NCBI RefSeq assembly: GCF_024380015.1
Contig: NZ_CP101509.1
Span: forward strand, 124,001 to 188,000
Reading direction: 5' to 3'
DNA: 64,000 bases
Source of the DNA: Photobacterium atrarenae
GTDB lineage: Bacteria > Pseudomonadota > Gammaproteobacteria > Enterobacterales > Vibrionaceae
The notes beneath the pieces were generated by a model. That model saw only the letters and a program-made list of their open reading frames with translations. It did no database searches and was not told the origin of the DNA. Made by a program: the position numbers and the translations under genes. Every line of letters begins with the position of its first letter. The stretch's first letter is position 1. Of this stretch, positions 1-64,000 are shown piece after piece.

Positions 1-817
1 GCTCCTGATCTGGCTGCAGATCAGTTGGTCCCTGCTCCCCCTGCGAACGCTGCAACAAAGCCTCAAACAGGTCCGGGATGGCCAGGCCACTGAGCTGGCC
101 GGGGTGTATCCACTGGAAGTCAAACCTGTCATTGACGATCTCAACGCCCTCCTGTTCCACTATCAGGAGCTGCTGGAGCGGGCCCGAAACCATGCCGGGA
201 ATCTCTCCCATGCGTTGAAAACGCCGATCGCAATCCTCAACAATGAAGTTACCAATCTTGAGCCGCAAGACAGACAAAAGCTATCTCCAGCGCTGACCCA
301 GCTTCAGCAACACATTGACTACCACCTGGGCCGTGCGCGTATGGCGGGAGCTGCCAACATCTTAGCCGCCAGGACTCTCGCCTCACCCCGGGTGGATGCC
401 ATTGCGATGGCGATGGACAAAGTCTATGCCGTTCGCGGCGTCACGCTGGTCAATGAACTCGACAGTGAACTGAGCGTCGCGGTGGAAACGCGGGATCTGG
501 ATGAGATGGTAGGCAACCTGATTGAGAACAGTTACAAGTGGGCCAATCAGCTGATCCGTGTTCACCAGACCGAACAAGATCAGCACACAGTTAAAATCTC
601 AATTGAAGATGACGGTCCGGGTATGGCCAGTCAGAATTACGCCGCGGTTTTGCAGCGCGGCGTCAAACTCGATGAGACAACGCCGGGCAGCGGGCTGGGG
701 CTCAGTATTGTCAATGAGCTGGCGCACAGCTACCGGGGCAAACTGACGCTGACTCACAGCTCGCTCGGCGGCATCAAGGCCGTGCTGGAGCTGCCCCGTC
801 CGCGAAGCAAGGCCTAA
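1..817 (+). CDS. sensor histidine kinase, C-terminal part (cut by window start)
   Basis: The frame is open from the window edge, so the sensor part and first membrane segment lie outside. What remains starts with a hydrophobic stretch and a HAMP-like linker. The phosphoacceptor helix follows (motif NLSHALKTP, His is the phosphorylation site), then an ATPase domain with the N box (NLIENSYKWA), G1 (DDGPGM) and G2 (GSGLGLSIV). The H-box and domain layout resemble the PhoQ subgroup of inner-membrane kinases that phosphorylate an OmpR-type partner. The regulator is presumably just upstream, outside the window. The ligand cannot be told from this part. The kinase call is firm; the PhoQ likeness is inference. 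Confidence 0.9.
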   Translation, partial: LLIWLQISWSLLPLRTLQQSLKQVRDGQATELAGVYPLEVKPVIDDLNALLFHYQELLERARNHAGNLSHALKTPIAILNNEVTNLEPQDRQKLSPALTQLQQHIDYHLGRARMAGAANILAARTLASPRVDAIAMAMDKVYAVRGVTLVNELDSELSVAVETRDLDEMVGNLIENSYKWANQLIRVHQTEQDQHTVKISIEDDGPGMASQNYAAVLQRGVKLDETTPGSGLGLSIVNELAHSYRGKLTLTHSSLGGIKAVLELPRPRSKA

Positions 818-875
818 CATTGCCATGTTAGTTTCTGGCAAAACGGTGATGCATCCACACGCTGCCAGAAACGGG

Positions 876-1115
876 CTATACCGGCCACAGGGTGAGGTTC
901 ACGATCCGGATAATCACACCGAGGATAAACGCACTCACGCCGAGCCGGTACGCTTTATATTCTGCGACATTCATACTGACACGCTGATAGAACATTTTCG
1001 CAACCCCGGTCCAGTCGCGGGTTCGCTTTCCATACTGGAAAATGCTCCTGGTGATCAGCATCAGCCCGCAAGCAATCAGTATGATTTCCGCAAATTGTAA
1101 TGTGGTTTCCGGCAT
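876..1115 (-). CDS. small two-helix membrane protein, unknown function
   Basis: 79 residues. A hydrophobic helix near residues 8-23 and another near 58-76 flank a basic, aromatic loop, so this is probably a small inner-membrane protein. The ATG at 1115 has a GGGAG Shine-Dalgarno five bases upstream. The frame stays open further upstream and contains a TTG start behind a strong AAGGAGG at about 1217-1226, so a longer N-terminal form cannot be excluded. It is convergent with the sensor kinase and divergent from the ABC-class ATPase. I do not recognise a family. Confidence 0.65.
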   Translation of the reverse strand: MPETTLQFAEIILIACGLMLITRSIFQYGKRTRDWTGVAKMFYQRVSMNVAEYKAYRLGVSAFILGVIIRIVNLTLWPV

Positions 1116-1380
1116 GACTTCTCCCTTCCTCGCTGTACTCCGTCCAGCTTTCAAGGTAACGCCTTTCGGTGATTTCACAATTAGACCAAAGTGGAAACTC
1201 AATTCACGGTATTCTGACCTCCTTACTTGAGCTTTCCCCGACTCAATTGTGAAAGCATCGCACCTTTCATTCGACAAAGCCGCTATGCTTCGGGAATGAA
1301 AAGAGATAAAGATACCGATTAACAAACCTTTCGTGTAAAATCCGCCCCCCGGAATTCTCAACGAACGATATCGAGGCGAT

Positions 1381-3027
1381 ATGCAATTACTCGAAGCCAA
1401 ACTACAAAAAATTGACCGTCATAACTACCGCAGCTATTCCAGCTTACGCGGAGAATATCATTTCGTTGACTTCGACTTTTTCATTGATACAACCCAGGCC
1501 GATCCATTCGCCCCGGCTTCGCGAGTCCGCGCCCGTCGCAAATGGTCTCTGACCGATCTGGCCTGGCTCAAAGCGCAATCCGCCGACTATCAGCGCGCTG
1601 CGCGTGACTTCATCGCCCGTCAATTTGCTGATCTTGCCCAACAGGTCAATGAAATTCAGATTGACCGCCCAGGTCAGACCATCCTGGACCGAACCGCCGT
1701 TGTCTTTGATGACGAAGGGATTGAACTTCGCTTCCGCATTGATCTGCCATCCGATGGCCGCACCATTATTGCCAAGAAAACGGCCAATCTGCTGACCTTC
1801 ACCATGCCGAAGATCATTCGCCGCGCGACCATTGCCCGTGAGCTGCCGATGGATGAGCTGAAACGTCATTGTGAAACGGTCGAAGATCAGGTCGCACTAC
1901 GCCGCCAGCTCAAAGACAAAAACCTGGTCGCCTTTGTTGCCGATGAGTCGATTCTGCCACGGCTGGCGGGCAACAGCGAATTGCCGCTGCCTGATGCCAT
2001 CCCTTTCGTCAGCCCGGAAAACCTGGCGGTTGAACTTGAAGCGCCGCATAAAGGCAAACTGCGCGGCATGGGGATCCCGAAAGGTATCACCATGATTGTC
2101 GGCGGTGGCTTCCATGGTAAATCAACCCTGCTGAATGCCATTGAGTCTTCGGTTTATGACCACATTCCAGGCGATGGCCGTGACTTTATCGTTACCGATG
2201 AAACTGCGACCAAAATCCGCGCTGAGGATGGCCGCTGTGTCCACCAGGTCGATTTGAGCCCGTACATCAGCAACCTGCCGATGGGCAAAGAGACCAGCGC
2301 GTTCAGCACCCAGAATGCATCGGGTTCAACCTCTCAGGCCTCCTGGCTGCAAGAATCCCTTGAAGCCGGTGCTCAGACCCTGCTGATCGATGAAGATACC
2401 TCGGCGTCAAACTTTATGATCCGCGATGAGCGGATGCAGGCACTGATTGCCAAAAGTGATGAACCGATCACGCCGCTGGTGGACCGGATCTCCCTGATCC
2501 GAGACCAGCTCGATGTCTCTGTGCTTCTGGTGATGGGGGGCTCCGGCGATTACCTGGATGTAGCCGATACCGTGATTCAGATGCACAACTACGAAGCGAT
2601 CGATGTCACCGAAAAAGCGCGCAAAGTGGTCGCCTCACATCCCACCCGCCGCCAGCTGGAAGGATCAGCTGAATTGCGCCTGCCACGAACCCGTAAACTG
2701 AACCGTTCGGCACTGCAAACCATGCTGGAAGACGGTAAATTCCGGATCCAGGTCAAGGGCAAGAATGCACTACGTTTCGGCCGCGAGTTTATAGATTTAC
2801 AAGCACTGGAGCAGGTTGCTGATGCAAGCCAACTGCACACGGTCGGCTGGCTGTGGTTCCTGCTTGCACAGCAAAAAGGCTGGGAAAGCTCGCCATGCAA
2901 AGCCTTCGGCAAATTACTCGATGACAACTGGTTCCAGATGATGCCCAAACATGGCGATCTGGCCAAGCCACGGGTGATTGAAGTCATGGCTGTTCTCAAC
3001 CGGATGCGCGCGGCTGAGTTCAAGTAA
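1381..3027 (+). CDS. ABC-class P-loop ATPase (COG3044 type)
   Basis: 548 residues. It matches the family called 'predicted ATPase of the ABC class' (COG3044). An N-terminal domain of about 230 residues precedes a Walker A loop with an unusual His (GGGFHGKST, residues 241-249). A Walker B-like segment (LLIDEDTSASNFM, acidic residues 337-339) is followed by a long C-terminal domain. There are no membrane segments, so it is probably cytosolic. The biochemical role of the family is not established, and nothing here suggests a transporter partner. The ATG has a GAGG site four bases upstream and an intrinsic terminator follows the stop, so it is probably a single-gene unit. Confidence 0.85.
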   Translation: MQLLEAKLQKIDRHNYRSYSSLRGEYHFVDFDFFIDTTQADPFAPASRVRARRKWSLTDLAWLKAQSADYQRAARDFIARQFADLAQQVNEIQIDRPGQTILDRTAVVFDDEGIELRFRIDLPSDGRTIIAKKTANLLTFTMPKIIRRATIARELPMDELKRHCETVEDQVALRRQLKDKNLVAFVADESILPRLAGNSELPLPDAIPFVSPENLAVELEAPHKGKLRGMGIPKGITMIVGGGFHGKSTLLNAIESSVYDHIPGDGRDFIVTDETATKIRAEDGRCVHQVDLSPYISNLPMGKETSAFSTQNASGSTSQASWLQESLEAGAQTLLIDEDTSASNFMIRDERMQALIAKSDEPITPLVDRISLIRDQLDVSVLLVMGGSGDYLDVADTVIQMHNYEAIDVTEKARKVVASHPTRRQLEGSAELRLPRTRKLNRSALQTMLEDGKFRIQVKGKNALRFGREFIDLQALEQVADASQLHTVGWLWFLLAQQKGWESSPCKAFGKLLDDNWFQMMPKHGDLAKPRVIEVMAVLNRMRAAEFK

Positions 3028-3060
3028 GCCTCTCGCCCAAACGCATCAAAGCACAATCAC

Positions 3061-3085
3061 GGCGGCCCTCAGGCCGCCTTTTTTA
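3061..3085 (+). terminator. intrinsic terminator after the ABC-class ATPase
   Basis: GGCGGCC and GGCCGCC form a seven-pair GC stem around a short loop, followed by six T. It lies 34 bases behind the ATPase stop codon. Confidence 0.9.
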
Positions 3086-3208
3086 TGCTGTTGAAAACCC
3101 GGCCATTTATTGGCAGCTGATCACAATTCAATCATTTATCAATTCGTTTTGCCGGGAATGGACTAGGCTGAATTTTACTCATCGGAGGTCTAACAAGGAG
3201 AGTCAACT

Positions 3209-4150
3209 TTGAAACGTATCCTCACCCTCATGCTGTTTTGCCTGCTGCCGCTGACCGGCTTTGCCGGCACATCAGCCACCAGTCTCAGCCAGAAAGGCTA
3301 TACCGAAACAAAATACCCAATCGTCCTGGTCCATGGCCTGTTCGGCTTTGACAGCCTGGCCGGGATTGATTACTTTTACGGCATTCCCCAAGCCCTGAGC
3401 AAAAGCGGGGCGACCGTGTATGTCGCCCAAGTCTCAGCGACCAACAGCACAGAGCTTCGCGGCGAGCAACTGCTGGCGCAAGTCGAGGAAGTACTTGCCA
3501 TCAGCGGTGCAGAAAAAGTCAACCTGATCGGCCATAGCCATGGCGGCCCCACCGCGCGCTATGTTGCCTCCGTTGCCCCTGAGTTGGTCGCATCCGTCAC
3601 CAGTGTTGGTGGCGTCCACAAAGGCTCCCGGATCGCTGACATTGTGCGCGGCAAAGTCGCTCCAGGTTCCTTGCCGGAAAATTTTGCAGTCACCCTTGCC
3701 GAAGGCCTGGTGTCTCTGATCAACTTGCTCTCCGGCGGCAGCGATCTGCCTCAGGATCCGCTGGCCTCCCTGGCAGCCCTGACCACCGAAGGCTCGCTGG
3801 CTTTCAACCAGAAGTATCCGGAAGGGGTGCCACAAAGCGACTGCGGTGAAGGCGATTACGTGGCAGACAATGGTGTGTACTACTATTCCTGGACCGGGAC
3901 TCATAACTTCACCAACGCACTGGATCCGACAGATGCAGCCATCATGGTGCTGGGCCTGGCGTTTGATGAACCCAATGACGGGCTGGTGAGCCAGTGCAGT
4001 ACCCACCTTGGCAAAGTGATCCGCAACGACTACAAAATGAATCACTTAGACGAGATCAACGGCCTGCTGGGTGTTACGCATCTGTTTGAGACCGCGCCGA
4101 CCACGCTGTATCGTCAACACGCCAATCGTTTACAGTTACAAGGATTGTAA
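3209..4150 (+). CDS. lipA: secreted triacylglycerol lipase (family I.1/I.2)
   Basis: 313 residues with a Sec signal peptide (cleavage near residue 20, after GFA). It carries the HGLFGF oxyanion-hole segment and the nucleophile elbow GHSHGG (Ser110). Asp257 in PNDG and His279 in NHLDE fit the rest of the triad. Two Cys (in SDCGEG and SQCSTH) fit the conserved disulfide of this family. Such lipases hydrolyse long-chain triglycerides. They fold in the periplasm with a dedicated foldase, encoded here two bases downstream, before type II secretion. The start is a TTG eight bases behind AAGGAG; no ATG in frame fits the signal peptide better. Confidence 0.93.
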   Translation: MKRILTLMLFCLLPLTGFAGTSATSLSQKGYTETKYPIVLVHGLFGFDSLAGIDYFYGIPQALSKSGATVYVAQVSATNSTELRGEQLLAQVEEVLAISGAEKVNLIGHSHGGPTARYVASVAPELVASVTSVGGVHKGSRIADIVRGKVAPGSLPENFAVTLAEGLVSLINLLSGGSDLPQDPLASLAALTTEGSLAFNQKYPEGVPQSDCGEGDYVADNGVYYYSWTGTHNFTNALDPTDAAIMVLGLAFDEPNDGLVSQCSTHLGKVIRNDYKMNHLDEINGLLGVTHLFETAPTTLYRQHANRLQLQGL

Positions 4151-4152
4151 TC

Positions 4153-5016
4153 ATGAAAAAGACCGTACTGGCGGCCCTGGGTGTTATCGCGACCGTTGGT
4201 ACGGTCGCTTCTATCCCACCCTCCGATGAGCCATCAAAAACCACGGCTGCTTCGCAGCTGGATACCCAAGTCGATCAGGAATCATCCCGGGATACCTTCG
4301 AGTATTTTCTGTCAGGGCTTGGCGAAATCAATTTGCCTGCAGTCAATGATCATTTTGAATCTTACAACCAGTCTCAAGCAGCACCACTGCAGATTGATGA
4401 AGGTTTATTTCAGCGCTTTGTTGACTATAAAGCCGCGCTACAATCACTGGATTCGCCTGATTTCGTCACCTTGACGCCAGCAGCGCTGCAAGCCTTGCAC
4501 GATCGGCTACTGACACTGCAACAACAATTTTTCTCAACCGAGCAGCAGGCACAACTTTTTGCCGAAGAGAACCAGCTCAGACAGCTGGCGCTCACCCGGT
4601 TAATGCTCAAACAGCAAGCCGACAGCGAGGCCGATTTTCAAACCCTGTGGCAGCAGGAAATTGATCGCCTGCCCCCCGACCTGAAACAGAGTTATCACAA
4701 CGCCAGGCTGTTAGGAGCGCTCCAGCAAACCTATACCCTTTCACCACAGGCGCGCTACCTCCAGCAAGAGGCATTAGTCGGACCGGAAGCGGCCGATCGG
4801 TTAGCCAAACTTTCACAACAGCGCCAGACGTTTCAGGATACCCTGCAACAGTATCTGGCTCACCGCGATACGATCCTCGCCGATCCCGGTTTCACGGTTC
4901 AGGAACAAGCGGCGGAAATCCGTCGACTTCGGGAGGCCAGTTTTCCCGCGCATCAGCACCGCAGGGTGATCGCATTAGAATCAATGCAAAACCAGCCACG
5001 ACACCAACTGAACTAA
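4153..5016 (+). CDS. lifO: lipase-specific foldase (Lif)
   Basis: 287 residues. A short cytosolic N-terminus and one membrane anchor (about residues 4-20) are followed by a polar linker and a helical periplasmic domain. The hallmark Lif motif RxxFxYxLSxxGE is present at residues 46-58. A second conserved patch, LFAEE, is at 135-139, and the C-terminus is rich in Gln, Arg and Leu helices. Lif proteins act as steric chaperones for family I lipases and stay anchored in the inner membrane. The gene starts two bases after the lipase stop, so the two are co-transcribed and probably co-translated. Its stop lies only 8 bases from the edge of the group II intron, which may have separated the operon from its terminator. 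Confidence 0.92.
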   Translation: MKKTVLAALGVIATVGTVASIPPSDEPSKTTAASQLDTQVDQESSRDTFEYFLSGLGEINLPAVNDHFESYNQSQAAPLQIDEGLFQRFVDYKAALQSLDSPDFVTLTPAALQALHDRLLTLQQQFFSTEQQAQLFAEENQLRQLALTRLMLKQQADSEADFQTLWQQEIDRLPPDLKQSYHNARLLGALQQTYTLSPQARYLQQEALVGPEAADRLAKLSQQRQTFQDTLQQYLAHRDTILADPGFTVQEQAAEIRRLREASFPAHQHRRVIALESMQNQPRHQLN

Positions 5017-5024
5017 CACGTAAA

Positions 5025-6913
5025 ATCGAGTAGGAGGAGGCCTCACGGCCTCCGTCCTCTCACACCACCGTACAAGCGTGGGTCGCATACGGCGGTTCCG
5101 AATATATTTTCAGTGACTCGTACCCATCTCGCAACGAGTACAGACCCATCTCCTTGAACCATTTCATTGGCATGGCCTGATTGAGCTGGGGCGATAAAGC
5201 CAAGTGCCACCACCCTTTATCTGACATCGCCAGCTTCCACGCATTGCGTTCGCTTACACCCTCTTGGCGTAACCATGTCGCTATACTGTATCTGCGCTTG
5301 CGCTGCTTGAGGCGATAGCACCGTAAGCGCCGCCTTATCCATTCATCCAAGCGCTGCATCGCGCTTTTCCGTATGGCAAGCTTGAAGTAGTGTTGCCAAC
5401 CTCTTAGGTATTGAGTGAGTTCGACTAGGACTGTCTTCAACTCTCGCCCTCGATTCCGCTTCGTTATTTGACGCACTCGCTTCTTCATCTGAGTTTGTGC
5501 TGTCTTCGAGATATGGATGCTTCCATCTCGTTGAAAGCGATGGCCTAGGTAAGTCCGCTCTGTCACTCTCGTTGCCGCACTTTTCTCACGGTTAACCCTG
5601 AGTTTCAGTTTCTGCTCCAAGAACTCCGTGATTGAGGCTTTTACTCGATTGGCGGCTTCCTCACTGTGCACGTAGATTTGGCAGTCGTCTGCATATCGGC
5701 AGAACTTATGCCCTCTTCGCTCAAGCTCTTTATCCAACTCATCTAATACGATATTTGATAGCAGCGGAGATAATGGTCCACCCTGTGGCGTCCCTCGTTG
5801 CCTCTGCTCAACTAACCCGTTTCGCATTATGCCTGCCTGTAGGTATGACCTGACCAGCTTCAGGACCCGTTTATCTGTGATGTCCTCCGATAGCCTGTGC
5901 ATCAGTTTATCGTGGTTCACAGTATCGAAGTATTTCGCCAGGTCTATGTCGACTACATAACCCCGCCCCTCCCTGATGTAGTGGCTTGCTGCCACCAATG
6001 CATGGTGGGTACTGCGGTTAGGCCTGAACCCATAACTGTTGCTTGAGAACTGAGGTTCGTAGATATCTGTCAGTACTAAGGTAATGGCCTGTTGGACTAC
6101 CCTATCAAGTACAGTTGGGATACCTAGCTGCCTCACTCCCCCGCTAGGTTTGGGAATTTCTACACCCAGAACGGGTTGGGGTTGGTAGCTCCCGTCCAGA
6201 AGGCTCTGGCGGAGCGCTTGCCCATTAGAAGACTGCCGAAGCATCGAGATAGTCGCTGTTATGTCGAGTTTATCAACCCCAGCACATCCCTTGTTCTTCT
6301 TCACTCTTCTCAGGGCTTGGTTCAGATTTGTTGAGGAGCAGATCCGCTCCATCAACTGAGTTGAGGTCACCAAGACTCGTCCTCCTGTCTACGCCGATCA
6401 TGCTTGTCATTCTTCGTGGCCATGAGCGTCACTTGCGGTGTTGCCCAGTAGTACGTAGAGATGTTGTTCATCTTGCTATGACCCCACATGATTGAGTGTC
6501 TAGTGACTGCTTCTTGATATATTCAGTTCCGGCCTTCCCTTGGGTTGTACTTCCCCAAGGTACTATGCCTTCTGCTGACTTCTTATTACCCGTCACACAA
6601 CATCACTGTTGTATTAGTCTCATCCGAGACAGGTCGTAAGATCTCCCGAGGTAAGACGTTGTTCTTTCCCTTGGCTGTGCCTGATTTACCCGTACACACT
6701 TCCCGTCGAGGCATTGGGCTGTTCTATATATTGCTAGGTTACCCAAGTTGTACTGGCCTACTATCAGGTTTCTGTTCGTCACACCCAAGTTTTGCCGTTT
6801 GCTTCCTTCAGATCCCACCTCACGGTGGGCACCCTTGCATAGGCTAACGGTTCTCGCTCGACTGAGTCCGTAGAGGACTTTCACCTCCTAGAACAACGCC
6901 ATGCTCGGCGCAC
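5025..6913 (-). mobile_element. group II intron, apparently complete
   Basis: About 1.89 kb on the minus strand. The 5' end is at 6913 and begins GTGCGCC. The structured 5' domains fill 6374-6913, and the maturase ORF sits in the domain IV position. A domain V hairpin (ACCGCCGTA pairing with TACGGTGGT) lies at about 5062-5096, overlapping the end of the ORF. A domain VI stem (GGAGGCC/GGCCTCC) is followed by CCTACTCGAT at the 3' end, near 5025. It directly follows a perfect hairpin plus TTTCTT, the insertion preference known for bacterial class C introns. Assignment to class C rests on this target and on general likeness, not on a phylogeny. The boundaries are read from consensus ends and could be off by one or two bases. 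Confidence 0.88.
5060..6373 (-). CDS. ltrA: group II intron reverse transcriptase/maturase
   Basis: 437 residues, intact. The order is an N-terminal RT-0 region, palm and fingers with GFRPNRSTHHA, DIDLAKYFDTVNHD, GTPQGGPLSPLLSN and the catalytic YADD, then a maturase X domain (LTQYLRGWQHYF) and a basic C-terminal region. No HNH endonuclease domain is visible. The protein splices and reverse-transcribes its own intron. Translation probably starts at TTG (6373) or the adjoining GTG, seven or ten bases behind AGGAGG. All catalytic motifs are intact, so the intron may still be mobile. Confidence 0.95.
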   Translation of the reverse strand: MVTSTQLMERICSSTNLNQALRRVKKNKGCAGVDKLDITATISMLRQSSNGQALRQSLLDGSYQPQPVLGVEIPKPSGGVRQLGIPTVLDRVVQQAITLVLTDIYEPQFSSNSYGFRPNRSTHHALVAASHYIREGRGYVVDIDLAKYFDTVNHDKLMHRLSEDITDKRVLKLVRSYLQAGIMRNGLVEQRQRGTPQGGPLSPLLSNIVLDELDKELERRGHKFCRYADDCQIYVHSEEAANRVKASITEFLEQKLKLRVNREKSAATRVTERTYLGHRFQRDGSIHISKTAQTQMKKRVRQITKRNRGRELKTVLVELTQYLRGWQHYFKLAIRKSAMQRLDEWIRRRLRCYRLKQRKRRYSIATWLRQEGVSERNAWKLAMSDKGWWHLALSPQLNQAMPMKWFKEMGLYSLRDGYESLKIYSEPPYATHACTVV

Positions 6914-6919
6914 AAGAAA

Positions 6920-6949
6920 GAGGACGATTGGCAAGAGCCAATCGTCCTC
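6920..6949 (-). terminator. terminator of the aerotaxis-receptor gene, U-tract split by the intron
   Basis: A perfect 13-pair stem (GAGGACGATTGGC and its complement) has a four-base loop. On the minus strand it is followed by TTTCTT and then immediately by the intron. Beyond the intron the sequence resumes with TTTTACG, so precise splicing or excision would restore a continuous T-rich tract. Confidence 0.85.
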
Positions 6950-6976
6950 AATAAGTCACGTTGTAACTTGAATACA

Positions 6977-8551
6977 TCAGGCCCGCTTAAACTGCACCAT
7001 CAGGCGCTGCAGCGCTTCCAGCCGTTCAACCAGCATCCGGGTACTTTCTACCGAACGATCACTGGTTTCAGCCGTTGCCACCGACAATCCACTGATCTGC
7101 TCAACATTGTGGGCAATTTCATCACTGACACCGGCCTGCTCTTCTACCGCGGAGGCGATTTGATGACTGCTGTCGGTAACCTGATCCAATACGGCATTGA
7201 TCTCCTTCAAGCGCTCACCGGTTTCGTTCGCCTGCTGACGACATTGCTCCGACAGCTCCCCGCCTCGCTCAACCGCCTTGACCGCCTGACCGGCCGTTTC
7301 CTGCAGCCGATTGATCATCTGGTGGATCTCACTGGTTGAAGACTGAGTTTTTTGCGCCAGCGAACGCACTTCATCGGCGACCACCGCAAAGCCGCGGCCA
7401 GCTTCCCCGGCCCGCGCCGCTTCAATCGCAGCATTGAGCGCCAGCAAGTTGGTCTGATCAGCAATCGAGCCGATCACATCGAGGATACCCTCAATCTGGC
7501 GACTGCTTTCAGACAGGTTATTAATCACGGTTTTCGAATTTTCCAGCTCCTGGTACAGCGACTGTACGGAATCCATGGTGGTTTCCACACTTCGCTGCCC
7601 GCTGATAGCCACATCCTGCGCCTGGGTGGTCAGCGTCGAGGCCTGCGCCGCACTTTCAGCCACTTCACGGATGGAAGCGCTCATTTGGCCCATGGCAACA
7701 CTCACCTCCTCCGTCGCTTGCGACTGGCGGGCTAAGTTGGTTTTAATTTGCTGGGCATTAGCAAATTCATCTTCCGCCGACAGCAGTATATCTCCGGAAG
7801 TCTCACTGGCCCGGCCGACAATCGCCCGCAGTTCAGCCTTTCGCATCCGCAGCGCTAGTTCTATCTGGGAAAAGTCATCCAGCTTTCCGGTATAAATCGG
7901 TTCCATCAGCGGATTTTCGTACGCTTCCCGGGCATGCTGACGGATCGTTTTCAACCGCGAATTTGCCTGGACACTCAGCGCGACCCCAGCCAGAAGCGTC
8001 AGAAATAACAGCGCGGAGTACAGGGTTGGTACTTCGACAAAAACTGGCACCAGAGAGCCGATCAATGCCGCCCCCAGTAAGGCGCTGATCCACACCCCCT
8101 GACGAAATCGGAAGTTTCGCCCGCTTTGCTGATCCAAACTGGCATAGGCCTTCGCCGCCCGTTTAGCCTCATCATCCGTCGGACGACTTCGCACCGATTG
8201 GTATTCAACAATCTGCCCCTGCGCATCAGTAATGGGGGTGACAAACGCTGATACCCAGTAATAATCGCCATTCTTGCAGCGATTCTTGACCAACCCCATC
8301 CAGCTTTTGCCGGCCTGGACATATTGCCAAAGCTGACCGAATGCTTTCTTCGGCATGTCACGGTGTCTGACCAGGTTATGCAGATTGCCGACCAGCTCTT
8401 CTTCGGCATACCCGGCCACATCGCAGAAGTTTTGGTTGGCGTAGGTGATACAACTTTTCGGATCTGTGGTAGAAATCAGATCGAGTGTCTCTGAATATTC
8501 AACAGCTCGGCCCTCCTGGAGGGCCGAGTCTGAGTGGTTATTTATTGTCAT
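6977..8551 (-). CDS. aer: Aer-like aerotaxis/energy-taxis receptor
   Basis: 524 residues. An N-terminal PAS domain (about 15-125) closely follows the Aer pattern: [31 protein letters not shown] and KNGDYYW. A hydrophobic hairpin near 150-195 anchors it in the inner membrane without a periplasmic sensor domain. A HAMP-like stretch and a full methyl-accepting signalling domain follow, with the conserved tip ([23 protein letters not shown]). In Aer the PAS domain binds FAD and reports redox state to CheA/CheW; FAD binding here is inferred from similarity. It is monocistronic. Its terminator is interrupted by the neighbouring group II intron. Confidence 0.9.
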
Positions 8552-8754
8552 TCTTAACTCTTGTCGTTATCTTTTTTATCGTACTGAAGACTGAAAGTAA
8601 CTTTTGTGAAACATTATTGCGCAATGATAGTGACATCCATTCCATTGTAATACTTTGATGTGGGATAATTTTGACACTTTAAGGTCAAAAAAATAACACT
8701 GCCGCACAAACACAAGCAAAGGCTGCTATACGTCTTTTCGGTCTATAGAACGAC

Positions 8755-8782
8755 AAAGCCCGCGATAGTGATCACGGGCTTG
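8755..8782 (-). terminator. probable terminator after glgB
   Basis: AAGCCCG(C/T)GAT and its complement form an 11-pair stem around a four-base loop. On the minus strand it is followed by TTTG, a weak T-tract. It lies about 40 bases behind the glgB stop and closes the malPQ-glgB unit. Confidence 0.65.
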
Positions 8783-8823
8783 AAGAGTTTGAATACATTC
8801 AATATCGAAATTGTGGTGAAAAG

Positions 8824-11013
8824 CTATTTTTCCCTGAAGGAAAAGAACAGCGTCGACAACGGCGGCAAATCCAGTGTAATTGAATATGACAACCCGTGAT
8901 GCGGCTCTGAAGCCGTAGTGGCACTCACGGTCACCGGCGCCTGACTGCCCCAATACTGCTGATCATCGGTATTGAGCAACAATTCATATTCACCGGCTGC
9001 CGGAACCCCCAGGGTATAGCCAGGCCGGGGTACCGGGGTAAAGTTCGAGACCACCAGCACTTTGTCACCATTCAGCGCAAAACGCTCATGGGCCAGCACA
9101 CTTTGCTCGGCATCATCCTGCACCCGCCATTCAAACCCTGCCGGGGAGCAATCTTGCTCGTACAGTGCCGGTGTTCGGGTGTACAGGTGGTTCAGATCCC
9201 GAACCAAAGCCTGCATCCCGTGGTGACGCGGATACTGTAACCAATGCCATTCGAGCTGTCCTTCATGGGCCCACTCGGCACTTTGTGCAATTTCAGCCCC
9301 CATAAAGTTAAGCTTCTTGCCCGGCTGGCCGTACATATAGCCCATAAACGCGCGCAGATTGGCGGTTTGTTGCCATTCATCACCCGGCATTTTATTGAGC
9401 AGTGATCCCTTGCCGTAGACCACCTCATCATGAGACAGCGACAATACATAGTTTTCGCTGAAGGCATACACCATCGGGAAAGTGATCGTATTGTGATGAT
9501 GCTGACGATGCACCGGCTCTTCTTTCATATAGGAGAGACTGTCGTGCATCCAGCCCATATTCCACTTAAAGCCAAAGCCCAAACCGCCGAGATCGGTCGG
9601 CTTGGAGACCCCCGGATAAGCGGTCGACTCTTCCGCAATGGTCATTGCATTCGGATAGAGGCGATACACTTCCTCGTTCATCCAACGAAGCAGGCTCACA
9701 GCGTCAAAATTAACGTTGCCCCCTTCATGGTTCGGGATCCACTGGTCATGCTCGCGGGAATAATCCAGGTACAGCATGGATGCCACTGCATCCACCCGCA
9801 GACCGTCAATGTGGTAGTGCTCAAACCAGAACAGTGCGTTCGAGACCAAGAAGCGACGGACATGGTCGCGGCCGTAGTCATAAATGTAACTTTGCCAATC
9901 CTGATGCCAGCCACGGCGCGGATCCGGATCGTTAAACAACGCCGTGCCGTCAAAGTTCGCCAAACCATGATCGTCCGACGGGAAATGCGCCGGCACCCAG
10001 TCCAACACTACACCAATGCCAGCCTGGTGACATTGATCGACAAAATACTTAAAGTCATCCGGCGAGCCGTAACGGCTGGTCGGCGCAAACAGGCCAATCG
10101 GCTGATAACCCCAGGAGCCGTAAAACGGATGCTCGGAAATTGGCATCAGTTCCACATGGGTGTACCCCATTTCCGTCAGGTACGGGATCAACTCATCGGC
10201 CAGTTCACGGTAATTGAGAAAATCACCATTGTCTTTGGTGCGCCAGGAGCCGGCATGCAATTCATAGAATGACAGCGCTTGCTGATGCTTGGCAGTAACC
10301 GGCCGTGATTGCCACGATTGATCCTGCCATTGATAGCGAGACTGATCATAAACCACCGAGGCGAAAGACGGATACTGCTCACCGTGATAACCCCAGGGAT
10401 CAGCTTTATGCGGCAATCCTTCACCCAGACTGTCTTTCAGTTCGAACTTATACAGCTCGCCTTCAGCCAACCCCGGAATAAACAGCCCCCACAAACCGTG
10501 ATCCAGCTTTTGCAGCGGATGGCGACGGCCATCCCAGGCATTAAAGTGACCGACCACGCTTACCGCCGATGCATTCGGCGCAAACACCAGGAAACGAACC
10601 CCGGTGACCGGTTGCCCGCCTCGATTCAGCGTCACCAATTGCGCCCCCATTTCACTGTGCATCAAGGCAGGCGTGGTCAGTGCCTCATCAGCTGGGAGTA
10701 ACTGATGAAATTGGTACGGGTCAACGAAGGTCTGGCGGCTATCCGGCCAGCAGACTTCGAGCTGATACAATGCCGTGGTAAAGTCGGCGTCGTCTGACAG
10801 GATGAAACCGCTGTCCGCATCTCGGATCATCGGAAAACGTTCACCGTCGGCGGCGATAGCCACCACGCTGTCTGCACCGGGCATCCATACCCGAAGCGCG
10901 ATCTCATCCGATTGGTATTGTGGGCCTAAGAAAGAAAATGGGTCTGAAAATGCAGCTCTTTCGAGCTGCATGTATTCCTTGTTCCTGCGGGTCACTGTCA
11001 TGGTGGTGTCCAA
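8824..11013 (-). CDS. glgB: 1,4-alpha-glucan branching enzyme
   Basis: 729 residues, the normal bacterial length. Two N-terminal beta-domains (the second CBM48-like, with [15 protein letters not shown]) precede a GH13 barrel. The barrel has [16 protein letters not shown] (nucleophile Asp), the acid/base Glu in TIAEES and LSHDEV, and a C-terminal beta-domain closes the protein. It cuts an alpha-1,4 chain and reattaches it by an alpha-1,6 bond, making glycogen branches. The best start is TTG at 11013, seven bases behind AGGAG. The next ATG (11001) would leave a 19-base spacing. It begins 18 bases after malQ, so it belongs to the same operon. Confidence 0.95.
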
Positions 11014-11031
11014 CGCGTCACTCCTGGTTGA

Positions 11032-13212
11032 CTATTGGTGGGCGGCTTTTTCTCGTGTTTCGGTCAAACGTCGAGTCAGGTCAATAATATGCTGGCGGGT
11101 AAAAATATCGTCCAGCGTAGTCGACAGCTTACGGCGCCAGTTCGGGTACTCATCCACAGTGCCCGGAATGTTGACCGGCTGATCCATTTCCAGCCAGTCT
11201 TCCAGCTGCAAACTCAGCAATGCACTGCCGCCAGCTGCCAGGTGAAGCTGCATCCCTTCGCTCAAGTAGCGATCCATCGGGACATATGCAGCATCATGCC
11301 CAACCCCTTCTGGAAGATAACCATGCCATGCCAAACTATCAAGGATTTTTTGTTTGCTCTCGGCACGGCCATCAAACAGGCCTTGCAGTTGTGCTTCGTC
11401 CGGATACAGCCCCAGCTCTTTACCCATCTTCAGGTCATCACAGTGCCAGAAACCACGCAAAGTTGGCATGTCGTGGGTACACAGGGCCGCCATCGACTGT
11501 TGCGGATAATGCTCAGGCGAGTAGAAGCCGCCATCTTCCGCCGTCTCAAAGAAGAAGACTTTGTAAGAGTGGATCCCGGCTGTTGCCAGCTTGTCGACGA
11601 TCTCATCCGGCACCGTTCCCAGGTCTTCACCAATCACCGTACACTGATGACGGTGGCTTTCCAGCGCCAGGATCGCCATCATATCTTCTACCGGGTAGTA
11701 GATGTACGCCCCGTCTTTTGCGCCCTCACCTTTCGGGATCCACCACAGGCGCAACAAGCCCAAAACGTGGTCGATGCGAAGGGCACCACAACTGCGCATG
11801 TTGGCACGGAGCAACTGGACAAAAGGCTCGTAGGCAGTTTCTTTCAGCACTTCCGGGTTCAGTGGCGGCAAGCCCCAGTTCTGGCCCAGTGGACCCAGGA
11901 TATCCGGCGGCGCACCGACACTCACATCCTGACACAGGGCACCGTGATCCGCCCAGGTTTCAGCACCGGAGTCACAGACGCCAACGGCCAGATCACGGTA
12001 AAGGCCGATAACCATGCCTTTCTCTTCAGCCAGTTCATTCACCTCAGCCAGTTGCGTGTCGGCAACCCACTGCAGATACATGTACAACTGTACGTCTTTG
12101 CCGTGTTGCTTAATAAAGGTTTGTACCGCCGGATTGTCGAAATGGCGATAGGCTTCCGGGAACACCGGCCAGCCCCAGACATGCTCATCATCCTGTTTGA
12201 GGTGTGCATGCAGGGCATCAAACGCGGCCTGATGCAGCAGGCTTTCCCCACCGCGCTCGACAAACTCGAGGAATTGCTGGGCACGGGCCGTATTCTGCTC
12301 CAGGTGGCGCGCCTGGAAGGTCTCAAACAACATCGGCAGCACTGCCATTTTCAGGCAGGATACTTCGCTGTAGTTGACCCAGTTTGCATCACGCGCTTCG
12401 GTCAGGCGCTGCTGAAATTCCTGGCTGCCAACCAGTTGCTGCGCGGCATCACATTGACCAAACTCAGGCACCGAGCTGACATCAATGTACATCAGGTTCA
12501 GCCAGCGACGTGACGACGGGCTGTAAGGGCTCGCCCCTTCCGGGTTGGCCGGGAACAGTGAGTGAATCGGGTTCAGGCCGACAAAATCTCCCCCGCGCGC
12601 AGCCACATCCGCGACCAGTTGCTTGAGATCGCCAAAATCACCAATCCCCCAGTTATGATTGGTCCGGATCGAGTACAGCTGAACGCTGGTGCCCCAAAGT
12701 TTCTTGTCATTGAGCAAGGCTTCCTGCTTATAACAAGATTGAGGCGTGACGATCAAAGTCATTTCAAACGGAGATTTACGACGCTTACGATACACTTCAA
12801 GCTTATGATAGCCCCAGGCCAGTTCACTTGGCAGCGCAAACACCAGCGGGCCGCCGTCTTCGCGGTCATCACTGATCAGCTGAGATTGCAGCCAGCCTTC
12901 CATCACTTCGCCCTGCTCGGTTTCCAGACGCCAGCTGAAATCGCTGATGCGGGCACTGAGGCCCAAGTACATCGCGATATGCATCGGCTCACCACTGCGG
13001 ATCACCTTCACCGGCGCCAGCACATCCGGGCGCTGTTTTTTGTTGGCGGACTCCAACAAAGCTTCATCACTTTTGGTGTCGTAGCCCAAGGCAGCCAGCA
13101 GACGACGGATCGTTTCGCTGTCCACCTTGGCTTCATCTCCCCAGGCACTGACATAGCTATCGGCAATACCAACCATGTCAGCTACTTGTTTTAATACTTG
13201 ATCGTCTTTCAT
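11032..13212 (-). CDS. malQ: 4-alpha-glucanotransferase (amylomaltase)
   Basis: 726 residues, GH77. The N-terminal region is of the long MalQ type, followed by the barrel with ALRIDHVLGLLRLWW (catalytic Asp), IGEDLG (acid/base Glu) and THDMPTLRGFW. It transfers maltosyl and longer units between maltodextrins, releasing glucose and making chains long enough for MalP. It sits between malP (84 bases upstream) and glgB (18 bases downstream) on the same strand. A small hairpin (TAGCGG/CCGCTA) lies between malP and malQ at about 13225-13244 and may protect or tune the mRNA. Confidence 0.95.
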   Translation of the reverse strand: MKDDQVLKQVADMVGIADSYVSAWGDEAKVDSETIRRLLAALGYDTKSDEALLESANKKQRPDVLAPVKVIRSGEPMHIAMYLGLSARISDFSWRLETEQGEVMEGWLQSQLISDDREDGGPLVFALPSELAWGYHKLEVYRKRRKSPFEMTLIVTPQSCYKQEALLNDKKLWGTSVQLYSIRTNHNWGIGDFGDLKQLVADVAARGGDFVGLNPIHSLFPANPEGASPYSPSSRRWLNLMYIDVSSVPEFGQCDAAQQLVGSQEFQQRLTEARDANWVNYSEVSCLKMAVLPMLFETFQARHLEQNTARAQQFLEFVERGGESLLHQAAFDALHAHLKQDDEHVWGWPVFPEAYRHFDNPAVQTFIKQHGKDVQLYMYLQWVADTQLAEVNELAEEKGMVIGLYRDLAVGVCDSGAETWADHGALCQDVSVGAPPDILGPLGQNWGLPPLNPEVLKETAYEPFVQLLRANMRSCGALRIDHVLGLLRLWWIPKGEGAKDGAYIYYPVEDMMAILALESHRHQCTVIGEDLGTVPDEIVDKLATAGIHSYKVFFFETAEDGGFYSPEHYPQQSMAALCTHDMPTLRGFWHCDDLKMGKELGLYPDEAQLQGLFDGRAESKQKILDSLAWHGYLPEGVGHDAAYVPMDRYLSEGMQLHLAAGGSALLSLQLEDWLEMDQPVNIPGTVDEYPNWRRKLSTTLDDIFTRQHIIDLTRRLTETREKAAHQ

Positions 13213-13296
13213 CGTTCTCTCCGATAGCGGCCTTGCGACCGCTACGATGTTAGGGTCATTGCTGATATCTATCCAGACGTTATCACCAGCGGTGAA

Positions 13297-15756
13297 TTAA
13301 CGGCTTACCGGCTCGAGCTTCCAGATGTTATTGGCATAATCACGGATACTCCGGTCTGAGCTGAACTTGCTCATCAGGGCTGTGTTGAGAATCGCTTTAC
13401 GAGCCCACGTTTTCTGATCGCGATATTCTGCGTCAATTTTCTCGTGCGTTTTCACGTAGTCCGCAAAGTCAGCCAGCACCAGGTAAGGGTCACCACCGTC
13501 CAGCAGATTATGGCGAATCGCGGCCAGTTGCCCCGGATAGCCCGGTGTGAACTCATCGGTCTCCAGCACATCCAGCGCAGCGCGAAGCAGGCTATCAGCA
13601 TGGTAGTAGCGGTAAGGGTCGTAGCCCTCTTGTTTTAGTTTTTGAACTTCATCGACCAGCAGGCCGAAGATAAAGATGTTGTCATCGCCAACTTCTTCGC
13701 GCATTTCAACATTGGCGCCATCCATGGTGCCGATGGTCAGGGCGCCATTCATCGCAAACTTCATATTGCCGGTACCGGAAGCTTCCTTACCTGCGGTAGA
13801 GATCTGCTCGGAGACATCTGCCGCCGGGAACAGGATTTCTGCCAGGCTGACGCGGTAATCCGGAATGAACACCACTTTCAGTTTACCTTTCAGACGCGGA
13901 TCATTGTTCACCTTGGCGGCCACCTGGTTAATGGCAAAGATAATGTCTTTGGCCAGGGCATAGCCCGGCGCTGCCTTGGCACCGAAGAAGAACACGCGCG
14001 GGTGCATGTCAAACGTCGGATCGTTGATCAGACGATGATACAGCGACAGGATGTGCAGCAGATTCAGGTGCTGGCGTTTGTACTCATGCAGACGTTTGAT
14101 CTGAATATCAAAGATAGCATTGGTATCGAGGTCGATATCCATGTTCTCTTTCACCCAGTCAGCCAGGCGCTGCTTGTTCTCTTGCTTCACCGCCATGTAA
14201 CGCTTCTGGAATGCTTCATCGTCGGCAAACTTGGTCAGATCTGCCACTTTTTCCAGCTTCAGTGGCCAGTCCTCGCCCACTTTCTCACTGATCAGGGCGG
14301 ACAGACCCGGGTTACAGTACTTAATCCAGCGGCGCGGCGTGACCCCGTTGGTCACATTGGTCAGGCGGCCCGGGAACAGCTCGTTGAATTCAGGGAACAG
14401 ATCCCGCTTCACCAGCTCAGAGTGCAGCGCTGCTACCCCGTTCACCGCATAGGTGCTGACCACACACAGGTTTGCCATGCGCACCATGCGCTGCGGGCCT
14501 TCCTGAATAATGGACAGCTTGCGCTTCACTTCATTGTTGCCCGGCCAGGTCTTCTCGACCAGCGTCATGAAACGATGGTTAATTTCAAAGATGATTTCCA
14601 TGTGGCGCGGCAGCATTTGCGCAATCAGTGCCTCGCTCCAGGTTTCCAGCGCTTCCGGCAGCAGGGTGTGATTGGTGTAGGCAAACGTCTTCGAAGAAAT
14701 GGCCCATGCTGCATCCCAACCCAGCTTGAATTCATCAATCAGGATACGCATCAGTTCCGGAATGGCGATGGTCGGGTGCGTATCGTTCAGCTGAATGGTT
14801 TCCAGCTTAGACAGCTCTTCAATGGTGTTCCCGGCACCAATGTGGCGACGCAGGATATCGGCCACCGAACAGGCACAGTGGAAATACTGCTGCATCAGGC
14901 GCAGCGCTTTACCCTGATCGTGATTGTCATTCGGGTACAGCACTTTCGTCACGTTTCCGGCTTCCAGCGCCGGATATTGCGCACCCACATAGTCACCGTC
15001 GTTAAAACGTGCCAGGTTGAACGGTGCACTGGAGCGGCACTCCCAGAGGCGCAGCGGGTAAACGCTCTGGTTGTCGTAACCAACAATCGGCAGATCCCAG
15101 GCCACACCTTCAACCGTCATGCCCGGCACCCAGCGGCGGCAGGCGTTGCCATGTTCGTCCGTGTAGGCTTCAACATGACCGTACAGGCTCACCGTCTGAG
15201 CCAGCTCAGGACGCATCACTTCCCATGGATAACCTTCAAGGCCACGCCATGCATCCGGTGCTTCCACCTGACGGCCGTCCACAAACGACTGACGGAAAAG
15301 GCCATATTCATAATGCAGGCCGTAACCCACTGCCGGGTATTCCTGGGCAGCCAGAGAATCCATAAAACAAGCAGCCAGACGACCCAGACCACCATTACCC
15401 AGTGCCGGATCACGCTCTTCTTCCAGCAGATCAGTCAGATTTTGCCCCAACTCTTCCATCGCAGCAGCAACGTTTTCATACAGACCCATACTGATCAGGT
15501 TGTTCCCGGTCAGGCGACCAATCAGGAACTCAAGCGACAGGTAGTTTACACTGCGGGCTTTTTCTGCCGCCAATTTCTGTTCAGTCGCCAGCAGGTTGCC
15601 GGTGCTGATTTCAGCCAGGGCACGGCCCATCGCCAGATACCAGCTCCGGGTTGTCGCCGTCTCTGCAGTATTGGCATAGGTGGTGGATAGGTGTTTCTCG
15701 ACAGCTGCTTTAAAGGCCGCTTTATCGAATTGCTTTGTCTGACCATTCATAGACAT
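13297..15756 (-). CDS. malP: maltodextrin/glycogen phosphorylase
   Basis: 819 residues, GT35. It has the N-terminal segment with NYLSLEFLIGR, the glycine-rich GNGGLGRLAACFMDS, and the pyridoxal-phosphate lysine in EASGTGNMKFAMNGALTIGT. It phosphorolyses alpha-1,4-glucans to glucose-1-phosphate. It is the first gene of malPQ-glgB. The shared upstream region with malT carries candidate MalT boxes, so maltotriose-bound MalT is the likely activator. The length fits MalP better than longer eukaryotic phosphorylases. MalP and GlgP are hard to tell apart by sequence alone, and context decides for MalP. Confidence 0.94.
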   Translation of the reverse strand: MSMNGQTKQFDKAAFKAAVEKHLSTTYANTAETATTRSWYLAMGRALAEISTGNLLATEQKLAAEKARSVNYLSLEFLIGRLTGNNLISMGLYENVAAAMEELGQNLTDLLEEERDPALGNGGLGRLAACFMDSLAAQEYPAVGYGLHYEYGLFRQSFVDGRQVEAPDAWRGLEGYPWEVMRPELAQTVSLYGHVEAYTDEHGNACRRWVPGMTVEGVAWDLPIVGYDNQSVYPLRLWECRSSAPFNLARFNDGDYVGAQYPALEAGNVTKVLYPNDNHDQGKALRLMQQYFHCACSVADILRRHIGAGNTIEELSKLETIQLNDTHPTIAIPELMRILIDEFKLGWDAAWAISSKTFAYTNHTLLPEALETWSEALIAQMLPRHMEIIFEINHRFMTLVEKTWPGNNEVKRKLSIIQEGPQRMVRMANLCVVSTYAVNGVAALHSELVKRDLFPEFNELFPGRLTNVTNGVTPRRWIKYCNPGLSALISEKVGEDWPLKLEKVADLTKFADDEAFQKRYMAVKQENKQRLADWVKENMDIDLDTNAIFDIQIKRLHEYKRQHLNLLHILSLYHRLINDPTFDMHPRVFFFGAKAAPGYALAKDIIFAINQVAAKVNNDPRLKGKLKVVFIPDYRVSLAEILFPAADVSEQISTAGKEASGTGNMKFAMNGALTIGTMDGANVEMREEVGDDNIFIFGLLVDEVQKLKQEGYDPYRYYHADSLLRAALDVLETDEFTPGYPGQLAAIRHNLLDGGDPYLVLADFADYVKTHEKIDAEYRDQKTWARKAILNTALMSKFSSDRSIRDYANNIWKLEPVSR

Positions 15757-15822
15757 GGCTCAATCTCGCTCTAAGGATGATTTCCAACTGATGTCCATGT
15801 TGCCTTCGTTCCCCCCTAAAAA

Positions 15823-15856
15823 CATCCTCCCGCAAGACGGTGGATGAGGGAGGAGT
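15823..15856. promoter_or_regulatory. cluster of candidate MalT boxes upstream of malP
   Basis: Compared with the known box GGGGA(T/G)GAGG: GTGGATGAGG at 15840-15849 on the plus strand has one mismatch. AGGGAGGAGT at 15847-15856 (plus) and CGGGAGGATG at 15832-15823 (minus) match 8 of 10. They lie 67-100 bases upstream of the malP start. MalT usually needs several boxes. The functional set here is inferred. Confidence 0.6.
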
Positions 15857-16237
15857 GGCAGGGGCGTAGTTCATCTGCTCCCTCCCTTTATGTGACGCTC
15901 TGCAAAGTTTCGAGGCGGAGGCCGCTTCCTGGCAAACAACAAATGCAACATGATTCACAACCACAGCTTAAATCAGATGTGCAACATCGGTCTTAATCTT
16001 TGGTGAATAATTCGATATATGTGACAGCCCTCATAAATTTAGGGATGAGAGCGCACACAATTGCTGAATTAAACATGAACCCGGGTAAAGTTATGGCGTA
16101 GATCAAATATTGTGAAATTAAAAAGTTGCATGATTTTTATTGCTAAAGATCGAAAAGTTGGCTGAAAACATAAGAAAAATCACAAAAAGCCCGAAAACCT
16201 TCGATCGTTCCCGAAACCTTACAAAGACAACAAGACT
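15857..16237. promoter_or_regulatory. malP-malT divergent control region with a CRP-like site
   Basis: No gene is seen between malP and malT. The malT side is AT-rich. TGTGACAGCCCTCATA at 16020-16035 matches the CRP palindrome (TGTGA-N6-TCACA) in 9 of 10 key bases and is about 200 bases upstream of malT. malT of enteric bacteria is CRP-dependent, so catabolite control is plausible. Confidence 0.5.
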
Positions 16238-18946
16238 ATGTGGATACCTTCTAAACTGACCCGTCCTGCGCGCCTTCATAATGCAATCCTGCGTCCTCGT
16301 TTGCTGGAAACCCTTGAACAGGCGCCTTTTTATCGTCTTGTGTTATTTCGCTCTCCGGCTGGTTACGGCAAAACGACCATGGCCGCGCAATGGTTGAACG
16401 AACACCCGCATACCGGCTGGTTCAGCATCGATGAAAATGATAACGATACCTTCCGGTTCGCCAATTACCTGCTTCAGGCTATCAATAAAGCCACCGGCAA
16501 TGCCTGCCTGAAAACCCAGGCAATGGCTGAGCGCCGTCAGTTCGCCTGTCTCTCCACCCTGTTTAGTGAACTCTTCGGAGAACTCGGCGAATACCACCAA
16601 CAAACCTACCTGGTGCTCGACGATTACCACGTCATCAACAACGACGACATTCATGACGGCATGCGTTTTTTCCTCAAAAGCATGCCGGATAACCTGACGC
16701 TGGTGGTCACCAGCCGGACCCTGCCGCCACTGGGCACCGCTAACCTGCGGGTCCGTGATCAGCTGATTGAAGTGGATAACCACCGGCTGGCATTTGATGA
16801 AGAAGAAACCCGGCGATTTTTCGATAAGCGGGTTAGCAACAGCGTGGAATCCGATGTCCTCACCACCCTGCGCGAGCAGGTTGAAGGCTGGCCGTCCGCA
16901 TTGCAACTGATTGCCTTACATGCCCAGCAAAAACCAGACAACCTGGTCGAATCAGCCGTGTCGATGGCCAGCTTTAACCGCGGCCATCTGTGGGATTACC
17001 TGGCTGAAGAAGTATTCGACCAACTGGATCGGGAAACCCGGCAATTCCTGCTGCAATGCTCGGTATTGGATATGTTCAACGCTGAACTGGTCTCAGAGCT
17101 GACCGGGCGAACGGACGCCCTGGCAATGCTGGAGTCTCTCAACCGCTATGGGTTGTTTCTCAACCCGTTGGAAGGCGAAAACAACTGGTACCGCTTCCAC
17201 AACCTGTTCGCCGAGTTCCTGCGCCACCAGCGCTACTCGCAAATCCCTCAGCAACGGGCCGAGCTGCATTCCCTGGCAGCCAAAGCCTGGCTGAAACAGA
17301 ATTCGCCCCAACAGGCTCTGCTGCATGCGCTGAAAATCGAAGATAAAGAGCTGAGTGTTCATATTCTGTCGGAGTTTGGCTGGGAGATGTTCCACCATGG
17401 CGAACTGAACCTGCTGGAAGACAGCATCGCCCTGCTTGACCGTGAGCAGGTCTTCAGCACTCCAAGACTTGCCCTGCTCCGCCTGTGGCTGATGCAAAGC
17501 CAGCACCGCTACAATGATGTGGGTGAGTTGATTGCCGAAGCCGAAGCCCAGATGCAGAAACACAATGTCGTGCTTGATGACGCCCTCCAAGGCGAATTCA
17601 ATGCACTACGAGCTCAGGTAGCGATTAACCAGAGCAAACCGGAAGATGCCCTGGTACTTTCCGAACAGGCCCTCGGCCAGCTGCCGTCTACTACCTACCG
17701 CAGCCGAATCGTCGCCACCTCCGTGGTCGGTGAAGTGCACCACTGCCTCGGCAACCTCAGCCGTGCCCTGCCAATGATGCAGCAAACCGAAAAAATGGCG
17801 CGCCAGTATCATGTCTATCACCAGGCGCTATGGGCAATCCTACAGCAGAGTGAAATTCTGCTGGCCCAGGGTTATGTCCAGTCTGCGTTTGAACTGTTGG
17901 ATCAGGCTTTCAAACTGGTTAAAGAACAGCACCTGCAGCAAGTGCCACTGCATGAATTCCTGCTCCGCCTGCGGGCACAAATTTTGTGGTGCTGGAACCG
18001 CCTCGACGAAGCAGAGGAAGCCGCTCAGAAGAGCCTGGACGTGCTGGCACCCTTTGATGAAACCAAGTCGCTCCACGCCTATTCGATGCTGGCCCGCATT
18101 GCCGTCACCCGCGGCGAGCAGGACAAAGCCGCCCGCTATCTCGAGCTGTGTAACAGTATGATGGACCGCTCTGTCTATCACATTGACTGGCGTGCCAATA
18201 CCGATTTGGCCAACCTGTTCTACTGGCAGCTCAAAGGCGATATCGACAGCATTCAGGCCTGGCTAAAGAAAGCAGAAGAGCCCGAAGCCGCCTGCAACCA
18301 CTTCCAGCAGCTGCAATGGCGTAACATCGCCCGCGCCTGCCTCAACGTTGGTGAGCTGGAGCGCTCCCAGCGCATCCTCAATATGTTGCTGGAAAGCTGT
18401 GACAAACATAACCTGATCACCGACAAAAACCGTAATCTGGTGGTGCAGGCCGTACTGAGCAAACGTCTCAATCAGCGAGAGCTGGCCCTTACCCACTTGC
18501 ATGAAGCGCTGGTGCTGACCAACAGCACCGGCATGGTCGGGATCTTCCTCTGTGACGGCGGCGAGATCAGCGATTTATTACAGGAGCTGGTCGACAGCAA
18601 ACGCCTGAGCGAGCTGGAATTACACCGGGCCCGTCAGTTACTGCGCGAAATGACCAGCAAAGAGCGCAACCGCTCGGTGCATTTTGATGAGAACTTTGTC
18701 GAAAAACTATTGAACCTGCCGGATGTTCCGGAGCTGATCCGCACCAGTCCATTAACCCAGCGTGAATGGCAGGTGCTTGGGTTGATCTACACTGGTTATA
18801 GTAATGAACAAATTGCATCTGAGCTTGATGTTGCCTCGACAACGATCAAAACTCATATCCGAAACCTGTATCAAAAGCTGAACATTGCCAATCGTCAGCA
18901 GGCGATTGAGACGGCTGAGAATCTACTCAAACTCATGGGGTTCTGA
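16238..18946 (+). CDS. malT: MalT, transcriptional activator of the maltose regulon
   Basis: 902 residues, the usual length. It is a STAND-class regulator: Walker [10 protein letters not shown] (39-47), a Walker B-like YLVLDDYH near 126-133, a winged-helix segment, and long helical TPR-like repeats forming the maltotriose sensor. A C-terminal LuxR/GerE HTH (about 838-900) contains [22 protein letters not shown]. With ATP and maltotriose it oligomerises and activates mal promoters. Maltotriose is consumed and produced by the divergently encoded MalP and MalQ, so sensor and enzymes form one circuit. Confidence 0.97.
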
Positions 18947-18998
18947 TCCCACGCTCAGCGCAGACAGATCAGACCCGGTCAAAGGTTAAGGATGACCG

Positions 18999-19676
18999 AT
19001 GAACGAATGGAGCGAAAACCGGATCTGGTACCAGGATATGCCGTTCAAAGCGAACGGCATTCCCGTGGGGGCACGGATGACGGTGATCCGGCTGGATGAC
19101 AATAAACTCTTTATTCACTCGCCGGTGCAATTGACCACCAAACTGCAGTTGGAACTGTCCAAACTCGGGCAGGTCCACGCCATTGTCAGCCCCAATATGA
19201 ACCACCACCTCTTTATGTCTGAATGGTGGCTGGCCTATCCGAATGCGTATTTCTTTGCCCCACCCGGCCTGCAAAACAAGCGAACCGATTTGGTATTCGA
19301 TGATGCATTAGGCGCCGATACGCCTGCCCTCTGGCGTCATCAGCTGCATCAAACCTTATTGCGTGGCAGCGATAAAATGGAAGAAGTGCTGTTTTGCGAT
19401 CCGCAATCCAATACCCTGATTGTCGGTGACACCCTGGCCTGGCTGGGAAACGCAACTCACCCGCTGACGATTGGATTGGCGCTGCTCAACGGCTGCTTCA
19501 AATCCCCGGCCATGCCGCTCTACTGGCGACTGACTTTTAAGGACAAAACCCGGCTGCGTCAGTCGTTGCAAGAAATCCTGACCTGGCCCTTTGACCGGAT
19601 CATTCTCTCCCATGGCCAGTTGATCGGAAATAACGGCAAAGCACACTTTCATCAGGCGTTCAAATGGGCACTATAG
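18999..19676 (+). CDS. DUF4336-type protein, metallo-hydrolase-like fold
   Basis: 225 residues, no signal peptide. The opening (FKANGIPVGARMTVIRL, then LFIHSPVQLT) and the SPNMNHHLFMSEW segment match the DUF4336 family. That family is related in fold to metallo-beta-lactamases, but the usual HxHxDH metal motif is reduced to NHH here. A late SHGQ may be another metal ligand. It starts 52 bases after malT on the same strand, so read-through from malT is likely. Function is unknown, and nothing ties it chemically to maltose metabolism. Confidence 0.7.
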   Translation: MNEWSENRIWYQDMPFKANGIPVGARMTVIRLDDNKLFIHSPVQLTTKLQLELSKLGQVHAIVSPNMNHHLFMSEWWLAYPNAYFFAPPGLQNKRTDLVFDDALGADTPALWRHQLHQTLLRGSDKMEEVLFCDPQSNTLIVGDTLAWLGNATHPLTIGLALLNGCFKSPAMPLYWRLTFKDKTRLRQSLQEILTWPFDRIILSHGQLIGNNGKAHFHQAFKWAL

Positions 19677-19748
19677 CCACCCCATGAAACTGTCATCATT
19701 TGTTTTAAATCAATAAACTATCGCATTGCTTCCCCAGCACACACCTTG

Positions 19749-19764
19749 CGTGACAAAGATCACA
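19749..19764. promoter_or_regulatory. CRP-like operator
   Basis: CGTGACAAAGATCACA matches TGTGA-N6-TCACA in 9 of 10 key bases. It lies about 60 bases upstream of the small membrane protein gene at 19825, a usual distance for CRP activation. Confidence 0.6.
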
Positions 19765-19824
19765 AATCAAGGCTGAGTTGGGCGTATTATTTATCGCCTG
19801 AGCGAACTTTTTGAGGGAATCAAC

Positions 19825-20109
19825 ATGACTGCATCCAAACTTTACTTTCGGGACCTGCTGGGTTTAACCATGATCTTATCGGCAATTATGGTAGCACTGG
19901 GCAGCATCTTTGGGGTGCTGGCTCTCCTCACTCACTTCGCCCATGAAGATGTGATTGCCGCGACTTTTTTTCACGAGTCCGTCCCGCTCTTTGTTTTTCT
20001 GATCCCCTTCTTTCTCATCAGCCGCTATATCAACCGTCCGCAGTGGGTCTGCTCTGTCCAGCAATACCTGTTGGAAGCCGCCATCAATGCAAGTCGCAAG
20101 ACGCAATAG
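19825..20109 (+). CDS. small inner-membrane protein, unknown
   Basis: 94 residues with two strong hydrophobic helices (about 11-36 and 49-66) and a basic C-terminal tail, so an inner-membrane protein with two passes. GAGGGAAT lies about eight bases before the ATG. It is monocistronic, with a near-perfect CRP-like site upstream, suggesting expression under carbon limitation. I do not recognise the family. Confidence 0.65.
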   Translation: MTASKLYFRDLLGLTMILSAIMVALGSIFGVLALLTHFAHEDVIAATFFHESVPLFVFLIPFFLISRYINRPQWVCSVQQYLLEAAINASRKTQ

Positions 20110-20241
20110 ACGGGACAGCGAACCATTCCTGCCGAAGTCGTTTCACGCCAAACGGCCCTCGAGCGGAGATGAAACTGTTATATTGCTGAAATATTCGCGT
20201 CAAACTCTGCCCGCATCCTAAAATCATTCACAGGATGTCAC

Positions 20242-20273
20242 GGTTTCCTCCTCCGGCGAAGGCGGAGGAAACC
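20242..20273 (+). promoter_or_regulatory. leader hairpin upstream of the M14 peptidase gene
   Basis: GGTTTCCTCC and GGAGGAAACC form a perfect 10-pair stem around a 12-base loop, with no T-tract behind it. The left arm contains CCTCC. That could instead pair with the Shine-Dalgarno GGGAGG of the next gene (20290-20295). A translational switch is possible but unproven. Confidence 0.45.
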
Positions 20274-20301
20274 CCAAAGGATACGCCTCGGGAGGCAGAA
20301 T

Positions 20302-21366
20302 TTGCACACATCAATGCTCTACGCCCGCCTGCCCGAGCTTGGTCAGCTGGAAGCGCTGGTCAAACATCAGCTCCCCCATATTCGAACTGTTCCCGTCGAG
20401 ACCCGCAAACTCACGACTGTCTTGCTTGATGCACTTCCTATTCCGCTATATGCCGTCAGCCTGGGCGCGCAGGATCCTCAGGCGCCGGGACTAGTCATTG
20501 TCGGCGGTGTCCACGGGCTGGAGCGGATTGGTTCGCAAGTCGTGCTGACCTTAATGAACAGCTTATGCCAACGCCTCCATTGGGACACCGCCCTGCAACA
20601 TAAACTCCAGGCTATCCGGCTGGTCTTTCTGCCGCTGCTCAACCCGGTCGGGATGGCAAAGCGCTATCGCTCTAATGGCAATCATATCGATTTGATGCGT
20701 AATGCCCCCATCGACAGCAAAGAGCCGACCGCCTGGCTGGTCGGCGGCCACCGGTTCAGCAAGCGCCTGCCCTGGTTTCGTGGTGAGATTGGCCTTGGCA
20801 TGGAAGCCGAAGCACAGGCACTGGTCGATCTGATCGAACAGGAATCGGCGCACCGGCCACTGACGCTGGCACTGGACTGTCATTCCGGCTTTGGCAGCAA
20901 AGACAGACTCTGGTTTCCCTATGCCAAAAGCCGACACCAGCCGATGAAAAAAATCGGCGACATCTATCATCTCAAAGAGCTGTTTTTCAACGCCTATCCG
21001 CATCAGAACTATATTTTCGAGCCACAGGCGCTGCACTACACCTGTCATGGTGACTTGTGGGATTATCTTTATGATCGCTCCGAGGCCGGCGGCACTCACC
21101 TGCTGCCGATCACGCTCGAGATGGGCTCCTGGCGCTGGGTCCGCAAAAACCCGCTGCAACTGGCCGACCGGCTGGGGCTGTTCCACCCGATGAAACCACA
21201 CCGGATCCAGCGCGTGTTAAGAACCCACCTGACTCTGATGGAGTTCTTGATCAATGCCACCTATGCTTACCAATCGTGGTATCAGGGAGAGCTCAGCCAG
21301 TGCTACGCGGATACCGCCACGTCCTTGTGGTACCCCGACGCAACGCCGTTAAACCTGAACGACTAA
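20302..21366 (+). CDS. M14-family zinc carboxypeptidase-like protein
   Basis: 354 residues, no clear signal peptide. The zinc motif HxxE is in GGVHGLERIG (His71, Glu74). An Asn/Arg-type substrate segment (NPVGMAKRYRSNGNHIDLMRN) is followed by the third ligand in DCHSGFG and a Glu in TLEMGSW as candidate catalytic base. This layout fits the M14 group that includes DUF2817 and succinylglutamate-desuccinylase-like proteins; the substrate is unknown. The start is TTG at 20302, six bases behind GGGAGG; the ATG at 20314 would be 18 bases away. The next gene starts 15 bases after its stop, so both are likely one operon. Confidence 0.8.
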   Translation: MHTSMLYARLPELGQLEALVKHQLPHIRTVPVETRKLTTVLLDALPIPLYAVSLGAQDPQAPGLVIVGGVHGLERIGSQVVLTLMNSLCQRLHWDTALQHKLQAIRLVFLPLLNPVGMAKRYRSNGNHIDLMRNAPIDSKEPTAWLVGGHRFSKRLPWFRGEIGLGMEAEAQALVDLIEQESAHRPLTLALDCHSGFGSKDRLWFPYAKSRHQPMKKIGDIYHLKELFFNAYPHQNYIFEPQALHYTCHGDLWDYLYDRSEAGGTHLLPITLEMGSWRWVRKNPLQLADRLGLFHPMKPHRIQRVLRTHLTLMEFLINATYAYQSWYQGELSQCYADTATSLWYPDATPLNLND

Positions 21367-21381
21367 ATTGAATGGGTCGCC

Positions 21382-22203
21382 ATGAAAACAATCGATATGG
21401 AAAGCCACCCGAACAGCGGGCCTGCAATTCGCTCTGCTTCAACATCATCTCAGCGTCCTCTGGTCTTGCTGCGGGGACTGTTACGGGAACAACGCCACTG
21501 GGGGGCCTTCTATACCTTACTCTGCCAACAATATCCTGAGCGTGCTGTGATTTGCCTTGATCTCGCCGGCAATGGCAAACGATATCAGGCTCAGTCGCCA
21601 GCCAATATCCGGGAGATGGTTCATGATCTGCGCGTCCAGTTACGCCTGCAGGACACGGTGATTGATGAGATTGATCTGATTGCGATTTCGATGGGCGGCA
21701 TGATCGCCCTGGAGTGGATGACGTGTTACCCGGATGAGATCCATTCAGTCGTACTCATCAACACCAGCGTTCGTCCTTATTCCCCGTTTTATCACCGCTT
21801 AAACTGGCGGCAGCTGCCGCGGATCGTCCGTGCCCTGTTCAGCTCGCCGGAGATTCAGGAAACCACCATCATGCACCTGACGTCGAATTTCCCGCAACAG
21901 CATCAGGCAGTCCTCGAACAGTGGATCGCCTGGCGTGCGCAGTGCCCGGTCAGCCGCGCTAATGCCATCGTACAACTTGCAGCAGCCGCCAGATATCGCG
22001 CCCGCTATTCACCAACAAAACCCACCCTGCTGCTGGCATCGCACCAGGATCAGCTGGTTGATGTCCGTTGCAGTCAAGCCCTGGCAACCCGCTGGCAGGT
22101 TCCCCTGCTGCTGCACCCAAGCGCCGGTCATGATTTACCGCTCGATGATCCACACTGGCTACTAGATCAAATTCACCATTTTGACCACACCTGCCAGATG
22201 TAA
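21382..22203 (+). CDS. alpha/beta hydrolase
   Basis: 273 residues. The fold is shown by the oxyanion segment VLLRGLLREQRHWG, a strand-Asp (CLDLAGNG), and the nucleophile elbow AISMGG. A late Asp (ASHQDQLVD) and His (SAGHDLPLDDP) complete the triad. It is cytosolic, with no signal peptide. The elbow has Ala rather than Gly before the serine (AxSxG), which is tolerated in this superfamily. It is probably co-transcribed with the preceding peptidase gene. The substrate cannot be told. Confidence 0.82.
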   Translation: MKTIDMESHPNSGPAIRSASTSSQRPLVLLRGLLREQRHWGAFYTLLCQQYPERAVICLDLAGNGKRYQAQSPANIREMVHDLRVQLRLQDTVIDEIDLIAISMGGMIALEWMTCYPDEIHSVVLINTSVRPYSPFYHRLNWRQLPRIVRALFSSPEIQETTIMHLTSNFPQQHQAVLEQWIAWRAQCPVSRANAIVQLAAAARYRARYSPTKPTLLLASHQDQLVDVRCSQALATRWQVPLLLHPSAGHDLPLDDPHWLLDQIHHFDHTCQM

Positions 22204-22220
22204 AGGACGCCCATAACAAA

Positions 22221-22252
22221 ATCGCCGCAAGTCCCTGAAGGCTTGCGGCGAT
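22221..22252. terminator. bidirectional hairpin between convergent genes
   Basis: ATCGCCGCAAG and its complement form an 11-pair stem with a 10-base loop, 18 bases past the hydrolase stop and 27 bases past the convergent lipoprotein gene. T-tracts are weak on both sides. Confidence 0.6.
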
Positions 22253-22278
22253 CACGTCTCTTAAACAGCTGGCGCAGA

Positions 22279-22935
22279 TTAACGTGGACGGGCAAACACC
22301 TGAGTCCAGTAAATGCCGTACTGTGCACTTGAGTTGGTCACGGAAGACGCACCCATCTGAGTAAAGTTGGCGCTCATGATGTTTTTACAGTGACCCGGGC
22401 TCTTCAACCAACCATCCATCACTGCAGTAATTGACTTCTGACCGGCCGCAATATTTTCACCGGTTGCCGACCAGCTATAACCTTGATCGGTCACACGATC
22501 GCTTGGCGAATCGCCATTCAGGCCCGTGTGGCTGAAGAAGTTATAGTTCGCCATGTTACTGGAGTGAACAAACGCCGCCTGCTCCAGCGCGTAATCCCAA
22601 GTCAGTGCAGGCACGGCCGGCATCATCTGGCCGCCACAGTCACGTGCTTGGGCACGGGCCGCATTCACCGCTGCCAGCATTTGCTCAGCGAAATCACCAT
22701 TTGAAGCGCTATCGCCACTGCCTGTGTTGTCGTTATTTTCCGAGCCACTGCCCGTGTTGCCGCTGCCGCTACTACCGCTACCACCGTTGTTCCCGTCAAA
22801 GCCGTTGTCACCGGAAACTGCAGAGCCGTTACCGGTATTGCCGCTGGAAGTCGCGCTGTCACCAGAGCCGCCGCCTGAGCCACCACAACCTGTAATGATT
22901 AATGAAGAAAGAATTAAGAGTGCAAGTGTTCGCAT
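22279..22935 (-). CDS. CAP/SCP-domain lipoprotein
   Basis: 218 residues. A lipoprotein signal ends in the lipobox ITGC (Cys17). A Gly/Ser/Asn-rich low-complexity linker (about 18-80) follows, then a CAP (SCP-like) domain with HSSNMANYNFFSHTG, a GENIAAG segment and HCKNIMSANFTQMG. These supply the His and Glu residues typical of the CAP cavity. Bacterial CAP lipoproteins are surface or envelope proteins of mostly unknown activity. The linker would hold the domain away from the membrane. It stands alone, with an AT-rich upstream region. Confidence 0.88.
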   Translation of the reverse strand: MRTLALLILSSLIITGCGGSGGGSGDSATSSGNTGNGSAVSGDNGFDGNNGGSGSSGSGNTGSGSENNDNTGSGDSASNGDFAEQMLAAVNAARAQARDCGGQMMPAVPALTWDYALEQAAFVHSSNMANYNFFSHTGLNGDSPSDRVTDQGYSWSATGENIAAGQKSITAVMDGWLKSPGHCKNIMSANFTQMGASSVTNSSAQYGIYWTQVFARPR

Positions 22936-23465
22936 GGGTACATCCAGTTAATATGTTGAATTTGTGTTTTCAAAATACACTTAGATGCTGTTCGGATAGC
23001 AAAAAAGTTTATTATGAAAGCAATATTTTTAGCTGAGCTAATGCTCGGATAACCTTAATGTGCGAAACAATATACTGACCATAGGCTGAACACATCAATA
23101 TGCAACGGTTACTTTTTATCCATCCTGACAGACTTTTGACAAACTCATTCTGTTTAAATTTTGAACAATCATTCATTTTAATTCTGATAAAACAGTTAGG
23201 TAAATGAGTGTCGCTATACTTATCCTCATGTATAACTCAGCAGACAGCCAGATAAGAAAAGTCAGGCATATTTTTTTCGACACTTAGACGCGTAACCAAA
23301 CCCCAAAAAATATAAAACACGAAATCTGAGAAAATATAACTTTTTAAACAACAAAATAATGACAGTAATTATTTTTTTGTCGTCTTTATTTATGGCAATT
23401 TTTTATATGACACAGAAACTTATTTGTTACATCATTGTTAATGATAATAGATTTAAGCTGACGAA
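22936..23465. other. AT-rich intergenic stretch
   Basis: About 530 bases between the divergent lipoprotein promoter and the modC terminator. It is strongly AT-rich with poly-T and poly-A runs. A short open frame at 23359-23550 lacks a credible ribosome site and runs through the modC terminator, so I do not call a gene. Confidence 0.6.
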
Positions 23466-23492
23466 AAAAAACCGGATGAATCCATCCGGCTT
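23466..23492 (-). terminator. terminator of modABC
   Basis: On the minus strand CCGGATG and CATCCGG flank a short loop and are followed by eight T. It lies about 80 bases behind the modC stop. Confidence 0.88.
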
Positions 23493-23569
23493 GTATTCAG
23501 TGCTTCTTGAGCACCATCTTCTTGAACTCTATATAGGAAGGGGGGCGTAACACCACTTTCGCGTCGTGA

Positions 23570-24649
23570 TTACGCCAAATCGTTCTGAGTTACACTGACC
23601 CCTTTAATTTGTGCGTAAACTTCATCCCCAGCGGTTAACTGCAAATCTTCTGCCGCCCACAACGTCAGGTTGGCCCAGATCCGGGATTCACCTATCCGGA
23701 GTTGCACCGCAACATGCTGCTCCTCATCCGGCGGCAACACCTTATCAATACTGGCTCTGAGGATGTTTCGGATACTAGTCTGGTGCGGCTGCACCCTGGT
23801 CAGGGAGACATCATTGGCATGGATCCGGACCCGCACCCACTCGCCCAGCGACCGATTCAGCCGGCCAACCCAGAGGCTGGCATGCGGATCGAGAACAACT
23901 TGGGTCAGCGTATATCTGGGGTGGTGATGGTTGACCCGGGCACTGATCAACGAGCTCTGCTCTTTGGCAGGCAGCCAGGGCCGCATTTCAGCGGAACCCC
24001 AGACACTGTTTACATGTCCGGCAATCACCACCTTGCCCTGATTCAGCATCACCATATGATCCGCCAGCCGCAAGATCTCATCCAGGCTGTGAGTCACATA
24101 AAGAATTGGGATTTTTACCCGTTTTGCCAGAGATTCCAGATACGGCATCAACTCTTGCTTGCGCGGTAAATCCAGCGAAGCCAGCGGCTCATCCATCAAC
24201 AGCATCTCCGGACGGCTCAGCAGAGCCCGGCCAATAGCCACTCGCTGCTTTTCGCCGCCGGACAGCGACGCCGGATAACGTTTGAGTAAGTGTTCAATCC
24301 CCAGTAGGGCGACAACATCATCAACATGTGCCTGATCCACCGTCCGGCAGCCGTAAGTCAGATTTCCGGTGACGGTGTAATGTGGAAACAATCGTGCATC
24401 CTGAAAAACATAACCAATCCGGCGTTTCTCCGGTGGCAGGAATACCCCGCGTCGGCTGTCATACAAAACATGCTCGCCGAGCTGAATTCGTCCGCTGTCG
24501 GGTTGACTCAAACCGCTGATCACATTGATCAGCGAAGTTTTGCCGGTGCCGGAACGGCCGAAAATCGCGGTAATCCCCTCCATCGGTAGGTCCAGCTTCA
24601 CATCCAGTGCCAGGCTACCCAGCTGTTGTTGAATATCCAGTGTCAGCAT
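23570..24649 (-). CDS. modC: molybdate ABC transporter, ATP-binding subunit
   Basis: 359 residues from the ATG at 24649, which has GGAGG four bases upstream and overlaps the modB stop. The frame is open 39 bases further, but that part has no homology pattern. Walker A GRSGTGKT, signature LSGGEKQRVAIGRAL and Walker B LLMDEPLASLD are followed by a C-terminal Mop/TOBE domain (about the last 70 residues) that binds oxyanion. It energises molybdate import with ModB and ModA. Confidence 0.95.
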   Translation of the reverse strand: MLTLDIQQQLGSLALDVKLDLPMEGITAIFGRSGTGKTSLINVISGLSQPDSGRIQLGEHVLYDSRRGVFLPPEKRRIGYVFQDARLFPHYTVTGNLTYGCRTVDQAHVDDVVALLGIEHLLKRYPASLSGGEKQRVAIGRALLSRPEMLLMDEPLASLDLPRKQELMPYLESLAKRVKIPILYVTHSLDEILRLADHMVMLNQGKVVIAGHVNSVWGSAEMRPWLPAKEQSSLISARVNHHHPRYTLTQVVLDPHASLWVGRLNRSLGEWVRVRIHANDVSLTRVQPHQTSIRNILRASIDKVLPPDEEQHVAVQLRIGESRIWANLTLWAAEDLQLTAGDEVYAQIKGVSVTQNDLA

Positions 24650-25335
24650 GGGGCCTCCAACCGATTGCGCGCCAGTCTGGCCAGCCACTCAGAAATCAAT
24701 AAAGACACCAGTGCAATCACAATCGCAATGATGCACAGGCGTGCCGCTTCTGTTTCCGCGCCCGGCGTTTCAATAAAGGAGTACATCGCCAATGGAATGG
24801 TTTGAGTCTCGCCGGGAATGTTTGATACAAAGGTAATCGTCGCGCCAAACTCTCCCAACGCCCGGGCAAACGCCAGGATTGTCCCGGTCAGGATCCCGGG
24901 CAGGGTCAGCGGCAGTGTGATGGTGAAAAAGACTTTCACCGGTCCCGCCCCCAAAGTGCGAGCGGCCTGCTCCAGTTTGGTATCGACACTTTCCAGCGCC
25001 AGCCGGATTGAGCGCACCATCAACGGAAAGGCAACCACCGCCACGGCAACAGCGGCACCACGCCAGCTGAAACTAAACGTGATACCGAACCAGTCATAGA
25101 GCCATTGGCCCACCACACCCTGCCGCCCCAGGACAATCAGCAGTAAATAGCCAATCACCACCGGCGGCAATACTAAAGGTAGGTGGATCAATCCATCGAC
25201 AAATCCCTTTCCGATAAACTGTCGCCGCGCCAACAACCAGGCCAACCCGATCCCGAACGGTATACTGACCAACACTGCAACACCGGCCACCTTCAAGCTC
25301 AGCAGCAGCGCCAGCCATTCGTAATCAGTGAGCAC
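24643..25335 (-). CDS. modB: molybdate ABC transporter, permease
   Basis: 230 residues from GTG at 25335. A TTG 15 bases further upstream is also possible. I chose GTG because the following VLTDYEWLALLLSLK is the usual ModB N-terminus. Five to six membrane helices are visible, with the ABC-permease EAA loop (LEQAARTLGAGPVKVFFTITLPLTLPGI). The modA stop lies inside its start region and its own stop overlaps modC, so the operon is translationally coupled. Confidence 0.94.
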   Translation of the reverse strand: MLTDYEWLALLLSLKVAGVAVLVSIPFGIGLAWLLARRQFIGKGFVDGLIHLPLVLPPVVIGYLLLIVLGRQGVVGQWLYDWFGITFSFSWRGAAVAVAVVAFPLMVRSIRLALESVDTKLEQAARTLGAGPVKVFFTITLPLTLPGILTGTILAFARALGEFGATITFVSNIPGETQTIPLAMYSFIETPGAETEAARLCIIAIVIALVSLLISEWLARLARNRLEAPC

Positions 25336-26101
25336 GCGCCGCAACCCCAAAGCCGTATTTCTCGAAAATCATCTGCGCCTGCTCCGATTGCAGAAAATCA
25401 AAGTAAGCTCTCGCCGCTGCATCAGCCTGCCCCTTCACCAACGCCGTCGGGTAAGTGATCGGGGTATGACTCGATGCCGGCAACTCCGCAACAATTTTGA
25501 CTTTCTCCGACACTAAAGCATCGGTTTTGTACACAATCCCCAGTAGAGCTTCCTCGCGCTCTACCAGCAACAGCGCCGAGCGAACATTGTTGGCCCGCGC
25601 AAGTAAAGGCATTGCTTGTGGCCAGAGGCCCAGATTTTCCAGTGATTGTTTGGCATACATCCCTGCCGGCACATGGTTCGGATCGCCCGTTGCCAGACGC
25701 GTCCCTTGGAGCGCCACGGTTAGATCCCAGGAGGCCGAAATTTCGATCTGCTCTGCCAGGTAGCTTTCCGGTGCCACCATCACCAGACTATTGGTCAGCA
25801 GTGCTTTTCGGCTATCCGGTTCAATCGCCTTTTGCTGCTCTACATAATCCATCCATTTTTCATTGGCCGAGAGATAAATATCCGCCGGTGCCCCCTGGGC
25901 GATCTGTCGGGCCAGAGCTGACGAAGAAGCAAATGACAAGATCGATGCCGTGCCCGTTTGCTGCTCATATAGTGCCGCAACTTCCTTCATTGCATTGGTC
26001 AGCGACGCCGCTGCAAACACCGTGACTTTCTCCGCAGCCGACACACTACCCGCAGCCACGAAAGCACAACACGCAAACAACCCGGACTTCAACTTCTTCA
26101 C
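25325..26101 (-). CDS. modA: periplasmic molybdate-binding protein
   Basis: 258 residues with a Sec signal peptide (cleavage near 22, after SVSA). The type II binding-protein pattern is clear: VFAAASLTNAMKEV at the first strand and FASSSALARQIAQGAPADIYLSA supplying the Ser ligands. The pattern continues with GDPNHVPAGMYAKQSLE and a conserved Tyr-containing late segment. It captures molybdate (or tungstate) and delivers it to ModBC. It is the first gene of modABC, with a ModE-type operator directly upstream. Confidence 0.95.
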   Translation of the reverse strand: MKKLKSGLFACCAFVAAGSVSAAEKVTVFAAASLTNAMKEVAALYEQQTGTASILSFASSSALARQIAQGAPADIYLSANEKWMDYVEQQKAIEPDSRKALLTNSLVMVAPESYLAEQIEISASWDLTVALQGTRLATGDPNHVPAGMYAKQSLENLGLWPQAMPLLARANNVRSALLLVEREEALLGIVYKTDALVSEKVKIVAELPASSHTPITYPTALVKGQADAAARAYFDFLQSEQAQMIFEKYGFGVAARAH

Positions 26102-26132
26102 AACCTGACTCCTGAATTCTTTATCAATAAAA

Positions 26133-26162
26133 CAGCGATATATACATTACTATATATCGCTG
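26133..26162. promoter_or_regulatory. ModE-type operator of modABC
   Basis: A perfect inverted repeat, CAGCGATATATA - CATTAC - TATATATCGCTG, has 12-base arms and a 6-base spacer, 31 bases upstream of modA. The arms match the known ModE consensus in their TATA-rich inner half and the CG outer part. ModE with molybdate would repress transcription here. A modE gene is not in the window. Confidence 0.88.
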
Positions 26163-26212
26163 TCCGGGCCTAGTTGTTCTTAAAAAACATCATCATCCTA
26201 AAGACAGCTTGT

Positions 26213-26905
26213 TCACGCCGGGGACGGCACCAAAACGGATGATTGATCACGCAACTGGCCAGCCAGCGCAATCGCGGCTGCTTTGGCGTCAGCCAGCGAT
26301 TGTTCATGACGCGCATCACCAAACTCCTGATACTCAGAGCGGATCTCATAAAACGAATTCACCCCGAGATACTTGCTGAGCACCTCGATGTGGGTGCCCA
26401 GATGGTTCATGTGGGCTTTAATCCCGCCCGGCTCAAAGCCAAACTCGCCCGCAGAAGAGAGCAACACCAGGGTTTTGCCCTGAAACATGGGCTCAAGCGG
26501 CGTGTCACCCCGGTTTAAATCAAATGTGAACGTCTTATTGATTCGGATCACCTGATCAAACCAGGCTTTCAGCGCTGCCGGCATGCCGTAGTTGTACATC
26601 GGTGCCGTCATGATGATCAGATCAGCCGCTTCAACTTCCGCAATCAGGGTATCTGAAAGCGCCAGCAGTTGATGTTGCGCCACGCTGCGTTGCGCTTCCG
26701 GGGTAAACACCGCGGCAATCCAGTCTTGCGAAATGAACTCAGGCGGCATTGCGCCGACATCCCGGTAGACAATCGTATCCTGATGACTTTTCTTCATCCA
26801 TTCATCGATGAACAAGGCGCCGAGTTGTTTCGAGATAGAATTGTATCCGGCAATGACATGATCGGTCCGGCGGGCGCTAGAATCGATAACAAGTAAATTT
26901 TTCAT
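26213..26905 (-). CDS. azoR: FMN-dependent NADH azoreductase/quinone reductase
   Basis: 230 residues with a flavodoxin-like fold. LLVIDSSARRTDH is the FMN phosphate loop. PMYNYGMPAALKAWFDQVIRINKTF is the AzoR hallmark, and SSAGEFGFEPGG is a third flavin-contact segment. Such enzymes reduce quinones and azo compounds by two electrons and protect against quinone stress. It is divergent from the LysR gene at 27022, which is the likely regulator. Confidence 0.9.
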   Translation of the reverse strand: MKNLLVIDSSARRTDHVIAGYNSISKQLGALFIDEWMKKSHQDTIVYRDVGAMPPEFISQDWIAAVFTPEAQRSVAQHQLLALSDTLIAEVEAADLIIMTAPMYNYGMPAALKAWFDQVIRINKTFTFDLNRGDTPLEPMFQGKTLVLLSSAGEFGFEPGGIKAHMNHLGTHIEVLSKYLGVNSFYEIRSEYQEFGDARHEQSLADAKAAAIALAGQLRDQSSVLVPSPA

Positions 26906-27021
26906 GTGGTAACCTTCTTAACAAAGTGTGCTGAACGGGATCATTCTCACCAAAGCAGTACATTTTGACAAAAGGGATTAATTTTCAGACAGGTGAATAA
27001 ATTTCACTTATAGGGAGCGCT

Positions 27022-27957
27022 ATGTTTGGTCAACTGCCGTCACTCAGGAGTATCAGAACCTTTGAATCTGCGGCACGGTTGGGCAGTTTTAAAGAAGCGG
27101 CCCTGGAGCTGCATGTTTCACCAACGGCCGTATCGCATCAGATCCGCACGTTAGAGGGGCAGCTCCAGGTCAAGCTGTTCGAACGTCATACCCGCGCCGT
27201 TGTGTTGACTGCCGATGGTGAAAAGCTTGCCCGGGTCGCCCATCAAATGCTGCGGGCGCTTTCGGACACCCTCAATGAAATCACCCATCGCGATGCGCCC
27301 CTGACCATTGGGACCACCACTGCATTTGCCGCAATGTGGCTGGTGCCTCATCTGAGCGAATTTCGCAGCGCGCACCCAAATATCGATATTCAGGTGAAAG
27401 CAGATGATCAACCGGTAGATATAACTACCCAGCACCAGGTCGATCTGGTCATCCGCTACGGGATCATGCCGGATGATGATCCCGACGCTTCACTGCTGTT
27501 TCGCGAATCGCTCCAGTGCTATGCAGCACCCGCGTACTGGCAAAGCCTCCTCCGGCCTGCAGCCTCCCCGGCCAGCATCTTGTGTACCCGGTGGAAAAAC
27601 CCGGCACTGCCCCCAGTTCATGATCAGCAAAGACTCAGAAACCTGTTCCCCAACCAACAGCCAATCACGGTTCGTGAATTTGAAGAAGAAAACCAGATCA
27701 TCCAGGCCGCCCTTGCCGGGCAGGGGATAGCGCTGGTCAGTCAGTTGCTGGTCGAAACCCCGCTGGCCAACGGTTGGCTGGTCTCTGCGCCGCAAGAGCC
27801 CGCTGTAAGCGCAGCCGCGCATCCTTTCTCCGGCCTGGATTATTATTTGAAAATACCTGATCGGAGCCGGACCAACCCGGCGGTTTGCCAATTCGCTGAC
27901 TGGCTGGGCCGAAAACTCAGTTCTTACCAATCACAGTCAGTCAGTGATCAGAAATAG
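27022..27957 (+). CDS. LysR-family regulator (GcvA-like), 3' end supplied by a repeat
   Basis: 311 residues. The N-terminal winged HTH (about 5-64, FESAARLGSFKEAALELHVSPTAVS) is GcvA-like. An effector-binding domain runs from about 92 to 295. It is divergent from azoR, the usual arrangement for a LysR regulator and its target. The last 11 codons and the stop lie inside a dispersed repeat starting near 27925, so the native C-terminus has been replaced. The replaced tail is outside the folded domain and function is probably kept. Confidence 0.88.
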   Translation: MFGQLPSLRSIRTFESAARLGSFKEAALELHVSPTAVSHQIRTLEGQLQVKLFERHTRAVVLTADGEKLARVAHQMLRALSDTLNEITHRDAPLTIGTTTAFAAMWLVPHLSEFRSAHPNIDIQVKADDQPVDITTQHQVDLVIRYGIMPDDDPDASLLFRESLQCYAAPAYWQSLLRPAASPASILCTRWKNPALPPVHDQQRLRNLFPNQQPITVREFEEENQIIQAALAGQGIALVSQLLVETPLANGWLVSAPQEPAVSAAAHPFSGLDYYLKIPDRSRTNPAVCQFADWLGRKLSSYQSQSVSDQK

Positions 27958-28086
27958 CGCAGGAAAAATGCTTGAGAACAAGGCGGGGTTTTTCGATAAG
28001 CAGTTATTCTACAATCAAAAATTCTAACGCAGTTATCGAGCGTTTTAACAAGCTAGGATGACCAGTTATTGACTACGATTGGAATA
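27925..28086. repeat. MITE-like repeat, copy 1
   Basis: About 162 bases, close to 90% identical by eye to 31603-31764. The ends are imperfect inverted repeats: TACCAATCACAGTCA at the left, and TTCCAATCGTAGTCAATAA read on the minus strand from the right. It carries no ORF of its own. It overlaps the 3' end of the LysR gene and stops eight bases before the end of the convergent LysR gene at 28094. It is probably a non-autonomous element moved by a transposase encoded elsewhere. Confidence 0.8.
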
Positions 28087-28093
28087 AAACGGC

Positions 28094-29008
28094 TTAGCTC
28101 ATCTCTAAGTTCCCGTAGTATTGCGACTTCCAGGCAAACACATGGTCAATAAAAGCATCAATCCTCGCGGGCCGGTTCTCCCGGTCCCGGTACATCAGAT
28201 AAACCTCCCGGTCATGCCCTTTCCAGTCTGGCAGCACCGGAACCAAATGGTGCTCATCTTCCGAGTGTGAATCGAAGTAATAGGGTGGCATCCAGGCGAT
28301 CCCCAACCCCTGGCTGGCCGCATCCCGCACCAGCAGCACATCATTAGAGGTAAAACAAAACCCTTGATTCAACTGGAATGTTTCCCCTGAGATCTGGTGC
28401 TGCATAGCCCAATGAGCATCGGCAGTGATCGTCAGCAGGCGGTGGTCGACCAGTTCAGACGGATGGGTGATTGGCGCATGTTGCTTCAAATACACCGTCG
28501 AAGCGCATAACTTGAACGGCAGATGCCATAGCTTGCGGGCAATCCAATCGGTCTCTATCCGATCGCCGATCCGAAAGGTGAGATCAACCTGTCTGGAGAG
28601 CAAATCAATCTTTTCATTTTGAACATCCAGTTCGATATGGATATCCGGGTGTTTTTCGGCAAACGCATAAATACAATGCTTGAGCCAAACCTGCGTCATG
28701 TTGATCGGAGCCGAGATCTTAATCTTGCCGGACAATCCCAGGCGATCGTCTTCAATCCGCGATTGCACGCTCTCCAGGCCATGAAGGAAGGGCTCACACA
28801 GCTGACGATAACGAGCGCCGTCCCGCGTTAACGAGAAGTGATGGGCACTTCGGTTCAACAACCGACAATTAAGCTGAGATTCCAGCCGTTTCATTCGCCG
28901 ACTCAAGGTGGCAAGCGGAATATTGAGCCGGTCTGCCGCCTGGGTCAGGCTCTCATACTGGGTTGCTTGCACAAACAGGTGTAAATCATCCAGAGAATGA
29001 CCTTTCAT
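28094..29008 (-). CDS. LysR-family regulator
   Basis: 304 residues. The N-terminal winged HTH (FVQATQYESLTQAADRLNIPLATLSRRMKRLE) belongs to the CrgA/AaeR-like group. An effector-binding domain follows. It is divergent from the EamA exporter gene at 29099 with about 90 bases between starts, so it probably controls that exporter. Its effector is unknown. The start ATG is a few bases behind a weak GAGGG. Confidence 0.88.
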   Translation of the reverse strand: MKGHSLDDLHLFVQATQYESLTQAADRLNIPLATLSRRMKRLESQLNCRLLNRSAHHFSLTRDGARYRQLCEPFLHGLESVQSRIEDDRLGLSGKIKISAPINMTQVWLKHCIYAFAEKHPDIHIELDVQNEKIDLLSRQVDLTFRIGDRIETDWIARKLWHLPFKLCASTVYLKQHAPITHPSELVDHRLLTITADAHWAMQHQISGETFQLNQGFCFTSNDVLLVRDAASQGLGIAWMPPYYFDSHSEDEHHLVPVLPDWKGHDREVYLMYRDRENRPARIDAFIDHVFAWKSQYYGNLEMS

Positions 29009-29098
29009 TTTTGAGATAAACCCTCTTAAAACTGTCGCTTAACAATCACTAATGCAATTTATATGCTTTGGCTTCCTGTTTCAAACCTGAGGTTCACC

Positions 29099-30022
29099 AT
29101 GCCAAACCATGCCTTTACCTGGCTCGGGGTCGTCATCGCGATTTTTTTCTGGGCCAGTAATTTCAATGCCATTCAAGCTATCGGCGACGATATCTCACCG
29201 CTGATGGGCGCAACCTTACGCTTTTCCGTTGCGGCTCTGGTGCTGCTGGGGCTCAGAGCGTTACGCGCCGGGCCAGAGTCCGTACTGCAACCGCGCGACA
29301 GACTTGCCCTGTTTTTCATCGCGCTGGTCGGCGTCCTGATCCAAAACTTTGCTATTTTCAGCGCGATGCAATACACATCACCGGTCAATGCCGCGATTGT
29401 CGCCGCCAACATGCCACTCGCCGGTATTCTGCTTTCCGCCTTGCTGCTTCATACCGCCATTTACAGTTTCCATATCACGGGGGCGCTGATCAGTTTGGCC
29501 GGGGTCCTGCTGGTGATCACCCAAGCCAATTTCACCGCGCTGACCTTCAATCCGGGTGATGGGTTGATGCTTGTTTCGCTCACCAGTGGCTGTCTGTTCA
29601 CAATTCTGGCCAAGCGTTGGGTCGCACATATCCCGCTGAGCCAACAGTTGCGTTGGATGATGAGCTTTGGTGTTCTGCAGATGTCCACTGTAGTCTGGCT
29701 CGTCGATACCCCCGTCCATGCCCTGAAAGCTATGACTGCTCAAGATGCCGCCTTGATCATATACATGGGACTGGGCGGAACACTGATTGCATATTACTTC
29801 TGGATGAAAGGTGCTCAGCGGCTGGGGCCGGACCGGGTCACTTCCTTGTTTAACCTGATGCCGGTTTTTACGGTCGCGATCAGCGTCCTGACGGGTGGTG
29901 ATGTCGGATGGATTCAGATTGCCGGGATCTTCCTGGTGGGATGCGGCATCCTGATCGGGAATGCCTATCCGGTGTTAAAACAGAAACTCACAGCGCTCCG
30001 TCTCAAACAACAACCTCAATAA
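29099..30022 (+). CDS. EamA-family (DMT) transporter
   Basis: 307 residues with ten predicted membrane helices in two EamA repeats. WASNFNAIQAIG appears in helix 1, and the second repeat contains GLGGTLIAYYFWMKGAQRLGP. Such proteins export amino acids or metabolites at the inner membrane. The start at 29099 has GAGG six bases upstream. An upstream ATG in frame (29063) has no ribosome site and would add a poor N-terminus. The divergent LysR gene is the probable regulator, and a clear terminator follows. Confidence 0.88.
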   Translation: MPNHAFTWLGVVIAIFFWASNFNAIQAIGDDISPLMGATLRFSVAALVLLGLRALRAGPESVLQPRDRLALFFIALVGVLIQNFAIFSAMQYTSPVNAAIVAANMPLAGILLSALLLHTAIYSFHITGALISLAGVLLVITQANFTALTFNPGDGLMLVSLTSGCLFTILAKRWVAHIPLSQQLRWMMSFGVLQMSTVVWLVDTPVHALKAMTAQDAALIIYMGLGGTLIAYYFWMKGAQRLGPDRVTSLFNLMPVFTVAISVLTGGDVGWIQIAGIFLVGCGILIGNAYPVLKQKLTALRLKQQPQ

Positions 30023-30137
30023 ATAGCAAACGGGCACTCAGGTGTCCGTTCGGCTCTCAACCAACCTGCGATCAATAAAGCTGACACAAATAGCTCAACC
30101 TTGTAGTGAATCAAATTAAAGTGAATCACAACTAATT

Positions 30138-30168
30138 AGCCCTCTAAGCATAAGAGGGCTTTCGCTTT
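30138..30168 (+). terminator. terminator after the EamA gene
   Basis: AGCCCTCT and AGAGGGCT form an eight-pair stem, followed by TTTCGCTTT. It lies about 115 bases past the EamA stop. Confidence 0.8.
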
Positions 30169-30246
30169 ATATGCAATACATCTACACAGCCCACCCACAT
30201 GGTTTCAAAGTACGAGAACTCTCAAACATATGCAGGCCTGTGCTGC

Positions 30247-31395
30247 CTAGCTGCTTTTCCCGACCGGCCGTAGCGCAAGAATCGCAACACCGAACACAAC
30301 CGCAGCAAGCCCGGCCACCCACGGCGCGCCGAGTGAATACGCCAATCCCGCAGAGCCGGACCACAGAGCAACGCCAAGGTGCATCATGCTCATCCCCATG
30401 GCCATCAATGCGCCGCGATCCGTTTCAGAAAGCTGCGCGATATGATTCTGAAGCGCCGGGGAGCCGACCCCACCGGCCAACGACCACAGCGCCAATACCG
30501 GTGCAGCCGCAAGAAAAGTCAGTTCATCGCCGGTGAACACCCACAGGCTACAGCCTAAGCAAACCACCAAGGCGCCCCGCATCACGACCCGGCCACTGCC
30601 AGCACGTCGCATCACCCGCGACAACGCCAGGTTGCCCAGTACGCTGACCACGCCGAGAGATGCATACACCATCCCGATCAAGGCAACCTCAAGCCCCGCA
30701 CCATCGCGGAGTCGCTGGCCGATCAGGTTAAACACCCCAATCCCACCGCCAAGGCCAAAGCCCATCGCCATCAGCGCCCCCGCGGCTCCCGGAATTAGCA
30801 ACGGATTGAAGGATGAGCCGGACCCGCGGCTCACGAGACGCGTAGCGAAATGTGCTTTCGCGGTGAACACCAATGCCAGCGCTACCAACAAAGCCGCTGC
30901 GCCCAGTACGATGAACGCTACCCGCCACGAATACCACTCGGTCAACAGTGCCCCAATGCCCGGGCTTGCAATCATCCCGAGGGTCAGCCCTGCCTGTACC
31001 AGTACAATTTGCTTCATCGCGTGTTTGCCGGGCTGATCGCCGGCCAGCGCGAAGGCAATTGGTAACATCCCGGCGCTGGCCAAACCGGTCACAACACGGG
31101 TCACTAAAGCCCATTCAAAATCATCAACCAGTCCGGTGGCAATCGAGGCTAACCCGAAGAGGACACACGCCGGAACGATGAGTTTCATCCGCCCAATCCG
31201 GTCAGACAAACGACCGAAGTATGGCGCAGCCAGGGCAATTGCCAAGCTATATGCCGTAATAAAGAACGTGACCCGCTCCGGCTTCACCCCCAAATCGAGG
31301 CCAATCGGCGCCAGAATGGGGCCCAGCAGCAGCTCATCGGCCCCCACCAGAAACGCAATCAAAAAGAGCAATGTCGAAGTAAACATTGAAATCAT
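30247..31395 (-). CDS. MFS drug exporter (DHA1-like) behind an attenuator
   Basis: 382 residues, 12 membrane helices. Motif A is in the first cytoplasmic loop (GRLSDRIGRMKLI), and an antiporter-type motif C-like GMIASPGIGALL lies in helix 5. Such proteins expel drugs by proton antiport at the inner membrane; the substrate is not readable. The start at 31395 (ATG, then ATTTCAATG) follows the second leader terminator by about 25 bases. The frame continues upstream through that terminator, but those codons are not credible. The gene sits behind a leader peptide and two terminators, suggesting induction by a ribosome-targeting compound that the pump exports. Confidence 0.87.
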   Translation of the reverse strand: MISMFTSTLLFLIAFLVGADELLLGPILAPIGLDLGVKPERVTFFITAYSLAIALAAPYFGRLSDRIGRMKLIVPACVLFGLASIATGLVDDFEWALVTRVVTGLASAGMLPIAFALAGDQPGKHAMKQIVLVQAGLTLGMIASPGIGALLTEWYSWRVAFIVLGAAALLVALALVFTAKAHFATRLVSRGSGSSFNPLLIPGAAGALMAMGFGLGGGIGVFNLIGQRLRDGAGLEVALIGMVYASLGVVSVLGNLALSRVMRRAGSGRVVMRGALVVCLGCSLWVFTGDELTFLAAAPVLALWSLAGGVGSPALQNHIAQLSETDRGALMAMGMSMMHLGVALWSGSAGLAYSLGAPWVAGLAAVVFGVAILALRPVGKSS

Positions 31396-31419
31396 AGGGA
31401 ACTCACTGTGTTCAAAAAT

Positions 31420-31450
31420 AAAAAGGGGCCGGTCGCAATAAACCGGCCCC
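31420..31450 (-). terminator. leader B terminator 2, just upstream of the MFS gene
   Basis: GGGGCCGGT and ACCGGCCCC (minus strand GGGGCCGGTTTATTGCGACC and onward) form a GC-rich stem followed by five T. It ends 25 bases before the MFS start, so the gene can only be expressed by passing it. Confidence 0.88.
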
Positions 31451-31494
31451 TTGATCTTGTGATTCAAGAAAATGATGTATCGAATTTTGGATAC

Positions 31495-31527
31495 AAAAAG
31501 GCCGGTGATGAAGCATCATCACCGGCC
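31495..31527 (-). terminator. leader B terminator 1
   Basis: GGCCGGTGATG and CATCACCGGCC form an 11-pair stem, followed by five T. Both arms are identical in leader A. Confidence 0.88.
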
Positions 31528-31602
31528 ATCGCTCGATCATTTCATCAGATACAATCTGTCCTGCGCTTTTCGCGCATCACAGCATCTGATGAAGATTCAG
31601 TC

Positions 31603-31764
31603 ATACCAATCAAAGTCAGTCAGTGATCAGAAATAGCGCAGGAAAAATGTTTGAGAACAAGGCAGAATTTTTAGATCAGTAGTGATTCTACAATCAAAAA
31701 TTCTAACGTCGTTATCGAGCATTTTAACAAGCTAGGATGGCCTCTTATTGACTGCGATTGGTAT
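31603..31764. repeat. MITE-like repeat, copy 2, inside leader B
   Basis: 162 bases, homologous to 27925-28086. The ends are ATACCAATCAAAGTCA and, inverted, ATACCAATCGCAGTCAATAA. It lies three bases behind the leader-peptide stop codon. Leader A has no insertion at the matching place, so this copy arrived after the two leaders diverged. Confidence 0.82.
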
Positions 31765-31767
31765 CAT

Positions 31768-31848
31768 TCAGGCTCCGGGCAACACTTCATCGTGGAACTG
31801 CACGGAGCGAAGCCTTCTGACGAAGCGCTTCAGGACAATATAAATCAT
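31768..31848 (-). CDS. leader peptide B (26 aa)
   Basis: ATG at 31848, TGA at 31768. It has exactly the same length as leader peptide A and 17 of 26 identical residues. Both share Tyr-Ile at 3-4, the core KxFVRRL at 7-13, Ser15, HDEVL at 19-23 and a Gly-Ala end. Residues 12-14 read Arg-Leu-Arg, the (+)x(+) pattern on which macrolide-bound ribosomes are known to stall. No strong Shine-Dalgarno is seen. The start lies about 27 bases from the predicted transcription start. Confidence 0.75.
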   Translation of the reverse strand: MIYIVLKRFVRRLRSVQFHDEVLPGA

Positions 31849-31881
31849 GGTCAAGCGTCTTTATGTTTGAACTCGGCGGGG

Positions 31882-31910
31882 AAAATATCCTGTGAAGCGT
31901 TTAAAGTCAA
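31882..31910 (-). promoter_or_regulatory. sigma70 promoter of leader B
   Basis: TTGACT (31910-31905), 17-base spacer, TATTTT (31887-31882). This is a strong-looking constitutive promoter about 50 bases past the stop of the upstream GNAT gene. Confidence 0.7.
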
Positions 31911-31962
31911 CGGCAATTGGCAAATGGCAAACACCCACGACCTCACCTGCCCTCACACACCT

Positions 31963-32814
31963 TTACCCGATTTCAAAAGAAGTTACGCCATAAATGCGAT
32001 TGAGCGGCAGTTCCGGCTCACTTTGGGTGTACATCCGCGCGGTTTCAAATGACACTGTCATTTGGTAACGCTCCGCCAATGCCACAGCCTCCGCGTTGAC
32101 TTCCGGCACATCAAGAAAAATCGCATCACGCTCACTCACGGTTGATTTCAACGCCAGGAACAGCTGCTCGGCCATTCCCGGGGTATCGGCATATATAGGG
32201 CCGATTTTATAACCCGAGCGACATTGACGGATCACGCCATACCCGGTTAGTTGTCCATCTTTAACTATCCCGTAGGCTTGCGCAGATGGCTGGCGGAGCC
32301 AGGTTTGCAGAAATTGAGGACGCGGTGCAGGAAAAAAGGCCTGGTCATAAGATTGAAGCTGGTCGATCGACAGTGCTGACAGAGGAACAATCGAAGGGCT
32401 AAGCGCAGGGCCGCCACCGCCAGCACCTTCATAGCGAATATTGCGATAAGCCAGCTGAAAGCCTGACTTCTTGTAATTGTCCTGCTGCGCCACCACCCCA
32501 TCCAGTGCAATATTACAACCTTCGAGAGACTCCAGTGCGGTATTCCAGATTTGAATACCGTAACCTTTGCCACGATATTCCGGTTTCACGATATAAAAGC
32601 CAATGAAGCCAAACGAGGCGTCATAACGAATAGCTGAGATCGTCGCAATCGGTTCATCCCCGAGCAGGCCAATCAAGAACCCATTCGGATCGGCGGCGTA
32701 ATAATTGGCAGCATCGTCTAGCCCCGGATTCCACCCTTCCTGCGCGGCCCACTCAATCGCCAAATCAACCTCTTCCCGGGTCATGGTCCGAATCACAAAC
32801 GGCTTTTTCATCAT
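31963..32814 (-). CDS. GNAT N-acetyltransferase, two-domain
   Basis: 283 residues. The first GNAT domain (about 6-135) has the acetyl-CoA loop (EYRGKGYGIQIW). The second half (about 150-280) resembles the C-terminal domain named Acetyltransf_18, with AYGIVKDGQLTGYGVIRQ and a short GPIYAD segment. Such proteins acetylate small amines; the substrate is unknown. GAGGAG lies four bases before the first of two adjacent ATG codons. It is upstream of the MFS leader on the same strand, but the leader has its own promoter. Confidence 0.88.
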   Translation of the reverse strand: MMKKPFVIRTMTREEVDLAIEWAAQEGWNPGLDDAANYYAADPNGFLIGLLGDEPIATISAIRYDASFGFIGFYIVKPEYRGKGYGIQIWNTALESLEGCNIALDGVVAQQDNYKKSGFQLAYRNIRYEGAGGGGPALSPSIVPLSALSIDQLQSYDQAFFPAPRPQFLQTWLRQPSAQAYGIVKDGQLTGYGVIRQCRSGYKIGPIYADTPGMAEQLFLALKSTVSERDAIFLDVPEVNAEAVALAERYQMTVSFETARMYTQSEPELPLNRIYGVTSFEIG

Positions 32815-32982
32815 GATACTCCTCTATCATCTTATTTTTTTGTCGCCGATAATCTTGCGAGCAGCATAGCATGAGCAGTAACGTTCAATTGGCTCGACCA
32901 CTGTGTCTATTTTTGCATGCACCCGTAGTGTTCTGCCTGAAGTCTGACCCGGATGTCAGCAAGGAGGCGAATGCATAGGACG

Positions 32983-34815
32983 TTATGACTCGAAACCATC
33001 CGGTTCCAGGAAATAATAGGCTGCGCGGGTTTCCAATCGCGTATCTTCTATGGGGCCGCCCATGGTGAAGTGATACAAACTCTGAAAACTGTGATCTTCA
33101 ATCCCGAACAGTTGATGGACTGGATCATCGAAAAAGCAGCCAATCCCTGTCGCCCGGATCGCCTTGGCTTCTGCTTCTAAATAGAGCATCTGTCCGACCA
33201 TCCCGGTTTCCCAAAACAAGTGCCGATACCACCACGGTCCCAGTGTCCGGATCGGCAGCTCGAATTCAGCCAGCATCGCGCAACTGAACGCGCCACCGCT
33301 GGCGATGCTCTGATGGCAACTCACCAATTGCGACACTTCCTGGGCATCCCCTTCGCATAGGCAATACAACGGCAGATGTTGCGGGCAGCCTGCCGGGGCT
33401 CGCCAGATAAATTCGGGATTCGTCGCCTGACGCAGCCGCTCACCAACCGACACGTCTCTGATCAACGCATAAAGCCCGGGCGGCAGCCCCGTGACCCGAT
33501 GCACAAAGAGTCCGAGGTGTACCCGGGCTGGCCAACCATACACAGAAAACAGGCGGGGATTTTCTCGTGGCAAAGTGCGGCTGAGGATGTGGTAGAACAG
33601 CGGGCGACTGATATGAGTGCTGCCGTCCATATCCAACGCACTACGACGCTGGCGGATGACCTGCCCTGCCGTGAGCGGAGAGTTACCGATTTGCGACTTG
33701 ATCTCTGAGCTTTGATTCACAACAGACGGCTGATCAGTTCCGCCCGCTTTGCCCGGCTTCGGCTTAACTTTTGTTTCCGCACTCGCTTCTGCTTCCAGGT
33801 TCAAGTCCGTTTTCGGTTTACGCGCAGCCTCAGCCACTTGGTCGATCCAGGGCCAGGGGTGATGCGCATCACTGAGTGAGTTCGCCTGACCCTGCCAGTC
33901 GGCGTTGGCAATCCTATTCACCACATCCGGGACGGGCGACCAGCCAGGATCAATGCGCGTTCCTGCCGGGGTCACCACAACAAGCAAATCCGGGCATTCC
34001 GCCTCTGTCGGGTCAAAACCATCCCGCGCACGATCCAGACCGATTAAGGTCGCCAGATCCCGATCCGAGATCCCTTCCACCAGCCGGACCTGCCAGCCTT
34101 GCAAGCCAGCGGCGATCGACAGCGCCGCCAACGCATGCCCACAATCGTGCTGACAATAGCGAAACGCCCGCTCACCGTACTTCCAGGCTTCCCGCCAGTG
34201 AATCGAACTAAGCGCGACGAGAAAACTCCCATCAGGTAATGTCTCACCTTCTGGTACGATGCCCGCGATGAGCGCCTGCCAGTCTGCGGCGTTGAATGTC
34301 GCCCGTTGCTCCAGTTGATGGCGCAGCGGATAGTAATGATAGACCCCCGGTGTCTTGGTCTGCCCCGGTATCGCGTCTGCAATCAGATAACACTCGGTCG
34401 GATGCAAATTTCCGCTCGACGGATTCACCCGCAACGACCAACGGTTTTGCTGATAGCTTTTCCAGGCTGAGAGCGCCAACGAATAGTAAAAAAGCGCAGA
34501 TAACGACGCTGTATTAACTGTCTGCGGCGCAATCGCCAGCCCGGAAAAGAACGCGTCGTAGCCCGGCGTGGTGTCCTGCTCAGGCAGCGGCAGTTCGAAG
34601 GTTCGGGTGCCGGCATAACAGCGGAACGGGCACGGCTGGTTGGCCCAATCTAAATAGCCCGGCGCTCTGGCGTAGCGATCAAACTGATGCTTAGTACGCT
34701 CATGGTAATCAAATATAGCCGTCACAGGATCGAGCACAGGCAACGCCACATGCGTTTCGGCGCGCTGCTCCGGGCCGCCGCCGCATTCTGCGTGATCGTC
34801 CTTGCCGGAACTCAC
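32983..34815 (-). CDS. SagB/ThcOx-type flavin oxidoreductase, double nitroreductase domain
   Basis: 610 residues. The first nitroreductase-like domain (about 60-300) has the SagB-type [18 protein letters not shown], and a polar linker (about 335-375) follows. The second domain (about 380-605) has [11 protein letters not shown] and [13 protein letters not shown]. SagB-type enzymes use FMN to oxidise azolines in peptide natural products. No YcaO or leader-peptide gene is present here, so that role is not supported. The start is GTG overlapping the stop of the upstream DUF255 gene by four bases (GTGA), so the two are translationally coupled. Confidence 0.83.
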
Positions 34816-36971
34816 GCTGATGGTACCCTGTTCAACTCTTTCACCAGTACCCGGAGCCGGGCTTCTATTTTCTTGCGGCCAACCACCGGCAGTTCACAGG
34901 CAGTCCCCTGACAAACATATAAAACCGGTTCATTGTGCTTCATCTGGCGGGTATAAGGCGCCAGCTCGCTGAGTTCAGCTTCATGCTCGGCATCGATTCC
35001 CAGCCACACTGCATTGGGCAGAAATTGCCCCCGCAGTGGTGCCATGAGTTCCGGCAACGGAGCCGGACCGGCAAGAACCAGATTCGGACCGGGGTGTTGT
35101 ATCCAGTCCAGCGCAGTCAACAACATGGTAAATCCGGCCGGATAAGCGTTCACCTGATCGGCAAACGCCCCCACCAGACCATCAAAATAGTTATGCCAGC
35201 GTTGCGCTCCTGTCAGTTGATAGAGCATTACCAGGTGATGAGCCATCAGGGCATTGCCTGACGGCGAAGCACCATCGTAGCCATCCTTGGCCCGCACCGC
35301 CAACTCGCTATTCGACTCCGTCAGGAAAAAGCCCCCATGGCTGGGATCCCAGAACTTGGCAATCGCCACTTCTGTCCAGCGCAAAGCCTGACGCAGATAG
35401 CTCACCTCCAGCGTGGCCTGATGCAGCGCCAGGGCTGCGCCAATCATGCCGGCGTAGTCATCCAGCAACCCCCGCAAGCCGGACTTGCCATTGCGATAGC
35501 GCTTGCTGAGCTGATCGGTATCGTCGTTGAGGTGACGTAGCACAAAGTCGAAAGCCTGCCGGGCGGCCTGTAGATCTTCCGGCGCCTCCCGCAGCCATGC
35601 ACTGCGCGCCAGTGCCGCAATGACCAGACCATTCCAGTCCGTCAGAACCTTGTCATCCCGAAGTGGCGGGACTCGCTGCATACGCTGATTCGCGAGCCGA
35701 TGGCGAATGCTCTCCCAGCGCTGTTGCCACGCTGGCAACGACTCTCCGGCACTTTCCGCCAGTTGCCGCGGTAAACGTGACAGGTGAAGGATATTCGCAC
35801 CGCTCTGGCTGCCGGTCGCTTCATCACAGTAGTTTCCCTGTGGCGAGAGATGAAAACATTGAGTCAACCAGCTCAATTCTTCCAGCGTCAGGATGCGACT
35901 CAGCTCCTCATGGTGCCAGATATAAAACTTCCCCTCTTCTCCTTCAATATCAGCATCTTCTGCGCTATAAAAACCACCGTCAGGATGCTGCATCCGGGTC
36001 GTCAGGTAGTGGGTGATTTCACCGGCCGTCTGATGGTAGAAATCATCTCCGGTCGCCGCAAAAGCCTCACTGTAGGCCTTTAACAACATTGCCTGATCAT
36101 AGAGCATCTTTTCAAAATGCGGCAGCAGCCAGCGGTTATCCGTACTGTAACGGTGAAAACCAAACCCGACATGGTCGAACAAACCGCCCAATCGCATCAT
36201 CTGCAGCGACTTCTCCACCATGGCGAGTGCCTGCGGCTGACCATAACGATGCCAATACCGCAGCAGGAACAAGTGCTGGTGTGGCGACGGAAACTTCGGT
36301 GCCCGGCCAAATCCCCCATGCAGCGGATCGAAGCTCTGTTCAAACAACTCAAACGCCTGATGTTCAATATTACGGGCAATCGTTCCCGATGTGGCCTGAC
36401 GCTCTAGCGCCCGGAGCTGATGACTGAGTTGTTGTGCGCCGTTGCACAAAACATCCTGCTGATGTTGCCAGGCATGAATTACACTGGGCAGCAACTCCAT
36501 CATCCCGGGATGGCTGTAACTCCCTTGCTTGGGCAAATAGGTGGTGGCATAAAACACCTGGCCGTCCGGTGTGAGAAAACAGGTCAGCGGCCAGCCACCT
36601 CTGCCAGTCATCGCCTGACAGGCTGCCATGTGGAGATGGTCAACATCCGGCCGCTCCTCCCGATCCACTTTGATCGCCACGTAATCCCGGTTCAGCAACG
36701 CCGCCACTTCGACATCTTCAAAAGACTCACGTGCCATTACATGGCACCAGTGACAGGTGGCATACCCGATCGACAGAAAGATCGGCTTACCTTCCCGCTT
36801 GGCTTTTTCGAACGCCGCCTCACCCCAGGGGTACCAGTCCACCGGGTTGGCAGCATGCTGCAACAAATACGGGCTTTGCTCGAATACCAGACGGTTCCAG
36901 TATCCGCCACCGTTTTCGGGCAGTAGCTCAAGCTCTTTCTCACTGGGAATATCAGCTGGATGTGTGGCCAT
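34812..36971 (-). CDS. DUF255 thioredoxin-fold protein (YyaL/SPATA20-like)
   Basis: 719 residues from the ATG at 36971; in-frame ATGs up to 37016 are possible and no strong ribosome site decides. The N-terminal thioredoxin-like domain has [38 protein letters not shown] with the CxxC. It is followed by an alpha/alpha-barrel region typical of six-hairpin glycosidase-like folds. The biochemical role of the family is not established. It overlaps and is coupled to the SagB-type oxidoreductase, so a shared redox job is likely. Confidence 0.88.
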
Positions 36972-37425
36972 AAAGCAGCGCCTGTGGGTCATAAAGCAAC
37001 GAAGAGAGCCCGCCATTAAAAAACAGGCTCTGTGATCAGTCTAGGTACTGAGGCACCGCCTGTCGAACCAGGGCATAACAGAAAGTTTCTCTCACGCTGT
37101 CTTATCGGATGGAATAGGCCTCAGAAAAATAATGCTTGCTCGATTCAAACTCATCCCGCAGCGGTAATCGACAGAAATCAGATAATCTTACCGTTGCACC
37201 TTCAGTTCAGAACAGCTTGGAGGAAAATACTGTGCTCTGGGTTTATACGCTTACAAATTTACCCCTTTCTGATAAGAAATAATCGTGTCTCAATATTGAA
37301 ACGGATATTTATCCTGTTTTTTTGCAGACCTCCCCGCCAATATCTATAAATAATATCGTGGCAAATGGAATGGCCAGATAAAATTACAGGAGTGTCCTAA
37401 TAGTTGATATCAGGATATTAATCAA
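36972..37425. other. intergenic region without a convincing gene
   Basis: About 450 bases holding the divergent promoters for the DUF255 operon and the small secreted protein. An open frame at 37032-37349 has no ribosome site and atypical composition. I see no clear regulatory motif. Confidence 0.5.
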
Positions 37426-37713
37426 ATGAATATTAAGACAGTTGGCCTTATAGCTGCGCTAGCACTCGTTGCGACTGGCGCTCAAGCTAATTACGGAAAA
37501 GATAGCCATAGCTATGGCTATAAATCAAAAGTCAAAGTGAGCTGCACTATTTCCAAGCCATCTTACGGTGACTACTCGAAAAAACGTGACTATAAAAAAT
37601 ACGGCGATTACAAAAAATACTATGGTCACAAGAAGTACTCCGATTATAAGAAACGCTCTGAATACAAAAAAAGGAAACATGTGGTTCGACGTTGTGATAG
37701 ATACTGGAGTTAA
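37426..37713 (+). CDS. small secreted Tyr/Lys-rich repeat protein
   Basis: 95 residues with a clear Sec signal peptide, cleaved after AQA near residue 22. The mature part is very basic and built from degenerate repeats of the type (D/E)YKK(Y/R)(G/S), seven or so between residues 48 and 84. Two Cys flank the repeat block and could form a disulfide. It is too regular to be random, yet I recognise no family. Such sequences may bind polyanions, metals or the cell surface; this is inference. It stands alone, 118 bases before the exporter operon. Confidence 0.7.
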   Translation: MNIKTVGLIAALALVATGAQANYGKDSHSYGYKSKVKVSCTISKPSYGDYSKKRDYKKYGDYKKYYGHKKYSDYKKRSEYKKRKHVVRRCDRYWS

Positions 37714-37830
37714 TTGGAACGACAAAAATAGCGGCGCTCTTCCCGAGCTGCCGCTATTAATTCTGTAGCTGTGCTTAAGTCCTTTTTAATCAAAGCAAGC
37801 GAGCTACCTTCCACGAGGGTGAGGATCACG

Positions 37831-38886
37831 ATGCGCTCACACAGTCAACTTTTTCTCTTCATGATGTTTCTATTCACCTCACTCACTGCATGTAATGATT
37901 TACAGCAAGAGACGCAATATTCAGATTCGCCCGATTCACCACAATATACTGAGTCATCCAATTCCCCTCCCAGTTCCGAACTCGACCAGTTCGTTATCGC
38001 CTCCGGCAGCTTGAAACCGGTCGGTGAGGTCGAAGTCGGCTCCGAAGTCTCCGGCCGTATCATCGAATTGCTGGTTGATTTCAATGATGTGGTCCATCGC
38101 GATCAAATCATCGCCCGCCTGGATCCCGAGTTCTTTGCCGCCCAGCTTCGACAGGCCGAAGCCGCCCTGCATGATGCCAAAGCTACCGTCGATGTACGCA
38201 AAGCAACGCTACGGCAGGCGACGCGTTCTTTGGATCGAGTCAAAACTCTTAACAAACGTAGCGCCGCATCGGTGAATACACTTGATGAAGCAGAAACCGA
38301 TGTCTGGATAGCCCGCGCCGAACTCAAGCGGGCCGAAGCCGTGGTCCGAAACCAGGAAGCGGCACTGGAAGAGGCCCGAATAGCTCTGGAGCGGACCGCG
38401 ATTCGCGCCCCCATCGACGGTGTCGTCATCTCTCGTGAAGTCATGCGCGGACAAACCGTGGCCGCCAGCCTTGAGGCACCGAAACTATTTAAAATCGCCC
38501 GCACGCTGACCGAAATGGAAATTCATGCCCGAATTGATGAGGCGGATATCGGCCTGATCCGGATTGGACAACTTGCCGTGTTTACCGTACCAGCCTACGG
38601 TGAACGGCAATTTGAAGCTCGGATCACCCAAATTCGGGTGGCCCCCATCATTGTCGACAACGTTGTAACTTATACCGTGGTGCTGCTGGCAGAAAATCCG
38701 GGCGAATCATTGCTACCCGGGATGACAGCGATTGTCGAGATCAATGCCGGAGAGGAGACCATGGCAGCCCCGGCGATGACCCTTCAAGCCGCTCCCGACG
38801 GAACAAATAACCACGCCCCCGGCATCCGCGAAGCTATGCTCCACAAAGCCAGACCAACCAGGCCACTGGCTTCCGATGACAGTTAG
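37831..38886 (+). CDS. MacA-like membrane-fusion lipoprotein
   Basis: 351 residues from the ATG at 37831 (GAGG six bases upstream); an upstream TTG in frame is rejected. The signal ends in the lipobox LTAC (Cys21). A Ser/Pro-rich linker, a split lipoyl domain (GEVEVGSEVSGRIIELLVDFNDVVHRDQIIARL), a coiled-coil hairpin (about 110-190) and a beta-barrel domain follow. It should bridge the inner-membrane MacB-like exporter to an outer-membrane channel, as HlyD/MacA adaptors do. The lipid anchor replaces the usual membrane helix. It is the first gene of a three-gene exporter operon. Confidence 0.9.
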   Translation: MRSHSQLFLFMMFLFTSLTACNDLQQETQYSDSPDSPQYTESSNSPPSSELDQFVIASGSLKPVGEVEVGSEVSGRIIELLVDFNDVVHRDQIIARLDPEFFAAQLRQAEAALHDAKATVDVRKATLRQATRSLDRVKTLNKRSAASVNTLDEAETDVWIARAELKRAEAVVRNQEAALEEARIALERTAIRAPIDGVVISREVMRGQTVAASLEAPKLFKIARTLTEMEIHARIDEADIGLIRIGQLAVFTVPAYGERQFEARITQIRVAPIIVDNVVTYTVVLLAENPGESLLPGMTAIVEINAGEETMAAPAMTLQAAPDGTNNHAPGIREAMLHKARPTRPLASDDS

Positions 38887-38896
38887 AGGCTGACCG

Positions 38897-40150
38897 ATGC
38901 ATTACTGGTTGCACCTGACCCATGCACTGCGAACCATTTTCCGTCACCGTCTGCGGAGCTTCCTGACGATCCTCGGGATCCTGATTGGGGTGGCTGCAGT
39001 CGTGACCGTGATCGGCGTCGGGGCCGGCAGTCAGCACCAGGTACTCCAGCGGGTCGAAAGCCTGGGCGCAAATTTGCTGTTTATCGAACCCGGCATGCTG
39101 GAAACCGGCGGGGTGCGGCTTAAGCATCACACCCCAACCTTAACCGACCGGGATATTGACGCGATTCGCCAGTGGGTGCCGGGAGTTCAGTCTGCCGCGC
39201 CATCCATCTACGCCGACGCCCGGGTGCTCTATCGGGCCCGCAACTGGATCAGCCTGATCCAAGGCACCACCCGAGACTATTTTCAGCTCAGAGGCTGGGA
39301 ATTGGCCCGGGGACGGATCTTTACCGAGCGCGAAGCTACCCACGCCCGAAAAGTCGCGATTCTGGGCCACACGGTTGCCCGGGAGCTGTTCACTCAGGGG
39401 GAGCACACCACTGACAGCGCCGCGGCGGCGATTGGAAAAACCATCCGCATTGGCAAAACCCCGTTCAAGGTGATCGGGGTGTTACAACGCAAAGGCCAGG
39501 CCCCCGGCGGCGCCGATCAAGATGATAAAGTGCTGATCCCACTAGGCACCGCCCGGCTGCGTATAATCGGCCTGAGTCAGACCCATCCCGGTGCCGTACA
39601 CTATGCCCACCTGCGGGTCAAAGATCCGAACCAGATCCACCAGACCATCGCGAATATCCAGCAGGTGCTACGTCGCCAACACCGGATTGCGGACAGCCAG
39701 CCCAACGACTTCTTCATCAACGATTTGACCGCAATTCAGGAAAGCATGACCGAAGCAACGCGGACGCTGACCTTCTGGCTGACCTCGGTCGCAGCCATCT
39801 CGTTGATCGTTGGGGGGATCAGTATCATGAATGTGATGTTGGTGGCGGTACGTGAAAGAACCGAAGAAATCGGGTTGCGGCGGGCCGTCGGCGCCACCAA
39901 ACGCGACATCAGAAATCAGTTCCTGATCGAGGCGACCTGCCTGACCAGTATCGGCGGCCTTTCAGGATTGCTCCTGGGCTCCGGTCTGGTGGCCCTTATC
40001 GCCCACTTACGAGATTTTCCTGTTGTCATCACACCCAGCGCTATCTTCCTGGCACTGGGATCTGCCGCCGTGGTCGGGGTACTGTCCGGACTCTACCCAG
40101 CTCTGCTGGCCGCCCGACTCGATCCCATCCGTGCCCTGAAACAGGAGTAA
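38897..40150 (+). CDS. MacB-like ABC exporter permease (FtsX fold)
   Basis: 417 residues. The MacB topology is complete: helix 1 (FLTILGILIGVAAVVTVIGVG), a large periplasmic domain (about 45-280), then three helices containing ISLIVGGISIMNVMLVAVRERTEEIGLRRAVGA, a signature of the family. It lacks the ATPase domain that is fused in E. coli MacB; the ATPase is the next gene. Such mechanotransmission exporters move substrates within the periplasm. Candidates are macrolides, peptides or lipoproteins, not readable here. Confidence 0.92.
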   Translation: MHYWLHLTHALRTIFRHRLRSFLTILGILIGVAAVVTVIGVGAGSQHQVLQRVESLGANLLFIEPGMLETGGVRLKHHTPTLTDRDIDAIRQWVPGVQSAAPSIYADARVLYRARNWISLIQGTTRDYFQLRGWELARGRIFTEREATHARKVAILGHTVARELFTQGEHTTDSAAAAIGKTIRIGKTPFKVIGVLQRKGQAPGGADQDDKVLIPLGTARLRIIGLSQTHPGAVHYAHLRVKDPNQIHQTIANIQQVLRRQHRIADSQPNDFFINDLTAIQESMTEATRTLTFWLTSVAAISLIVGGISIMNVMLVAVRERTEEIGLRRAVGATKRDIRNQFLIEATCLTSIGGLSGLLLGSGLVALIAHLRDFPVVITPSAIFLALGSAAVVGVLSGLYPALLAARLDPIRALKQE

Positions 40151-40159
40151 CCGTGAACC

Positions 40160-40903
40160 ATGAATTCTGGTACTGCTCAACTCAACCAAGAAACTATTCG
40201 TGAAGAAACTATCACCCCCGCGTCTCGAGAACACTCGGACACACTGGTTCACCTGAGCGGCGTCAGCCGAACTTATCCTATGGGTCAGGCGGAAGTTACC
40301 GCCCTGCACGCAGTATCTCTGACCGTAATGCCCGGCGAGTATATCGCGATCACCGGCACCTCAGGCTCCGGCAAATCGACCCTGCTGCAAATTATCGGCT
40401 GTCTGGACCGACCGACTCAGGGCCACTATACGCTGAGTGGCACCCGGGTTGATGCACTCTCCGACGCAGACCTATCCCATATCCGCAATGCCCAAGTTGG
40501 GTTTGTATTTCAGGCGTTTCACCTGTTACCACAACTCAGTGTACGGGAAAACATTGAGCTGCCGCTGCTGTATCGAAAACTGACCCGTCAACAGCGAAGC
40601 CGCAAAGTCCAGGCCGTCATGAACAAAGTGGGACTGGCCAAACGGGAAGCCCACAAACCGTATGAGCTCTCCGGTGGTGAGCGTCAACGGGTGGCAATTG
40701 CCCGGGCGCTGGTCGGTGACCCATCACTCCTGCTGGCCGATGAGCCGACCGGAAATCTGGACCAGAAAACCGGAGATGAAATTATGCAAACCATTGAGGG
40801 GCTCAACCGCGAAGGCGTCACGGTCCTGATGGTCACCCACGACTTGGTCCGAGCCAGCCGCGCCACCCGGGTCATTGACATGAAAGATGGCCAAATTTTG
40901 TGA
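40160..40903 (+). CDS. MacB/LolD-type ABC ATPase
   Basis: 247 residues. After an odd N-terminal extension of about 28 residues come Walker A GTSGSGKSTLL, Q-loop VFQAFHLLPQ, signature LSGGERQRVAIARALV, Walker B LLADEPTGNLD and the H-loop THD. It should form the nucleotide-binding dimer of the preceding permease. The three genes 37831-40903 are spaced by 10 and 9 bases, a single operon encoding adaptor, permease and ATPase. Confidence 0.94.
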   Translation: MNSGTAQLNQETIREETITPASREHSDTLVHLSGVSRTYPMGQAEVTALHAVSLTVMPGEYIAITGTSGSGKSTLLQIIGCLDRPTQGHYTLSGTRVDALSDADLSHIRNAQVGFVFQAFHLLPQLSVRENIELPLLYRKLTRQQRSRKVQAVMNKVGLAKREAHKPYELSGGERQRVAIARALVGDPSLLLADEPTGNLDQKTGDEIMQTIEGLNREGVTVLMVTHDLVRASRATRVIDMKDGQIL

Positions 40904-40928
40904 TTTTGCCCGGGAGACTAAACCAAAG

Positions 40929-41918
40929 CTAGGGCGCAAAGAAAGCCTGGCGAAAGTCGGCGATTTGTTGCTGGGAGTAGCTTTGCCACTGTACTTCCGG
41001 CATCGAAGCATAGGTCGTCGCGCGCTGATCCGCCAGTTCCTGTTTCAGTTGACTGAGTTCTGACTGATAATCCCGAACCTGTTGCGTTTGTTGCGCCACT
41101 TCTTGCCGGCGCTGCGCGATTGCCACTTGCTCACTTTCACTCAAATACAACTGTGCCAGTTGTGCCGTTACTTCCTGCCGCTGAAGTGCCGTGTAGTGAG
41201 CCGGGATCAGCGCAACCGCTTGTTCATACAGGCCAGTATTACTCTCGATGGCCAATGCATCCGAATGACTTTGCCATCTATCCACCAGTTGCAGATAGCT
41301 GTCGATAAATGCTTCCGGCGACGAATCCGCCAGAGCCCTGGATTCAAGCTTAAAGTCGTATAGCGCGAACTCATCGGCAAACAGCTCATCAGCCTCAGCT
41401 CCCCACACCATTCTTGCCTGCGTTTTGACTATCTCTACCCGCTCGGCAATCTCCGGATTCTGCGCCAAATCCAACTCACCCAAAATTTGCTGCCACGCAT
41501 CTTTTCGGACGAGATAATCCGCCAGCAGGGCGTATCTTTCTGCACTGAGCGCCTCCTTCAGCACTGCCAGGTGTTCACTGCAATTACCTTGCTGACTGCA
41601 CGCCAACCAGAATGTCTCCAGCGCATCCCGCAATTCTCGGCCGGAAGCTTGATTCAGGGTCTTACTCTGTGCTTCGAAGCTGGCCGACACTGATAATTGC
41701 GACCCTGTCACTTGAATTTGCCCGAGGGTCGGAGTCGTTGCCACCGATTGAGTAGTCACAGTTACCGGAAGATCACGCTCATCGCCAGCGGTTACTTCAC
41801 CCGGTGCCGGAGCCTCAGAACCCCTGGCGGCTGCGCTGTGATTGTCACCGCCGGATTCCAGCACCCAAAAAATGCCCGCCAAAGCGGCGAGCATAGCAAT
41901 CAGAGACACGCGGCCCAT
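40929..41918 (-). CDS. lipase-foldase-like (Lif-like) membrane-anchored protein
   Basis: 329 residues from the ATG at 41918, whose A is shared with the TAA of the sphingomyelinase gene. One N-terminal anchor (about 4-20) and a long Ala/Pro/Thr-rich linker are followed by a helical periplasmic domain. Residues 97-105 (RDALETFWL) mirror the Lif motif of the true foldase in this window (RDTFEYFL). LFADE at 179-183 mirrors its LFAEE, and the spacing is similar (82 against 89 residues). The Gln-rich helices and C-terminus also agree. I infer a foldase dedicated to the co-encoded sphingomyelinase. Confidence 0.7.
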   Translation of the reverse strand: MGRVSLIAMLAALAGIFWVLESGGDNHSAAARGSEAPAPGEVTAGDERDLPVTVTTQSVATTPTLGQIQVTGSQLSVSASFEAQSKTLNQASGRELRDALETFWLACSQQGNCSEHLAVLKEALSAERYALLADYLVRKDAWQQILGELDLAQNPEIAERVEIVKTQARMVWGAEADELFADEFALYDFKLESRALADSSPEAFIDSYLQLVDRWQSHSDALAIESNTGLYEQAVALIPAHYTALQRQEVTAQLAQLYLSESEQVAIAQRRQEVAQQTQQVRDYQSELSQLKQELADQRATTYASMPEVQWQSYSQQQIADFRQAFFAP

Positions 41919-43243
41919 TACTTGATCACCGCCGATACCGGGAAGTGATCCGACAGGTTGTAATGCTGCCACATCCGTTCATCGGTTGAGCGCGGTACAT
42001 CGACACGGTTGGTATTTTCCGTTTTATCGCCGTATTCCTGGCTCACCATCACGTAATCGAGATATTCGATGTTTTCGCCACCGGACAATGCTTCACCGGC
42101 GAAATCATTGATCCGCGGATCAAACGTCGATGCCGTATAGCCGGTGTAGATTGGCTCGGCAGCATTTAGGTTCGCCATCATCTGCTGGTAATCGCCTGGG
42201 AATTTCAACTTGTTGACGTTAAAGTCGCCACTGTAGACCACGGTTTCATGCGCCGGAATATCCAGCGACTCCGCCATCTCACGCATTTGTTTGAACTGAC
42301 GCTGGCGGTATTCTCTGGCAGTATCGGTATCGAAAGACGCAGTATGGGTGGCAAACACGTGGTACGCCTGACCATTCTTGATGACTTCAGCGTAGTTCAC
42401 GCCTTTATCGGCAAAACAATCAGTGCCGCTACAGTCCGGGAACACGTATTGCGCCTGATTAACGATCGGATAACGGCTGACGATTACCACACCGCCGTCA
42501 TGGATGTTAAAACCATCCTGATCAAGCATCTTGGTCTGATACGGATATTCCTTGGCAAGCTCGCGCAGAAACTCATCCCGCCCACCGGCAAAAACTTCCT
42601 GCAACGCCAGCACGTCGTAACCTTTGACATGCTCAGGAATGATGTCGAACCGCTCATCAATATGCGAGGCCACGGCCGGCAACATCCAGATGTTGTACGT
42701 CATCATCTTCAGGGTGTTTGCGTCCGGTTCGACCGCTTCATCCAGCTTTTCCGGTGTGATGGTGTAATACAGATCGTCATAACGCGCCGTCCTCTCGGAC
42801 TTAAACGCCAGCTCAACGGCACGATCGCCAAACGATGTCGACTCAAAACGGTGCACATTGCGATCATCTTTCAGCGCCAGCGGTACATCAGCCGCGGTAA
42901 CGCCGTGTTCAATTGTCGAATTGTACCAGTGACCTGCCATCTTCTGATACAAAGTGACACTTTCCCCCCGAGCGTTCGAAACCACAGTCTCAAACTGGTA
43001 AGTTTGGCCCGATTCGACCCCTTCCCAGCGGTTAAAGCTGATGACCGCTTTAGTTTCCCACGGCCCCAGCGCCTGCGTGTGCTGTTGCCACTCGTCGCCC
43101 AGTTGCAGTTGATCGGTCCCGGTATGCTTCACCTGAATTGTCAGTGGTTGATCCGAATTGTTGGTGAGATATACATCGGTATCCGCCATCGCCGGTACAG
43201 CCAGCAGCAATGGAAGTGCTGCGGTCCACTGTTTGATATTCAT
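41918..43243 (-). CDS. secreted neutral sphingomyelinase/phospholipase C-like enzyme
   Basis: 441 residues with a Sec signal peptide (cleavage after AMA, near 20). An N-terminal beta-rich domain (about 21-170) is followed by an endonuclease/exonuclease/phosphatase-fold catalytic domain. Its marks are MTYNIWMLP (Asn), LQEVF (metal Glu), HTASFD (His), SGDFNVN (Asp/Asn), EYLDYVMVS and the final SDHFPVSAVI (Asp-His). These match bacterial sphingomyelinase C enzymes, which cleave sphingomyelin with Mg2+ and act as haemolysins. A Cys pair (DCSGTDCF) may form a disulfide. The stop overlaps the Lif-like gene by one base. Confidence 0.88.
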   Translation of the reverse strand: MNIKQWTAALPLLLAVPAMADTDVYLTNNSDQPLTIQVKHTGTDQLQLGDEWQQHTQALGPWETKAVISFNRWEGVESGQTYQFETVVSNARGESVTLYQKMAGHWYNSTIEHGVTAADVPLALKDDRNVHRFESTSFGDRAVELAFKSERTARYDDLYYTITPEKLDEAVEPDANTLKMMTYNIWMLPAVASHIDERFDIIPEHVKGYDVLALQEVFAGGRDEFLRELAKEYPYQTKMLDQDGFNIHDGGVVIVSRYPIVNQAQYVFPDCSGTDCFADKGVNYAEVIKNGQAYHVFATHTASFDTDTAREYRQRQFKQMREMAESLDIPAHETVVYSGDFNVNKLKFPGDYQQMMANLNAAEPIYTGYTASTFDPRINDFAGEALSGGENIEYLDYVMVSQEYGDKTENTNRVDVPRSTDERMWQHYNLSDHFPVSAVIK

Positions 43244-43472
43244 TAGTCCATCCTTTTGTTTTTATAAAAGAATGGCCGAACTTAGAGTATTTACGTTACA
43301 GATTCTTTATCGATTGGTAAAAATGATAATTAGAACACTGACCGCTTAATAGAAGTGATAAACCGCTTCCAGTTTAAGTGGTAATCCCCTGTTTTAAAAA
43401 AGGTTTTAACAACGTTACGGAAGATGCAAGGTGCGACATCAGGAAAAGTGATGTCAATGTGAGCACGAACAA

Positions 43473-43500
43473 ATCAGGCACAGCCGGGGCTGTGCCTGAT
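43473..43500 (-). terminator. terminator of dsdA
   Basis: ATCAGGCACAGCC and its complement form a 12-13-pair stem with a tiny loop, followed on the minus strand by TTTG. It begins 10 bases behind the dsdA stop. Confidence 0.75.
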
Positions 43501-43509
43501 GAGGAAGCC

Positions 43510-44856
43510 TTAATCTTGTGATTGAGCGAGATAAGCGGCCATTTCTTCATCCGGCACCATCCCGCCGCCAGTGGCCCAGATCAGGTGAGTGGCATTGTTC
43601 ATCGTCTGCGCATCGAGCTGAAAGCGCTCGCGGTAGGCTTGAGCATTCGTCACCCAAACCGGCCCCGGCATCCCCGCCAACGCGGACGGCTCCAGCTGAA
43701 TGTTTTCATACTGATTCAGTTCTCCCAGATGGCGATACATCCGCTCATCGCTGATGGTGTAATAGCCATCCAACAACCTCTCCATCGCCCGGCCGACAAA
43801 GCCCGAAGCCCGGCCCACCGCCAGCCCATCGGCGGCGGTCACGTTGTCGATCCCGATATCCTGCACCGCAATACCATCGTGCAGTCCAGTGTGAACCCCC
43901 AGCAGCATGCAGGGAGAATGGGTCGGCTCGGCAAAAATACAATGGACATGATCGCCAAAGGCCATTTTGAGCCCAAAGGCCACCCCGCCGGGGCCGCCAC
44001 CGACGCCACACGGCAGATAAACAAACAGCGGATGCTCGGCATCCACCGTGATACCCAGTTCATTAAACTGTTGCTTCACCCGCTCCCCGGCAACCGAATA
44101 ACCCAGGAACAGGGTTTTCGAGTTCTCATCATCGATAAAGAAACAGTTCGGATCCTGTTCTGCCTCTTTTCGCCCCTGGGCTACCGCGATACCATAGTCC
44201 TGCGCATACTCGACCACCGTCACCCCATGCGATCGAAGCTTACGTTTCTTCCACTCGCGTGCGTCAGCAGACATATGCACTGACACCGAAAAACCCAGCT
44301 TGGCGCTCATGATCCCAATCGACATACCCAGGTTGCCGGTCGAGCCGACCGCAATACTGTATTGCTTAAAGAAATCTCTGAAATCATCGCTGAAAAGCTT
44401 GCTGTAATCATCGGACGACGTCAGCAGGCCCGCATCCATCGCCAGTTGTTCGGCATGGGTTAACACTTCATAAATCCCGCCACGGGCTTTGATCGAGCCG
44501 GAGATCGGCAAATGGCTGTCTTTTTTCAGCAGCAATCGCCCGGTGATTTCAGTCCCGTAATGCGCCGCCAAGGCACGTTGCATCTCAGGGATGGCAACAA
44601 TATCAGACTCAATGATCCCGTTCGATACTGCGGTTTCCGGAAAGGCTTTCATCAGATACGGCGCAAACCGCTTCAGGCGGTCACTGGCATCACGGATATC
44701 AGTTTGATCCAGCCCGACATATGGCAAGCCTTCCGCCAGCGTTGTACTGTTCGGGTTAAACCAGCAGACCTCTTCCAGGGCAATCAGCTGTTTGACCAGC
44801 GGGAAATCATCGGTGAGTTGTTCAAGATTCAAAGTACTCATGTTGCTCTCTGTCAT
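43510..44856 (-). CDS. dsdA: D-serine ammonia-lyase (dehydratase)
   Basis: 448 residues, a fold-type II PLP enzyme nearly collinear with E. coli DsdA. The PLP lysine is in [13 protein letters not shown], the glycine loop is VGSTGNLG, and [10 protein letters not shown] and [30 protein letters not shown] are family-specific. It converts D-serine to pyruvate and ammonia, detoxifying D-serine and using it as a nutrient. No dsdC or dsdX is adjacent. A start at the internal ATG 44841 (GAGAG upstream) is also possible. Confidence 0.96.
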
Positions 44857-45214
44857 TCAATGGCATCCACCTTTATCTGACTATGTGCCATTCGTCACAC
44901 TTCAGGGGCCGACTAGTCATTGATGTTTCATCTGTCATTCTCATTTTGGGGTATTAGACAGCATCCAGACCGGTGGGTAAATGCGGAGATTTCACAGATG
45001 TGAGCCAGCCGGGGGGCTATCCCGCACTGTTTTCCGGCCCAAACCACCAGCCGCCAACTATTCCTATGCAGCATATCTGTTGATCGCTGCACCCGCTTCA
45101 CAGATAAAAAGGCTGTTGTTGTTTGCATGAATCATTCAGTGGCATAACAGCACTCATGTGCTGTATTGCACTGCGCATAAATCAGAATAAAAAACCAACA
45201 CAAGGATAGATCGA
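44857..45214. other. intergenic region between divergent genes
   Basis: About 360 bases containing the promoters of dsdA and the secreted-protein gene. I see no gene and no operator I can name. Confidence 0.5.
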
Positions 45215-46447
45215 ATGAATCTAGCACTCCCCCTTGCAGTCACAGCTGGGATATTTTCTGCAAGTGCGATGGCCGCGCCAGCATCTCCGGCCCCCTTTTC
45301 TCCGATGACAACGGCACCAGCATCAGTCATATCCGGCTCGGCATCCCCGATGGCTGTATCGACAGCAGAGGCCAAGCGTACGTTAGCGCTCAGCCTGAGC
45401 CAGCAATACCAGCAGCTGGCCCCTGTTCTGCATGACAAAATCAACCAGTATCAATTGAATGCGCCGCTCAACGAATTAAAACAAAACAAGCGCGCAGCCC
45501 CGTTTGCCCGTTCGATGATGGCAGTAGATAAAGCGTTACGGGCCGAAAAAGGGATCGAAGAATACACAGATTCAATTATGGAGTTGCGCCTGGCCGATCA
45601 GTCCATGCTGGCCCGGTGGCAGGCAGGGCAATCGCCTCTATTCGCCTGGGAGCCGGAAGGCAACGATCAACACTGGAATTATATCGAGGCCTACGATATC
45701 GACGGTAACATTCACCTTCTGGATGTCCATGAAGTACCGGAGCGCCCCGTGCTTGTGGTTGATACGAACTCTAGGCAAGAGCTGGAAGCCGGAATCAGGG
45801 CGATGAATGATGAAATCAAGCGCTTACAAGGAGAGAAATATCCTGATACCGCACCACGTTCAATGGCTCTTCAATCTTTTTCGGCGGCAGACAATGGCTT
45901 CGAGACTCAAGCGGAAGTCCCGAGCATCTCAACCACGGTACTAACAAAAATTCGCCTGAAAGATGATCAGGAGCCCTGGATTTCCGGCAAAGCTGAAGTT
46001 TATGCCATTGTCACCGGCGTGAACCCAACCCGTGATGAGCCTGTACTGGACATCATTGATATGCCTTACCTGGACTACAGTGAAACGGATTACTCACCAA
46101 ACCAAGTGCTGATCCACTGGCAACGCTACCGCTGGTCGGCGGCTGATATGCTGTTGATGGAAAAAGATGACGGCACCAATTATAAGGATTTAGCACGCGC
46201 CTTATTGGAAGTGGCGACAGCGGCGCTGAAAGCAATTCCCGATCCTGAAGTGCAGGCATATGCGGTAATTCCGCAGCTCACCGGCAAAGTATTGGAAGCG
46301 ATCCCGGACAGCTGGGCGACTAACGATGATGACTTTATTGATGTCTATTATACCCTGCGCCAGGGCGTGACCTACACGGACTACGCGGCAGCAGGCAATA
46401 ATGCCACGGCGACCTTTACGCCATTAACCATTGACCCGACTCAGTAA
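45215..46447 (+). CDS. secreted protein of unknown function (possibly DUF3103)
   Basis: 410 residues with a Sec signal peptide (cleavage after AMA, near 21). An Ala/Pro/Ser-rich stretch (to about 50) is followed by a mixed alpha/beta body. AGGA lies about 12 bases before the ATG. The length and segments such as VLTKIRLKDDQEPWISGKAEVYAIVTG resemble the Vibrio proteins grouped as DUF3103. That is from memory and not certain. No catalytic motif is evident. It is monocistronic, with a hairpin behind it. Confidence 0.7.
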   Translation: MNLALPLAVTAGIFSASAMAAPASPAPFSPMTTAPASVISGSASPMAVSTAEAKRTLALSLSQQYQQLAPVLHDKINQYQLNAPLNELKQNKRAAPFARSMMAVDKALRAEKGIEEYTDSIMELRLADQSMLARWQAGQSPLFAWEPEGNDQHWNYIEAYDIDGNIHLLDVHEVPERPVLVVDTNSRQELEAGIRAMNDEIKRLQGEKYPDTAPRSMALQSFSAADNGFETQAEVPSISTTVLTKIRLKDDQEPWISGKAEVYAIVTGVNPTRDEPVLDIIDMPYLDYSETDYSPNQVLIHWQRYRWSAADMLLMEKDDGTNYKDLARALLEVATAALKAIPDPEVQAYAVIPQLTGKVLEAIPDSWATNDDDFIDVYYTLRQGVTYTDYAAAGNNATATFTPLTIDPTQ

Positions 46448-46484
46448 AGCATCAGCACAAGTCTGTGCGATGCACAACAATCAA

Positions 46485-46511
46485 ACAAGTCTGCGCAATA
46501 CGCAGGCTTGT
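46485..46511 (+). terminator. hairpin behind the secreted-protein gene
   Basis: ACAAGTCTGCG and CGCAGGCTTGT form a complete 11-pair stem (one G-T) with a five-base loop. No T-tract follows, so termination may be weak. Confidence 0.55.
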
Positions 46512-47292
46512 CATCGAGTGATGAGGCCGTTTAGAACATCGATCAGACCGCTACCACCTGATATATAGTAGCTCATACTCGCCCTTACACATCCGCTGGA
46601 AAGTTACGATTAGATCGTACAGACGACCTGCGTGTATCGTAACTCACAACTGGACAAAAGTGAGCCAGTTGCTTTGCTAATTTAGTAAATCATGAACAAC
46701 TAAAAGTATGGAAAAGTCGCTTAGCTCAATGTCCAGTATTGATGGTGTAGATCATTTTTACTCGAAGTCCCTTCCCAATGTATTGACAGAGAGAGACGGT
46801 TCACAAATGTTAGGAGCAGATTCGGCTTAGAACACTCACGTTAAGCGTTAGATGGATATTATCGAGTAAGTGGAGAATCAGTAGCATCAACCTAGAGGTT
46901 GCATCGTCGCTCATTATATCCTCACCAAGGAATCATTCGAACATTCTCTAATTGAATTTGAAGATCGTAAACTTCATAAAGCAATGATATCATTATGAAG
47001 TTTTATGTAGGAGTAAAGAAGAGAAGCATAGTTTGGTCGATTTACCCAAGGAGCTAAGCCCGCTTTAACGCAACGTTTTTGGGGTGGATTGGGGCTCTGC
47101 GAGGATAATTACACTATCTACCTCAATCGATACCATAGGGAAAATGACATACCGTGTTTCTGAATCTAACAGGGCAGCTTCACCTAAAATGGCCGTAAGT
47201 TTCCCCAAGTATTCTTTTAGTGAAAAAGATTGTTAGATTGCGGCTGCGCTATTTTGCCTTATCTATGATAAGGGCTATTCAATATTAGGAAC
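46512..47292. other. AT-rich left flank of the defence system
   Basis: About 780 bases of lower GC than the genes to the left. One short ORF (about 46708-46830, 40 codons) has no ribosome site and no recognisable product. There is no integrase, tRNA or att-like repeat that I can see. The promoter of the defence operon must lie near the right end. Confidence 0.5.
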
Positions 47293-49683
47293 ATGATTTT
47301 GGCGACGATTGATGATGTACTCTCGAGCAAGGAAGAAGATGATAAGTTGCGTAGCAGCAACCCGAAAACTCCTGATGTGTTCGCTTTTGACTGTGGGCAG
47401 CTTCCTTTTGAAAGAATGGGTGATGATCACTTTGAGCTAATGCTGGCAGACCTTTATACAGCTCGTGCAGATGATGGTAAAGAGGATTGGTTTGACAAAG
47501 CTTGTCGTCTGAACGACGGCGCAGACCAAGGTCGAGATGTTATCCTTCTTCAAGATTCAGTTCCAGTTGGCGTGATTCAGTGTAAGCGCTACAAAGGTAA
47601 TGTCGGGCGTCCTCAAATCATACAAGAAATATGCAAGTTCTTCATGTACGCCAAGATTATGCCACAGATAGCTCCCGCTCCTGATACTGAATTTAGATAT
47701 TATGTAGCGGTGTCTGACGGGGCAACGAGTGATTTATTCGAGTTCATGACAAGTAAAGGTCGAAAACGATTTGATGACTTACGGAGTGAATTCGAAAAAA
47801 AAGCGTTGGCAGCGCGGAACGCATCCAAGAAATTAAAGGAGCACCCCGAACTCAAAGATCTAGACAAAAAACAATTATGTGACATTGTCTGGGAAAGAAT
47901 TACTAATCTACATACAGAACTACACAAGAAGGATAGCTTGTCTCGGATGGTCTCAGACTATCCTAGTATTAAATCGAATTATTTTAGGCTCGAATCGGAC
48001 ACGGCAAAAGTCGTTGATGAGATAAAGAAAATTTTGAGTTCCCGAGGGACAACCCTCTCTGATGACGATGCAAAACTTGTTTCGCATGTGCGCACTGAGT
48101 ATATAAAACTCACGCTAAGCAGCAGCAGTAGGTTCAATATTGCGCTAATCCAAGGTAAGGAGCTGCTGCCTTTTATTAGAGGTATGTTGAAACCAAAGTC
48201 AGGTACCCTCTACACTAATTTCGGCTCTCGCCCAGCATTAATGACTGCAGGTGCTAAGGCAGCAGAGGCAAGCCAATGGAGTGAAATTAATAATCTGGTC
48301 AACGATTATCCATATCCACTGGTCTTCAGTGTCGGTTGCGGTGACGTATTAGGCTCTACGCTCCTAGAGTGGATAGAGTCTGATGATATGTCTTGGATCG
48401 ATCCAAAATGGAAACCTGCTCCAGCTCGTCTTTACAAAGCAGGTTGGTGCTGGGTGAAGGACCCTGAGCAAGAAACCCATGATTGTTACATCTTGGTCGA
48501 GAATGAGACTGGTGATCAAAAATACGATCATGCGAATATGTCGTTACGGTTAGCTTTCGAGGATGTAATAGTATGGCCAACTTTAGGTAATGACTTCACC
48601 AACCCCATTGGTAACGCAAAATCGCTATTGAGGCGGATAATGGCCAGTCAAGCTGAAGATAGAGCTGGTCGGCGTAACTTAGTATTGGCTTCTCAAGATA
48701 TTGACAGCATTGACAAAGTGCTAGAGTCAGTTCCAGATTATCATGGCCAGCGTAATCAGTCTCCTATCGCCATTACTATCGCGAACAGCGGACGTCTGCA
48801 CGACTGTAACGTTGGTCTTTACTGCGCGACAGGAGTATTCCCAGCTATAGATACTGAGCACAATACCCGAGCAACTCCTCCAACAGTCCAACCTCCCAGT
48901 AGAGTCATGCGAAGAAGTTGCAACGGAGCCTTAACGCTTACCATAAATTGGACAACCGAACTATTACTAGAGTTCGCCAAAAGCCATCGCTTGATTGGGA
49001 ATGATGTCAAAGACGATCTGTCACCTGAAGCCCTTGAATTTCATGAGCTCTTTGATCGGCACCCACCGATAGATGGCTACCTTGAATCCGTGAGGAAAGA
49101 ATTAGAACTCTTGAACGTATTGGTTCAAAACGCAAGTCTTGCTGACTCTAAGGAGTTTACCTATCGGACGAAATATGGAGTGATGCAAGATCAGTCATTT
49201 TCATTAGATGATATGTCAGCCTCAGGTGAGTATGTTATGCAGGCGGTTCAAGCACTGAGTTATATCAAATCTCACAAAAGCACTAAGTGGATCGTCGAGT
49301 CGGGAGGGGATGGACATATTGAGTACAGTGATCCAGCGTTCGGTGAGTTTAATGTCTTGGCTTGGACTAACCATAGATATCCTGTGAGGCAAATGGAAGC
49401 GGATCTATTCGGATGGGCTAGAAAAGCAGCCACCAATCCCAGTTTAATTGTGTTTGCGGACGCTAAGGGACGTGTAAATGATAAAAAGCCCAGTCATGGA
49501 CGCCATGACTTCACTAGCCCTCCCCCTTTAAAAGGAACAATCACAGAAGCAGAAGAACCTAGCAATGTATATATCTTTGACCTAGGCGAAATTGAATCGT
49601 ACTACGATGATGATGGAGCCCCTTCAGTTGAACAATTTATGGATGACATATTAGAGCGTAGGAAAAAACTAGATGATAAGTGA
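47293..49683 (+). CDS. Mrr-like nuclease effector of a Lamassu-like/ABC-3C defence system
   Basis: 796 residues. The N-terminal part (about 35-130) is a PD-(D/E)xK nuclease of the Mrr type. Glu48 lies in DDHFELML, Asp82 in GADQGRDV and the QxK motif at 96-98 in VIQCKRYKG. The large remainder has no motif I can name; the end is acidic (ESYYDDDG), with a basic segment (ERRKK) near the C-terminus. In Lamassu systems the first gene encodes the effector, released to attack DNA when the SMC-like complex senses invading or abnormal DNA ends. It overlaps the next gene by 11 bases. The codon choice is more AT-rich than in the flanking chromosome. Confidence 0.8.
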   Translation: MILATIDDVLSSKEEDDKLRSSNPKTPDVFAFDCGQLPFERMGDDHFELMLADLYTARADDGKEDWFDKACRLNDGADQGRDVILLQDSVPVGVIQCKRYKGNVGRPQIIQEICKFFMYAKIMPQIAPAPDTEFRYYVAVSDGATSDLFEFMTSKGRKRFDDLRSEFEKKALAARNASKKLKEHPELKDLDKKQLCDIVWERITNLHTELHKKDSLSRMVSDYPSIKSNYFRLESDTAKVVDEIKKILSSRGTTLSDDDAKLVSHVRTEYIKLTLSSSSRFNIALIQGKELLPFIRGMLKPKSGTLYTNFGSRPALMTAGAKAAEASQWSEINNLVNDYPYPLVFSVGCGDVLGSTLLEWIESDDMSWIDPKWKPAPARLYKAGWCWVKDPEQETHDCYILVENETGDQKYDHANMSLRLAFEDVIVWPTLGNDFTNPIGNAKSLLRRIMASQAEDRAGRRNLVLASQDIDSIDKVLESVPDYHGQRNQSPIAITIANSGRLHDCNVGLYCATGVFPAIDTEHNTRATPPTVQPPSRVMRRSCNGALTLTINWTTELLLEFAKSHRLIGNDVKDDLSPEALEFHELFDRHPPIDGYLESVRKELELLNVLVQNASLADSKEFTYRTKYGVMQDQSFSLDDMSASGEYVMQAVQALSYIKSHKSTKWIVESGGDGHIEYSDPAFGEFNVLAWTNHRYPVRQMEADLFGWARKAATNPSLIVFADAKGRVNDKKPSHGRHDFTSPPPLKGTITEAEEPSNVYIFDLGEIESYYDDDGAPSVEQFMDDILERRKKLDDK

Positions 49684-50242
49684 TTTGATCAACATTCTTC
49701 ATGAACGAGTTCAAGCTGCGGGCTTTAGATCGCCAGAGGGTGGTAAATTGCTGTTGTCGAATGATGAAAACTGGCCAGATGCAGCACTCGAAAACCAGCT
49801 ATTTTACTGTTATAGCGACTTCGCATCTATCCTTGTAGTCGATATATCATCTGATACATCCGCCGAGGCTTTGAAGCTTACTAAACGTTCTGAAACATAT
49901 CTTGATGCCGCACTTATACAACGGGAGAAAAATGGTTCCGTTATTGATGGCTATCTTGTGTTAGCAATGACAAAAATGAATGATAGCCTCAAATCTTTCA
50001 TCGTAGAAATCGAAAAGGACACGAGATTCGTCAGAAAACATGTGGTTTTTCAGGGAGAACACGGGTGGGAGCGATATCAGCGCATCACTCCTTTAGGGCT
50101 TGTTAATGCGCAACCTGAAGCTCAACTTACTGAATTTATTCCAGATAGTATAGAGTCTTCTCAACTTTTAGAGTCGTTGTCGAAGCTAGGTAGTACACCT
50201 CTCGCACGACTACATGGGCAAGAATGGAATCTAAATGAATAA
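49673..50242 (+). CDS. middle component (LmuC-like / ABC-3C middle component)
   Basis: 189 residues, no signal peptide or membrane helix. It is a compact alpha/beta protein with no catalytic motif. Its place, overlapping a nuclease gene upstream by 11 bases and an SMC-like ATPase gene downstream by 8, is that of the small middle component in ABC-3C and Lamassu systems. There it links effector and ATPase. The middle component diverges fast, so the call rests mainly on context. Confidence 0.65.
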   Translation: MISDLINILHERVQAAGFRSPEGGKLLLSNDENWPDAALENQLFYCYSDFASILVVDISSDTSAEALKLTKRSETYLDAALIQREKNGSVIDGYLVLAMTKMNDSLKSFIVEIEKDTRFVRKHVVFQGEHGWERYQRITPLGLVNAQPEAQLTEFIPDSIESSQLLESLSKLGSTPLARLHGQEWNLNE

Positions 50243-52985
50243 CCAATCAATTAAGTTTCTTTCGGTCACGATCCGAAATTTTCGTGGTATCCCGCGCGAG
50301 TTAACCATCCCTTTGGATGCGCCTTTAACTGTTATACATGCTGCCAATGGCACAGGTAAAAGCACTGTTTGTTATGCGCTGGAGTGGTTGCTGACGGGGA
50401 AGGTAGAAGATCTTGCTAACACATCAGATTTCGCCTGCCAATGGGGTCAGGGAGAAACCTCAGTTTCAGCAACCTGCTTGATCGGCGGAGAGCCACATGA
50501 GCTTACTCGAAAAGGGAATTCAATATGGATTTCTGAAAATGGTGCGAAAAAAAAGAAGATTAAAGGAGCCGACTTACTAAATTTGCTTACTCCTGTATCA
50601 GTTTCAGGAAGAAGCTCTCAAGCTATTAGCAAAGCTAAACGTGGCTGGCTTAGAAATAGCCGTTGGCTATATTCGAATTCTCTATCCTTGTTAATTGATA
50701 ATAATAAGGCAGAAGAGAGACAACAAATATTTGCGGATATCCTCGGGCTTGGGCATCTTACAAGTACGTTACGAGATTTACGTGACTATCGTAAACAGTT
50801 ACCTAGTACAAAAGGGCTTCAAGATAGTGTTATTCGCCTTAGCACTGAAATCTCGGAGATTGAAGGTAAGTTGGCCGAAAGTAAACCTTGGAAGGAACGA
50901 GCTTCGAGTCATCTCTCCAAGATACTTGAGGCATTCCCTCAGATTACGGCGACGAGGAAGCTTGGAGAAGATTTTAAGTTAGCCCAACTTCAGGTCAGGA
51001 TTTTCGATCAAAGGGTACAGCATTCTCTTGATATACTCCGACTTCTATCAGGACAATGGGAACAATATAATACGGAACAAAAACAGCTAAACAAGCTGCG
51101 CCAAACGCTTGCTGACCTTTCAAAAATAAACGAAATACAGAGTCAAAAACACACTGAACTGTCTGCGGAGCTGTCTGCGGAGGAAGTGAAAGCGGCTGAA
51201 GGTTCGCGTTCTGTGATTTGGGCAAAAGAATGCTTGGACGTGCTTAATCGATGGGAACAAGTTATATCATTGCCGAGTATAAAGGCATTTTTTCTGTCGG
51301 AAAAAGTTAGTCAAGGCACTCTGCAACAGCAGTTCGTCGAGTGTTCATGGACTGCTGACAAACAAGAGGCTTGGCTTCAATCAGTAAACTACTTGATACA
51401 GAACTCAGCAACTGTGGCAGACCTTGTTCAGCAAAAGCAAGATTTGGCGTCAAATATCGTCCATCCACCAACAGATATTGTTAACATTAATCATCAGGCA
51501 GAAGAGGCTAAAGTAGCAAGGGTAAAAGCTGAATCAGAGTTCAATGCTCTCTCAAGCGTACTGGATAAGCTGAAGGCTATGGGCAAAGAAATTACCCACT
51601 CCCATGATGGGGGGCAATGTCCACTTTGTGATCACGATTGGGGCTCCAGCGATAAGTTGCGCCAACAGATCGAGAATGAAGCATTGCTGACGCCTGAGCT
51701 CAAAGATGCAGCTCAGAAACAGGCGAAAGCTCAGAAAGTTGAAAGAGATGCTGTAGCAAGGCTAACTCTGGCAAATAACCAAAGGGTCTCCTATGAGGCT
51801 TACGTGGCTCGTATAGTTGCGGTAGACAATCAATTGGCTTCGATTGAGCAACGAACCAAATATCTTGAAATTATAAATGTTCATGATTTCTCAAACTTTA
51901 ATGAAGCTAATCTCCAGCACCTGAAGAGCCGCATTGATGCCGCTATAGACCTGAGGCTCATTTTTGAAAGCTTGGAAAAAGTAGAGAGTTTATTCGAGAG
52001 CTCTCTCGTGGAAGGAGTTGGACAAAGAATATCAAAGGCGAGAGAAAACCTTACTAGCTACACAGATCATTATCAATCGCAAGCAGATCTAGCTAATTCA
52101 GCAAAACTAAGGCTCTCCCCTTTGGTGCTAGGGGTAATGGAGAGCATTACTGCTAATTCTCGCGAAATTGAAGGAGTGAAATCTAACATCGCAGCTATAA
52201 CTCACACTGTCAACGGCTTCGATGCTCGCTGGAAGGAAGTGGTAGGCGAAGATGCAATTACTCTCGAACTCTTGAACTCTACTCTCAAAAAGGTTGAGGA
52301 TGAGCGCATTCAGGTAGTTGCTTTCAAATCTATGCTGGCAGAATGTGAAGCCGTTGTAAATATTGATTTAGATTCAGGGCCGTTGACTAAGCTTAAAATT
52401 GAAAAAGAAGAACTATCCAAAAAGCTTGAAGCAGGCAATAAATACATAACAGAAGCGGACAATACTATTGATAGCTACGCTCATCACGTCAAGAAGTTGA
52501 CTTCTTCCAGTCTCGCACCGCTTCTTGAACCAGCTGGTGAACTTTTTTCTCGAATGCATGCGAATGAGGTTTATAAGGGGCTAAGTGTGTCAGACGGCGA
52601 AGCACTCAAGTGGACAGTATTCGCTGATGGGCATGAGTTTGCTTTGGATGCAGAGGAAAGGTTCAGCCAAGGACAGCGTCAGGATCTTGCGCTTTCACTC
52701 TATCTAGCTAGAGCGAGAAATACTGGAGGCAGTTTCTTTCTCGACGAACCAATTGCTCATTTGGATGACCTCAACCGGGTTGCTATGCTGGACATTTTGA
52801 GACTTGTTGCTACGTCAATGCCGAATATGAACTTAATTCTTACCACTGCGAGTGACTCACTTGCTCGACATTTGACTCAGAAATTTTCAAGCATTACTGA
52901 TAGACATCTACTGAGCATGATACATTTAGAAGGTAACCCCCGTACCGGAGTATCTAAGTCTATAACAACAAATGTGATCGACTGA
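50235..52985 (+). CDS. SMC/Rad50-like ATPase with zinc hook (LmuB-like)
   Basis: 916 residues. The Walker A motif HAANGTGKST (35-44) follows an FRGI start typical of RecF/Rad50 ATPases. Two long coiled-coil arms (about 180-450 and 480-770) flank a CPLC zinc hook (Cys462, Cys465). The C-terminal ATPase half has the signature FSQGQRQDLAL (from 810) and Walker B FFLDEP (Asp837, Glu838) followed by IAHLDD. Such proteins dimerise at the hook and clamp DNA. In Lamassu they act as the sensor. All three genes overlap, so they are made in fixed proportion. Confidence 0.88.
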   Translation: MNNQSIKFLSVTIRNFRGIPRELTIPLDAPLTVIHAANGTGKSTVCYALEWLLTGKVEDLANTSDFACQWGQGETSVSATCLIGGEPHELTRKGNSIWISENGAKKKKIKGADLLNLLTPVSVSGRSSQAISKAKRGWLRNSRWLYSNSLSLLIDNNKAEERQQIFADILGLGHLTSTLRDLRDYRKQLPSTKGLQDSVIRLSTEISEIEGKLAESKPWKERASSHLSKILEAFPQITATRKLGEDFKLAQLQVRIFDQRVQHSLDILRLLSGQWEQYNTEQKQLNKLRQTLADLSKINEIQSQKHTELSAELSAEEVKAAEGSRSVIWAKECLDVLNRWEQVISLPSIKAFFLSEKVSQGTLQQQFVECSWTADKQEAWLQSVNYLIQNSATVADLVQQKQDLASNIVHPPTDIVNINHQAEEAKVARVKAESEFNALSSVLDKLKAMGKEITHSHDGGQCPLCDHDWGSSDKLRQQIENEALLTPELKDAAQKQAKAQKVERDAVARLTLANNQRVSYEAYVARIVAVDNQLASIEQRTKYLEIINVHDFSNFNEANLQHLKSRIDAAIDLRLIFESLEKVESLFESSLVEGVGQRISKARENLTSYTDHYQSQADLANSAKLRLSPLVLGVMESITANSREIEGVKSNIAAITHTVNGFDARWKEVVGEDAITLELLNSTLKKVEDERIQVVAFKSMLAECEAVVNIDLDSGPLTKLKIEKEELSKKLEAGNKYITEADNTIDSYAHHVKKLTSSSLAPLLEPAGELFSRMHANEVYKGLSVSDGEALKWTVFADGHEFALDAEERFSQGQRQDLALSLYLARARNTGGSFFLDEPIAHLDDLNRVAMLDILRLVATSMPNMNLILTTASDSLARHLTQKFSSITDRHLLSMIHLEGNPRTGVSKSITTNVID

Positions 52986-53428
52986 AAGCGATAATTTGTG
53001 CCTAGTAGCTCATGGCGCTAGATAGTGAATGAACTAGAGCAATGTGACATAGTACTGCTCTGGTTCAAGATTGAACTGGTATTGACCATTTTTTTCTAGC
53101 GTCTTTTAAATTTAAGCTATTAGCACTTATTAGTCGCAGAGTATAATAAATGCTTAATTACTCGATCTTTATCCTGAATTGTGCAGCATTTCTAACACAG
53201 CGTTTCAAAGTGCTATTTCATATTTACTCGTTATTGACAGTATTAAGCAGTGTTTTTCTGTTCGACGGTTGAGAGCATGGCTAGTTCGAATTACCTCAGA
53301 TAAGGCAAACATCTATGAACAGAAAATGAATGAGCTTTTGTTCTAACACGGAAAGGGGCAGAACCGAGTTAGGGCACCTGTCAGATTATGTCACACCGAG
53401 GAAACGAAACTGACAGATTGCATTCAGA
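52986..53428. other. AT-rich right flank of the defence system
   Basis: About 440 bases. A reading frame from about 53155 to 53345 on the plus strand is open for roughly 60 codons. It has no start codon with a ribosome site and could be the tail of a decayed gene. CTGTCAG and CTGACAG (about 53379-53417) form an inverted repeat near the right end. I cannot name an element. Confidence 0.45.
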
Positions 53429-53956
53429 TTAATCCACCTGATAACGCGTTTTCACCATTTGCCCAACCAAGACCTCTGAGTTGACCAAAGACAATTTCAC
53501 TTTGCTCTCTAACGGGCCAAACAGCGGAATACCGGCACCGAGTATGACCGGCATCGTCGTCACGGTTAATTCACGGAGCACGCCATGACGAATTGCGCTT
53601 TGGATCAGCTGACCGCCGTCGATATAAACGGCGCTGACATCGCGGGACTCAAGGTGCGCGAGCATGTCCGGAAAACTTCCGGAAACAATCGTGGCTTTAT
53701 CTTTCAGCTCCTCAGGCAAAGATGTCAATGAATTGCTCGCCACATAAACAGGCTTGTCGTAGGGCCAGAAGCCAAACGAAGCGACTTTCTCAAAAGTATG
53801 CTTCCCCATCAGCAATGCATCGACAGAGGACATAAATTCAGCAAAGCCGAAGTCACTCTCATCCGGATTCTCAATGTCCTCAAGCCAGTCCAGTTCTCCA
53901 TTTGGCCCGGCAATATACCCATCCAGGCTTTGCGCCATATACGCTGAAACTTTCAC
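53429..53956 (-). CDS. dihydrofolate reductase-like protein (RibD C-terminal domain)
   Basis: 175 residues. The fold is indicated by AQSLDGYIAGPNGELDWL at the N-terminus, DALLMGKHTFE, the nucleotide loop AVYIDGGQLIQSAIRHG and ILGAGIPLF. These NADPH-binding reductases are related to RibD and DHFR but usually lack a known substrate. It stands 108 bases from the deaminase gene on the same strand. Pairing of a deaminase-like and a reductase-like gene recalls the two halves of RibD. The deaminase here is of the cytidine type, so a riboflavin role is not supported. Confidence 0.88.
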   Translation of the reverse strand: MKVSAYMAQSLDGYIAGPNGELDWLEDIENPDESDFGFAEFMSSVDALLMGKHTFEKVASFGFWPYDKPVYVASNSLTSLPEELKDKATIVSGSFPDMLAHLESRDVSAVYIDGGQLIQSAIRHGVLRELTVTTMPVILGAGIPLFGPLESKVKLSLVNSEVLVGQMVKTRYQVD

Positions 53957-54064
53957 GTTGTTCTCCTCCAGATTTCACCGCCAATCACATCGCGCTCTCA
54001 TCAGGCTTTGCCAGAGGTGATCAGCCTGCTCACGAACCGGCGAAAGCATCCCCTGTGCATGTTG

Positions 54065-54508
54065 TTATAAAACTTCTCCATTGACCAGCGACCAATGATG
54101 CGGCATGAGTTCTCGTATTGTTTTGAACACCAGATCATTACCTTTCGTGGATATCGCAGCTTTCACATCCCCGCCCCAATGGACCAAACGCTCCTGGCAG
54201 ACACCACACGGCGATAAAATCAAAAACTCACTCTGTTCATCTTCACGGCACAAGCACAATGAATGAGTCACCGCTTCGTTGAGCTTATGCGCTTCCAGAT
54301 AGGCTCCAACTTCCATGCACAGTGATAAAGCATCATTTTTTACATCTGGTGCTATACTGGTGAGGATTTTTCCAGAAGCCGTTCTCACTGCGGCAGCACC
54401 ACCCCAACCTGCCGGGTAGCGCGATTCGATAAGTTGAACTGCGGCGCCATACAAATCTTTTTCTATTTGACACGTATCGCTACTCTTTTGAACTTTTAAG
54501 TTTTCCAT
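54065..54508 (-). CDS. cytidine/blasticidin-S deaminase-like protein
   Basis: 147 residues. Zinc motifs are CMEVGA (Cys ligand, catalytic Glu) and PCGVCQE. The CxE form, in place of HxE, is used by bacterial cytidine deaminases and blasticidin-S deaminases. It would hydrolyse an amino group on a pyrimidine nucleoside or analogue. The substrate is unknown. The start region overlaps the upstream small membrane ORF by 29 bases. Confidence 0.85.
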   Translation of the reverse strand: MENLKVQKSSDTCQIEKDLYGAAVQLIESRYPAGWGGAAAVRTASGKILTSIAPDVKNDALSLCMEVGAYLEAHKLNEAVTHSLCLCREDEQSEFLILSPCGVCQERLVHWGGDVKAAISTKGNDLVFKTIRELMPHHWSLVNGEVL

Positions 54509-54719
54509 GCTTTAATTCAAATCCTCGCACGATGACATAGGCAATTAATGCGAATATAAATACCACCAAATATATCCACGCGATAGCCTGAAGAAGCGTT
54601 TCAATAATGGTTCGATACACTTCCAGAGCCCACCTTTCGAGATTGAGCTCCAGAACTTGCGTCAAGACACAGAACTGATTGCCTCTGAAATAGACGGAAA
54701 TTGAATTTTTGTCAGGCAA
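54480..54719 (-). CDS. small single-pass membrane protein (start uncertain)
   Basis: At most 79 residues from TTG at 54719. A shorter form from GTG, near residue 34, is possible. One strong hydrophobic helix lies at about residues 46-66 (IAWIYLVVFIFALIAYVIV), followed by a basic tail. The long form overlaps the end of the DUF4144-like gene by 58 bases and its end overlaps the deaminase gene, which is unusual. The helix makes a real small protein plausible, but coding is not certain. Confidence 0.45.
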   Translation of the reverse strand: MPDKNSISVYFRGNQFCVLTQVLELNLERWALEVYRTIIETLLQAIAWIYLVVFIFALIAYVIVRGFELKHGKLKSSKE

Positions 54720-54979
54720 ACTTCTGCTTTTGCAAACTCATGCGCTTGCACAAGCGCGGTCACTTCACTGAGTGTCAATCGATGCCCAAGCGGATTGAGT
54801 TCAATCTGTCCGGCTTCAGCTGACAATAAACCATAACTTTGTCCGGTTGAATCGATGACTCGATCACTTTCACCCCAGATGAGCGACGCAGTTTCATTCA
54901 TGAACTCAGATTCCGAAGCGAGATAAATCAGTTCATCATCACCTTCGAGGTGAAATACACAAGGCCATTCAATCATCAA
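54662..54979 (-). CDS. small cytosolic protein, DUF4144-like
   Basis: 105 residues with no signal peptide. The opening (IEWPCVFHLEGDDELIYLASESEF) and length resemble the small Vibrio proteins grouped as DUF4144; this is recalled, not searched. Function unknown. It has tandem ATG codons at the start. Confidence 0.65.
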   Translation of the reverse strand: MMIEWPCVFHLEGDDELIYLASESEFMNETASLIWGESDRVIDSTGQSYGLLSAEAGQIELNPLGHRLTLSEVTALVQAHEFAKAEVCLTKIQFPSISEAISSVS

Positions 54980-55201
54980 TTTCTCCCGTGAACATAACGA
55001 ATAACAAGGCCAACTTCATCAAGGCTTTGCCGCATCGGGTCAGTTCAATTGTATCATCATAGGAGATCCCATATCACAATCTGAAGGCGGCACTGACTGA
55101 GCCGAACATCAATGCAGTATCCTTAAAGGGATAAAATATTCCTGCTCAAGTGAATCTACTTCCGGGGCTGAGGTTCCCAGCTTCAGTTCATCTATCAGCG
55201 A

Positions 55202-55645
55202 TTAAAGGTTCGAACATTGCACATCCAGCATAGAGAAGTGGTGACTCGCAATGGTGAACCCTTCACGCAAATAGAACTTATGGGCTGGAAAACGCTGAAC
55301 ACCGGAATCGAGATGGATTTGTTCACACCCGACTTCCAAGGCATACGCTTTGAACCAGTCAATGAGAAACTTGCCAACGCCACAGGAACGATGATTTGCA
55401 TTGGTGACTAAATCGTCAATGTAGATGTGCTTGCCCCATGCCAACTTCTCCCCCACAACAAAGCCAGCCACCGCGAGGATCCCATCGGGTGACTTCACAT
55501 AAACGACCTGATAGCCGTGGGCCTGCTGTTTTTTGATCTGGGCTGACAGTGAATCGATGTCGTAGCTTGGTCGCAGTTGTAGCAGTACCTCAAGCACCGC
55601 TGGCTCATCAGTGTTAGCGTTGTTGTCTAAGAATCTTACTTCCAT
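55202..55645 (-). CDS. GNAT-family N-acetyltransferase
   Basis: 147 residues from the ATG at 55645 (GGAG five bases upstream); the frame is open further but without a ribosome site. The acetyl-CoA loop is NHRSCGVGKFLIDW, and HKFYLREGF is the usual beta5-alpha4 segment. The Q/RxxGxG loop reads RSCGVG, acceptable for the family. It probably acetylates a small amine. It is single-gene. Confidence 0.9.
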   Translation of the reverse strand: MEVRFLDNNANTDEPAVLEVLLQLRPSYDIDSLSAQIKKQQAHGYQVVYVKSPDGILAVAGFVVGEKLAWGKHIYIDDLVTNANHRSCGVGKFLIDWFKAYALEVGCEQIHLDSGVQRFPAHKFYLREGFTIASHHFSMLDVQCSNL

Positions 55646-55852
55646 GTTTTCTCCATTGGTGCTGAACGCCGGAATCACCAGATAAACGGGCGTGGAACGA
55701 TGAACACAGTCTATTTCATCTGATACCATCGTACAAATGACTCACCCCCAGATTTAAGATAAACAAATTCACATGAGAAAGTTTGCTTCAACTCCTATCA
55801 TCCGTTCCCCAAAGCCCGCTATCCAGTGCAATAGCCCCCAGCTATGGCTGCT

Positions 55853-57676
55853 CTAGATCTGAATGTTGGAGGTAAAAACAGCCTTATACATTGATAAATA
55901 TAAGTTTTCCATTTTAATCGGCTTGGGAACAACCGCTTCAAAACCCTCGTCGAAATAATACTGAATGTCACTCTCCTGTACATTCGCTGTGACTGCGATA
56001 ATCGGCAACTCTGGCCTGGATTCCTTAATTTTCCGACAGGCGGCCACGCCGTCCATCACCGGCATCTGAATATCCATTAAGACAAGTTGAGTATCATGAG
56101 ACACCAAATCCATGGCTTCCTGCCCATTACTCGCGATGACAGGAATAATTGAAAACTTTTCAAGAATTTTCGTGATGATAAACTGATTCACTTTGTTATC
56201 CTCTGCCACGAGGACATTGAGTTTTTGAAGCGAGTGCGAATAATCAGGATGATGTGCTGTATCTGATTTCAGTATCTCGCCACCAGAGACAGGTAAATTC
56301 AGTTCGATCGCAACTTTAGTCCCAACATTTATTTCACTTGATAGCTCTATTTTTCCACCCATCAATTCCACAAGTGCTTTAACGATAGACATCCCTAAGC
56401 CAGCGCCACCATAAACACGAGTAATTGAGCTGTCACCCTGTTCAAATTCGTTAAATAATTTATCTTGCGTGGAACGGTTCATGCCAATCCCGGTGTCAGT
56501 TATTTCTAGCCGAACCTTTTCCGGCCTCGTTTGTTCTTGTACAACAAGAGAAATAGCACCGCTGTGGGTGAACTTGACGGCATTATTTAACAGATTGAAT
56601 ATCACTTGCTTCAGACGTAACCCGTCACACAGTCGCTCGGGATAGACCATATTCTGAGACAAATGGAACTTAATGCCTTTGGCGTTACACTCTTGAGTGT
56701 AAATCTGATCGACTGCGTTTAACAACTCGTTCAAGTTACACTTTTCTACATGAAGGGTATATTTTTTTGAACTTAGTTTAGTGAAGTCAAGGATGTCATC
56801 AACTAGCTTGACTAACATATCACCACACAAGATTGCATTATTAACTAGCTGCAGCGTTTCTTTATCCACTTTCTTCGATTTAATTAACTGTAAACTACCG
56901 TGTATACCATTAATAGGTGTTTTGAGTTCATGGGATACCTTAGCCAATAGTTCAGACTTTGCATTATTCGCTGATTCCAGCTCCAGAGTTAACGTCTCTA
57001 GCTTTATGACTTTATCATTTAGCTCATCAATTTTCGAACGAATTAAGTTTTCTGTTTTCTTATTGTATCTATAAAAATAGATAACCAATGACAAAAACAG
57101 CACAGACAAAATAAAAGCCGAACGTTGTAACCAACTTTGTGTTTTGGTGATCTTTTGTAATAAAACGCCTTCATGATGGTCTATGGCATCTTGCAGTGCT
57201 CGATGTACATACCTTTCGTACTCAGATTTTAACTCAAAGTATTGTTCATTTAACAATAAAGATTGGGCATTAGTGAAGCGCTGGCCTTTCGCCAACTCAA
57301 TCGCTTCCATTTCAATAGCAATGAGCTCATCATTCGTGACTGACGTCGCTTCGATCGCATCTTTTACTCTGGGTTCTAAAGATTTAGCCACCTCTAATAC
57401 GTTATCTAAGCTCTCTGCCGCTTCTAAATATCGTTTTTCCCAGTAAGAATTTTGGGTGAACGCAAACATTCGGGCAGACATAGTTAATACTTCGTCAAAA
57501 TATACAATATCTTGAGTCGCCTGTTTAATCGCTAAGAGGTGCTTATCTAATGCATTTCGCTCTTGAAGGTTACTGATCAGAAAAGGGATAAGTGAAATAA
57601 CACTAAGCCCCAAGACACATATCAAAGCAATGATATAAACTTTTAGCTTCCTCACCTTGTTCAGTTCTTGCGGCAT
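55853..57676 (-). CDS. hybrid sensor histidine kinase
   Basis: 607 residues from the ATG at 57676. Helix 1 (about 13-34) and helix 2 (about 185-205) flank an all-helical periplasmic sensor. A cytosolic coiled coil, the H-box KVSHELKTPING, N box FNLLNNAVKFTHSG, G1 ITDTGIGM and G2 GAGLGMSIV follow. A C-terminal receiver (about 485-600) has VLMDIQMPVMDG (phospho-Asp) and the conserved Lys in VPKPIK. It is a hybrid that must pass phosphate to a separate Hpt protein, none of which is adjacent. Signal unknown. Confidence 0.92.
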   Translation of the reverse strand: MPQELNKVRKLKVYIIALICVLGLSVISLIPFLISNLQERNALDKHLLAIKQATQDIVYFDEVLTMSARMFAFTQNSYWEKRYLEAAESLDNVLEVAKSLEPRVKDAIEATSVTNDELIAIEMEAIELAKGQRFTNAQSLLLNEQYFELKSEYERYVHRALQDAIDHHEGVLLQKITKTQSWLQRSAFILSVLFLSLVIYFYRYNKKTENLIRSKIDELNDKVIKLETLTLELESANNAKSELLAKVSHELKTPINGIHGSLQLIKSKKVDKETLQLVNNAILCGDMLVKLVDDILDFTKLSSKKYTLHVEKCNLNELLNAVDQIYTQECNAKGIKFHLSQNMVYPERLCDGLRLKQVIFNLLNNAVKFTHSGAISLVVQEQTRPEKVRLEITDTGIGMNRSTQDKLFNEFEQGDSSITRVYGGAGLGMSIVKALVELMGGKIELSSEINVGTKVAIELNLPVSGGEILKSDTAHHPDYSHSLQKLNVLVAEDNKVNQFIITKILEKFSIIPVIASNGQEAMDLVSHDTQLVLMDIQMPVMDGVAACRKIKESRPELPIIAVTANVQESDIQYYFDEGFEAVVPKPIKMENLYLSMYKAVFTSNIQI

Positions 57677-58134
57677 AGATCTATCCAATCAATACTCAAC
57701 CAATCACATATCGGAGTATAGCTCAACAAACTGAATTATCACGAAAAATCACAAAATTTGAGAGCTCCCTTAGTGCTCACGCATATACACTGTATAACTT
57801 GTGTTCCATCAAAACATAGCACACGAACTTTTATCGTTTACCGACTGTATACCAAGCACTGATTCGGACAAATAATGGACAACCGTTCTTATCAAGATTC
57901 GGGACAATAACGAGCGATATTACCCCATTCCTTGCTCTCTTTAATACCGACTCCTACGATACCGTCAGCATGACATAATCCCGGTGTTCGAAAAACGACG
58001 TTATCGTATAAGCAGACCCACGGAATACCGATTTCAAGGGTGTTCAGAGCGGCATTTTTGCAGCTCGGAGGCGCTTTCTCTGAAGATGAGGACTACAATA
58101 ACTGCATCTGTTTGCCCGACCATGAGGACCAGCT
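57677..58134. other. intergenic region
   Basis: About 460 bases between the divergent hybrid kinase and the small protein gene. The left half is AT-rich. Short open frames near 57984-58181 overlap the next gene in another frame and are not credible. Confidence 0.5.
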
Positions 58135-58425
58135 ATGGACCGCGAAGAAAAAGATGCCGGCATTCTGCAAGCGCTGGCTGAACGGATGGAATCACAACGC
58201 CTGCCTCGTGCGCTGTCGATAAAAGAGCGGGTCGATAACGGCGAAACCCTGAATGAACTCGACATCCAGTTTCTCAAAGAGGTGCTCGAAGACGCCCAAC
58301 GCGCGATGCCCCTGATGGAGCGCCATCCGGAATGGCAAAGCTTGGCTGCCAGTCTGATCAATTTATACAAAGAAATCACCGATAAAGCGTTGGAGAATGA
58401 AAAAAACCAACCCAAGGATCATTGA
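58135..58425 (+). CDS. small helical cytosolic protein, unknown
   Basis: 96 residues, highly charged, predicted all-helical. AGGA lies six bases before the ATG. LNELDIQFLKEVLEDAQRAMPLMERHPEWQSLAASLINLYKEI has the look of a short helical bundle protein. I do not recognise a family. It ends about 70 bases before the promoter of the tRNA-synthetase leader. Confidence 0.65.
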   Translation: MDREEKDAGILQALAERMESQRLPRALSIKERVDNGETLNELDIQFLKEVLEDAQRAMPLMERHPEWQSLAASLINLYKEITDKALENEKNQPKDH

Positions 58426-58457
58426 TCTCGTATGCCGCGACATGACTCAATTTCATC

Positions 58458-58486
58458 TTGCCGAACCATACCGTCTCTGTTAACTT
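58458..58486 (+). promoter_or_regulatory. candidate promoter of the metRS leader
   Basis: TTGCCG, 17-base spacer, TAACTT. If used, transcription would begin within a few bases of the leader ATG at 58494, giving a nearly leaderless mRNA. Confidence 0.4.
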
Positions 58487-58493
58487 GAAGCAT

Positions 58494-58577
58494 ATGAACA
58501 AGCTCTCACTATCCCCAATGTCAATGATGCACATGCCTTCTCAGCGAATGCTGCGGGGGATGGGCTGCTTGTTCTAA
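58494..58577 (+). CDS. Met-rich candidate leader peptide of metRS
   Basis: 27 codons, ATG at 58494, TAA at 58575-58577. Seven are Met: positions 1, 9, 11, 12, 14, 19 and 23. It ends 124 bases before the methionyl-tRNA synthetase gene. Such enrichment for the cognate amino acid is the mark of attenuation leader peptides (as in his, trp, leu, phe). No strong Shine-Dalgarno is visible, which lowers confidence. Confidence 0.45.
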   Translation: MNKLSLSPMSMMHMPSQRMLRGMGCLF

Positions 58578-58593
58578 AGAAAACACCAAGCAA

Positions 58594-58669
58594 CACCATT
58601 CCACACTCACAAACTGGAATGGTGCGCCAATGAGCCCCACTCAAAACCCTCAGTGACTGCGTCCATTCC
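58594..58669 (+). promoter_or_regulatory. mutually exclusive hairpins between Met-rich ORF and metRS
   Basis: ACCATTCCA (from 58595) can pair with TGGAATGGT (to 58622). The latter can instead pair with CCATTCCA at 58662-58669. In addition GTGCG right after the second arm can pair with CGCAC between the Shine-Dalgarno and the start codon (about 58695). There is no T-tract, so if this is a switch it would act on translation rather than termination. Confidence 0.4.
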
Positions 58670-58701
58670 AGCGATTTCATTTTACGTATGGAGACGCACT
58701 G

Positions 58702-60216
58702 ATGACTTCTTTTGTAACCACGCCGATTTTTTATGCCAACGGTAAGCCGCATCTGGGCCATGCCTACAGCGGTATTGTTGCCGATATCTGCCATCGCTTC
58801 AGCCAACTCACCGGCGAGGAAAATGTGCTGATCACCGGCACCGATGAACACGGTCAGAAAATTGCGTCCACAGCCCAGGCTGCCGCGACAGATATCGCAA
58901 CCTTTGTTGATGTCAAGGCAGAAACCTTCGCCGCGTTATGGCCTGAGCTGACCATCCAACCAGACATTTTCATCCGGACGACCCAGTCGGCGCACAAAGC
59001 TCATGTTCGCGAGGTCTGGCAGCAACTGTTTGAACGCGGCGACATCTATCTGGGTTCCTATTCCGGCCAGTATTGCGTCGCATGCGAGCAATATTATTCG
59101 CCGCGCGAACTGGAGGACGAGCACTGCCCTGTCCACAAAAAACCGGTTGTTACCGTGGCTGAGGAAACCTACCTGTTCCGGTTGGAAAACTACCGCCAGC
59201 AACTCCTGGATTACTATTTGGCTCACCCGGATCTGATCACCCCGAGTCATTTCCAGGAGTCGATCATGGCCCTGCTCCGGGAAGGCCCGCTGGAAGACTT
59301 GTCAGTGTCGCGGATCAATAACAGCTGGGGCGTTCAGGTACCGAACCACAGCGAGCATACGGTGTATGTGTGGATTGATGCGCTGTTTAGCTACATTACA
59401 GCTATCCAGCAATCGGGCCATGCCAACACCGCAATCGCGAACACGGCGCACATCCTGGGCAAAGATATCCTAAAATTCCACGCGCTCTACTGGCCGGCAT
59501 TTCTGTTGGCGCTTGATCTGCCGCTGCCGAAGAAACTGGTGGTACATGGATGGTGGACCATTGAAGGTCAGAAAATCTCCAAATCCAATCCGCAAACCAC
59601 CGTCAATCCAAGCACCTTCAGCCACCAGCTCACCGCCGACGGCCTGCGTTATGCCCTGGTTCGGCAAAAACCGCTCTACCGCGATGGCAATGTCGCGATT
59701 GGCGAGCTGGCAGAAGTGATTAATGCCGACCTGGCGAACAACTTCGCCAATCTGGTCAAACGCAACAACACTCTGATCCTGAAATACTTTGACGGCCAGC
59801 TTGACGACAACCTCAGTCAAGACCTCGATGCTGAATGTGAGCAGTTGCTGAGCACCAGCCGGGCACAACTGGCGCAAGTGATCGGACACTATCAGGATTA
59901 TGATATTTACCAGGTCACTTTGGTGCTCAAGCAGTTGCTGGACCAGCTCAACACCTTCTTCCACCACCGCGCGCCGTGGCTGATCAGCAAAGGGCAAGAC
60001 CGCCGACAGACGATCAATACCTGCTTTGTGATTGCCAACGTGCTGCAACAGGTCGCCCTGAGTTATTTGCCGATCGTGCCGCAGCTGAGCCAGCGTGTCC
60101 TCACCGAATTCGGCATTGACGAGACCCAATGGCGCCTGAACCCGAACCTGCCGCTGCATACAATTGAGATCCAGGAAAGCAACAGTCATTTTGCGAGAAT
60201 TCAGTTGAACCGCTAA
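58702..60216 (+). CDS. methionyl-tRNA synthetase, compact form
   Basis: 504 residues. The class I signature HLGH is at 17-20, one zinc knuckle (CVAC then CPVH) sits in the connective region, and the KMSKS loop reads KISKS (291-295). An anticodon-binding helical domain follows. It lacks the C-terminal tRNA-binding domain of the roughly 680-residue enterobacterial MetG and has a single zinc knuckle. It therefore looks like a secondary or horizontally gained MetRS. Extra MetRS types are known to give resistance to synthetase inhibitors; whether this is the only copy cannot be seen. GGAG lies about eight bases before the ATG. Confidence 0.9.
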   Translation: MTSFVTTPIFYANGKPHLGHAYSGIVADICHRFSQLTGEENVLITGTDEHGQKIASTAQAAATDIATFVDVKAETFAALWPELTIQPDIFIRTTQSAHKAHVREVWQQLFERGDIYLGSYSGQYCVACEQYYSPRELEDEHCPVHKKPVVTVAEETYLFRLENYRQQLLDYYLAHPDLITPSHFQESIMALLREGPLEDLSVSRINNSWGVQVPNHSEHTVYVWIDALFSYITAIQQSGHANTAIANTAHILGKDILKFHALYWPAFLLALDLPLPKKLVVHGWWTIEGQKISKSNPQTTVNPSTFSHQLTADGLRYALVRQKPLYRDGNVAIGELAEVINADLANNFANLVKRNNTLILKYFDGQLDDNLSQDLDAECEQLLSTSRAQLAQVIGHYQDYDIYQVTLVLKQLLDQLNTFFHHRAPWLISKGQDRRQTINTCFVIANVLQQVALSYLPIVPQLSQRVLTEFGIDETQWRLNPNLPLHTIEIQESNSHFARIQLNR

Positions 60217-60238
60217 ACCATCGGCACAAAAAACAAAT

Positions 60239-60271
60239 CGGGCGCCCCGTCATCACTGGGGCGCCCGCTTT
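60239..60271. terminator. bidirectional terminator between metRS and the ABC-F gene
   Basis: CGGGCGCCCC and GGGGCGCCCG form a 10-pair stem with a nine-base loop. CTTT follows on the plus strand, and ATTTGTTTTTT on the minus strand, so it works best for the ABC-F gene. Confidence 0.85.
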
Positions 60272-60287
60272 CATGGTCGGCTGTTGA

Positions 60288-61835
60288 TTACGCAGAGACT
60301 GGACTCAGCTGCGAAATATCAAACACTTTATCCGGCCAGCCCCGCACAAATTCTGCTTCGTGCGAGACTAACACCACGGTACCGTCATAGCGCATCAAAG
60401 CTTCCTTCAGCGCCGATTTTATATCGACATCCAGGTGCGTGGTCGGCTCATCCAGGATCAGGAGATTGGTTTTCTCCGCAGCCAGACAGCACAGCTTCAC
60501 CTTGGTTTGCTCACCGCCACTCAGCGTGGCCAGGCTTTGTTGCGCTTTACGGCCGGAAACACCAAACCGGGCCAACTGCTGACGAGCCATTTTATCATTC
60601 AGGGTAGCATTGGCCGCCCGCACCACCTGAACTGGGGTACTATCCGGGTACGGCCAATACAAGTCCTGGGCAAAATAGCCCCACTTGATTCCTTTGGCGG
60701 TTTCCACCTGGCCTGAGAGCGCATCCACCTCACCGATCAGGGTTTTCAGCAAGGTCGATTTCCCCAATCCGTTAAAACCTACAATCGCGATTTTCTCACC
60801 GCGCTGGATATCCAGGTTCACCGGCGGCAGCAGCGGCCGCTGATAGCCAATCTTCAACCCGCGGGCGGCAATAACCCGCTGCGCGTTCAGCGGCGCGGCA
60901 GCGAAATGGAACTCCGGGGTGGGCTTTTCTTCCGGTTTCGCCAGCCGATCAATCTTGGCCAACTGCTTTTTGCGGCCATTGGCGATGGTTGCGTTGACGC
61001 CGGCACCATTTTTAGAAATATAAGCTTCGAGTTTTTCAATTTGGCGTTGCTGCGCTTCAAATTGTTTGACCAGATGCTGCTGCTCCTGCGCTTTCTGCGC
61101 CATCGCCTTGGCGTAGTGACCTTTGTATTTTTTGATCTGCTGATGGTCAATGTCACAGATGCAATTGGCAATGCGGTCAAGAAATGCGGTGTCATGCGAC
61201 ACCACCATAAATGCACCCGGATACTGCTCCAGGAACCCGCCCAGCCATTCGACATGATCGGTATCGAGATAGTTGGTCGGCTCGTCGAGCAGCAGCACAT
61301 CCGGTTGTTGCAACAGCAATTTTGCCAGCATCACCTTGTGGCGCTGGCCGCCACTGAGCGCGCCCATCCGGGTGTCGAGCCCGAAGCGGTCTATCCCCAA
61401 CCCGGTTGCAATCTGGATAACCCGGTGATCCAGGCTGTAGAACTGCTCTTTTTCCAGCAGCGACTGCAATGCCGCGGCCCGGTTCAACAGCGCCGTCGAT
61501 GTATCGGTTGCCATCTGTTCGTATAAGACCATCAGGGTCTGTTCCGCCTCGAACAGCTCGGCAAATGCAGAGGCAAGGTAATCCTGAATCGACAGCGTCT
61601 TGTTCACTGTCCCGTGCTGGTCCAGATAACCCATCACAAGATTCGGCTGCCAGTGGATCTCCCCCTGATCCGGCAAATATTCCCCTTGTAGCAATTTCAG
61701 CAGGGTACTTTTACCAACGCCGTTGTGACCGGTCACCCCGATATGCTCTCCGGCATGCAGGGCAAAATTGGCATCTTGATACAAGACTTTGTCGGCAACC
61801 TGATAAGTCAGGTTTTGAATCATTAATAAGCTCAT
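60288..61835 (-). CDS. ABC-F ribosome-associated ATPase, probable antibiotic resistance factor
   Basis: 515 residues. Two ABC domains lack membrane parts: Walker A GHNGVGKST and GFNGLGKST, signatures LSGGQRHKVMLAKLLL and LSGGEQTKVKLCCLA, and Walker B LLLDEPTNYLD and LILDEPTTHLD. Between them a charged linker (about 235-320) would reach the ribosomal E and P sites. ABC-F proteins either tune translation or dislodge drugs such as macrolides, lincosamides and pleuromutilins. The antibiotic-attenuator-like leader points to resistance. The start at 61835 (ATGAGC) is preferred; the ATG at 61823 is possible. An upstream frame extension overlaps terminator 2 and is rejected. Confidence 0.88.
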   Translation of the reverse strand: MSLLMIQNLTYQVADKVLYQDANFALHAGEHIGVTGHNGVGKSTLLKLLQGEYLPDQGEIHWQPNLVMGYLDQHGTVNKTLSIQDYLASAFAELFEAEQTLMVLYEQMATDTSTALLNRAAALQSLLEKEQFYSLDHRVIQIATGLGIDRFGLDTRMGALSGGQRHKVMLAKLLLQQPDVLLLDEPTNYLDTDHVEWLGGFLEQYPGAFMVVSHDTAFLDRIANCICDIDHQQIKKYKGHYAKAMAQKAQEQQHLVKQFEAQQRQIEKLEAYISKNGAGVNATIANGRKKQLAKIDRLAKPEEKPTPEFHFAAAPLNAQRVIAARGLKIGYQRPLLPPVNLDIQRGEKIAIVGFNGLGKSTLLKTLIGEVDALSGQVETAKGIKWGYFAQDLYWPYPDSTPVQVVRAANATLNDKMARQQLARFGVSGRKAQQSLATLSGGEQTKVKLCCLAAEKTNLLILDEPTTHLDVDIKSALKEALMRYDGTVVLVSHEAEFVRGWPDKVFDISQLSPVSA

Positions 61836-61848
61836 GTTTTTAAACCAT

Positions 61849-61880
61849 AAAAAAGGGGTCGGTAGCAATGCACCGACCCC
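61849..61880 (-). terminator. leader A terminator 2, directly before the ABC-F gene
   Basis: GGGGTCGGT and ACCGACCCC form a nine-pair stem followed by six T. The tract ends 14 bases before the ABC-F start codon. Confidence 0.9.
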
Positions 61881-61925
61881 TGAATAACGTTCACTGTTAT
61901 CTTGTTTCTGATAAATTTCAGATAC

Positions 61926-61956
61926 AAAAAAGGCCGGTGATGAAGCATCACCGGCC
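61926..61956 (-). terminator. leader A terminator 1
   Basis: GGCCGGTGATG and CATCACCGGCC form a perfect 11-pair stem with a three-base loop, followed by six T. Confidence 0.92.
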
Positions 61957-62036
61957 GCCTTCTCTACCTGTACACATCAGATGCAGGCCGTCCTGCGCTT
62001 TCGCGCATCACTGCAACTGACGAAGATTCAGGTTAT

Positions 62037-62117
62037 TTAAGCTCCGAGCAACACTTCATCGTGTTTGTGCGCGGAGCAAAGCCTTCTGACGAAGTTCTTG
62101 AATAAGATGTACAACAT
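62037..62117 (-). CDS. leader peptide A (26 aa)
   Basis: ATG at 62117, TAA at 62037. It aligns without gaps to leader peptide B (17 of 26 identical). The core KNFVRRLCS differs from B (KRFVRRLRS) at two places, and the end DEVLLGA against DEVLPGA at one. Synonymous changes (Tyr TAC/TAT, Ile ATC/ATT) suggest the peptide itself is selected. It starts about 25 bases from the predicted transcription start and has no strong Shine-Dalgarno. Confidence 0.75.
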   Translation of the reverse strand: MLYILFKNFVRRLCSAHKHDEVLLGA

Positions 62118-62148
62118 GATAGAGAGTGTTTAAAAACAATTTGGTGCG

Positions 62149-62177
62149 AATCTAATCAAATCTTGCCTGCCTGTCAA
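62149..62177 (-). promoter_or_regulatory. sigma70 promoter of leader A
   Basis: TTGACA (62177-62172), 17-base spacer, TAGATT (62154-62149): near-consensus. The -35 box and most of the spacer lie in the last codons of the upstream histidine kinase gene. Confidence 0.75.
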
Positions 62178-63633
62178 TGCAGACAGAGTCATTTTCACTC
62201 GCTGCCGAACTAAATGTCACAGTAAATGTACTGCCCTGGCCCGGCACAGAGGCCAGCGTCATTGTCCCACCAAGATTGCGCACCATCGCCGCCGCCAGAG
62301 ACAGCCCCAGCCCGTAACCTTCCGTATTGCTGCGACTTTCATCGACACGATACAAACGTTTGAAGACCAACGCCTGATGCTTTGGGGCAATACCAATGCC
62401 AGTATCGGCCACTTGAAGGGCGACCCCGCCCTGTGCCAGCGCTGCCGAAGAGAGCGACACCCGGCCGCCGGATTCAGTAAACTTCAGCGCGTTATCAACC
62501 AGATTAACCAGAATTTGTGTCAATTTGTCTGCGTCTGAGTCCATCATCAGACTCGGGGCCGGCTCACACTGGATCTCAATCCCTTTGAGCTCGGCAATGT
62601 CCTCATACCAACTCGCCACGCGTCGCAAAATATCATTCACGTTCACCGGAGTACGCTGCACCGTTCGCTTGCCGGTTTGCTCATCATTGAGCTTCATCAA
62701 CGCAGTCAGCAGATTACCCGCCTGCGCCGCGTATTCGGAGCAGTCGGCCAGCGCACTGGCCTGCAAGGCCGATTTTTCTTTCCCTTGCAGCTGGCTTAGC
62801 AAGGCATTTTCCGTCGACAACTGAATTCGTGACAGTGGCGTTCGAATATCATGGGCAATCGCATCCAGGGTCCGATCCATCGTGGTCACGACGCCATGCA
62901 ACCGCGAAACGGCCTCACGCACGCTGTGATTAATCGCGGCCAGTCCCTGCGGTACTTCCGCTTCACCGGCATGCCGGGCAAAAGCATCCAGCGTGCCCCG
63001 ACTCAAATCATCCAGGTGATGACCCAGCACCACGAGCGGCTGCAAGGTGTTATGAATCAATCGCCAGATAAACACCGAAGTGAAACACGCCAATAGAACC
63101 AAGGCTAGGAAGGTCATCAGCCACTGTTTCATCGCCACCGGATAACGGGCCTGGTTATCGAGCACCAGCCAAAAGGCGTGCTCCGTCCCCTGCATCCTGA
63201 GCGTCATGTAGGGGCTGGCGAGAAACGCGCTGATCCAGGAATGGTCGCCGACCTGATAGGCTGAAAAGTCGAGATCCGCAGGAATTTGCCGCTCCCCGGC
63301 CAGAAACCGGACTTGGGCTTTCTCACCGGGCATCGCTTCTGCCGTTGTATTTGGCATAACAAACGCTGCGATATGGTTGTCCACCAGTCGTTGCGGATTG
63401 GCTCGGATCACATGAACCAGCTTGTCATCGGACTCAAACTTGAGGATCCGCTGATACTCCACCGACAAGGAGGTCATGATTTTGGTCTCGACCCGATACA
63501 GGTCGTAAAAAAAAATGCCGCCAACCACGGCTTCAATCATCAGCAGCGCCAACAGCAAAATGGCCATAAACTTGCGAAACAGCTGGCGCTGAGTCAGGGC
63601 CAGGGCAACTTCAACCTTCTGCTTTGAGGACAT
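62152..63633 (-). CDS. sensor histidine kinase
   Basis: 493 residues. Helix 1 is at about 19-42, followed by a periplasmic domain (about 43-168) and helix 2 (about 170-192). A HAMP region, an H-box (IAHDIRTPLSRIQLS), N box NLVDNALKFTESG, G1 VADTGIGI and G2 GYGLGLSLAAAMV follow. It overlaps the upstream response-regulator gene by 23 bases, so they are a cognate pair. Its signal is not readable. Its 3' end contains the promoter of the ABC-F leader. Confidence 0.93.
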   Translation of the reverse strand: MSSKQKVEVALALTQRQLFRKFMAILLLALLMIEAVVGGIFFYDLYRVETKIMTSLSVEYQRILKFESDDKLVHVIRANPQRLVDNHIAAFVMPNTTAEAMPGEKAQVRFLAGERQIPADLDFSAYQVGDHSWISAFLASPYMTLRMQGTEHAFWLVLDNQARYPVAMKQWLMTFLALVLLACFTSVFIWRLIHNTLQPLVVLGHHLDDLSRGTLDAFARHAGEAEVPQGLAAINHSVREAVSRLHGVVTTMDRTLDAIAHDIRTPLSRIQLSTENALLSQLQGKEKSALQASALADCSEYAAQAGNLLTALMKLNDEQTGKRTVQRTPVNVNDILRRVASWYEDIAELKGIEIQCEPAPSLMMDSDADKLTQILVNLVDNALKFTESGGRVSLSSAALAQGGVALQVADTGIGIAPKHQALVFKRLYRVDESRSNTEGYGLGLSLAAAMVRNLGGTMTLASVPGQGSTFTVTFSSAASENDSVCIDRQARFD

Positions 63634-64000
63634 AGCCGACGCCTCGGATAGTGTGGATTAAGGGTAAGTCAAAGTGCTTATCCACTTTGCCGCGTAAGCG
63701 GCAGACCAGTACATCAACCACATTGGTCTGCGGATCGAACTGATAGCCCCACACCTGCTCCAGGATTGCCGTTTTCGACAGCACTTTTTCCGGGTGCTGC
63801 AACAACAACTGCACCAACATAAACTCCCGCTGATTGAGTGGGATCGGTTGTCCGCCGCGATGCAATGTATGTTTGAGTAAATCCAGGGTAAGATCATGAT
63901 AACTCAGCTGATGCGCGGGTGCGGCCTGAGACTGGCTTCTGCGGGTTAGGATCTGGCAGCGGGCCAGCAACTCGGAAAAGGCAAACGGCTTGACCAGATA
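63611..64000 (-). CDS. OmpR/PhoB-type response regulator, C-terminal part (cut by window end)
   Basis: The frame is open to the window edge. YLVKPFAFSELLARC at the edge is the end of a receiver domain with its conserved Lys-Pro. A winged-helix DNA-binding domain follows, with LDLLKHTLHRGGQPIPLNQREFMLVQLLLQHPEKVLSKTAILEQVWGY and the end IHTIRGVGYVLK. It is the partner of the overlapping kinase. The phospho-acceptor Asp lies outside the window. Confidence 0.93.
   Translation of the reverse strand, partial: YLVKPFAFSELLARCQILTRRSQSQAAPAHQLSYHDLTLDLLKHTLHRGGQPIPLNQREFMLVQLLLQHPEKVLSKTAILEQVWGYQFDPQTNVVDVLVCRLRGKVDKHFDLPLIHTIRGVGYVLKAEG

Follow-up and report, generated by a model that had tools for sequence, protein, structure and literature searches.

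The window, which is the whole 64,000-nucleotide stretch of Photobacterium atrarenae DNA analysed here, contains a gene for an ABC-F protein on the minus strand (60288–61835). The protein matches the ribosomal protection-like ABC-F model NF000355 with 385.2 bits against a cut-off of 380, and it falls far short of the NCBIfam cut-offs for Uup, EttA, and the remaining models of housekeeping ABC-F proteins. Its PADLOC matches look like generic ATPase matches and were disregarded. A Shine-Dalgarno sequence is not evident by eye before the start codon of the gene (ATG at 61835). Two genes lie upstream of the leader of this gene (62152–64000), one for a histidine kinase and one, represented by its end, for a response regulator.

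The leader, also on the minus strand, had been described in an initial annotation as a promoter, a 26-codon open reading frame (ORF), a capped P1 stem, two terminators, and a 14-base gap before the ABC-F gene, and all of these parts were recovered in place. The promoter TTGACA-17-TAGATT (62149–62177, minus strand) agrees with the consensus at 10 of 12 positions, with TTGACA at 62177–62172 and TAGATT at 62154–62149, and its -35 end lies within the 3′ end of the histidine kinase ORF. The leader ORF (62037–62117, minus strand) encodes the 26 residues MLYILFKNFVRRLCSAHKHDEVLLGA, and codons 11–15 (R R L C S) form its predicted pause window. Within the ORF, codons 14–17 contain element A (62068–62077), the 5′ arm of a hairpin known as uup RNA, which is matched by the Rfam model RF03060 at 62086–62041. 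The stem of this hairpin is GCTCCG/CGGAGC and its loop is GATGAAG (62060–62054). The loop and the 3′ arm together make up element B (62041–62060), the proposed antiterminator strand, which is complementary to terminator 1. Box C, CTTCGTCAG (62017–62025), complements the uup loop and at the same time forms the 5′ strand of P1, a stem-loop with a TGCGC-GAAA-GCGCA cap (61975–62022), the 3′ strand of which, element D, ends in CTGATG (61980–61975). The terminator scan placed the stem of terminator 1, with CTTCATC inside it, at 61932–61956. The stem of terminator 2 (61854–61881) has a 5′ arm that complements terminator 1 in its 3′ arm and U-run, and the U-run of terminator 2 itself ends at 61849, 14 nt 5′ of the ABC-F start codon. 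The repeated complementary blocks listed in the initial annotation are present as described: CTTCGTC in leader codons 8–10 and again at 62025–62019, GATGAAG, CTGATG, and CTTCATC within terminator 1. The leader has a folding energy of −116.6 kcal/mol (z −8.25), which none of 100 shuffled sequences equalled. Four terminator-like sites were observed on both strands of positions 61700–62400, where 0.7 are expected.

A second, paralogous leader (31848–31423, minus strand) precedes the gene of an MFS transporter (30247–31395, minus strand; Pfam PF07690), the best NCBIfam match of which is Bcr/CflA efflux, under the cut-off. This leader has an ORF for the related 26-residue peptide MIYIVLKRFVRRLRSVQFHDEVLPGA (31768–31848), a uup RNA at 31817–31772, and tandem terminators (31423–31527) with stems at 31527–31500 and 31452–31423. 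A 162-bp insert (31603–31764) separates its uup hairpin from box C and ends in 21-nt terminal inverted repeats that are 81% complementary. The same end motifs occur 162 bp apart at 27924–28085, which is probably a second copy of this MITE-like element. Group II intron RNA domains RF02001 and RF01998 lie at 6531–6829 on the minus strand.

Distribution of uup RNA leaders

The hairpin of the ABC-F leader scores 55.5 bits against RF03060, and that of the MFS leader 44.5 bits; the gathering score is 36.8, and both leaders are members of the family by score. The core hairpin of the element, which the initial annotation had called undescribed-looking, is therefore a catalogued RNA. The RF03060 model, classified as cis-regulatory, consists of 48 positions forming a single hairpin and stops where the hairpin stops; it does not cover the leader ORF, box C, P1, the terminators, or the pairings of these parts. 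According to a review from 2024 that deals with riboswitches in C. difficile, uup RNAs occur in Bacillota and Gammaproteobacteria, often with ATPases of biochemically unknown function, and the section of the review that deals with the motif notes the absence of further evidence for uup being a riboswitch and gives no mechanism (PMC11477304). Searches of the open-access literature found no mechanism of uup RNA, RF03060, or CD3359, and a search combining ABC-F, leader peptide, attenuation, and Vibrio gave one unrelated review only. The statement that no such element had been described in Vibrionaceae thus has to be narrowed for the hairpin, which belongs to a family reported from Bacillota and Gammaproteobacteria, and stands, within the open-access literature, for a paper on its mechanism.

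Matches to RF03060 with E ≤ 0.001 were found in 26 of the 247 genomes of the window's family and in 19 of 37 genomes in the genus of one Aeromonas locus. For one clostridial locus, 15 of the 391 genomes of its class had a match, which are 15 of the 71 genomes of one family, as had 3 of 348 genomes in its phylum; some of the counts at this E-value include matches below the gathering score. In the window's class, uup was present in 2 of 369 genomes, one being the window's own and the other having a match of 29.9 bits, below the cut-off. We gathered 76 uup loci from Gammaproteobacteria and Bacillota, leaving out the 29.9-bit locus (L146), and parsed 74 of them (all except L156 and L193). The 25 representatives chosen for statistical comparison have fewer than 45% of their 6-mers in common; they share ancestry, and the tests are not phylogeny-corrected. 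A loose pattern scan of genome contigs returned at least 118 loci, with uup RNA in 4 of the 18 checked by Rfam, and a stricter pattern had no matches in viral contigs.

The gene located 3′ of the uup RNA encodes an ABC-F protein in 49 of the 74 loci, a SAM methyltransferase in 11, a MATE protein in 8, an MFS transporter in 2, and a GNAT and an MBL-fold protein in 1 each; no gene was seen in the remaining 2. The genes were assigned to these families by inspection and by BLAST against the two genes of the window, with profile checks of five non-ABC-F representatives. The first uup copy of the window lies upstream of an ABC-F gene, and the second precedes the MFS gene. The downstream genes presumably confer resistance.

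Terminators and their pairing partners

Terminators were recognised as hairpins of −9 kcal/mol or better that are followed by a U-run. Terminator 1 was detected by this script in 70 of the 74 loci (the exceptions are L005, L159, L161, and L173), and a second hairpin follows it in 68 of the 70. Sixty-five of the second hairpins end 5′ of the gene start, one lies within the gene (L163), and two have no gene call; shuffling of the intervening stretch generated a terminator in 35 of 500 controls. In gammaproteobacterial ABC-F loci, the distance from the end of the terminator 2 stem to the ATG is 14–20 nt, mostly 17–19 nt. The intragenic terminator 2 of L163 was kept in the pairing and folding tests of the 25 representatives, and the last of the three hairpins of L192 was counted as terminator 2. 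The leaders thus contain an intrinsic terminator between the leader ORF and the gene, as attenuators do.

In the window leader, element B (62060–62048) and terminator 1 (61951–61939, in its loop and 3′ arm) can form 13 pairs, several of them G-U. Across the 25 representatives, the duplex of B with terminator 1 had a mean z of −2.57 and p<0.05 in 20; a repeat with 300 shuffles gave −2.60 and 19. The duplexes of B with terminator 2 (mean z +0.95) and with the stretch after box C (mean z +0.31) reached p<0.05 in none of the 25. Cognate partners of B and terminator 1 were superior to partners permuted within phyla, as only 1 of 2000 permutations was as good. Of the 25 representatives, 10 pair all 12 core positions and 15 pair at least 10 of the 12; the rest form interrupted helices. 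Fourteen doubly changed cells were counted in this pairing, compared to a permuted mean of 8.3, and none of 300 permutations reached 14. The fraction paired and the number of double-change columns were matched by 29 and 59 of 300 permutations, respectively, and the pair types, by 21 of 300, were not clearly above permutation, so that covariation between B and terminator 1 appears modest. The duplex of B with box C had a mean z of −2.49 and p<0.05 in 15 of the 25, with p 0.060 in the window leader. Of the base-pair covariation that the initial annotation proposed to look for, a modest signal is present in the doubly changed cells of B and terminator 1, and none was found among the 25 representatives for B and box C.

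The complementarity of B and terminator 1 lends weight to the earlier idea that the release of GATGAAG is the key event, and base pairing with terminator 1 would explain why the uup loop is conserved. Judged by sequence only, the pairing of B is an antiterminator alternative that excludes terminator 1; at equilibrium, the terminators are favoured. The companion idea, that GATGAAG is held by CTTCGTC of codons 8–10, was abandoned because this block varies among homologues (for example TTTTGTC and CTTCGTA). Element D (CTGATG) as an antiterminator against terminator 1 was rejected as short and variable by eye, and an antiterminator that would work processively on the polymerase was set aside once the complementarity of B and terminator 1 emerged. 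When the segment from box C to terminator 1 was folded, every one of the 25 representatives gave a P1-type fold with at least 4 of the 9 bases of box C paired, a raw count from the native sequences. Box C may act as a pseudoknot lock on the uup loop in the OFF state and be absorbed by P1 in the ON state.

The two terminators are themselves complementary, the 5′ arm of the second matching the 3′ arm plus U-run of the first (mean z −2.33, p<0.05 in 16 of 25), and 2 of 2000 permutations within phyla and none of 1000 unstratified ones were as good. Without the U-run, the arms had a mean z of −0.80 against shuffles and were equalled by 4 of 2000 permutations. The arm pairings that do not belong to this relay had mean z values of −0.57 (3′ with 3′, p<0.05 in 6 of 25) and −0.65 (5′ with 5′, 3 of 25), and the mirror pairing of the 5′ arm with the 3′ arm had −0.88 (9 of 25, 122 of 2000 permutations). 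With the pairing of B and terminator 1 forced, the relay pairing appeared during the emergence of terminator 2 and was lost in most loci at its completion. A relay from terminator 1 to terminator 2 is a supported proposal, to which the sequence comparison gives slightly better than even odds, and it is weaker than the step that joins B to terminator 1. We know of no described case of antitermination by a relay from one terminator to another, and a search of the open-access literature brought up none.

The same attenuator could instead lack a relay and use terminator 2 as an unregulated back-up that lowers leakage, with some polymerases passing it by other means. Two observations agree with such a back-up, namely the mean z of the relay arms alone and the re-formation of terminator 2 at full length in most representatives with B and terminator 1 forced together. 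We nevertheless consider it rather unlikely, because the complementarity that includes the U-run exceeds both the shuffles and the within-phylum permutations, and because a second terminator that cannot be broken would silence the gene. Control of both terminators by one switch, which was part of the initial annotation, is supported by the comparison, with the second hairpin in 68 of 70 loci and the relay complementarity.

Leader ORF and ribosome position

The ratio pN/pS over codons 2–13 is 0.14 in a gammaproteobacterial group (33 loci, 21 unique sequences) and 0.17 in another group (11 loci, 9 unique sequences), and shifted frames of the same two groups have ratios of 1.67–2.20; a third group, with 2 unique sequences, is too small to be informative. 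By this comparison, the leader ORF is under protein-level selection within lineages. An ATG is located exactly 14 codons 5′ of one codon of the uup 5′ arm in 62 of the 74 loci, the reference codon being TCC or TCT, or TTC in three Vibrionaceae loci. The spacing is 12 codons in five loci, 15 in two, and 11 in one; that of L161 was read as 8 codons, and an ATG at 14 is present there too. The ratios and the spacing support the claim that the leader peptide is translated. Three loci have no in-frame ATG. One of them, L173, is degenerate, and in the two others, L164 and L192, an ORF in a different frame is open across the hairpin, which makes the position of the ribosome look more conserved than the peptide. 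The initial annotation had held that homologues with a frameshifted leader ORF and retained terminators would speak against its model; L164 and L192 are mild instances of this, as their ORF stays open across the hairpin. A promoter-like site (at least 9 of 12) lies 5′ of the leader ORF in 21 of the 25 representatives, compared to 2.5 expected from shuffles, in a scan that used a wrong-frame ORF start for L164 and L192.

Conservation of the peptide was among the checks proposed initially; the peptide is constrained within lineages, differs between them, and is unconserved in its C-terminal half. Gammaproteobacterial ABC-F and MFS genes are preceded by M-x-Y-I-L-F-K-N-F-V-R-R-L. The peptide LYASDQRVTRV, a distinct type, accompanies no genes other than those of SAM methyltransferases, in 11 of 11 loci (L149, L172, L174–L181, and L027) from Aeromonas and one Vibrionaceae genome. 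Leader peptides of most MATE genes are of the HPKNKL or RLCI type, and those of clostridial ABC-F genes often contain (V/T)RKL or VTKL. The 3′ end of the ORF varies: HDEVLLGA is not kept, and many gammaproteobacterial homologues stop after SAH.

When the bases through element A were masked, B paired with the emerging terminator 1 in 25 of 25 representatives, with 8–14 pairs at best; when left unmasked, 12 of the 25 also formed at least 8 such pairs at one or another of the shorter lengths. As long as 3 nt of terminator 1 were hidden, at least 8 pairs were formed by 18 of the 25 leaders when masked and by 2 of the 25 when unmasked. A scan with a 30-nt ribosome footprint turned only 14 of the 25 representatives ON, and 1 of 25 was ON without a ribosome; an earlier scan of 11 loci had turned 9 ON at some position, with L003 and L009 never switching. 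In the footprint model, the window leader is ON only with the P-site at codons 11–15. The position of the ribosome as the likely signal, as proposed initially, is supported by the comparison. The complete terminator 1 outcompetes the forced pairing of B by a mean of 5.3 kcal/mol, and by 1.8 kcal/mol in the window. Since terminator 1 wins at full length, the switch would have to be kinetic.

Codons 11–12 are AGA/AGG (CGA is possible at 12) in all 21 unique sequences of gammaproteobacterial ABC-F and MFS leaders. AGA and AGG make up 13% of the Arg codons in 32 long ORFs of the window, some of which are perhaps spurious, and none of the 19 in the ABC-F gene. The leader could accordingly sense, in place of a drug, arginine or a general slowdown of translation, with the tandem rare Arg codons pausing the ribosome at low levels of charged tRNA-Arg, and such pausing is reported for the Salmonella speF leader. 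We regard this as improbable, because other lineages have Lys or lack tandem Arg at codons 11–12, and because the downstream genes are of the resistance type and not arginine or polyamine genes. It is still less probable that uup RNA is a ligand-binding riboswitch or a protein-binding antiterminator site and that the ORF is incidental. The loop nucleotides are strongly conserved and the review lists uup, where it treats the motif, among riboswitch-like motifs (PMC11477304), as this reading would have it; against it stand the protein-level selection on the ORF, its fixed spacing, the base pairing that accounts for the loop conservation, and a structure that is a single hairpin. Ordinary tandem terminators in unregulated intergenic sequence can practically be dismissed, even though intrinsic terminators are common and the upstream gene ends about 200 nt 5′ of terminator 1, since the arrangement recurs in two phyla with its own promoter and a narrow set of gene families.

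Proposed switch and known attenuators

Selection on the ORF, its fixed spacing, the promoter, the two terminators, and both complementarities, all derived from comparison of the leaders, point to a transcription attenuator. We propose that it is gated by the ribosome, built on the uup RNA, equipped with a relay, and triggered by a drug, and we assign this whole account a probability of roughly 0.6. An attenuator that uses the pairing of B with terminator 1 is, from the compared leaders, highly probable, and a drug is quite likely to be the trigger. In the mechanism that we infer, including the stalling, the kinetics, the read-through, the order of events, and the roles of box C and P1, the leader ORF would be freely translated in the OFF state, so that the uup hairpin of A and B forms, its loop is probably bound by box C, and the two terminators form. 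In the ON state, a ribosome that has paused with the P-site around codons 11–15, which in the window are the tandem Arg codons AGA-AGG followed by L, C, and S, would cover element A. As the loop and 3′ arm of terminator 1 leave the polymerase, the freed B would pair with them, and P1 would lie nested between the two strands. The lower 3′ arm and U-run released from terminator 1 may then capture terminator 2 by its 5′ arm, and a single switch would thereby defeat both terminators, one after the other. The switch is probably triggered by a drug under which ribosomes stall on the leader peptide, and the product, which may be an ABC-F protein, a pump, a transferase, or a hydrolase, would counter the drug that caused the stalling. 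Terminator 2, the last hairpin, is close to the ATG and may also influence the start of translation. The broader view, in which uup is a modular sensor of stalled ribosomes that is used across phyla with exchangeable, lineage-specific sensor peptides, at least six resistance-type gene families, and a two-terminator relay, is one that we favour by a hair.

In trp-type attenuation, the position of the ribosome selects one of two outcomes, hairpin 1:2 together with the terminator or an antiterminator that strand 2 forms. The proposed attenuator is similar in that the ribosome position on the leader ORF would decide and that strand 2, here B, would be the antiterminator. It differs in that B matches the terminator mostly in its loop and 3′ arm, that a second terminator is present, which may be opened by a relay, and that the ORF has no run of codons for a single amino acid. 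Both window leaders are members of the uup RNA motif, which precedes ABC-F type genes in Bacillota and Gammaproteobacteria.

The leader of C. difficile cplR, which is induced by ribosome-targeting drugs, likewise combines an ABC-F gene, a regulatory uORF, and an intrinsic terminator; in the passages compared, it differs in that the uORF is MRI and that one terminator is accompanied by an anti-Shine-Dalgarno element (PMC10201436). The combination of an MRI uORF and an anti-Shine-Dalgarno element was not seen in the window, where the peptides start with MLY and MIY, as judged by reading. The cplR gene is CDIF630_02847 and is distinct from CD3359, which bears the uup RNA according to the relevant part of the review (PMC11477304). 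Like the window leader, the msrD leader has a short peptide ORF before an ABC-F gene; its transcription attenuation, the mode proposed here, depends on a drug-induced stall on the peptide MYLIFM and works in E. coli. In the passages compared, the stalled ribosome itself obstructs one terminator, and no antiterminator is named (PMC10314930). The Salmonella speF leader is reported to have regulatory elements with alternative mRNA conformations as well, depends on arginine, and differs in its target, polyamine synthesis. The element of the window is a member of RF03060 that would function by ribosome-mediated transcription attenuation, with an output resembling that of the drug-inducible cplR and msrD leaders and an anatomy unlike theirs in the passages compared.

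The proposed attenuator would give the catalogued uup motif a concrete function, with pairing to the terminator as the explanation of the conserved loop. It predicts that little-studied genes in Vibrionaceae, Aeromonas, and Clostridia are switched on under ribosome inhibition, and by uup annotation the prediction extends to CD3359 of C. difficile. The relay, if true, would be a simple, low-leakage way of controlling two terminators by one switch. Plasmids of Vibrio nigripulchritudo and Salinivibrio costicola (L196 and L197) also carry leader-like DNA immediately 5′ of ABC-F genes, and the Vibrio nigripulchritudo plasmid is typed as conjugative.
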